Shown: piece by piece, positions 1 to 32,533 of the stretch
Numbering within the stretch: position 1 is the first letter of the stretch
Layout of the letters: the number at the start of each line of letters is the position of its first letter
Assembly (NCBI RefSeq): GCF_003003775.1
Contig: NZ_PVWJ01000057.1
Span: 1 to 32,533 of the forward strand
Length of the DNA stretch: 32,533 bases
DNA from: Merismopedia glauca CCAP 1448/3
GTDB taxonomy: Bacteria; Cyanobacteriota; Cyanobacteriia; Cyanobacteriales; CCAP-1448
Direction of reading: 5' to 3'
Translations under genes and position numbers: made by a program
Notes under the pieces: generated by a model
What the model was told of the DNA's origin: nothing
Seen by the model: the letters and a program-made list of their open reading frames with translations, nothing else
Database searches by the model: none

Positions 1-19
1 AGATGTGTATAAGAGACAG
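1..19. other. Nextera/Tn5 mosaic-end adapter remnant
   Basis: The first 19 bases read AGATGTGTATAAGAGACAG, which is the Tn5 mosaic end used in Nextera sequencing libraries. The uracil-DNA glycosylase reading frame makes sense up to base 21 and becomes adapter sequence after that. This is a library artefact left at the contig end, not genomic DNA. Confidence 0.95.
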
Positions 20-680
20 CCCTTACAGCTTGAATATCTTGCCACATGAGCCATTTAGGGCTACCTTTCTCTCTAGATGGATTGCGGAGGAGGTAAGCTG
101 GGTGGAAAATTGGCATACACAATCTACCTTGCCATTCGATCCAAGTACCTCTGATTTTGGTAATCGGGGTTTTATCTCCTAATAAGCCCTTGACGGCGGT
201 GCTTCCAGTTAGGAGAATGATTTTGGGATCTACCAGGCGAATTTGTTCCAATAAGTAGGGAACGCAAGCTTCCATTTCCTTAGCCGTTGGGACGCGATTT
301 TCTGGGGGACGACACTTGACGATATTACAGATATAAACATTTTTTTCACTATCAAATCCCACTGATTGTAAGATTTTTTCCAGTAATTGTCCCGATTTAC
401 CAACAAATGGTAATCCTTTCTCATCCTCATTTTGTCCTGGTCCTTCTCCAACTATCATGAGAGAACTTTGGGGATTTCCCCGCGCGATGACTGCATTGAG
501 GCGAGTATCCCCTAGTTGACAGCGATGACAAACTTGACAATGCTGAGTTAATTGTTCCAGATTGGTATAAGTGCCTGGAGAAATGGGGATTTTGCGATCG
601 CTCGGAATTAAATCAAAATTAGTCGGGGCATTTCCAGATGCACTAGAGGTATCAAACAGGCTGAGTTGTTCGTCTGACAT
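20..680 (-). CDS. Uracil-DNA glycosylase, family 4 (Fe-S type), 3' end cut by contig edge
   Basis: Removes uracil from DNA as the first step of base-excision repair. The frame runs from ATG at 680 (MSDEQLSLFD) without a stop to the contig end, about 220 codons. Visible features are a cysteine-rich HCQVCHRC stretch near residue 50 and a further cysteine in NIVKCRPPENR, as expected for the 4Fe-4S cluster of this family. The active-site motif GEGPGQNED and a C-terminal HPAYLL motif are also present. Both catalytic motifs are retained, so only a few C-terminal residues are probably missing. The true sequence stops at base 20 where the adapter begins. A HIP1 site lies inside the gene near 595. Family assignment is firm from the motifs; the exact C-terminus is unknown. 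Confidence 0.93.
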
Positions 681-815
681 TAGTTAAGCTTAATTCAATT
701 ACAAGCTGCTGTGCAAATCAAAAATTGTATATTTACTCTTCCTTCTTCCTATCCCTCACCGTCTAAAAAAAGCGGATAATTGATTAACAAATATCAGGGG
801 TTTTTCAAAAGGTTC

Positions 816-874
816 CACTTCTGACTTCTGTACGGGCGCAACGCGTTGCGCCCCTACTTCTGACTTCTGACTTC
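816..874. repeat. 20-bp perfect palindrome flanked by heptamer repeats
   Basis: Bases 834-853 are the perfect palindrome GGGCGCAACGCGTTGCGCCC. GTA (830-832) and TAC (855-857) can extend the stem past one mismatch. Copies of the heptamer CTTCTGA lie on both sides (816-829 and 856-874). A near-identical palindrome lies inside cobB at 8730-8751. This looks like a dispersed cyanobacterial palindromic repeat that landed in or grew next to a heptamer array. Confidence 0.85.
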
Positions 875-898
875 ATTTAACTGGGTGCCCATAACTGC

Positions 899-903
899 GG
901 AGG
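899..903 (+). promoter_or_regulatory. Strong Shine-Dalgarno GGAGG that sets the start of the next gene
   Basis: GGAGG lies five bases before the ATG at 909. The alternative in-frame GTG at 885 has no such site, so 909 is preferred as the start. Confidence 0.75.
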
Positions 904-908
904 CAGCT

Positions 909-1589
909 ATGTCACATTGTCCTCGATTTCGCGATCGCACTCAAGCTGGCGAACAATTAGCCGATGCCATCGCCAGAGAAATAGAGAAATTAGATCCGGC
1001 GATCGCTACTCTGCCCAAAATCGTCTATGGTTTGCCTAGAGGTGGAATTCCAGTTGCCCTTCCCATCGCTCGGCAATTAAGCTGTCCTTTAGAAATTATA
1101 GTCGCTAAAAAAATCACTTTACCTGGAAATACCGAATTAGCGATTGGGGCTGTGACGGCTGATGGAGAATTATTATGGTCTAGTGCTAGACTTTCACAGT
1201 CGCTAGAAGTTTTAGAAATTGCTCAACAACAAGCTCTAGCCGCAGCTAAAGCTCAAGAAGCTCAATTATTACCCTATTGCCCCCAAACATCGCCGCAAGG
1301 AGCGATCGCTATTCTCGTTGATGATGGAATTGCTACTGGATTAACTATGGCAGTGGCAGTTAAAGCGATTAAATCAAAAAATCCCGCTCAGGTATGGATT
1401 AGCGCTCCTGTAGCTCCTGCTGAGCTAATTTACTGGCTAACTCAATGGGCAGACAAAGTGATAATTCTGGCTACTCCAAATCCTTTCTTAAGCGTTAGTC
1501 GCTTTTATCAAGCATTTCCCCAAGTAGAGACTAACTTAGTTATCAATTTTTTAGAACAGCACAATAGCGGATTAGGGATTAGGGATTAG
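909..1589 (+). CDS. Phosphoribosyltransferase-fold protein
   Basis: 226 aa from ATG 909, chosen because GGAGG precedes it by five bases; an upstream in-frame GTG at 885 is the alternative. The fold is type I phosphoribosyltransferase. The PRPP-binding loop VDDGIATG lies near residues 136-145, and the N-terminal part carries GLPRGGIPVA followed by a VAKKITLPGNTELAIGA stretch. These are typical of stand-alone predicted phosphoribosyltransferases of unknown substrate (COG1926 type) rather than a named purine or pyrimidine salvage enzyme. The last residues (GLGIRD) and the stop are encoded by a GGATTAG heptamer array, so the original C-terminus may have been different. It converges on ahcY with only 51 bases between the stops. 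Substrate unknown. Confidence 0.85.
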   Translation: MSHCPRFRDRTQAGEQLADAIAREIEKLDPAIATLPKIVYGLPRGGIPVALPIARQLSCPLEIIVAKKITLPGNTELAIGAVTADGELLWSSARLSQSLEVLEIAQQQALAAAKAQEAQLLPYCPQTSPQGAIAILVDDGIATGLTMAVAVKAIKSKNPAQVWISAPVAPAELIYWLTQWADKVIILATPNPFLSVSRFYQAFPQVETNLVINFLEQHNSGLGIRD

Positions 1590-1603
1590 GGATTAGGGAT
1601 TAG
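1569..1603. repeat. Heptanucleotide tandem repeat (GGATTAG)x5
   Basis: Five exact head-to-tail copies of GGATTAG. The stop codon of the phosphoribosyltransferase gene (TAG, 1587-1589) is the end of the third unit. This is an STRR-type repeat. Confidence 0.95.
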
Positions 1604-1611
1604 GAAAATTG

Positions 1612-1639
1612 CCCAGTCCCCAGTCCCCAGTCCCCAGTC
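1612..1639. repeat. Heptanucleotide tandem repeat (CCCAGTC)x4
   Basis: Four exact copies of CCCAGTC, ending one base before the reversed stop codon of ahcY (1641-1643). With the preceding GGATTAG array it fills nearly all of the spacer between two convergent genes. Confidence 0.95.
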
Positions 1640-1640
1640 C

Positions 1641-2921
<1,281 letters not shown>

Positions 2922-3091
2922 CTAGGAATCTCTACTTAAATTGTTTAGATCTAATCTTCACTAGGGTAACTGATGTACCATCTAAGGCGCTATACCGATA
3001 GTACCTTTTGATAGGTTGTTAGATTTAAGAGCGATCGCCCTAATCATAAGCTAAAACGCATCTAGTCTTGAGATTTAAATTGATTCAAGCT

Positions 3092-3113
3092 CTTGTGGGG
3101 TAGGCATCCTGCC
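3092..3113 (-). repeat. Dispersed 22-nt repeat, copy 1
   Basis: Read on the minus strand this matches 19 of 22 bases of 21055-21076 on the plus strand. The GGCA/TGCC core can form a small hairpin. Confidence 0.6.
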
Positions 3114-3209
3114 AATGGAATTAAGTATAATTTTCCCAATACTGAAGAGGGACGAGAACAGACAAAAAACGCGATTAAGCTCAAGATTGAAGGTAATTTG
3201 TAGTGGTAG

Positions 3210-3234
3210 GTTGGGTTACCAAAGGAAACCCAAC
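3210..3234 (-). repeat. Hairpin GTTGGGTT/AACCCAAC downstream of crtH
   Basis: Eight-base perfect stem (3210-3217 with 3227-3234), 15 bases past the crtH stop. No T-run follows on the minus strand, so termination is only a possibility. The TTGGGTT/AACCCAA arms match the repeat broken by the insertion sequence near 23965 and 25213. Confidence 0.6.
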
Positions 3235-3248
3235 ACCCAGCCTTGCTC

Positions 3249-4787
3249 TTACAGTCCCAAATCTACAGCCACCCGATGGGCGCAAGCAAACCCTGAAAAA
3301 GCCACAGCATTTAACCCCTGTCCTGGAAAAGTACTATCACCCACACAGTATAATCCTGGAATTGCCGTGCGGTTGAAAGGCATTCCCAACAACCCCAATA
3401 GCTTCCGTCGGGGAATGGGGCCATAACTGCCGTCATCTCGCCCTAAAAATCGGCGATGAGTTCGTGGAGTGCCGATTTCCATATAGTCTAAGCCTGCATC
3501 TAAGCCAGGAAAGATTTTTTCTAAACGTTCGATTATCTTGCCAGCTTTGGCTTCTTTTTGCTCTTCGTAATCTTTTGGAGATAAATTCTCCCAGTCTTTC
3601 ATCCAAGAGGGAGTAAAGCTATGGATGATGTGATATCCTTCGGGCGCTAAACTTGGATCTAGTAAAGTAGGAATCGAAACAAAAATTGTACCCTCTCCAT
3701 CTTCCATTTTCTGCCAATCTTCTAGCAAAATGTGATGGCACTCAGTTCCAGGGGGTAAAACGTTGGCTTCTACTCCCAAATGTAAGCTCAAGAAACTCGG
3801 AGATTTTTGATATCTTTGCTGCCATTTTCGTTCAGATGGAGGCATTTGGTCGGCTGGGAGTAGTTTTTCAAAGGTATCCCAACGAGTAGCATTAGAAACA
3901 ATCCGTTTGGCTCGATAAACTTGACCTCCAACTAGTTTTACCCCAACAGCCCGTCCATTTTCAGTTAGTATCTCTGTAACTCTAGCTTGGTATTTAATTT
4001 GACCTCCAGCTTTTTCTAATCCGTCTACCAACTTTTGGGCAATTTGACCAACTCCTCCTCGCGGATAGTTAATTCCTCCATAGTGTCTATCAGAAAATAC
4101 CATTCCCGCATTTATCATGGGAGTCAGATCTGCTGGAACGACTGACCAGCAATAGCATTCAATATCAATAAATTTAAGCAGTAACGGGTCTTTAATATAC
4201 TTACGGGCTAAATCGCCAGCATTTTGCGGTAGATATTTGGCTAATCCCAAGCAAGCTAAGGGATTTTGGAAAAATACTCTGGCGAGATATTTGGGTTCTT
4301 CTAAAGAGAGTAATTCAATCGAGTTTAGGCAATTGAATACCTTCCAGCATTCATCGTAAAACTTACGTATCCCTTCACGTTCGTGAGGAAATTTCTGAGT
4401 TAGTTCTTGCAAAAACTTCTCATAATTGCGATGAACTTTCACCTCAAAATCTTCTGGCAGATGGTAGTCAATTTGGACTGGATCGGAAATTGTGTCTAGA
4501 CTGACGTTAACTGCTTTTAAGGCACGAGTTAGTAGATTGGTGGTTCCTTGAGTCCCAAAACCAAAAATCATGGACGCACCAACGTCAAATCGATACCCTT
4601 CTCGTTCAAAATATCCAGCACTACCTCCAGGAATGAGGTAGCTTTCTAGGACTAAAACATTTGCCCCTTTTGCGGCTAGTTGAGTCGCTGTGACTAACCC
4701 ACCAATTCCAGAACCAATAACTATTGCATCATACTCAGGGGTATTAGATAAAACGTGGGATGGAGAAATGCTGGAGGTAGCAGGCAT
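3249..4787 (-). CDS. crtH: Carotenoid cis-trans isomerase (CrtISO)
   Basis: 512 aa. FAD-dependent isomerase that converts poly-cis lycopene (prolycopene) to all-trans-lycopene in cyanobacterial carotenoid synthesis. The N-terminal dinucleotide-binding motif is [20 protein letters not shown] near residues 22-41, followed by the phytoene-desaturase-family [20 protein letters not shown] segment. The C-terminal FAD motif [20 protein letters not shown] is near residues 480-499. Length and motifs fit CrtISO better than phytoene desaturase CrtI. The start at ATG 4787 gives MPATSS ahead of the FAD domain. It stands alone with its own spacers on both sides. Confident on family and role. Confidence 0.93.
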
Positions 4788-4988
4788 GGAGTTGAAGATC
4801 TTGATGTGACAGACTAACTGGATCTAGCATACTCAACCTTTTGCCTTCCATAAGCGATCGCCCTCCAAAATTGGAGATTAGGGATGGTAGCGATATAGGA
4901 TAAATAGGGGAGAAAAACCGCGAAAATTGATGATTTAGATCTATTTTTGACTTCTTGAATTTTATCAGGTGTTTACTGTTTCTATCTC

Positions 4989-5023
4989 AAAAAAAAAAGC
5001 GGGGACAAGCCTGAACCTATCCC
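4989..5023 (-). terminator. Rho-independent terminator of the predicted small RNA
   Basis: On the minus strand an eight-pair stem GGGATAGG/CTTGTCCC (5023-5016 with 5009-5002, two G-U pairs) closes a six-base loop. After CGC it is followed by ten Ts (4998-4989). The G-U pairs would be mismatches on the plus strand, so the terminator acts in the minus direction. Confidence 0.85.
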
Positions 5024-5058
5024 ACCTGCCGTTCCTTAAATTAGAGAGGAGAACACTT
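4989..5058 (-). ncRNA. Predicted ~70-nt small RNA with CU-rich loop
   Basis: A short transcription unit with no reading frame. A consensus-like promoter (5065-5093) predicts a 5' end near 5058, and transcription would stop in the T-run at 4989. The first stem-loop pairs GTTC (5054-5051) with GAAC and exposes the CU-rich loop TCCTCTCTAATTTAAG. The terminator hairpin follows. A loop rich in CUCCUC-like bases could pair with Shine-Dalgarno sequences, as several trans-acting bacterial sRNAs do. It lies 164 bases past the stop of the DUF4079 gene. NsiR4 and IsaR1 are known cyanobacterial sRNAs of about this size; I cannot assign it to either without alignment. It could instead be the processed 3' end of the DUF4079 mRNA. 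Confidence 0.6.
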
Positions 5059-5064
5059 GAATTA

Positions 5065-5093
5065 AAGATACCCTTATTGCAATGTAATGTCAA
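5065..5093 (-). promoter_or_regulatory. Sigma-70 type promoter of the predicted sRNA
   Basis: On the minus strand a perfect -35 TTGACA (5093-5088), a 17-base spacer and -10 TATCTT (5070-5065). Upstream lies an AT-rich imperfect palindrome with GAAA/TTTC arms (about 5102-5113) that weakly resembles a Fur box. Confidence 0.65.
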
Positions 5094-5222
5094 TACTAAT
5101 AGAAATTATTTTCAATAAAGTTGAAAGTTAGTCTTGACCATCAGCAGAAAAATGCTGCTAGCTATTAATCCTCAAGCCAGCAGCAGATAAGTTGTTCCTC
5201 CGAAGCACTGTCTAGGCTGACT

Positions 5223-5693
5223 TTACATTTTGCTAATAATTCTCTGGAGAATTTCAACTCCACTAAGAGCTTGCCAGCCAAATAATCCTAAAAGAATGAC
5301 ATTTAAAGTAATGTGGGTATAGCGTGCCCAATCTACTCCCTTCTGCATATAGGGAGAAAGGGCGGCTGAGGTAGCAATGAGTCCTGTCATTCCCAAACCT
5401 ACCAACAGGTGAGGTCCGAAAAACAGTTTTTGGTTATTAATGTAAGTCACACCCATGGCTACGAGCGTACCAATTACCATCAAAGCAAGAAGAATAGAAC
5501 CCATTTGGTGGTGTCGAACGTTAAATTTACCCTTAACCAGTTCTTTTTTAGCTTCTCCTTGGGCATTTCTAGTCCGCCGGATTTGAATGCCCAAATACAT
5601 AGCGTAGATGGAAATTGCTAGCAAAATCCACATTAAAATTGGATGAATAAAATTGAGCCAGGGTTTAATTTCTGTGGGAATCGCCAAACTCAT
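5223..5693 (-). CDS. DUF4079 family membrane protein
   Basis: 156 aa from ATG 5693; an in-frame TTG at 5702 would add three residues. Four hydrophobic segments are visible: about residues 17-35, 66-85, 92-110 and 127-147. They are separated by a basic loop (RRTRNAQGEAKKELVKGKFNVRHHQ) and carry several histidines (FIHPILMW, RHHQMGS, HITLN) that could bind haem or face each other in the membrane. The pattern matches the DUF4079 family, widespread in cyanobacteria and of unknown function. It is transcribed divergently from the ankyrin gene across a 65-base spacer. A small RNA gene lies just downstream on the same strand. Confidence 0.8.
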   Translation of the reverse strand: MSLAIPTEIKPWLNFIHPILMWILLAISIYAMYLGIQIRRTRNAQGEAKKELVKGKFNVRHHQMGSILLALMVIGTLVAMGVTYINNQKLFFGPHLLVGLGMTGLIATSAALSPYMQKGVDWARYTHITLNVILLGLFGWQALSGVEILQRIISKM

Positions 5694-5758
5694 AAGCTGC
5701 AAATCCGTGTCTTTCTACCTATTTAATAAAACTTAGCATAATGCAATAAAAAGATAAC

Positions 5759-7027
5759 ATGAATTTAAGAATTGATTTAGAAATTATTCAAGCTAGCCGC
5801 CAGGGAGATCTGAAGAGAGTCAAAAATCTTCTAGATCGAGGAGTAGCAGTAGATGCTCAAGATGCTGAGGGAACAACGGCTTTAATGTTTGCCGCCCAAA
5901 ATGGTTATACCGAAATTATCAAAATTTTGGTAGATGCGGGTGCGGATCTAAATCTAGCCAGGAAAAAATTTGGGGTGACTCCACTAATGCTAGCCGCGTC
6001 AAGCGATCGCCTTGATGCAGTTCAAACTTTAATCGCTAGTGGTGCAGCAATTAATGCTCAAAACGAAGATGGTAGTACAGCGCTGGCGATCGCAGCTTTT
6101 AAAGGAAATCGACAGATTGTGTCAATTTTACTAGATGCTGGGGCAAATCCTAATATTCAAGATCGAGATGGAGATATAGCTTTAAATTTGGCTCTCAGCA
6201 ACAGCGATGCTCAGATAGTTAAATCTTTGCTATCATCTGGGGCAAATCCCAACCTGAAAAATCCAGAAGGCGATACCCCCTTAATGCTAGCCGCAGAGGG
6301 AAAAAATCTGGATATGGTGCGAGATTTGGTAGCTGCTGGTGCCGATCTTAACACCCAAAATCCCGATGGTTGGACAGCTTTGATGATGGCTGCGGCTGGA
6401 GGAGAATTAGAAGTAGTCAAGTGTCTGATTACTCCCCAAAGTGAAATTGACAGGACAAATCAAGAAGGGGAAACGGCATTACATCTAGCAGTAGTTGAAG
6501 GTTATCCCCAAATAGTCAATTTTTTGCTAAGATCGGGTGCTAATTGCCAAATTAGAAATAAATTGGGCGATACACCTTTAGCGATCGCTGTTCTCCAGGG
6601 TGAAACAGAAATAGTGGCGATGTTGTTAGCTCAAGGTGCAGAAGTTAATGTACCCAATAGTGGAGAAACCCCTATATCTATCGCTGCTTCCCGCAGACAA
6701 GCTAATATAGTCCAACTTTTACTGGAATACGGTGCTAACCCCGATACAGTGGTTAAAGGAGGAAAAACTTTATTAATGCAAGCGAGCGATCGCAATGATT
6801 TACCAACTATCAGATCGCTGCTGCAAAAAGGAGCCAAAGTTAACCTCCAAGACGCTTCTGGGGCGACAGCCTTAATGTGGGCAGCCCATCGTGGTTATCT
6901 TGAACCAGTGCAGCTTTTACTAGCTGCTGGTGCCGATCCAACTATCAAAAATCTTGGCGGTTATACAGCTTCAGCCTTGGCAGAATTCAACAAATATCCT
7001 GCTGTTGTGGAACTACTAAATCATTAA
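5759..7027 (+). CDS. Ankyrin-repeat protein
   Basis: 422 aa made almost wholly of about 12-13 ankyrin repeats of 33 residues. Successive units begin with signatures such as EGTTALMFAAQNG, DGSTALAIAAFKG, EGDTPLMLAAEGK, DGWTALMMAAAGG and SGATALMWAAHRG. There is no signal peptide, membrane segment or catalytic domain, so the protein is probably a cytosolic protein-binding solenoid. Its partner cannot be read from the sequence. The ATG at 5759 lies in an AT-rich context without a clear Shine-Dalgarno. The regular repeats and intact frame argue that it is functional. The last unit (GGYTASALAEFNKYPAVVELL) has the degraded capping form seen at ankyrin C-termini. Confidence 0.93.
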   Translation: MNLRIDLEIIQASRQGDLKRVKNLLDRGVAVDAQDAEGTTALMFAAQNGYTEIIKILVDAGADLNLARKKFGVTPLMLAASSDRLDAVQTLIASGAAINAQNEDGSTALAIAAFKGNRQIVSILLDAGANPNIQDRDGDIALNLALSNSDAQIVKSLLSSGANPNLKNPEGDTPLMLAAEGKNLDMVRDLVAAGADLNTQNPDGWTALMMAAAGGELEVVKCLITPQSEIDRTNQEGETALHLAVVEGYPQIVNFLLRSGANCQIRNKLGDTPLAIAVLQGETEIVAMLLAQGAEVNVPNSGETPISIAASRRQANIVQLLLEYGANPDTVVKGGKTLLMQASDRNDLPTIRSLLQKGAKVNLQDASGATALMWAAHRGYLEPVQLLLAAGADPTIKNLGGYTASALAEFNKYPAVVELLNH

Positions 7028-7121
7028 AAAACTGTGTTAGACTCACTGGTAAAAACGGGGTATGGGCAAATACTTTGATTGGGCTTGATTGGTACAGCCT
7101 AAATCGTTGAATGAGGTTAAT

Positions 7122-8099
7122 ATGACAGAAATAAATTGCCCAGTTTGTGGTTTTAAAATGAGTCCGTGGCTGCACATTCCTGGAGATTGGCGTCGTCCTG
7201 GTAATGACGGTTCATATCAGTTACATTGGTGTAATAGTTGTCAGTTTGGACAGCTTTTGCCACGACCTAGTGCCGAAGAAATTCCCAGTTTTTATCAACT
7301 AGAAGATTATTACACTCATAACACAGGTAGTCTTTCTAGCAATTTAGAAGGTAAACAATCTTTCTTAGCTCGGGTGCTATTTCATTTAGCTTGGCGGCTA
7401 GATAGAGGTAAAGAGCTAGATCGTCAATGGTTGCAAAATAATTTCGCTAATCGAAGTATATCAGTATGTGAAATTGGCTGTGGGAACGGTTCTAAGTTAA
7501 AGGTAATTAAAGATTTTGGTTGTGATGTTATGGGGGTTGAGCCGGATCTTGCTGCTAGAGAAGTTGCTATTTCTGAAGGATTAAAAGTATTGCCTGGAAC
7601 AGCAGAAACATTACCCAAAGAGTTAGAAGCTATAAAATTTGACGCAATTTTCATGAACCATGTATTAGAACACGTAAGAGAACCGAAACTAGCTCTTAAA
7701 AATGCTATAAAACTGCTATCACCAGGTGGAAAAATTATTATTGAAACCCCTAACAACCTATCAATAGGCTTGCGAGATGCAGAGATTAATTGGCATTTTT
7801 TAGATGTTCCCAGACACTTAAACTTTTTTTCTAGTAATAGTTTAAAGTTGCTCTGTAAAACCGAAGGCTTAAAAGTTGAAAATTTAGAATTCAGGGGTTA
7901 TGCTAGACAGTTTAGTCAAGGTTGGATTGAGATAGAACAGCAAATTTTCCACCAGATGCAAAAAAAGGCTCAAGAGTCAAACTTACCTTCTAAAAATACC
8001 CTTTGGCAAGCCTGGAAGCTATTTTTACAGACAGCTTGGGCTGCACCTGATGCCAAGTATGATTCAGTCAGAGTCGTGACGACTGTAGATCGCCCCTAA
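7122..8099 (+). CDS. Class I SAM-dependent methyltransferase with N-terminal zinc ribbon
   Basis: 325 aa from ATG 7122, chosen because GAGG (7113-7116) sits five bases ahead; an upstream in-frame TTG at 7089 is less likely. Residues 6-40 hold two CxxC pairs (CPVC and CNSC), a zinc ribbon. The Rossmann methyltransferase domain follows with motif I VCEIGCGNGSKL near residues 114-125, the acidic strand GVEPD, and FMNHVLEHV plus LLSPGGKIIIETPN further on. This is the Methyltransf_23 layout often found in enzymes acting on sugars or cell-surface precursors, but no substrate can be named. The 3' end overlaps the convergent cobB gene by 32 bases. Confidence 0.85.
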   Translation: MTEINCPVCGFKMSPWLHIPGDWRRPGNDGSYQLHWCNSCQFGQLLPRPSAEEIPSFYQLEDYYTHNTGSLSSNLEGKQSFLARVLFHLAWRLDRGKELDRQWLQNNFANRSISVCEIGCGNGSKLKVIKDFGCDVMGVEPDLAAREVAISEGLKVLPGTAETLPKELEAIKFDAIFMNHVLEHVREPKLALKNAIKLLSPGGKIIIETPNNLSIGLRDAEINWHFLDVPRHLNFFSSNSLKLLCKTEGLKVENLEFRGYARQFSQGWIEIEQQIFHQMQKKAQESNLPSKNTLWQAWKLFLQTAWAAPDAKYDSVRVVTTVDRP

Positions 8100-9453
8100 A
8101 TTGGGTGCAATGTCGTAAGAATCGCTCTAGTAATTGAGGTTGTGCGCCAAAGTGGACATGAGTGTAAGAAGCATGAACTCGATCGCATTGCCATCCTTCC
8201 GATCTCAGCGAAATCTGGGAATTGTAGCCTTTAAGATTGAGTAAAGGGGTTGGGGATTCATTCGTTAACGTTGAGCGATGAAATTCGTGTCCCCAGAAGC
8301 GATCGCCTTTCTTGACTAATGGACTATCTTGGGTAGCTGTGGCTTGTCGATAGCCGAGTGTCAACCGTTTACCCATCATGGCTGTGGTTGGTAAAACTCC
8401 CACCATCGGATAACTTTTTCCGGCAAAATCCACTATTTCTTCGCACAAATACATCAATCCGCCGCATTCTGCATAAGTAGGTATTTCCGTTTTAATTGCA
8501 GCTTGTACTGCTTGACGCGCTGTCTGATTTTCTGTTAATTGGGCGGCAAAAACTTCGGGAAATCCGCCTCCAAAATATAATCCCTGCACTCCTTTGGGGA
8601 AACTAGAATCTTCTAATGGACTCCATTCAATTAATTCTGCCCCCATTTGCTCAAATAATTCCAGATTATCAGCATAATAGAAGTTGAACGCCGAATCGCG
8701 GGCGATCGCAATTCGGGGTGTTGCGCGTAGGGGCGCAATGCGTTGCGCCCCGTCCCCTATAGGTGATAGCTGTGGTAAAGTTGTTAATAATGGTAATAAT
8801 TTTGCCCAATCAAAGCAAGTTTCACCTAAATAGGCGAGGCGATCGATGATAGGTTTGAGGTTATTCAGTTCACCTGTGGGAATTAGCCCCAGGTGGCGAT
8901 CTGGGATGCTTATTTCATCTTGACGGCGTAAAACTCCGAAAATTGGTAGTTGGAGCGGTTCTAGAGCAGATTGGAGGAGTTCCAAATGGCGATCACTCCC
9001 CACTCGATTGAGGATAACTCCAGCAACGTTAATTCTGGGATCGAAGGTGCGATAACCGTGGGCGATCGCGGCGATGGATCTAGATAAACTGCTACAATTC
9101 AAAATCAGCAATACGGGCAGGTCTAGTAACCTAGCCATGTGGGCGGTGCTACCATAATCATCCGTACCACTAGCCCCATCAAATAGCCCCATTACGCCTT
9201 CGATTAGGGCATATTCGGCATTTTGAATGTTTCGGGCAAAACATTGCCGTACATAAGCTTCTGAAGTGAGTACCGGATCGAGATTGCGACAAGGCTTCCC
9301 AGTAACGTGGCTATGGAACATTGGATCGATGTAATCGGGACCAACCTTGAAAGATTGTACCTCCTGACTGCGCCGACGCAATGCTGCTAATAAGGCTAGT
9401 GTGACGGTGGTTTTTCCCGCACCACTACGTTCTCCGGCGATTACTACAGCCAT
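8068..9453 (-). CDS. cobB: Cobyrinate a,c-diamide synthase
   Basis: 461 aa. ATP- and glutamine-dependent amidation of the a and c side chains of cobyrinate in cobalamin synthesis (CobB/CbiA type). The ATP-binding loop GERSGAGKTT lies at residues 7-16. Other family marks are VGPDYIDPMFH, the EGVMGLFDG motif, and the class-I glutamine amidotransferase nucleophile Cys330 in AECGGLMYL. ATG at 9453 starts directly at the P-loop strand, as usual. Residues 233-244 (GDGAQRIAPLRA) are encoded by a palindromic DNA repeat inserted in frame between the two domains. The 3' end overlaps the convergent methyltransferase by 32 bases. Confidence 0.94.
   Translation of the reverse strand: MAVVIAGERSGAGKTTVTLALLAALRRRSQEVQSFKVGPDYIDPMFHSHVTGKPCRNLDPVLTSEAYVRQCFARNIQNAEYALIEGVMGLFDGASGTDDYGSTAHMARLLDLPVLLILNCSSLSRSIAAIAHGYRTFDPRINVAGVILNRVGSDRHLELLQSALEPLQLPIFGVLRRQDEISIPDRHLGLIPTGELNNLKPIIDRLAYLGETCFDWAKLLPLLTTLPQLSPIGDGAQRIAPLRATPRIAIARDSAFNFYYADNLELFEQMGAELIEWSPLEDSSFPKGVQGLYFGGGFPEVFAAQLTENQTARQAVQAAIKTEIPTYAECGGLMYLCEEIVDFAGKSYPMVGVLPTTAMMGKRLTLGYRQATATQDSPLVKKGDRFWGHEFHRSTLTNESPTPLLNLKGYNSQISLRSEGWQCDRVHASYTHVHFGAQPQLLERFLRHCTQFRGDLQSSRL
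8730..8751. repeat. Palindromic repeat inside cobB
   Basis: A 22-base near-perfect palindrome with core GGGCGCAATGCGTTGCGCCC. It differs from the intergenic copy at 834-853 by one base in its 20-base core. It keeps the cobB frame open and falls in the inter-domain linker. Confidence 0.85.
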
Positions 9454-9470
9454 AGCTTAAACAATAAGAA

Positions 9471-9491
9471 AGAGGGAAGAGGGAAGAGGGA
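9471..9491. repeat. Heptanucleotide tandem repeat (AGAGGGA)x3
   Basis: Three exact units in the 91-base spacer between cobB and dndD, both on the minus strand. Confidence 0.85.
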
Positions 9492-9525
9492 AGACTAAAT
9501 ACACAATTTAAATGCACAACAGCTT

Positions 9526-9546
9526 ACTTATTACTTATTACTTATT
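9526..9546. repeat. Heptanucleotide tandem repeat (ACTTATT)x3
   Basis: Three exact units. The last one overlaps the reversed stop codon of dndD (TAA, 9547-9545). Confidence 0.88.
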
Positions 9547-11551
9547 ACCAAAAATATCCTTCTTGCACCACCGTTTGATGTTGTCCGCCATCATATCTTA
9601 AGAAATACTCGCGGGCGATCGCTTCTTGTTCTCTTAATTGGGCTACTTCTACTTTACCAATCTCGGTATCAGTTGATAATAAAATTACCTGATGACTAGC
9701 TGCGGGAAAATATCTTTCGACTAAGTTATGACGATGAGATGAATCTAGTCTTCCCAATGGTGTATCAATAGCGACGGGTAACTTTCTACCAGATACTCTA
9801 GCTAATCCCCACAAGAAAGCGATCGCTAGTAGTTGTTTTTCCCCTGCTGATAATCGTTTTTTGTTGACTGGTAATCCTTTCAAATCGTATAAAGATATAG
9901 CATAGGTGTTAACATCTATCGACAATCGATGAACTAGATCTGATTTATGCAACAGATATAAAAAACATTCAGTTACAACTGATTCGAGTTGATTGAGTTT
10001 ACGCAATGTCAGTTTTTGTTTAAAAAGTTGGAGTGTTTCTTGTACTTTAGTCGCAGTTTTAATAATGTGTTCGCCATCGCTTTTATCGATAGTTTCTTCA
10101 CTATACTTGGCTAATTCTTTCTTACTTTTTTGGATATTAGTTTCTATTTCGGCTAACTCGCGCTTGCATGAATCGTATGCAGTCTGAATTTTAGATAAAG
10201 CTTTTTGACTTTTCGTAACAGCATCGCTCAAAGTTGCATATAATTCTGGTGCTGCACTTAAAGCTAACTGCCTTTCTGTCGCCTCCATTTTTAATTCTAA
10301 GTCTTTTACTTTAGCGATTTCATTTCGAGTTTGATTCTGAGTTTCTAGCAATTCGTGATTAATTGTCAAATCTAATTGCTTGAAAGTATCTAAATCTAGA
10401 TGTAAATATGGTTCTTGCTGATAGACTGACTGTTGTTTAATTTCCTGATTTTCCCGTTCTAAAAAATCATTAATTAGATTGACTTTATCCGCATCAATTT
10501 GTAAATTAGAGATATATGATAAGAGGCGTTGATTTTGTTTTTGGGTGACTTGAAGAGCGATTTGAGCCTCAGCAGTTTTGATTTCGGTTTCGGCTTGCGA
10601 TCGCGCTTGTTCTAGTAAAGGAGCAATTAATTGCAAAGGTAAAGTATGAGCGGCAAATTCAATCAGGAGAGAACGCGATCGCTCTATTTGTGCTGATAAA
10701 TCTTGTACTTTACTTTCTAATTGACTCTTTTCTGCGGCAATTTTTCCACCTTCTAACAGAAACTTTTCGTTAGCCAAATCTTGTTGTTCGCGAGATTGTT
10801 GTAATTGCGATCGCAGGGTTTTTAATTCTGCTTCTTTTGCTAAATACTTCTGGCGATCGACTTCTAACTTACTTTCAATTTCTTCAATACTTTTTAAAGA
10901 CTTTGCCGAAACCAAAGCTTTTCTTTTACGACTAACTAATATTTCTAAATCTATACTTAATTTCTCAGCTAATTCAAGACCTAAAAGAGATTGAATTGCT
11001 TCTACAACTGCTGCGGGAGGTGCATCTAATTCTGCTAATTCTTTGACTTGTTCCCCATCAAAAAGAAAGAGATTAGAGATTCCTAATGGCAATAGATCTT
11101 CTACTACCTCATCCCAATTTTCGGTATAGTATTGGTCTTTCCAATCATCGACTAAAATACCCAAACTATCTTTTTCATTGCGATCGGACTTGCGCCATTT
11201 CCTGACAATCCGAAACTCAACCGGAACGTTCTCTAAAATGTGTTCAAACAATAATTCAACAATCGTTTCTTCTTCTGCTTTAGCCTGTTTATTAACGGAT
11301 TGATTCAAAAAGTCACTATAACTTAAATTCCCTCTACTAGAACATTGCGCGCGCTGTCCGTATAAAGCCAAGCGAATCGCATCCAGGAAAGTAGTTTTCC
11401 CACCTCCATTCATGCCACCAATTAATATTATTGGGCGAAATTTTCCCTCAGCATCTTGAGATTCCACATAACCGATTTCTGGACGTAAATTAATAATTTG
11501 CCTGCCATAATAACCACCAAAGTTCTGTAAAACTAACTCTAAAAATATCAC
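9545..11551 (-). CDS. dndD: DNA sulfur modification ATPase DndD
   Basis: 668 aa SMC/Rad50-type ATPase of the phosphorothioation machinery, which works with DndC and DndE to replace a backbone oxygen by sulfur. Walker A is GGMNGGGKTT at residues 45-54. A long central coiled coil (about 200-530) follows. The ABC signature LSAGEKQ begins near 567, Walker B LPVAIDTP is near 594-601, and the D-loop is GRLD. The fingerprint IILIGGMNGGGKTTFLDAIR with LFLFDGEQVKELA is typical of DndD. There is no CxxC zinc hook in the coil. The start is GTG at 11551, 47 bases after the dndC stop, so the two form an operon. The stop lies in a heptamer repeat. Confidence 0.9.
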   Translation of the reverse strand: MIFLELVLQNFGGYYGRQIINLRPEIGYVESQDAEGKFRPIILIGGMNGGGKTTFLDAIRLALYGQRAQCSSRGNLSYSDFLNQSVNKQAKAEEETIVELLFEHILENVPVEFRIVRKWRKSDRNEKDSLGILVDDWKDQYYTENWDEVVEDLLPLGISNLFLFDGEQVKELAELDAPPAAVVEAIQSLLGLELAEKLSIDLEILVSRKRKALVSAKSLKSIEEIESKLEVDRQKYLAKEAELKTLRSQLQQSREQQDLANEKFLLEGGKIAAEKSQLESKVQDLSAQIERSRSLLIEFAAHTLPLQLIAPLLEQARSQAETEIKTAEAQIALQVTQKQNQRLLSYISNLQIDADKVNLINDFLERENQEIKQQSVYQQEPYLHLDLDTFKQLDLTINHELLETQNQTRNEIAKVKDLELKMEATERQLALSAAPELYATLSDAVTKSQKALSKIQTAYDSCKRELAEIETNIQKSKKELAKYSEETIDKSDGEHIIKTATKVQETLQLFKQKLTLRKLNQLESVVTECFLYLLHKSDLVHRLSIDVNTYAISLYDLKGLPVNKKRLSAGEKQLLAIAFLWGLARVSGRKLPVAIDTPLGRLDSSHRHNLVERYFPAASHQVILLSTDTEIGKVEVAQLREQEAIAREYFLRYDGGQHQTVVQEGYFW

Positions 11552-11598
11552 TTAGCTATCTCGCGCAATCTTAGATTTTTCTGATTTAATTTTCACTA

Positions 11599-13197
11599 TT
11601 AATCTTCATCATTACCCAATTCTATCTCGGATTTCCGAAACTTTCTACTCGCCCAACTATTGCCAGAAGCTTGTCCTAGAGTAAGCTGTTTTACTGTATC
11701 AACATCACCCTGACTAGCAGCAGTTTTTAGATTGCGTCTGTAATGAGCATCTGCAATAGCTTTTTCTGGAGATCTAGAACTGGTATCAAAGCATTTTTCT
11801 AAAGCTTCATAGATACCAACTCGACGAGCCATAGTCTTATATTGACGCTCTGTATCTAACAGTTTAGACATCAATTCTAAGTGCATTCCATCATCATCGC
11901 ATATTTCTTCTAACACTGTCCATTCATCAGTACCCAAAAGGCGATTATCTGCACCAGGACGAGGATCTTGAAATTCTTCTCCAGTAACTTCTTTATAAAT
12001 GCGGGGCAAACTATCATCGAATTCGTGTTTTTCTTCTAACCAAATGCGTCTAATTTCACTTAATTCTTCGAGATTAATTAAAGTGATATCTCGCATCTGT
12101 TGGGGACCATTTTGACGAATTCCTGTTTGCGCTGTCAGCACTTTTCTTAGCCAATTTTCCCGCCATATTTTAGTATAAGGTCCAGGAATGGGTACTACTT
12201 CTGTTTCCCCATCTACTTGACGTTCAAAAAGTTGCACGTTACCCCAAATTCGTCGAAAGTCCCGTTTATCATGGTCATCTTGAACATCTAACTCGTTTCT
12301 AATATCTAATAGCGGCTGCATCCACTCTTTTTCTTCATCATTTTGGATCATCGCTTCCATTGACTTGTCTTTACTAACCATCGTACACACCCAGCAGCCG
12401 AAGCGAGAATCGCCACAACTGGGAGTAGATGTATCGACAACGAGGGGACATTCATTATCTGCTGTCGCACCTCTATACATCGTAAATAATTCTTTGTTAC
12501 TTTGTCCCCAAGGGTTTTCCCACTGCATGAGGTAAAGCCAAACTTCATCGTTACGCCAATCTTCTATGGGAGTGTAGATCAGGGAGTTAGGGAGGCTGGC
12601 GTTTGGGCTGAGGTGATCGCGTACCCTGCCTGCTTGGTGTTTTTCCATTGTTGCAGCACGTTTGCTACTTTCCGCTTTACGAGTACCCAAGACTAGAATG
12701 GTTTCGCCACTAGCTCGTACCATTTCTCTAATAAAGTGGTTGGCTGGATTTATTTTTAATCGCGAAGTACACCACCTAAATTGGTTGCGAGGTGCTGGGT
12801 AGCCTTTGCCTATCAAGTTTACCCAAAAGCTGTCTTGAGTTGCGGGTTGGAGTAAATGAGCTTCTATGGGTATGCTCCTATCTTTGGCGACAGTTTTGAG
12901 TTGCTCTAAAGACTGTCTTACCCAAGCAGAAACGATGGGGTTCTCTACCAGAGTATCTGTCGTAATAACGTGGATAGTTTTTTTTCGTTTTTCAGATGGT
13001 AGAGCAGCGATCGCATTCCAAATGAGTTGCAATACTGTACTGGAATCTTTGCCCCAAGAGACACCTATAATCCAGGGAATTCGATCTAGACAATATAATT
13101 CCTGAATTTCCGTAGTTAGCATTTGTATATCTTCTACTAATTCAGCAAGACTACGCTTATTCTGACTTTGTTTACTTGTTTCTTTCGCGATAGTCAT
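11599..13197 (-). CDS. dndC: Phosphorothioation sulfurtransferase DndC
   Basis: 532 aa PP-loop enzyme related to PAPS reductases. In the Dnd pathway it activates DNA with ATP and passes on sulfur through an iron-sulfur cluster. The PP-loop SWGKDS is at residues 47-52, and the PAPS-reductase-like motif RWCTSRLK is at 141-148. Four cysteines at 250, 261, 268 and 271 (ECPLV, SCGDSRFGCWVC) are placed as expected for the DndC 4Fe-4S cluster. Length matches known DndC proteins. ATG at 13197 opens the operon with dndD downstream. A 144-base divergent spacer separates it from the GIY-YIG/DGQHR operon. No cysteine desulfurase (DndA) is encoded nearby, so sulfur is probably supplied by a chromosomal IscS-type enzyme. 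Confidence 0.93.
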   Translation of the reverse strand: MTIAKETSKQSQNKRSLAELVEDIQMLTTEIQELYCLDRIPWIIGVSWGKDSSTVLQLIWNAIAALPSEKRKKTIHVITTDTLVENPIVSAWVRQSLEQLKTVAKDRSIPIEAHLLQPATQDSFWVNLIGKGYPAPRNQFRWCTSRLKINPANHFIREMVRASGETILVLGTRKAESSKRAATMEKHQAGRVRDHLSPNASLPNSLIYTPIEDWRNDEVWLYLMQWENPWGQSNKELFTMYRGATADNECPLVVDTSTPSCGDSRFGCWVCTMVSKDKSMEAMIQNDEEKEWMQPLLDIRNELDVQDDHDKRDFRRIWGNVQLFERQVDGETEVVPIPGPYTKIWRENWLRKVLTAQTGIRQNGPQQMRDITLINLEELSEIRRIWLEEKHEFDDSLPRIYKEVTGEEFQDPRPGADNRLLGTDEWTVLEEICDDDGMHLELMSKLLDTERQYKTMARRVGIYEALEKCFDTSSRSPEKAIADAHYRRNLKTAASQGDVDTVKQLTLGQASGNSWASRKFRKSEIELGNDED

Positions 13198-13341
13198 TTT
13201 TCCTCTAACTTCTCAAATACGAAGGCTTTCGGCTTCAACTGTTACTTTATGAGATTTTTACGACTTTATTGATGTCTTTTTGCTTATGATAGGGAATGTT
13301 CAATTGTACTTCTTTGTTAAGCTACTTAGGAAATCTATATT
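13198..13341. promoter_or_regulatory. Divergent promoter region of the Dnd island
   Basis: The 144-base spacer separates dndC (minus) from the GIY-YIG/DGQHR operon (plus) and must hold both promoters. It is AT-rich. TATGAT at 13285-13290 is a possible plus-strand -10, but no convincing -35 partner is visible. Two TACG half-sites occur (13218, 13259) without a CGTA partner at spacing 10. Confidence 0.45.
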
Positions 13342-14013
13342 GTGACATGGCTACAGGCCAATAATGCTGTAGAACAGCTAAGCCAAAATGTTATTTTGTA
13401 CGACTTGGGGCAAATGCGCGATAATAGTAGCGTTTTAAAGCGTATACCTCATAATGTTAGCGGTATTTATGCTTGGTATCGTGGCTTTCACCTCGATCCT
13501 GCAACTAGAGACAACCCCGAAGTATTCGTTAACTTTTTACTTAGCGAGCTTTCTAAAGCTCACTCTGTTGCCAGGGAAACAAAACTTCCGCCAGCACATA
13601 AAATATTACTCCAACCAGAAACTTCTTTCCATAAAGAAATCCTCCTTAGACAGTTGGCGAAAGAGCCATCTTTTCGCCAATTACTCTTTACGCTACTGAA
13701 TAATTCTCTAATTTTTCAGCAGCCTTTGTATATAGGAAAAGCTATAAATATTTACTTCAGAATTCGTACTCATCTTGCTGAAGGGAGCATTTTGAGAGAG
13801 AGACTGAGCCACGCTGGGCATAATATTAATAAATGTCGTCTTTTGCTTATTTTCACCCCAAACAACTTGCCAAACTCTACTATTAGTTATGAACAGGAAG
13901 AGCAAGAAGATGATGTTACAGAAGAGAGTGAAATTTCTCAATTAGAATCCGAAGTATTAGTTGAAGATATTCTGTCTAGGCTATTTCTACCATCATTTAC
14001 ACTTAGATACGGT
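13342..14013 (+). CDS. GIY-YIG-like nuclease of the Dnd island
   Basis: 224 aa from GTG 13342, with AGGA ten bases upstream; the nearby ATG at 13347 is out of frame and stops at once. SGIYAWYRG (GIY at 41-43) and PLYIGKAINIYFRIRTHL (YIG at 130-132, arginines at 140 and 142) match the two halves of a GIY-YIG nuclease core. They are separated by an insert of about 85 residues instead of the usual ten or so. The C-terminal LESEVLVEDILSRLFLPSFT resembles the family's catalytic glutamate helix and the P-F-N element, with T for N. The stop (14014-14016) is six bases from the next ATG, so the two are one operon. A DNA nuclease is inferred; substrate and activity are unknown. Confidence 0.62.
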
Positions 14014-14022
14014 TGATCGAAA

Positions 14023-16008
14023 ATGATTATATTTCCCAATGATGAGCGGAGATCGAGATATAATAAACCACTTTATGGATTGACAGGTATTTATACTTTA
14101 TCCGAAGGAATAGCTATTCCTTACTTTCTTTCATTAGTTGAAATTAATCGCGCTATTGATGAGCTTAAAATCGCAGAACAAGTTCCCGCTTCATTAGACA
14201 CACAATGGTCCTTGAAAGAGCTTTTTCAACGAGAAATTGATGAAAAAAGAGTGGAAGACGATATCGTTAAAGGCTATCTTTTAGATCCTAAAAAATTAAA
14301 GTTTTTCAATGCTATTACTATTGTATTAATGCCAAGATCGGGGAATGACAAGATCCAAAATACTTTTGAACATGATACTAGTACCGATTCTCCACCAATC
14401 CCTTGGGATGGAACAGATACAGAGGATTCTCAATGGAATCATCCAAAAGCTAAGGTAGCAAATTTCGGCGGAGTTCAATTCATTTCTATTGGCTCACAGG
14501 CTAGATTGCGTTGGGATGAAGATAAAGTTTTGGCAGTAGCTGTTGATGGGCAACATCGTTTATGGGCACTTCGTACTTTCAGGGAAGATCAAAAGTTTCG
14601 AGGCGGCACTCTTCGTACTATTGAGTCACAAACAAAAATTCCAATTATGTTTGTTTTACTTCATCCCAGTGCAGGATTTGAAAATAAACAAAGTGAAGCT
14701 GACTATTCTATTAGAGGAATTGCACGTGAATTATTTACTGATTTAAATAAAAATGCTAAAACAGTAGATAAAGCTAGAGAATTAATACTTGATGATAAAA
14801 ATATTAACGCTCAATGCGTCAGAACCTTAGTAACAGAAAAAACTGGAGAGGATTCTGACAATAGAATTCCCCTTTCTCTTGTAAGATGGCAAGACGACTC
14901 GAATAGATTTGATAGTTCGTATTATCTCAATTCTCTAGTACATTTAGATTTACTGATCTCAGCAATATTGGATCTTAAACCACCACGAGATCCGATGGAT
15001 AAAAAGCAAGTCGAGCAGTTTATTAAAAGTATTGACTCTGCACTTGGTATAAACGGAAGTGAAGTAGAGTATGAAGGACGCTCTCTTTCTAGATATTATC
15101 AAGAAGATTACTGTGATGAAGATGGAGAACCCGATACACCGTTTGCACGTTTACCAGAGAATTATTTAGACTCAGCAATAAAAGGCTTTAAAGCCAATTT
15201 CCGTCATTGGCTACTCCAATTATTATTGGAATTCAACCCTTACCACAATTTATTAAAATATGCTCGCGAACATAATTTAATAGAGGGAAAATTTGGTAAG
15301 TTTCAAGCACAAACTAGCAAACACAAAGGAATTATTAAAGAACAAGAAATTGCCAGAGATAGCGATTGGCATAACCGAGAAGTATTAACCCACCAAACGG
15401 CGATCGCGGCAATGAAAGAAAATCAATGGGCATTCAAAGCAATCTTTCAGAAAGCGATGGTTCGGCTAGCCAGGATGGTAGAGTTTGAATATAAAGGTAA
15501 AGATCCAAATTTAGGTAATGTAAGTGATGTTTTGAAATTTTTAGATCGCCTCTACGATAAAAGTGTTCTGAAAGTAGATACGAACTTACCTAATTACCCA
15601 TTCAAGTTATGGACATTTATATCTATTAATCCAGGAAATGACAAAATTAAAGTCGCTAAAACTATAGAAGATAGAATATTTTGTCTGTTATGCTTGTGGT
15701 ACTTTGGTTCGCGCAAAGTAGAAATAGATATGAAGAAAGGTGACAAGATTTTATCACCACGCAAGTTGTTAAACTTTTTCGCTGCTGATACTAATAAAGC
15801 TTATTGGGCTGACTGTAGTCAGGCATATCAAACAGTATACAAAGGGTTTGACACGAATGCCTTTTATGGAAAAGAGCATGACAAAATTCAGAAGGATAAA
15901 AAAGATGATATGGTGCGCGATAGGTTTTCTGCTGTGCTTGTGATGGGTTTACCCGAATCATATAACCCACATCCCGAAAAACAGCAATCTGTGGAAGAAG
16001 AAATATAA
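14023..16008 (+). CDS. Long DndB-type DGQHR-domain protein
   Basis: 661 aa with the DGQHR motif at residues 175-179 (AVAVDGQHRLWALR). The downstream helix ELFTDLNKNAKTVDKARELIL is typical of the DGQHR family that includes DndB, the regulator of dnd operons. It is nearly twice the usual DndB length of about 360 aa. The C-terminal half (about 330-661), rich in charged helices, shows no motif I recognise. ATG at 14023 follows the GIY-YIG stop by six bases. The gene is markedly AT-rich and has few HIP1 sites (one near 15402), which hints at horizontal origin. Regulator, PT-site sensor and restriction partner are all possible roles. I call it DndB-type rather than dndB because of its length. Confidence 0.75.
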   Translation: MIIFPNDERRSRYNKPLYGLTGIYTLSEGIAIPYFLSLVEINRAIDELKIAEQVPASLDTQWSLKELFQREIDEKRVEDDIVKGYLLDPKKLKFFNAITIVLMPRSGNDKIQNTFEHDTSTDSPPIPWDGTDTEDSQWNHPKAKVANFGGVQFISIGSQARLRWDEDKVLAVAVDGQHRLWALRTFREDQKFRGGTLRTIESQTKIPIMFVLLHPSAGFENKQSEADYSIRGIARELFTDLNKNAKTVDKARELILDDKNINAQCVRTLVTEKTGEDSDNRIPLSLVRWQDDSNRFDSSYYLNSLVHLDLLISAILDLKPPRDPMDKKQVEQFIKSIDSALGINGSEVEYEGRSLSRYYQEDYCDEDGEPDTPFARLPENYLDSAIKGFKANFRHWLLQLLLEFNPYHNLLKYAREHNLIEGKFGKFQAQTSKHKGIIKEQEIARDSDWHNREVLTHQTAIAAMKENQWAFKAIFQKAMVRLARMVEFEYKGKDPNLGNVSDVLKFLDRLYDKSVLKVDTNLPNYPFKLWTFISINPGNDKIKVAKTIEDRIFCLLCLWYFGSRKVEIDMKKGDKILSPRKLLNFFAADTNKAYWADCSQAYQTVYKGFDTNAFYGKEHDKIQKDKKDDMVRDRFSAVLVMGLPESYNPHPEKQQSVEEEI

Positions 16009-16033
16009 ACTTAATAGTACACTTACCAAGTAG

Positions 16034-16498
16034 TTAAGTGAGAAACTTGCTTAAGTCAAATTCCTCTCTATTTTGATTTTGCTTAAATCTATCAATACTA
16101 ATAATTAATAGTATTCGTTCTAAGTAATCGACTGCTCCGCGTAATTCATGTTCGAGGATTTCTAAACCACCATTAGCATATTCCTCGAATATTTTAGTGC
16201 GTTGATTATCAGCTTGTTCATCATCTGCTAAAATATTTTGATCTTTAATATCACAGATGCTTAATAAATTAACTAGTAACCTGCATTTATGGCTATCAAA
16301 ATATTCGCGACGAATAGGATCTATAGTTTTTGAAACTTCTTCAAATGGAACTCTTTTGTGCCTTTTTACTCCCAAGGCAGCAGCAAATACTAAAACATCT
16401 ACATAGGTAGGAAAAACTCCAGTTATGTTATCAGATGCAGCCAAAGCTTTAAGTAAATCTGTTTTATCTCTAGCTACCTTGATTCTACTTTCAGCCAC
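16034..16498 (-). CDS. DNA phosphorothioation-associated protein 4-like
   Basis: 154 aa from GTG 16498. The N-terminal half (VARDKTDLLKAL, TGVFPTYVDVLVFAAALG, KRVPFEEVSKTIDPIRREYF) resembles the small protein named DNA phosphorothioation-associated protein 4, found beside dnd genes in cyanobacteria and other bacteria. Its biochemical role is unknown. The C-terminus is predicted helical and charged. It is the last gene of a minus-strand operon (57-aa protein, SMC-like ATPase, 77-aa protein, this one), 45 bases after the previous stop, and it converges on the DGQHR gene with a 25-base gap. The name is from memory of the family pattern, not from a search. Confidence 0.68.
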   Translation of the reverse strand: MAESRIKVARDKTDLLKALAASDNITGVFPTYVDVLVFAAALGVKRHKRVPFEEVSKTIDPIRREYFDSHKCRLLVNLLSICDIKDQNILADDEQADNQRTKIFEEYANGGLEILEHELRGAVDYLERILLIISIDRFKQNQNREEFDLSKFLT

Positions 16499-16543
16499 AG
16501 TTTTTATGTCTCCAAATATTTAGGTAATTAGCGATCGCCTTCC

Positions 16544-16777
16544 CTAATCTCCCACCTTTAACCATCCAAATATCTCATTTGCTATCAGAGTTAAAGGTAT
16601 TTCTTCTAACATGAATAAAGCATCTTTCCCTTGTAACAATTGAGGCTGTTTATCCGATTGAAAGATCAAAACACTTCTATCTTCATAAACTGGTAGGGGC
16701 GGGTTTAGCAAATAAATTAATCCGAAGTTATCAATATCAAACAAAACCCGCCCTCTTAAAATTAATCCTATCATCAT
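16544..16777 (-). CDS. 77-aa orphan protein in the Dnd island
   Basis: Starts ATGATG at 16777, with the purine-rich AGAAGGA just ahead, 11 bases after the stop of the SMC-like gene. The close spacing and good ribosome-binding site support a real gene. The protein is a small soluble alternation of beta-like hydrophobic runs (IGLILRGRVLF, FGLIYLLNPPLPVY, RSVLIF) and a C-terminal helix (TLIANEIFGWLKV). I recognise no family. Because it sits between an SMC-like ATPase and a phosphorothioation-associated protein, a structural or accessory role in that complex is a guess. Confidence 0.6.
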   Translation of the reverse strand: MMIGLILRGRVLFDIDNFGLIYLLNPPLPVYEDRSVLIFQSDKQPQLLQGKDALFMLEEIPLTLIANEIFGWLKVGD

Positions 16778-16788
16778 CTTTCCTTCTT

Positions 16789-18849
16789 CTAGTCTACTTC
16801 TAAAATCTCTGTATATTCAAAGTCATTTGGACTTTGTTTTACTAAGGGATAATCAATCCCGTCTAACTCAATACTATCAGCTTCGCAATCGGGTTTAGGA
16901 GAGTAGTAAACTAAGACATATTGCTTCCCAGTTTTGTGAGATATTTCTGCTTGAACTTCTCCGCGCCATTGAGTTTTACTGACTAAAACTACTAATTGAT
17001 TGGCTAATCTAGGGACGATCTTTGCTACTTGTCGGCGATAGATTTCATCTAAGCTACCAAAGGGTGAATCCATGACAATTGGAAAAGTGCTACTATCAGG
17101 CATCATTAAGGTTTTACTTTCACTCCATTCCCGAACTTTGTCGATGATGCTACTAATAAATGATAAACTCAAAATTTGGTTTTCACCAGTAGAAGCGGCG
17201 ACGATTGATTCTACTCCTGAAGTGTTTTCAACTAAGATTAATTCGTATTTTTCTGTGATTTTGGGTATGTAGGGAGTAAAGGAAATTTGAGCAAAAATTT
17301 CTTGAACTCGACTTTCTAATTGAAGACGGAAATTTTGTTCTTGGCGGTGTTTAACTTCGGTTAATCTTTCAATAGCGTCTTGAGTAGCGATGATTCGGCG
17401 CTGTGCTAGTTTTTGTTTGGTTTCATTCAGTTCTTGTCTAGCAATTTGTTTGATTAAATTGGCTAATTCGGTATTAGTATCTGCTATCTTCTGTTGATTT
17501 GCACCTTGTTCTAAGGTTAAATCTTTGATTTTTAATTCTATATCATCTAATCGCTTTTGCAAATTCCGAATTTCTTCACTGGGATCTTTCCGCAACTTTT
17601 CATGAATCAGATCTAGCTGGTTTTCAATGTCGCTAATAACTTGTCTGAGTTGACTAATATTTGCTTGTTCTCGATCTGCTTCTTCCCAAAAACTAATAGC
17701 TTGTTTATCAATTTCATCTACTTGAGATAGCATCCGAATCGCAGTTTCTTCAACACCCGCAATTCCAGCCTTATCTATCCATGCTTCTACTTGTTGATAA
17801 GTATAACTCCCTGGTTCTAATTCCGTACCACAAAAACACCTTTGCCGTTCCAATATTTCTTTGACAAATTCTTGAGAAATACCAGCTTTGAGTTCTCCTT
17901 TTTGACGCAAATCGGCAATTAAGTTTCTAAAACTGCTAGTAATTTCTGGGAGTAATACTGTATAAGCTTTACTAGAGATTAATCTTTTTAAAGCCTGTTG
18001 ACTCTTTTTCAGTTGTTCCAAGTTTAGCGCTTTTTGTGACTCTAATTGCTCTCTTCTATTTTGAATTTCTTGAGCCGCACTTAAATCTAATAAGGTTTTA
18101 CTAACTTCATGCTTGATAAGCTGTTGATGTTCGATCTCTTGGATAATTTCTTGTTGACGAGTTTGTTTTTTATCTAATTCTATCTGGCTTTGGTTTTGCG
18201 ATCGCATCAATCCTTTAATCTGGGAATCCCCAATCTGTTTCAACTCTAAATCTAAACTTTTCTTGGCTTCTCCTAAATGCCTAATTGAGCGATTTAAGAT
18301 CTCAATTCCTAATAACATTTTCATCGCTTCGGCAATTTCGGCCTTTTTATCAGAACGAACTATTTGTTCGATCCTTTCTCCATCAAAAAAGAAGTATTGA
18401 TGCAAACTATTAGGTAAAATCTCTCCAATAATTTCATCTTGATGTTTATCGGTAATAATCCATTTTCCGTCATCTGCGGCGAAGTAGAGACTCAATTGTG
18501 TCTTTCCGACTTCATAGTCAGTTTCGGTTTTATACGCGCGACAAAATCGTCTGGCTAAATACCGTTTATTGTCGTGTTCCCAAGTAACTTCTACCCAACA
18601 TTCTATACTAGAATTAAGATTTGCTTCGGCGATCGCTCTTTTATTTACTAGTTGCTCTACTGAAGCAAAAGCGGCGGTAAACTTCTCGTATAATACCCAG
18701 GTAAATGCATTTAATAAACTAGTTTTTCCAGATCCATTGTTACCATGAATTACCGTAATGTTACGCTCTATATCGCCAGCTATTTTTATTTCTGGAGTTG
18801 CACCGTAAAACTGACGAAAGTTACATAGCCTAATTCCTATTAGTTTCAT
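16789..18849 (-). CDS. Rad50/SMC-like ATPase of the Dnd island
   Basis: 686 aa. Walker A GNNGSGKTS at residues 36-44, then YFFFDGERIEQIV near 152-164. A long coiled coil (about 190-520) is interrupted by CFCG (C338, C340), a minimal zinc-hook-like turn. An ABC-type signature STGENQILSLSF, Walker B FPIVMDSP and D-loop GSLDE lie near the C-terminus. The same layout occurs in DndD but the sequence is different, so it is a second, distinct SMC-type ATPase in the island. Its ATG overlaps the stop of the upstream 57-aa gene (ATGA), indicating translational coupling. It could be the motor of a restriction or repair complex that reads phosphorothioate DNA. ATPase identity is firm; the role is inference. 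Confidence 0.82.
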   Translation of the reverse strand: MKLIGIRLCNFRQFYGATPEIKIAGDIERNITVIHGNNGSGKTSLLNAFTWVLYEKFTAAFASVEQLVNKRAIAEANLNSSIECWVEVTWEHDNKRYLARRFCRAYKTETDYEVGKTQLSLYFAADDGKWIITDKHQDEIIGEILPNSLHQYFFFDGERIEQIVRSDKKAEIAEAMKMLLGIEILNRSIRHLGEAKKSLDLELKQIGDSQIKGLMRSQNQSQIELDKKQTRQQEIIQEIEHQQLIKHEVSKTLLDLSAAQEIQNRREQLESQKALNLEQLKKSQQALKRLISSKAYTVLLPEITSSFRNLIADLRQKGELKAGISQEFVKEILERQRCFCGTELEPGSYTYQQVEAWIDKAGIAGVEETAIRMLSQVDEIDKQAISFWEEADREQANISQLRQVISDIENQLDLIHEKLRKDPSEEIRNLQKRLDDIELKIKDLTLEQGANQQKIADTNTELANLIKQIARQELNETKQKLAQRRIIATQDAIERLTEVKHRQEQNFRLQLESRVQEIFAQISFTPYIPKITEKYELILVENTSGVESIVAASTGENQILSLSFISSIIDKVREWSESKTLMMPDSSTFPIVMDSPFGSLDEIYRRQVAKIVPRLANQLVVLVSKTQWRGEVQAEISHKTGKQYVLVYYSPKPDCEADSIELDGIDYPLVKQSPNDFEYTEILEVD

Positions 18850-19019
18850 TGAATGACTTCCTTGATGACTTTTAATATGTCTTCGTTGATATGAGATAAT
18901 ATCTTTCTATCTAACCTGGATTTTTCAATTTGCCATACCCGCTCGATAATTTGTCTGACTTCAGGTGTGGCGCTAATTATGGGTTCTTGAACGTTATCTA
19001 TCTCGGCTTTACGATCCAT
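18846..19019 (-). CDS. 57-aa small protein, first gene of the SMC operon
   Basis: A short frame from ATG 19019 to TGA 18848-18846, whose stop overlaps the ATG of the SMC-like ATPase (ATGA, four-base overlap). The protein begins MDRKAEIDNVQEP and ends in the helical, charged stretch SHINEDILKVIKEVIQ. It contains no cysteine or membrane segment and matches no family I know. The four-base overlap is typical of genuine coupled genes and is the main support. The upstream context lacks a strong Shine-Dalgarno. It may be a subunit of the ATPase, as with small partners of other SMC-like systems. Confidence 0.6.
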   Translation of the reverse strand: MDRKAEIDNVQEPIISATPEVRQIIERVWQIEKSRLDRKILSHINEDILKVIKEVIQ

Positions 19020-19150
19020 GTTAAAAGTGAAAATATACAGTTATTTATTTTGTCTCGCACATAGAGGCGCAAAGGAATATTATAAGATATCTGTTTTAAC
19101 TGGAGGTATAATATAGGAGTTCGATTTGAGGTTCTGGAGAATATTATATG

Positions 19151-19179
19151 AACCACAAAGACACAGAGAACACAAAGGT
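19151..19179. repeat. Possible dispersed intergenic repeat
   Basis: The purine-rich stretch starting AACCACAAAGACACAGAGAA resembles a repeat often seen between bacterial genes. A weaker similar stretch lies at 19054-19074. It sits in the 266-base spacer between the Dnd island and the fructosamine kinase gene, where I see no other gene. Confidence 0.35.
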
Positions 19180-19285
19180 AGAGACGGCACAGAGTTTTAG
19201 TATATCTGGCAAGTAGTTTTTGATATTCAATAATTCTGTACTTGGCGATCGCACTTCAGAAAAATAATTATACAGAAATCTTTTT

Positions 19286-20170
19286 ATGAATCAATGGACA
19301 GAAATTGCTGATTGTATTTCGGCAGCTACAGGCAACAAATTTACGGTGGAGAATAGTCGTAGTGTTGGTGGTGGCTGCATTAATCAAGGATACGTTATTT
19401 CTAATGGTGAAGCTAACTACTTTGTGAAGTTAAATAGTGCCAGTTTGAGCGAAATGTTTGTCGCAGAAGCGAAAGGATTGCAACAAATTGCGAGTACTAA
19501 GACTATTAAAGTTCCTCAGCCTATTGTTTGGGGAACAGTTGAAAATAGTGCTTATTTAGTGATGGAATATTTGGATTTAGGGAAGGGAAAAAGTAACTGG
19601 AAAGAGATGGGAAAACAGTTAGCAAAAATGCACCGCTATCCTATTACTAATGGGGAAGTTAAGTTTGGTTGGGATTTAAATAATACGATTGGTTCTACAC
19701 CTCAAATTAATGATTGGATGAATGATTGGGGTGATTTTTTTGCTAAATATAGGATTGGATATCAACTGAAATTAGCTAAAAAAAAGGGAGGAAATTTTCC
19801 TCAAAGTGAAGCTTTATTATCAGCAATTCCGAAAATATTAACAAACCATCAACCACAACCATCATTAGTTCATGGAGATTTGTGGGGAGGGAATGCAGAT
19901 TTTACTAGTAGTGGAGAACCTACTATTTTCGATCCTGCTACATATATAGGCGATCGCGAAGTCGATTTAGCAATGACTGAACTATTTGGCGGTTTTCCCA
20001 GAGAGTTCTATCAAGCTTACGAATCAGAATTTCCCCTAACTCCTGGCTATCCACAACGAAAAATTCTCTACAACCTCTATCATATCCTCAATCATTTCAA
20101 TCTATTTGGCGGTAGTTACGCCAGTCAAGCTAATAGCACGATCGCTAAACTTCTGACTTCTGACTTCTGA
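19286..20170 (+). CDS. Fructosamine kinase family protein
   Basis: 294 aa. Family members phosphorylate ketosamines (fructosamine, ribulosamine) on glycated proteins so that they fall off, a protein-repair reaction. The kinase-like fold shows a glycine-rich start (GGGCINQGYVI, 28-38), the ATP lysine in NYFVKLN, the catalytic loop HGDLWGGN at 196-203 and the metal-binding IFDPATYIGDREVDLAM near 214-230. All expected catalytic residues are present. The last residues (LLTSDF) and the stop lie in a CTTCTGA heptamer array. The gene converges on a membrane-protein gene with ten bases between stops. The substrate is inferred from family only. Confidence 0.9.
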   Translation: MNQWTEIADCISAATGNKFTVENSRSVGGGCINQGYVISNGEANYFVKLNSASLSEMFVAEAKGLQQIASTKTIKVPQPIVWGTVENSAYLVMEYLDLGKGKSNWKEMGKQLAKMHRYPITNGEVKFGWDLNNTIGSTPQINDWMNDWGDFFAKYRIGYQLKLAKKKGGNFPQSEALLSAIPKILTNHQPQPSLVHGDLWGGNADFTSSGEPTIFDPATYIGDREVDLAMTELFGGFPREFYQAYESEFPLTPGYPQRKILYNLYHILNHFNLFGGSYASQANSTIAKLLTSDF

Positions 20171-20177
20171 CTTCTGA
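20150..20177. repeat. Heptanucleotide tandem repeat (CTTCTGA)x4
   Basis: Four exact units plus a partial fifth. The array contains the stop of the fructosamine kinase gene (20168-20170) and ends three bases before the reversed stop of the convergent gene (20181-20183). The same heptamer flanks the palindrome near 834. Confidence 0.95.
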
Positions 20178-20180
20178 CTT

Positions 20181-20972
20181 CTAAACCCGTTCTTCCTGGG
20201 GAATTTGTAACGGAACAGCATCGATCGCAACTTGCTGATTTATTGATATTTTTAGGGGTGGATTAATTGGTTTTAAATTAGAGGGATCTGACTTTTTCAA
20301 AACTTCCATTACCGCATTTTTCACCAAAGGTTCTGACTCTTGAGTCAGCATCACGCACAAATAATTAATTAGTTGATGTCGCAGTTGACGTTCTAATTTG
20401 GAATCTGCAATTTGCTTGCCAATATAGCCTACAGCAACCATACGTTTTAAAGGATTTGAGTCTGTCAGATCGATTAACATCTGATGCAGTTTCGTTTCTT
20501 CTCCAGCAGCTTGACGAGAGAAAATCAACCAGAGTAACAGAACTAAAACACTTAAGGTTCCTATACCTTGTAAAATCGCTCCAGAAGCTAGCCAGGGGCT
20601 GTCTGAAGCCCTCCAAGTTATGACTGCCATGTAGGTACTCAAGGCGGCAATGCCACCGCTACCTACGGCTAAAACTAGCTGACGATGCACTCCAGTTAAC
20701 CACTTTCGCACTTGAGTTAAGGGTAGATGCCCGTTCCACTCAGGAATTAGATAAACTAAAAGCATAACTGCGACTCCGACTGCTGTTGCTAGCCAAAGTT
20801 GCCAGTTCCAAAATAGTAAAGCTAAGACTAAAGTTAAACTTAAAAGCCATTTACCCGCTTTTTTGAGGCGAATTGCGGATAATTGTTGTAAAGACTTAGA
20901 TTCAAACTGAGTCCACAAAGATCTTGGAGATTGAGAGTTGAGTCTCTGCCGTTTAGACGAAGCTCTTACCAC
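20181..20972 (-). CDS. Membrane protein with C-terminal HEAT/armadillo-like domain
   Basis: 263 aa from GTG 20972; an upstream ATG is out of frame. A basic N-terminal 40 residues are followed by about four hydrophobic segments (near 42-62, 64-76, 94-115, 130-149). A soluble helical domain then follows (LIDLTDSNPLKRMVAVGYIGKQI, LRHQLINYLCVMLTQESEPLVKNAVMEVL) that reads like one or two HEAT-type repeats. The ending QIPQEERV is soluble. No catalytic motif is seen. I believe this is a conserved cyanobacterial hypothetical protein; the function is unknown. It is divergent from the alpha/beta hydrolase gene and convergent with the fructosamine kinase gene. Confidence 0.75.
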   Translation of the reverse strand: MVRASSKRQRLNSQSPRSLWTQFESKSLQQLSAIRLKKAGKWLLSLTLVLALLFWNWQLWLATAVGVAVMLLVYLIPEWNGHLPLTQVRKWLTGVHRQLVLAVGSGGIAALSTYMAVITWRASDSPWLASGAILQGIGTLSVLVLLLWLIFSRQAAGEETKLHQMLIDLTDSNPLKRMVAVGYIGKQIADSKLERQLRHQLINYLCVMLTQESEPLVKNAVMEVLKKSDPSNLKPINPPLKISINQQVAIDAVPLQIPQEERV

Positions 20973-21054
20973 CGGATTATCCCATGCGTTCTAAATTGAT
21001 TATATCCAAGAGCTTGTAATTTTCTCTACCAAGCTACTTTTCTAAAAATAGGTA

Positions 21055-21076
21055 GGCAAGATGCCTGCTCCACAAG
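21055..21076 (+). repeat. Dispersed 22-nt repeat, copy 2
   Basis: Matches 19 of 22 bases of the reverse complement of 3092-3113. It lies in the divergent spacer upstream of the alpha/beta hydrolase gene. Confidence 0.6.
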
Positions 21077-21187
21077 ATGAAGATATCACTAGGATAGGGA
21101 TATTGCCAAATCATATCTAGAAATTCCCTCTCTCTTGAGATCGCTAAGATGGGAAGAAGTAGTAGTCGTAGCGATGGAGATACTTCC

Positions 21188-22075
21188 ATGATTTTGCCAC
21201 CTGGATTTGAACAGCAATCTATTTCTACCTCTTTGGGTAGAATGGTATACTATACTAACTCTGGCAGCTTTTGGGACTTCGATCCCTCAAATAAACCCAC
21301 ATTAGTGTTTCTGCACGGATTTGGTGGAGGTTCGTCAGCTTATGAGTGGTCTAAAGTATTTCCAGCTTTTGCGAGTGATTATCGAATTTTGGCACCAGAT
21401 TTACTGGGTTGGGGTAGATCCGAACATCCCGAACGGAATTACTTAGTAGAAGACTATCTCAAAACGATCGCCGAATTTCTCGAACAAACTTGCACTGCAC
21501 CCGTACCCATCATCGCTTCTTCTCTAACTGGTGGTTTGGCGATCAGATTAGCAATTACTAGATCGGAACTATTTCAAAGTTTAATTGCGATCGCCCCTTC
21601 TGGCTTATCAGATTTTGGGAATAGCTACAGCAGCAGTTTCCTAGCACAACTAGCTGGTTTACCCTATCTTAATCGCTGGTTGTATGCCACGGCTATAGCA
21701 ACTCCAGGCGGAATCCGTAACTTCCTCGAACAACGCCAATTTGCTCAACCCAATCGCATCTACTCAGAAATTGTCGAAGCCTACTTAGCTTCTGCTAAAC
21801 AAACTAATGCTGAATCTGCTGCATTATCCTTTTTACGGGGAGACTTGTCTTTTGACTTAGCTTTATACATCTCCCAATTACAGGTTCCCACAGCCATACT
21901 TTGGGGAGAAAAGTCTCAATTTACCAATTTTGAACTTGGTAAACGACTAGCTGCGCTCAATCCTGCTGCGATTCGATATTGCGAGGTCATCCCAGATGTA
22001 GGGTTAACTCCTCAGTTAGAACTTCCTGCTGTCACAATTGGCTTAATCCGCCATTATCTTCAAGACTTAGCTTGA
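21188..22075 (+). CDS. Alpha/beta-hydrolase fold protein with degenerate triad
   Basis: 295 aa from ATG 21188 (MILPPGFEQQ), with GGAG eight bases upstream; an upstream in-frame ATG at 21149 would add a low-complexity serine and arginine leader. The fold is clear: LVFLHGFGGGSSAYEW (39-54, oxyanion region) and PDLLGWGRSEH (70-80). The nucleophile elbow reads ASSLTG with Ser112, lacking both glycines of GxSxG. The usual acid position in WGEKSQF is serine, and the usual histidine before PQLE is leucine (VGLTPQLE). Catalysis by the standard triad is therefore doubtful; binding or a different chemistry is possible. It overlaps the convergent DUF4330 gene by 16 bases. Confidence 0.82.
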   Translation: MILPPGFEQQSISTSLGRMVYYTNSGSFWDFDPSNKPTLVFLHGFGGGSSAYEWSKVFPAFASDYRILAPDLLGWGRSEHPERNYLVEDYLKTIAEFLEQTCTAPVPIIASSLTGGLAIRLAITRSELFQSLIAIAPSGLSDFGNSYSSSFLAQLAGLPYLNRWLYATAIATPGGIRNFLEQRQFAQPNRIYSEIVEAYLASAKQTNAESAALSFLRGDLSFDLALYISQLQVPTAILWGEKSQFTNFELGKRLAALNPAAIRYCEVIPDVGLTPQLELPAVTIGLIRHYLQDLA

Positions 22076-22599
22076 TTAAGAACTTTGATATCGATGACGC
22101 TAGCTTTAAAGTTATAGCTAGCACCTTCTAACTCTAAAACCGTCCCCACCTTAACAGGTGTATTGCCTAAAACCACCCCACCATCACTAACTTTTCCCGT
22201 ACCACCTAGAATAATCAGCATATTCAGGCTGTAGTCATTTTCAATAGGATTGGGAAGACCTTTGGCGCTACCATCAGGTTGAGGGACAATGACTAATTCT
22301 GGAACTCTCTCAGCAGATTTAATGTCTACTTCACCATATTCTTGGTTGCGGACGATTAATTTAGTCTTCTTTTGTTGCTTGAATTCAGCTACCCAGGCAT
22401 CTGGATTAATGACGCTTAAACCTTTAACTAAAGTTGTCACCTCTACAGGCTTACTTGCGCCAACTTGAGCTATGGATGAGCCAGTAGTAGCTGGAAAGAC
22501 GAAAATCCCGAATAAGACTGCCAAAATAATTAAAGCGGCTCCCACGTCCAAGATGCTAACTTTACCAAATAATTTACCTTGAGAATCTACAATAGCCAT
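22060..22599 (-). CDS. DUF4330 family membrane-anchored protein
   Basis: 179 aa. One membrane segment (ILDVGAALIILAVLFGIFVF, about residues 16-35) follows a short cytosolic start MAIVDSQGKLFGKVS. The rest is a beta-rich domain (EVTTLVKGLSV, KLIVRNQEYGEVDI, LELEGASYNFKASVIDIKVL) that would lie outside the cytosol. The pattern fits DUF4330, a cyanobacterial family of unknown function. The gene is followed by an alpha/beta-hydrolase gene on the other strand with a 16-base overlap. No enzymatic motif is seen. Confidence 0.8.
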   Translation of the reverse strand: MAIVDSQGKLFGKVSILDVGAALIILAVLFGIFVFPATTGSSIAQVGASKPVEVTTLVKGLSVINPDAWVAEFKQQKKTKLIVRNQEYGEVDIKSAERVPELVIVPQPDGSAKGLPNPIENDYSLNMLIILGGTGKVSDGGVVLGNTPVKVGTVLELEGASYNFKASVIDIKVLNQAKS

Positions 22600-22793
22600 A
22601 TTCTATATTCCTAGCGATCGCTCACGTACGATCTTAATTTATAGTTAACCGCCAACAGTCCGCCTGACATGGTATCACGATTTGGGGATTGGGTCAGTTC
22701 AATTTTTTTAGAAGAAGTGGCAACATAAAATTAGAAATAACCGTCATTAGAGTGCAACAGGGTTAAAGATAATCAATAGATTTATTAGAGAGT

Positions 22794-23639
22794 ATGAAAT
22801 TTCATCTTAGAACTAAAGTACGCCGTTGGTTTTACCCTTTATTGTCTTTGTTGGTGATGTGGGGAGTAATTGTGGGAACACCCCAAATTAGCCAAGCCAT
22901 TCCCCTGAGACAACTACTACCAGGTGCCGTCCAGTTTCTCCAATTTTCCAGTATTTCCGATAAACAGGAAATACAATTGGGAGGGCAGATTAATAAACAG
23001 TTAGTTAATGGAGATGTGCGACTGTATCGAAATTCCGAACTGAACCGCTACATTAATGGAATTGGGCAAAGATTAGCAAGAAAGAGCGATCGCCCTAACT
23101 TAGATTATACTTTCCAAGTAGTCGATGATAGTGCTATCAATGCTTTTGCGACTATGGGCGGATACGTCTACATCCATACAGGAACTATTGCTGCTGCTGA
23201 TAATGAAGCTCAATTAGCTAGTGTCATAGCTCACGAAATCGGTCATATTGGCGGTCGTCATTCCATTAAGCAGATGAAGCAAGCTTTACTAGCTCAAGGT
23301 GTAACCCAAATATTGGGGGTAGATAGTAACAAAGCCGTGCAAATTGGCGTAGAATTAGCTCTCAAACGTCCCCACAGCCGTCGAGATGAATATGATGCTG
23401 ATGTCAGGGGATTAAAAACTTTGAAACGGACGGGTTATGCTCCTAGCGGTATGGTCGGTTTTATGAAAAAACTCCTTAATAGTGGAGGTGGTACACCTAC
23501 TTTCTTAAGCACTCACCCAGGAACTCAAGACAGGATTGAAGCTTTACAAGAAAATATTAGTTCTACAGAAGCTAATCGCGGTAGTGGTTTAGATAACGCT
23601 GCTTATAAATCCAGAATTCGGAGTTTCATTAATTCCTAG
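22794..23639 (+). CDS. M48 family metalloprotease, exported
   Basis: 281 aa. An N-terminal signal sequence (basic start, hydrophobic 14-28, likely cut near SQA at 36) is followed by an M48 zinc protease domain. The zinc motif HEIGH is at 147-151 and the third ligand Glu199 is in RRDEYDADVRG. The arrangement resembles periplasmic quality-control proteases of the BepA/LoiP type, without TPR repeats. The substrate is unknown. The gene starts at ATG 22794 after a 190-base spacer and is followed by cutA six bases after its stop, so the two are probably cotranscribed. Confidence 0.88.
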   Translation: MKFHLRTKVRRWFYPLLSLLVMWGVIVGTPQISQAIPLRQLLPGAVQFLQFSSISDKQEIQLGGQINKQLVNGDVRLYRNSELNRYINGIGQRLARKSDRPNLDYTFQVVDDSAINAFATMGGYVYIHTGTIAAADNEAQLASVIAHEIGHIGGRHSIKQMKQALLAQGVTQILGVDSNKAVQIGVELALKRPHSRRDEYDADVRGLKTLKRTGYAPSGMVGFMKKLLNSGGGTPTFLSTHPGTQDRIEALQENISSTEANRGSGLDNAAYKSRIRSFINS

Positions 23640-23645
23640 GGTTTT

Positions 23646-23957
23646 ATGCGTCTTTATTATGTCACCCTCAATACTGTAGCCGAAGCTAGTCAAATCAGCC
23701 ATGCTTTACTAGAACAACAGCTAGCGGTTTGTACGAACTGGTTTCCCATCACTTGTGCTTACCGTTGGCAAGGCAAAATTGTAGAGGAGCCAGAAACAGT
23801 ACTAATAATTAAAACCCAATCTGGCTATCGAGAAGCGATCGAGCAACTAATTCGCCAACACATTAGCTATACCAATGTAATAGCCGAAATATCAGTTCAA
23901 TCAGCTAACTCTGAGTTTCTCAAATGGTTAAATGCCGAAGTTTCCCAGAAGGCATGA
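23646..23957 (+). CDS. cutA: Divalent-cation tolerance protein CutA
   Basis: 103 aa, the usual CutA1 length. The small ferredoxin-like protein forms trimers; it was linked to copper tolerance in E. coli, but its role in cyanobacteria is not settled. Family marks seen are ISHALLEQQLAVCTNWFPI, the core CAYRWQGKIVEEPETVLIIKT and a C-terminal FLKWLNAEV helix. It lacks any signal peptide. It begins six bases after the M48 protease stop. A repeat region interrupted by an insertion sequence follows it. Confidence 0.92.
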   Translation: MRLYYVTLNTVAEASQISHALLEQQLAVCTNWFPITCAYRWQGKIVEEPETVLIIKTQSGYREAIEQLIRQHISYTNVIAEISVQSANSEFLKWLNAEVSQKA

Positions 23958-23964
23958 GATATTC

Positions 23965-24018
23965 GTAGGTTGGGTTGAATGTAGGTTGGGTTGAACGCAG
24001 TGTTGGCGTTAGCCTGCC
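23965..24018 (+). repeat. Left half of an IS-split hairpin repeat, with tandem 15-mer
   Basis: GTAGGTTGGGTTGAA occurs twice in tandem (23965-23979 and 23981-23995). The sequence then continues to CTGCC (24014-24018), the target duplication. The partner arm AACCCAACACC lies beyond the insertion sequence at about 25216-25226. Confidence 0.8.
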
Positions 24019-24110
24019 CAGGACTTACGCAGATACGCTATATGTAGTGTTAGTGTTTTGACTTCAGAGCGATCATTGACCGCCAAAATTGCTTTAACGG
24101 CAACGATTAG

Positions 24111-24119
24111 TGATACAAT
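24111..24119 (+). promoter_or_regulatory. Possible extended -10 promoter of the transposase
   Basis: TGATACAAT is an extended -10 (TG, one base, TACAAT) located 29 bases before the transposase ATG. The -35 is weak. Confidence 0.4.
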
Positions 24120-24148
24120 TACCGACTAGCTCTAGTCAATAACCTTTC

Positions 24149-25156
24149 ATGGAGTTTCACTATTTAAAATATTGTCAATATCTCCTAAGTAGTCAAACCA
24201 ACTATACTTTGACTAACTTAGCTAACCATCTTCAAGAGTTTAGTCACGATACTATCAATCGTTACTTAAGTAAGTCGAAGTTAACCCCAAGATTGCTTTG
24301 GGAAAATGTGCAATCTTCAATTGAAGTTCATGAGGGAGCGAGCTTGGTTTTTGACGACACAGTTAGTGACAAGAGATTTTCCTCAAAAATTGAGATTGTT
24401 CGTCGTCAATATAGTGGTAATGAACATCGAGTGATTCGAGGAATCGGGTTAGTCAGTTGTGTTTATGTTAATCCAGAAACCGGAAAGTTTTGGGTAATTG
24501 ATTATCGAATTTACGCTCCAGATGAAGATGGCAAAACTAAGCTAGACCATGTAGCAGATATGCTGAAAAATGTCGTCTATCAAAAACAACTACCTTTTGT
24601 TCAAGTCTTAATGGATAGCTGGTATGCAGCCCAAAAGCTGATAATGTTGATTGACCAACTGGGAAAAATTTATTATTGTCCTCTCAAGAAGAATCGGTTA
24701 GTTGATGATAGCGGAGGCGTGGAAAAATATAAGTCAATTGAGCAGTTGAATTGGAGTGCGGTGGAGGAAAAGCAAGGGAAAATTCTCAAGCTCAAGAAGT
24801 TTCCCCAAGATAAAAAGGTGAAACTATTCCGGGTGATTATCTCTACCGATAGAACGGAATATGTCGCGACTAACGACTTAACTCAATCGAGAATTGAAGA
24901 GGTGAAGAATGAGTGTCACCTTCGCTGGAAGATTGAGGAATTTCACCGAGAAGTTAAGCAACTAACGGGGATTGAATCTTGTCAATGTCGGCAAGCTCGA
25001 ATTCAAAGAAATCATATTGCTTGTGCCATTCTGGTTTGGAATCATCTCAAGAATTTAGCTTATTTCAGTTGCCAAAGTGTCTACAAACTGAAACACGACT
25101 TGTTATCAGAGTACCTGATTAGCGAACTTAAACATCCTTCAATTAAGATGAGCTAG
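24149..25156 (+). CDS. DDE transposase of the insertion sequence
   Basis: 335 aa. RNase-H-fold transposase with likely catalytic aspartates in FDDTVSDK (near residue 69) and VLMDSWYAAQ (near 156). The glutamate is in the C-terminal RWKIEEFHREVKQ (near 258-270), which resembles the YREK signature of IS4-type enzymes. An N-terminal helical region (1-60) probably binds the ends. The frame is intact from ATG 24149 to the stop, 13 bases before the right inverted repeat. It catalyses movement of the element that carries it. Confidence 0.9.
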   Translation: MEFHYLKYCQYLLSSQTNYTLTNLANHLQEFSHDTINRYLSKSKLTPRLLWENVQSSIEVHEGASLVFDDTVSDKRFSSKIEIVRRQYSGNEHRVIRGIGLVSCVYVNPETGKFWVIDYRIYAPDEDGKTKLDHVADMLKNVVYQKQLPFVQVLMDSWYAAQKLIMLIDQLGKIYYCPLKKNRLVDDSGGVEKYKSIEQLNWSAVEEKQGKILKLKKFPQDKKVKLFRVIISTDRTEYVATNDLTQSRIEEVKNECHLRWKIEEFHREVKQLTGIESCQCRQARIQRNHIACAILVWNHLKNLAYFSCQSVYKLKHDLLSEYLISELKHPSIKMS

Positions 25157-25273
25157 CTTGAGAGGTGGCACTATATATAGTGTCCTTGCGTAAGTCCTGC
25201 TGCCGTTAGGCATAACCCAACACCCTAGGTCATCTGGTGCTAATAAAAACATAGCATTGGAAAGGAAGATCGC

Positions 25274-26032
25274 TTATCGACGAGATCTAGAACGTCTATC
25301 GCCAGCTACTTCTGGTTTGAGTAAAATAGCTGCTCGATCGAAGTCGAGTTGGCGAAAGCGGCGGCGATGAATATTATATTGATAAACCAGGGCATTCGTC
25401 ATATCTAAAGCCGTTAACCAGCCACTTTTGTGGTGATAGACTCCAGTTTCTATTCCTAACCATCCTTTTCCTTGAACAATTTGACCAGCCGAGACACCAG
25501 GAAAGGTAAAGGTGATCGTATGACCTGTGACAATGAGTTTATCTTTAAAGTAGGGTTTGGTACTACTGTGGAAGGCTTCTCTAATCCAACAAAATTCGTC
25601 AAATCCTTGCTCAACTAGGGTAAGTTTGGGGTTAACTCCAGCGTGAACTAACCACACGTTACCTAAATCTAAATATCCAGGTAAATTGGCAATCCATTCA
25701 ATATCTTCTGGCGGAATTCCACCTGTTCCATAACTTTCTAAGGTTGCGTCTCCACCGCTATAAAGCCATAGTTGTAAGTCTTGCTCGGAAATTTCCCCAC
25801 CAGAGATCGCCGCTAGTAGCATTTGCTCGTGATTCCCCATGACACAGGGATATTGGTTTTCTCGCACGAATTTGACCACTTGGGCGCTATCAGGACCGCG
25901 ATCGATTAAGTCTCCCAAAAAGTAAATCTCGTCATCAGTAGAAAGAGCGATCGCTTCTAGCAAATGCTGTAAGCCTTCATAATGACCGTGAATATCACCA
26001 ATCACAATCCGGCGCGGATTAGTTTGACTCAT
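25274..26032 (-). CDS. PPP-type metallophosphatase
   Basis: 252 aa from ATG 26032; an in-frame GTG at 26056 would add eight residues, and neither has a strong Shine-Dalgarno. The four metal-binding motifs of PPP phosphatases are present: GDIHG (12-16), GDLIDRG (40-46), GNHE (66-69) and VHAG, with TGHT further on. It could act as a serine/threonine (protein) phosphatase or on a small molecule such as diadenosine tetraphosphate; sequence alone does not decide. The C-terminus ends in the basic tail RRSRSRR. The gene is transcribed toward the insertion sequence. Confidence 0.88.
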   Translation of the reverse strand: MSQTNPRRIVIGDIHGHYEGLQHLLEAIALSTDDEIYFLGDLIDRGPDSAQVVKFVRENQYPCVMGNHEQMLLAAISGGEISEQDLQLWLYSGGDATLESYGTGGIPPEDIEWIANLPGYLDLGNVWLVHAGVNPKLTLVEQGFDEFCWIREAFHSSTKPYFKDKLIVTGHTITFTFPGVSAGQIVQGKGWLGIETGVYHHKSGWLTALDMTNALVYQYNIHRRRFRQLDFDRAAILLKPEVAGDRRSRSRR

Positions 26033-26151
26033 TGACTGATCGTCGGTTTTCAACACTAATTATATGTATAACAAAATACGCTTTGACACAGTTATTTGCC
26101 TTGTCTATGATGATTGTCATATAACCGAAAAATAAGGTTCCTCCTTTAGAT

Positions 26152-26751
26152 GTGAATATTTCAACTATTCCTGTAATTAATGTCTTGAGATCGTCTACCA
26201 GTCAAGGGTGGATTGAGCAAGCCCTATCTAATCTAGAGGCGATATTACTAGATCATTCCCACTGTGAGCGCAAAGCTGCGGGTGTGGCTCTAAATTTAAT
26301 GTTTCGTTATCCTTCTAATAGTGACATGGTGCGAAAGCTAACGGCTATAGCTCAAGAGGAGTTGGAACATTTTGAGCAAGTAAACCAAATCCTAGAAGCG
26401 CGCGGTATTCCTTTAGCTTCTCTGTCTCCGGCTCCCTATGGCGCAGGATTAAAAGCCCAAATTCGTCCCCAAGAACCCCAGCGATTTCTAGATTCTTTGC
26501 TGGTTTGTGGGTTGATTGAGGCGCGCAGTCACGAGCGGTTGGGTTTATTAGCTGATAACTTACCAGATCTAGAGTTAGCCAAGTTTTATCGGAGTTTAAT
26601 GGCTTCAGAAGCTCGTCACTATGGTATTTACTGGGTACTAGCTCATACTTATGTTGAAGCTGAAGTAGTCGCTAAACGATTGGATGAACTAGCCATTGTC
26701 GAAAGTGAGTTACTTGCAAATCTCCATCCTCAACCTCGAATTCATAGTTAG
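26152..26751 (+). CDS. miaE: tRNA-(ms2io6A)-hydroxylase
   Basis: 199 aa from GTG 26152; the overlapping ATG at 26150 meets a stop immediately. Di-iron oxygenase that hydroxylates the isopentenyl group of the modified adenosine at position 37 of certain tRNAs. The ferritin-like four-helix core shows the ligand set Glu39 (HCERKAAG), Glu70 with His73 (EELEHF), Glu123 (IEARSHERLG) and Glu153 with His156 (ASEARHYGIY). All iron ligands are present. The gene stands between the phosphatase and an acetyltransferase gene. Confidence 0.92.
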   Translation: MNISTIPVINVLRSSTSQGWIEQALSNLEAILLDHSHCERKAAGVALNLMFRYPSNSDMVRKLTAIAQEELEHFEQVNQILEARGIPLASLSPAPYGAGLKAQIRPQEPQRFLDSLLVCGLIEARSHERLGLLADNLPDLELAKFYRSLMASEARHYGIYWVLAHTYVEAEVVAKRLDELAIVESELLANLHPQPRIHS

Positions 26752-26782
26752 GCTATAAATAGCTGATTATTACTAATTATCT

Positions 26783-26803
26783 CTTCCTTCTTCCTTCTTC
26801 CTT
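26783..26803. repeat. Heptanucleotide tandem repeat (CTTCCTT)x3
   Basis: Three exact units ending four bases before the ATG of the acetyltransferase gene, where a Shine-Dalgarno would be expected. Confidence 0.88.
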
Positions 26804-26807
26804 AATA

Positions 26808-27332
26808 ATGCAAACTCAATATCAAGATTTTGGGATTCGTGAGTGGAAAGAAAGCGATCGCCTCACTACAGCTAATGTTATCCATCAGGTTTTGCTCGAA
26901 TATGGTTTGTCTTGGGAACCAGAAGGCGCAGATCGAGATGTATTAGAGATAGAAGAGTGTTATTTGGCTACTGGTGGTGAGTTTTGGGTGGTAGAATCCC
27001 AAGGGCAGGTAGTGGGAACTAGTGCTTATCACCCAGTCAGTCGGGGAGAGCAAGCCGTAGAGATCCGCAAGATGTACCTGTTACCAGCAGCTAGGGGTAG
27101 GGGTTTAGGTAAATTTTTGCTCAGTGAGTTGGAAAGTGCGATCGCCAATCGCGGTTATCAGCAAATCTGGATTGAAACTGCTAGTGTATTGAAAGAAGCC
27201 GTACAGCTATACGAAAGTCAGGGTTATCAAAGTGCGATTGGAGTAGAAACCCAGAGATGCGATCGCGTTTATTGGAAATGTCTGTCTAGAACCCCAGCTT
27301 CTCCAACAAGTCGGGGTTCTGGGATAAAATAG
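26808..27332 (+). CDS. GNAT family N-acetyltransferase
   Basis: 174 aa. The acetyl-CoA binding motif is ARGRGLGKFLLSELE near residues 94-108, preceded by the strand EIRKMYLLP and followed by IWIETASVLKEAVQLYESQGY, the full GNAT core. The substrate is unknown. There is no ribosome-binding site: the heptamer array CTTCCTT ends four bases ahead of the ATG. The C-terminal SRTPASPTSRGSGIK is encoded by a hairpin repeat (27288-27320), so the natural end of the domain is about residue 159. It lies 41 bases before rpmB. Confidence 0.88.
   Translation: MQTQYQDFGIREWKESDRLTTANVIHQVLLEYGLSWEPEGADRDVLEIEECYLATGGEFWVVESQGQVVGTSAYHPVSRGEQAVEIRKMYLLPAARGRGLGKFLLSELESAIANRGYQQIWIETASVLKEAVQLYESQGYQSAIGVETQRCDRVYWKCLSRTPASPTSRGSGIK
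27288..27320 (+). repeat. Hairpin repeat at the 3' end of the acetyltransferase gene
   Basis: Perfect eight-base arms AGAACCCC (27288-27295) and GGGGTTCT (27313-27320). An inner CTT/AAG pairing shortens the loop. It codes for part of the last 15 residues of the protein. No T-run follows, so it is a mobile-type repeat or mRNA 3' stem rather than a classic terminator. Confidence 0.75.
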
Positions 27333-27373
27333 AAGTTTGTGTTTAAATTAGCAGCTAGAAGTTTGAGGTATTT

Positions 27374-27610
27374 ATGTCCCGCGTTTGTCAATTAACTGGT
27401 AAAAAAGCTAACAATGCTTTCGCAATTTCCCACTCTCACCGCCGTACCAAAAGACTACAACAACCTAATCTACAATGGAAGCGAATTTGGTGGGCTGAGG
27501 GTAAGCGTTGGGTAAGATTGAGAATTTCTACCAAAGCGATTAAGACTCTAGACAGTAAAGGATTAGCTGCAATGGCGAAAGAAGCAGGAATCGATTTAAA
27601 TAAGTTTTAA
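27374..27610 (+). CDS. rpmB: 50S ribosomal protein L28
   Basis: 78 aa, the standard length. Part of the large ribosomal subunit. Recognised from [21 protein letters not shown], the basic [18 protein letters not shown] core and [21 protein letters not shown] lies five bases before the ATG. A strong intrinsic terminator follows 19 bases after the stop, so it ends a transcript. Confidence 0.97.
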
Positions 27611-27629
27611 AGTCTCTCTTCTTCCCTTT

Positions 27630-27656
27630 CCCTCCCTTAGCGGAGGGCTTTTTTTT
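27630..27656 (+). terminator. Rho-independent terminator of rpmB
   Basis: Stem CCCTCC (27630-27635) with GGAGGG (27642-27647), a six-base loop, then one C and eight Ts (27649-27656). Confidence 0.93.
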
Positions 27657-27863
27657 GCCGAAAGTTATAAAAGAGTTAAGTTAGATGGAGCGATCGCCTT
27701 GACCACAGGAGACATTCTCTCTAGCTTGAGTTAAAGTAAGACATAATCTCGTGAAACTACGTAAATAATTTTACTGAAAGTGGGGTTTGACTAATCTGTT
27801 AGCACTCTCATACCTAGTATAAATACGCAAATTTAAGTAACTATTCACACCAATAGGTGAGTT

Positions 27864-29315
27864 ATGAAACGTCAGTTAAAGATTACAGCAGGTTGGGTTG
27901 AGGTAAGAAACCCAAAACCTCTAGTTAAAGGAGAAGCAGGCTTCGCGATTCCGATAGTGTTGGGAGTCGGATTGATCATGATGCTGATAGCTACCATTAT
28001 GATTTTAAGGTCGCAAGGCGATCGCTCTCTCGCTACAGGTCAAAAAAGTACAAATCAAGCCTTAATTATTGCTGAAACTGGCGTTACTAAAGTACAAGCA
28101 TTGTTAAATCGATACCGTTCTTTAGCCACAATTTCAAATACTGATACTAATAAATGGTCTTCTTTTATCACTAATACTGAAGCTGGAATCGGCTGCGATC
28201 CGGTGTCTGATTTCGATCCAGATGTGCAAAAATTCGATGCAGTTAATCCAGCAGATTCTAATGATGGTTGGGTAGAAATTCATTCAGATTCAGATTCATT
28301 AAAACATGAATATAGAGTTATTTCTTATAATTATAACTCTGCAAATAGCCAAGGAAATCTGATAGTTGAAGGTAGGACTCGGCAAGATACAATTGTGAGA
28401 TCGACTGCTCGTTTACAAGTAGCAATTCCCGTAACGCGCGCTACACCTACTACATTCCAACCGCCAGCTATTTGGGCAAGAGAATACAATTTAGGTAGTA
28501 ATATTTTTGATGTTGATACAGCTATTCAGTTTGGGTGCGACACTCCAGTAAATGCTGCTAATTTTAGGCGCAAAACACCACCCACACCAAATCCTAGTAA
28601 GATTATCAGCGATCGCTCTTTATCTTTACCCAAAGTTCCACCACTTCCTGTTCCATGTCCCCCTGCACCAGCAACTTTAACTAGTGCTAATAAGCCCTGT
28701 TATATAGAAATTCCAGCTTTAACTGCATCCCAAATTTTTCCTCGTCCTGAAGATATCAATCCAACTACAGGATACGGTAATGATGGTACTGGAAGCGATG
28801 GAGAATATATTTACTACATCCGTAAAAGCGGTAGTAATTCTGTTAATTTCAACTTAACTGGTACTGATAAAATAACTATACCATTTAATCCTACAAGCAC
28901 TAATTCTCAAAAAGTCACTCTTTATTTGGAAGGAAATTTTAAGTCTACCGTCGAACATCTTTGTCCTCCTCCCTCTCCTCCTCCCTCGCCTCCTCCTAGT
29001 CCACCACCTAAAATTTGCAGATCGGTCGATTTGCAAATTTGGGGACTTACTAATACTGAACAAATTACTATCAAAAATGATGGTAATTTAGATGTGTTTG
29101 TACTTGCTCCTCAAGCTACTGCTAAGTGGGAAGGTAGCGGTCAAATTAGGGGTGCCATGTGGATTAAAACCTGGGGATCATCCCCCAAAACAGGGACAGT
29201 AGTAGAACAGCCCGATCCTTGGAATTGGACAGAGATACCAACTTCTTTACAACCGATCTCTCCTCCCCCAAATATAGCTCCTTACACTGCTTGGCAAACA
29301 CAAGAAATTCCCTAA
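27864..29315 (+). CDS. PilX/GspK-like large minor pilin
   Basis: 483 aa. A long leader ends in GEAG, and the mature protein would start FAIPIVLGVGLIMMLIATIMI, a type IV pilin-like membrane helix. Position +5 is not glutamate, unlike the three following pilins; GspK and PilX-type tip subunits share that trait. The globular part includes a proline-rich strip CPPPSPPPSPPPSPPPKIC (residues about 367-386) flanked by two cysteines, then a beta-rich C-terminal domain. It is the first gene of a four-gene operon, with AGGTGAG just before its ATG. Role inferred: priming or tip subunit of a type IV pilus or of the pseudopilus that secretes polysaccharide in cyanobacteria. Confidence 0.75.
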   Translation: MKRQLKITAGWVEVRNPKPLVKGEAGFAIPIVLGVGLIMMLIATIMILRSQGDRSLATGQKSTNQALIIAETGVTKVQALLNRYRSLATISNTDTNKWSSFITNTEAGIGCDPVSDFDPDVQKFDAVNPADSNDGWVEIHSDSDSLKHEYRVISYNYNSANSQGNLIVEGRTRQDTIVRSTARLQVAIPVTRATPTTFQPPAIWAREYNLGSNIFDVDTAIQFGCDTPVNAANFRRKTPPTPNPSKIISDRSLSLPKVPPLPVPCPPAPATLTSANKPCYIEIPALTASQIFPRPEDINPTTGYGNDGTGSDGEYIYYIRKSGSNSVNFNLTGTDKITIPFNPTSTNSQKVTLYLEGNFKSTVEHLCPPPSPPPSPPPSPPPKICRSVDLQIWGLTNTEQITIKNDGNLDVFVLAPQATAKWEGSGQIRGAMWIKTWGSSPKTGTVVEQPDPWNWTEIPTSLQPISPPPNIAPYTAWQTQEIP

Positions 29316-29341
29316 TTAATGTTAACTAGTTACGAATATTT

Positions 29342-29872
29342 ATGCATAAAATATTATTACTTGCTGCTCGTAAAGATAAAGGATTGACGCTAGTTGAGGT
29401 TTTAATTGCCACCTTGATAGTAATAGTTTTTATTGCTGTGAGTCTTCAAGCTTTAACCGTAGCCGCTCTTTTTAAATCTAGAGGGAAACTTCAAAATGAG
29501 GCTATTAGTTTGATTCAAAAAGATTTAGAAAGAATTAGAACCATAGCATCCACTTTATCAGATACTTCTAGATGCAAAGCTACAGTTGTTGATAATGGAT
29601 ACGCCCAGGCTCTAAACACTTCTTTAACTACTAGCCCAAATGACATTCCTGCAAACGAATTTCTGGAAATAGCAGGTATTAATTATGAAAAACAAAGAAC
29701 AGCAACAGTTTCAGGTGGTACGGCATCCGGTGGAAGTTGTAAGTTAAATGCTTGTTATGAAACTCTAAAGCTAAATTATAAAGTTAAAGGTACAGGCGCA
29801 CAAAGTGGTCTTATACTAGCAGATGTAGAAACGGAGGTAATCCCAGATGCGGCTTTTCAATGCCCTTTGTAA
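29342..29872 (+). CDS. PilV-like minor pilin/pseudopilin
   Basis: 176 aa. Prepilin leader KDKG with cleavage after Gly14, then LTLVEVLIATLIVIVFIAV with the conserved Glu at +5. The soluble part has six cysteines, several of which could pair (residues about 79, 134 and 138 visible as SRCKA, GSCKLNAC). It overlaps the next gene by 26 bases. It is probably assembled with its neighbours into the tip complex of a pilus or pseudopilus. HpsB of the hormogonium polysaccharide system is a possible relative, not proven. Confidence 0.82.
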   Translation: MHKILLLAARKDKGLTLVEVLIATLIVIVFIAVSLQALTVAALFKSRGKLQNEAISLIQKDLERIRTIASTLSDTSRCKATVVDNGYAQALNTSLTTSPNDIPANEFLEIAGINYEKQRTATVSGGTASGGSCKLNACYETLKLNYKVKGTGAQSGLILADVETEVIPDAAFQCPL

Positions 29873-30416
29873 AGAAAAAGATAGTGGATTTAGTTTATTA
29901 GAAATAACAATTGTTATTTTAATTATAGCAATCTTAGGAGCAATAGTTAGCCCTAGTTTTATCAATTTGTATAACGTTAATAAAGTAAACGAAGCCATAG
30001 ATAAAACTAAAGGAGCGATCCAAGAAGCTCAAAATCAAGCCATTCGTTATGGCAGAAGATGTCAAATCAGAGTTATTAATAAAGCTCAAACTACTAAATA
30101 TGGAACCCCAGCAGAACACCCTACGATTGAATCGGTTGCTCCTACTTCTACTCCATCAGCTACTGCACCAAAAGAAGAAAGTTGCTTATTGAATGGCGAT
30201 CGCACACTTCCTGGAATTGCACTTGCTGGACACACAACCCCCTGGATAATCTCTTTTGATTTCAAAGGTAGAACTTCCGATGTAGCTAATAATGGAACAT
30301 TGATTTTATCTATTCCTGATACACCAAAACCTCAGAAATGTTTAGTGATATCCCAAGGATTAGGGATGGTGAGAACAGGTGATTATGAGGGCACCAATTG
30401 CAATACATCCCGTTAA
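29847..30416 (+). CDS. FimT/GspH-like minor pilin/pseudopilin
   Basis: 189 aa from ATG 29847, with GGAGG nine bases ahead inside the previous gene (26-base overlap, so translational coupling is likely). Leader KEKDSG with cleavage after Gly14, then FSLLEITIVILIIAILGAIV with Glu at +5. The helix KTKGAIQEAQNQAIRYGRRCQIRV is characteristic of FimT/GspH proteins. The soluble domain has four or more cysteines. A role in the pilus tip complex is inferred from family and neighbours. Confidence 0.85.
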   Translation: MRLFNALCKEKDSGFSLLEITIVILIIAILGAIVSPSFINLYNVNKVNEAIDKTKGAIQEAQNQAIRYGRRCQIRVINKAQTTKYGTPAEHPTIESVAPTSTPSATAPKEESCLLNGDRTLPGIALAGHTTPWIISFDFKGRTSDVANNGTLILSIPDTPKPQKCLVISQGLGMVRTGDYEGTNCNTSR

Positions 30417-30424
30417 ACAAAAAT

Positions 30425-31273
30425 ATGAAAAAACCATTTCATCCCATCCATCAAGATGGTTTTACACTAATAGAACTTTTAATAGCCGCTAGTCTCAGCG
30501 TCATCTTGATGTTGATTGCTACCTATGGTTTATCTGTAATTGTGCAAGCTAACCAAAAGGGAGAAGCAAAAAGTTTAAGTCGCAATAATTTAAATCGTGC
30601 TATAGAATTTATTAGTGATGAAGTTAAAACAGCCAATAGTGTTACTAGTACTGCACCTAGTTGGTCTTTAGGTTGGAATTTAGGTGGAGGTTTACCACAA
30701 CCTAAGTTATATTTAGAAATTCCTCTGAATCTAGAATCTATAAACGAGAGTAATGACAAGATACAAATTACAAATCATCAATTCAGTAAAAAAGATGCAG
30801 TTACTTTCACCGGAGATGCTGCTACATTAGCAAAACTCAGCCCATCTTTGTTACCAAACACAGTTTATTACCTAATTAAAAACGACAAAGATAATTTTCA
30901 ATTAGCAACTTCTCCAGCAAATGTTGATAGTGGAACACAAATTGATTTAGTTAGTGACTCGACGAGCCAAATTGGGATTAATAGATTAGTAATTTATTAC
31001 CTTCGGGATAGCACAGGCACTTGGTTAAAGAAAAAAACTATTAATCGTTCTACTGGTTCATGCGTTACTTCAAGTTGTGATGTATTAGTAGATTCAATCG
31101 CTACAAAAGACAAAAATATATCTACTCAAGATGGGTTTAATGTACAAATAACCAGTTCGCGGCAAGTGGCAATTAATATTACCAGTCAGCTAACTGATGA
31201 TAATTCCCCACGGCCTGACGACCTGGAAAAAGTAAGTGCAGAAGTATTTGCTAGACCTACTGCTGCTCCCTAA
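30425..31273 (+). CDS. PilW-like minor pilin/pseudopilin
   Basis: 282 aa from ATG 30425, eight bases past the previous stop; an in-frame TTG at 30398 would overlap the upstream gene. Leader ends HQDG with cleavage after Gly12, then FTLIELLIAASLSVILMLIA with Glu at +5. The large soluble domain is beta-rich with RNNLNRAIEFISDEVKTAN after the helix, as in PilW/GspJ proteins. HpsC of the hormogonium polysaccharide system has the same architecture. It is the last gene of the operon and converges on the matrixin gene with two bases between stops. Confidence 0.82.
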   Translation: MKKPFHPIHQDGFTLIELLIAASLSVILMLIATYGLSVIVQANQKGEAKSLSRNNLNRAIEFISDEVKTANSVTSTAPSWSLGWNLGGGLPQPKLYLEIPLNLESINESNDKIQITNHQFSKKDAVTFTGDAATLAKLSPSLLPNTVYYLIKNDKDNFQLATSPANVDSGTQIDLVSDSTSQIGINRLVIYYLRDSTGTWLKKKTINRSTGSCVTSSCDVLVDSIATKDKNISTQDGFNVQITSSRQVAINITSQLTDDNSPRPDDLEKVSAEVFARPTAAP

Positions 31274-31275
31274 AA

Positions 31276-32139
31276 TTAATTCGTACTACCTTTAGCACCA
31301 ACCACTGGAATCGACCAACCTAGACGAGTAGGCTGCTGATAAATTAGCTTTAAAGTATTAATATCTCTAGGAGAAATTGGGGGTGGATTTCTCACTTGAG
31401 TAAAGTAAAGAGCATCTGTTTCCTTCGGACTATGACCCCAAATTCCTAAAGCATGACCTATTTCATGCAGCGCCGCAGCCCGAATATAATTAGCTGAAAG
31501 ATCTGGACTAATGGAAATATCGTATTTAGGATATAAAACAGGTGTCGAGGAATTAGGCGATTTTCGCAAGTAGACTTGATAGCGGACTTCCGCAGAACGA
31601 GCGCGCGGTCCATTGGGAGTAAGCTGTAAAAGAGGACGAACTCGTAAAACTTTAATATCTGCGTTTTCTGCTTCTGGTACTATTTCCAAGGGAAGATATA
31701 CTTTCCACGGTTGTATCCCTTGGGCTACGTTATCTACCCATTCTTGGAATTTAAGCAATTTTGGATCTATTGGATTTACGGGTGTAACTGGCTGTGGATT
31801 GGTTTTCTGTACCTCTGCTTTTGTTTGCGTTCCCACACCCAGATTTTGGGAGGGATGTTCCACATAAACCTTAATTGGAAAATCAAACCACATCAAATAT
31901 CCAGCCGGAGATGGTCTAATTTGGGTAAAATAATCGCCACTATTCGTATTATCTACCCAATTAGCTAAAGTAGCAGGTAGAGGGTGAGGCTGTAATGGTG
32001 GTAAATCGGAAGTAGCCCCCCAACTTGGCTGTAAAAAATTGAGTTGGAGGGTAATTATTAATAAAGCGGTAAAACTAGCAATGCCTATACTGAGAATTAG
32101 TCTCTTTTTAACCAGCCACAGGCGCTTGATATAGCCCAC
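31276..32139 (-). CDS. Membrane-anchored matrixin-type zinc metalloprotease
   Basis: 287 aa from GTG 32139. One N-terminal membrane segment (LILSIGIASFTALLIITLQL, 14-33) anchors or exports it. The zinc motif HEIGHALGIWGH at 225-236 follows HExxHxxGxxH of metzincins, and the preceding beta strands fit a matrixin domain. There is no obvious propeptide cysteine switch. Residues 40-130 are proline-rich. The substrate is unknown. It is convergent with the pseudopilin operon, so physical adjacency does not imply cotranscription. Confidence 0.83.
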   Translation of the reverse strand: MGYIKRLWLVKKRLILSIGIASFTALLIITLQLNFLQPSWGATSDLPPLQPHPLPATLANWVDNTNSGDYFTQIRPSPAGYLMWFDFPIKVYVEHPSQNLGVGTQTKAEVQKTNPQPVTPVNPIDPKLLKFQEWVDNVAQGIQPWKVYLPLEIVPEAENADIKVLRVRPLLQLTPNGPRARSAEVRYQVYLRKSPNSSTPVLYPKYDISISPDLSANYIRAAALHEIGHALGIWGHSPKETDALYFTQVRNPPPISPRDINTLKLIYQQPTRLGWSIPVVGAKGSTN

Positions 32140-32221
32140 AGAAGTTGAAAATGTAGGTGATTTTTGAAACTATAGCAGTTCTCACTTGAGTAGACTTAGC
32201 CCTTAGGAAAGGGGGAAATTC

Positions 32222-32251
32222 AAAGCCTCTCTCGTCCTAGGAGAGAGGTTT
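32222..32251 (-). terminator. Hairpin downstream of secG
   Basis: Perfect stem CCTCTCTC (32226-32233) with GAGAGAGG (32241-32248) and a seven-base loop, extended by a G-T and two A-T pairs. It lies 13 bases after the secG stop on the minus strand. Only short T-runs follow, so it may be a weak terminator or a dispersed hairpin repeat. Confidence 0.55.
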
Positions 32252-32261
32252 GGAGAGAGGT

Positions 32262-32525
32262 CTATTTAGGAACTGCTGGAACCGATTGAACTGCTTGATT
32301 TAACCAACCAGCACTTAAAACCACTGATAAACTCATAAATACAATACTTAAACCCCAAGTGACTCGATTGAGGGTTACTTCTGCACTTTTAGTACTAGTA
32401 AACATTTGGGCTTGTCCACCAATACCTCCAACACCATCGCCTTTAGGACTGTGGAGTAACACAACTACGATTAAAATTAGTGCTGATAATGCCCAAATAA
32501 TTTGAATGATGCTCGTTACGTTCAT
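32262..32525 (-). CDS. secG: Preprotein translocase subunit SecG
   Basis: 87 aa. Small subunit of the SecYEG channel that helps SecA-driven export across the cytoplasmic or thylakoid membrane. Two membrane segments (about 5-24 and 55-75) flank the conserved LLHSPKGDGVGGIGGQAQMF loop. Length is normal. ATG at 32525 is eight bases from the window edge, so the promoter is outside. A hairpin follows the stop. Confidence 0.95.
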   Translation of the reverse strand: MNVTSIIQIIWALSALILIVVVLLHSPKGDGVGGIGGQAQMFTSTKSAEVTLNRVTWGLSIVFMSLSVVLSAGWLNQAVQSVPAVPK

Positions 32526-32533
32526 AGTAGTTA

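Follow-up and report, generated by a model that had tools for sequence, protein, structure and literature searches.

A small protein with the modelled fold of a GIY-YIG nuclease and a larger protein of the DGQHR family are encoded side by side as a conserved module, which comes in three classes and occurs in both dnd and ssp loci, among genes of DNA phosphorothioate (PT) modification. By analogy with SspE and DndI, the pair may be a two-gene, PT-linked restriction effector resembling a split version of those proteins, a proposal that we regard as evenly balanced. The window, meaning the whole stretch of 32,533 nucleotides that was analysed, is a cyanobacterial contig (C57 of genome G000, Merismopedia glauca CCAP 1448/3), and the close relatives found are all cyanobacterial. 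Along it, genes for DndD and DndC on the reverse strand are followed by the 224- and 661-codon open reading frames on the forward strand and then, again on the reverse strand, by genes for PbeD, a 77-aa ORF and PbeC (Table 1). An earlier note, written from this DNA alone, had described the small ORF with its GIY and YIG motifs and C-terminal helix, the large ORF six bases behind it and the divergence of both from dndC and dndD, all of which is borne out here, although the genes it called fused by operon are adjacent and not fused. The two pbe genes next door are absent from that note.

Table 1. Features of the two-gene module and its neighbours, in positions of the window
Feature	Position	Strand	Basis
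DndD	9545..11551	-	TIGR03185, 627 bits
DndC	11599..13197	-	TIGR03183, 728 bits
Intergenic region separating dndC from the divergent pair	13198..13341	.	ORF map
GIY-YIG-type nuclease (predicted), class A, 224 aa, GTG start	13342..14016	+	ORF; model alignment; active-site residues
Tyr43 codon (GIY motif)	13468..13470	+	Invariant residue
Y130-I131-G132 codons (YIG motif)	13729..13737	+	Invariant
Arg140 to His144 codons (R-x3-H)	13759..13773	+	R140 and H144 invariant
Glu208 codon, metal-site Glu by alignment	13963..13965	+	Invariant
DGQHR (ParB-superfamily-like) partner, 661 aa	14023..16008	+	TIGR03187 and Pfam DndB, just under cut-offs
D175-G-Q-H-R179 motif codons	14545..14559	+	Invariant in 29/29 pairs
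DNA phosphorothioation-associated protein 4, taken as PbeD (DndE-like)	16034..16498	-	TIGR04062, 176 bits
77-aa ORF in the place of PbeB; candidate PbeB by position only	16544..16777	-	ORF
PbeC (CxC-type ABC ATPase)	16789..18849	-	PADLOC PDLC02753, 1072 bits

The TIGR04062 protein is taken as PbeD from its size and its position beside PbeC, as these are given in two papers (PMC6459918, PMC10853773). In a PADLOC scan of ten ORFs around the pair it had no match, and the 77-aa ORF likewise had none in family-model searches that included PADLOC. Other genes of the same genome lie apart, with DndE on contig C164 and a pbeA-type gene (TIGR04095) on contig C83, the L044 counterpart of which is PbeA according to PADLOC. 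At the window locus, promoter-like matches in the intergenic region showed no excess over shuffled sequence, Rfam gave no matches, and PHROGs gave none for the six proteins searched.

The two genes are found together far beyond the window. When a nuclease profile covering all classes was scanned over 388 genomes of the order, with the best seven or fewer candidates per genome scored, the family appeared in 29 genomes, 27 of them with an adjacent DGQHR gene and two with decayed copies (G196, where both genes lie in pieces within a dnd-pbe locus, and G339, with a truncated nuclease only); as the members that went into the profile were paired ones, it may overlook solo relatives at greater distance. 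The 27 pair genomes divide into class A, that of the window (10 genomes), class B (10 genomes; proteins of 184 and about 540 aa) and class C (7 genomes; 221-227 and 751-789 aa). The two reading frames, 6 nt apart in the window, are separated by -32 to +9 nt in all 30 pairs measured. A wider scan of genome contigs, made for class A only with two short peptide patterns, returned 12 loci, all cyanobacterial; seven of these join the ten genomes of the order to give 17 class A loci. As that scan was confined to class A, classes B and C are known outside the order only from plasmid records. Class A was found in no viral contigs, and neither class A nor class B nucleases were found in plasmids. Counts below over 29 intact pairs omit two loci in which the contig ends inside the DGQHR gene (L049, L101), three whose nuclease is split or contains a stop (L051, L099, L104), three whose DGQHR gene is truncated or contains a stop (L058, L065, L073), one lacking the nuclease (L052), two decayed loci (L108, L109) and five (L063, L068, L071, L072, L074) taken as repeats of G228, G343, G380, G026 and G258; L107 is a repeat of G082/L055.

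Assignment of the small protein to the GIY-YIG fold draws on several comparisons. The Pfam GIY-YIG model (PF01541) matches the window protein weakly (E=0.025; 15.3 bits, below the 22.6 cut-off), and a class B relative in locus L057 reaches 28.4 bits. Searched against the PDB, a profile of 16 relatives found the nuclease domain of UvrC (E=3.3e-4). The AlphaFold model (pLDDT 71) was aligned by VIA-align with GIY-YIG domains of UvrC at Z 9.7-10.5, with 2lwf, which we take to be a plant Grx domain with a GIY-YIG fold, at 7.8 and with R.Eco29kI at 6.2-6.7; the ten top rows are all GIY-YIG structures, and the next row drops to Z 3.0. Foldseek with the same model against the PDB gave nothing at E<=0.001, with UvrC ranked second at E=0.71. 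By its modelled fold the small protein is a GIY-YIG nuclease, as the earlier note had expected a structure model to reveal.

The catalytic set of GIY-YIG enzymes consists of two tyrosines, an arginine, a histidine and a glutamate. The corresponding residues Y43 (of the GIY at 41-43), Y130 (of the YIG at 130-132), R140, H144 and E208, the last within the modelled helix 202-215, do not vary in any of the 29 intact pairs aligned over classes A, B and C, despite only 18-23% identity between the window nuclease and those of the other classes. Conservation of the whole set across such distances is more than chance. At the place of the usual terminal Asn, class A has Thr220 and class B an Asn; class C has neither. 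From the start of GIY to the start of YIG there are 87-111 residues in every class (29 intact pairs), so that the long insert between the two motifs, which the earlier note suggested could serve recognition, is a trait of the family; R.Eco29kI, a restriction nuclease with the same fold, is a Type II enzyme not known to carry the long insert. The class C nuclease carries the NCBI name 'hypothetical protein'.

The 661-aa partner falls just short of the cut-offs of two family models. It scores 39.8 bits against TIGR03187 (cut-off 58.85), with the DGQHR motif at D175-R179 present and invariant, and 28.9 bits against Pfam DndB (cut-off 29.1) over residues 65-272, and it has no match to the DndB equivalog TIGR03233 (cut-off 328 bits). 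True DndB proteins of 350-354 aa adjoin the pair in two other genomes (L046, L047), and the one in L046 scores 465.5 bits to TIGR03233. The possibility that the 661-aa protein is DndB itself is ruled out by the absent TIGR03233 match together with the true DndB beside the pair elsewhere. The 'DndB-type' label of the earlier note needs correcting to this extent: judged by its family matches, which lie below cut-off, the protein is a DGQHR-family paralogue and not DndB proper. It shares the motif and the Pfam DndB match with DndB and other DGQHR proteins, but differs from DndB in length and in profile. In profile comparison, class A DGQHR proteins reach 42% probability with DndB and 24% with the 535-aa DGQHR protein of the same loci, against 97.5-98.9% with the other nuclease-linked DGQHRs. 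Class C DGQHRs also resemble the nuclease-free 535-aa DGQHR (85-90%), and the class profiles found no match to cyanobacterial SspE. NCBI names the class C proteins 'DNA sulfur modification protein DndB'. An AlphaFold model from 10 sequences reached only pLDDT 41, for which reason a ParB-type fold of the 661-aa protein would rest on family knowledge, namely that DndB and DUF262 are described as ParB-like (PMC11662687, PMC10853773). Its profile had no hits among PDB sequences.

Close relatives of the 661-aa protein (E<1e-260) are found in 11 of the 388 genomes. More widely, 39 genomes contain a relative, adjoined by the nuclease in 27 and by none in 12, so that DGQHR must have another role as well.

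Where the pairs lie depends on their class. In class A, dndC is at most 2.4 kb away in 17 of 17 loci, which gives the linkage with dnd genes that the earlier note predicted for other genomes, and the DGQHR gene directly follows the nuclease in all 17 (two broken). A pbeD gene stands about 2 kb off in 11 of these loci and 5.3 kb off in one, and 14 of the 17 encode an additional DGQHR protein of 526-543 aa. Class B pairs lie in a dnd locus in G044 and G377, as does the decayed copy of G196; around 8 of the 10 pairs no dnd or ssp gene was found within the 9.6-20 kb examined, and the neighbours sampled are housekeeping genes, such as those for GMP synthase and arginase. In class C, sspC and sspD share the stretch in all 7 genomes of the order scan, and SspB was confirmed in L056 and L094. 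The class C arrangement is also present on three plasmids. One of them, from Trichormus variabilis ATCC 29413, has a nuclease interrupted by a single stop; plasmids of two Asticcacaulis strains (Alphaproteobacteria) carry the arrangement with a nuclease 44-45% and a DGQHR protein 50% identical to those of cyanobacterial class C2. Over the order, dndC is found in 27 of 27 pair genomes against 313 of 388 above cut-off (hypergeometric p=0.0024, and p=0.021 for classes B and C alone, both ignoring phylogeny).

The ssp loci provide a further comparison. In G078 and G171, SspE (PADLOC 1082 and 1061 bits) stands between sspD and the DGQHR gene, in the slot that the nuclease takes elsewhere; in G013 and G116 this slot holds MNT with HepT and an MNT-type gene, respectively. 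The DGQHR protein of the SspE-bearing locus G078 is sister to the nuclease-bearing one of G299 (support 100/99).

PbeABCD, described as a CxC-ATPase system (PMC10853773), resembles the pair's surroundings in that pbeC and pbeD flank the pair and a pbeA-type gene is in the genome. The pair nevertheless stands outside the four pbe genes, and TIGR04062 is present in 331 of 388 genomes against 10 for class A. A role as replacement for PbeA was considered because no pbeA lies in the window locus, and was rejected, since all 11 genomes searched, among them G000, have TIGR04095 over cut-off. With pbeA elsewhere in the genome, the pair adds to Pbe and does not replace it, nor is it the sole restriction arm.

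These distributions also bear on whether the pair serves modification itself, with the nuclease nicking DNA to help sulfur insertion and the DndB-like DGQHR protein limiting PT. Its position next to dndC or sspD would suit such an accessory, as would reports that DndB regulates PT and that ParB-like proteins can show nuclease activity (PMC10853773). Class A, however, is in 10 of 388 genomes and dndC in 327, so modification does not need the pair; moreover, the unlinked class B pairs and the presence of DndB proper beside the pair in two loci speak against this role, which we consider improbable.

The two genes have also diversified in step. Over 12 of 13 class A pairs (L069, which lacks a whole dndD, was left out), the distances among nucleases follow those among DGQHR proteins with r=0.957, a value to be set beside 0.80-0.85 for either protein with dndC or dndD and 0.94 for dndC with dndD. 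The partial correlation of nuclease and DGQHR is 0.88 given dndC and 0.85 given dndD, against 0.11 for nuclease and dndC given DGQHR; as the distances are not independent, these coefficients are a description and not a test. They nonetheless count, like the recurrence of the pairing in the two other classes, at other genomic sites and in Alphaproteobacteria, against regarding the large protein as a DndB-type regulator and the nuclease as a passing neighbour whose linkage reflects the shared ancestry of one locus. Such a reading could appeal to the class A loci, which are largely syntenic and so do not make 17 independent cases, but it is already disfavoured and scarcely credible. For the DGQHR proteins, a single clade of all nuclease-type members is neither supported nor rejected by the tree (AU p=0.203), and for class A such a clade is favoured by profile comparison. 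A clade restricted to loci that have the nuclease is rejected (p about 2e-141) because nuclease-free DGQHRs sit among those loci, and on the tree the partner state switches at least six times.

Broken copies offer some insight into how the partners might depend on each other. An intact nuclease gene sits beside an interrupted or truncated DGQHR gene in L058, L065 and L073, where two of the breaks are single stops that might be sequencing errors; conversely, an intact DGQHR gene has a broken or missing nuclease in L051, L052, L099 and L104. As each gene persists intact beside a broken partner in some loci, neither is evidently lethal by itself, and a nuclease active without restraint is unlikely. 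A unit of toxin-antitoxin type, in which the DGQHR protein does nothing except restrain a constitutively active nuclease, would fit two adjoining genes at translational-coupling distance, but the three loci with a damaged DGQHR gene make it very improbable. Given that intact nuclease genes survive next to damaged DGQHR genes, the nuclease probably stays silent until activated by its partner, in the manner of SspE, and not merely restrained by it. Activation that depends on both PT and the partner is the simplest reading of this pattern.

Such control has precedents. SspE and DndI are described as single chains in which a PT-sensing ParB-like NTPase is coupled to an HNH nickase (PMC11662687, PMC13251355), and a DndB-like protein is described as binding ATP and GTP (PMC12704722). 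Like the pair, SspE (of SspABCD-SspE) and DndI (of IscS-DndBCDE-DndI) are PT-linked and combine a ParB-superfamily part with a nuclease; their DGQQR motif shares DGQ-R with DGQHR, and in two ssp loci SspE occupies the nuclease's place in the operon. They differ as single chains of DUF262 and HNH (DUF1524), whereas the pair is two proteins with a nuclease of GIY-YIG type, and models of DUF262 and DUF1524 had no match among the window proteins. The type IV systems GmrSD and BrxU similarly join a ParB-like NTPase to a nuclease, and GmrSD can be two proteins (PMC10952713), but there the nuclease is HNH and the target modified cytosine; a sub-threshold GmrSD_N match was seen in one class C relative only (E=0.021).

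In the restriction effector proposed here, the two jobs of SspE and DndI, PT sensor and nuclease, would be split over two proteins. The GIY-YIG protein would be a DNA endonuclease or nickase. The DGQHR protein, always at its side, would have a ParB fold, bind nucleotides and sense DNA that carries PT. By coupling PT sensing to control of the nuclease, the DGQHR protein would let unmarked incoming DNA be nicked and host DNA be spared. The use of NTP, the sensing of PT, the DNA target and the anti-phage role are what we infer from these likenesses. The sensor-and-nuclease idea of the earlier note, as a matter of predicted functions, fits the pairing; its observations stand, and its interpretation is partly supported.

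That GIY-YIG (URI) genes lie near dnd clusters is already in print. Rakesh, Aravind and Krishnan (2024) reported such nucleases from Dnd cluster edges, in some cases encoded on the opposite strand, and proposed them as suicide effectors (PMC10853773). They belong to the same nuclease superfamily and occupy the same kind of place as the nuclease here but are described as stand-alone, and the consulted parts of that paper mention no DGQHR partner, no classes and no ssp versions. The remark of the earlier note that no established module employs this pair accordingly holds for the DGQHR pairing, as far as those parts go, and not for the nuclease at the cluster edge. Following the same authors, the pair could be a back-up suicide effector, its nuclease cutting the cell's DNA indiscriminately once a phage disables the main PT system and the DGQHR protein acting as trigger or guard. 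The opposite-strand edge position agrees with their description, and the MNT-type genes in the ssp slot of two genomes, one with HepT beside it, point the same way. A suicide role nonetheless seems unlikely to us, as the nuclease is not stand-alone (in 27 of 29 genomes a DGQHR gene adjoins it, and the other two copies are decayed) and as class C and the class B pair of G044 continue the row of PT genes without a change of strand. Sequence alone would not separate restriction from suicide.

In the text of the open-access papers searched, no account was found of the GIY-YIG-DGQHR pairing or of its sharing between Dnd and Ssp; within what could be searched, a nuclease-partner module common to the two has gone unremarked. 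Its interest lies partly in a gap noted by others. Of 2,678 sspBCD clusters, 2,211 have neither sspE nor sspFGH, and the authors ask whether further partners exist (PMC8092258); cyanobacterial dnd clusters have been described as being without a restriction part (PMC8569181). Occurring in dnd as well as ssp loci, and at the position of SspE, the two-gene unit offers that question a short and testable candidate. URI genes near dnd clusters may likewise be reread: the nuclease family studied here has a DGQHR partner, and experiments should address the two proteins together instead of treating the nuclease as a suicide enzyme acting by itself. More tentatively, and with rather less confidence than for the effector itself, the pair could be a mobile, PT-reading module that plugs into both Dnd and Ssp, swaps with SspE and has crossed phyla. 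If so, it would be one of the restriction partners missing from the numerous ssp and dnd clusters currently counted as orphans.

In ssp loci, toxin-antitoxin genes accumulate (L085, L089 and L107) in the slot that separates sspD from the DGQHR gene, the place of the nuclease in class C loci. Class C loci, in which the nuclease-DGQHR pair lies within an ssp locus, carry further genes encoding a helicase, a HATPase and a phospholipase-D-family protein, possibly constituting an additional effector set. The PLSDB gene table holds no entry for the open nuclease gene of pASTEX02. In three dnd loci (L087, L088 and L093), no nuclease was found alongside a large DGQHR gene; the C-terminal part of its product weakly matches DUF7939. 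In the window itself, a 335-aa ORF was judged by eye to be a putative DDE transposase.

Features of the window and of individual loci compared with its nuclease-DGQHR pair (L numbers; coordinates within each locus)
Feature	Coordinates	Remark
MNT-HepT	L085:7764-8451	sspD-DGQHR slot
MNT	L089:10354-10695	sspD-DGQHR slot
Phd/YoeB	L107:7343-7862	insertion ahead of nuclease, sspD-DGQHR slot
RadD/PbeA-like SF2 helicase, MzaB-like HATPase, phospholipase-D-family gene	L056:3986-7485; L104:11050-15607	after DGQHR gene, class C ssp loci
Nuclease gene, Asticcacaulis excentricus plasmid pASTEX02	L106:7118-7777	reading frame open
DGQHR gene (756-786 aa), dnd loci	L087:8776-11046; L088:7952-10222; L093:7476-9836	immediately follows pbeD
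PbeA (493 aa), cyanobacterial	L044:15042-16523	
Putative DDE transposase	window 24149-25156	

The cyanobacterial PbeA of L044 has TIGR04095 counterparts in other genomes. Because it aligns to the PADLOC PbeA models only over their last two thirds, from about position 240 on, the N-terminal third would be either absent or encoded by a separate gene. Among the 388 genomes of the window's order, TIGR04062, taken as pbeD, was found in 331 and dndC in 327, making Pbe-type genes near-universal in this order. This spread contrasts with an earlier account which describes cyanobacterial dnd as being without a restriction part (PMC8569181).
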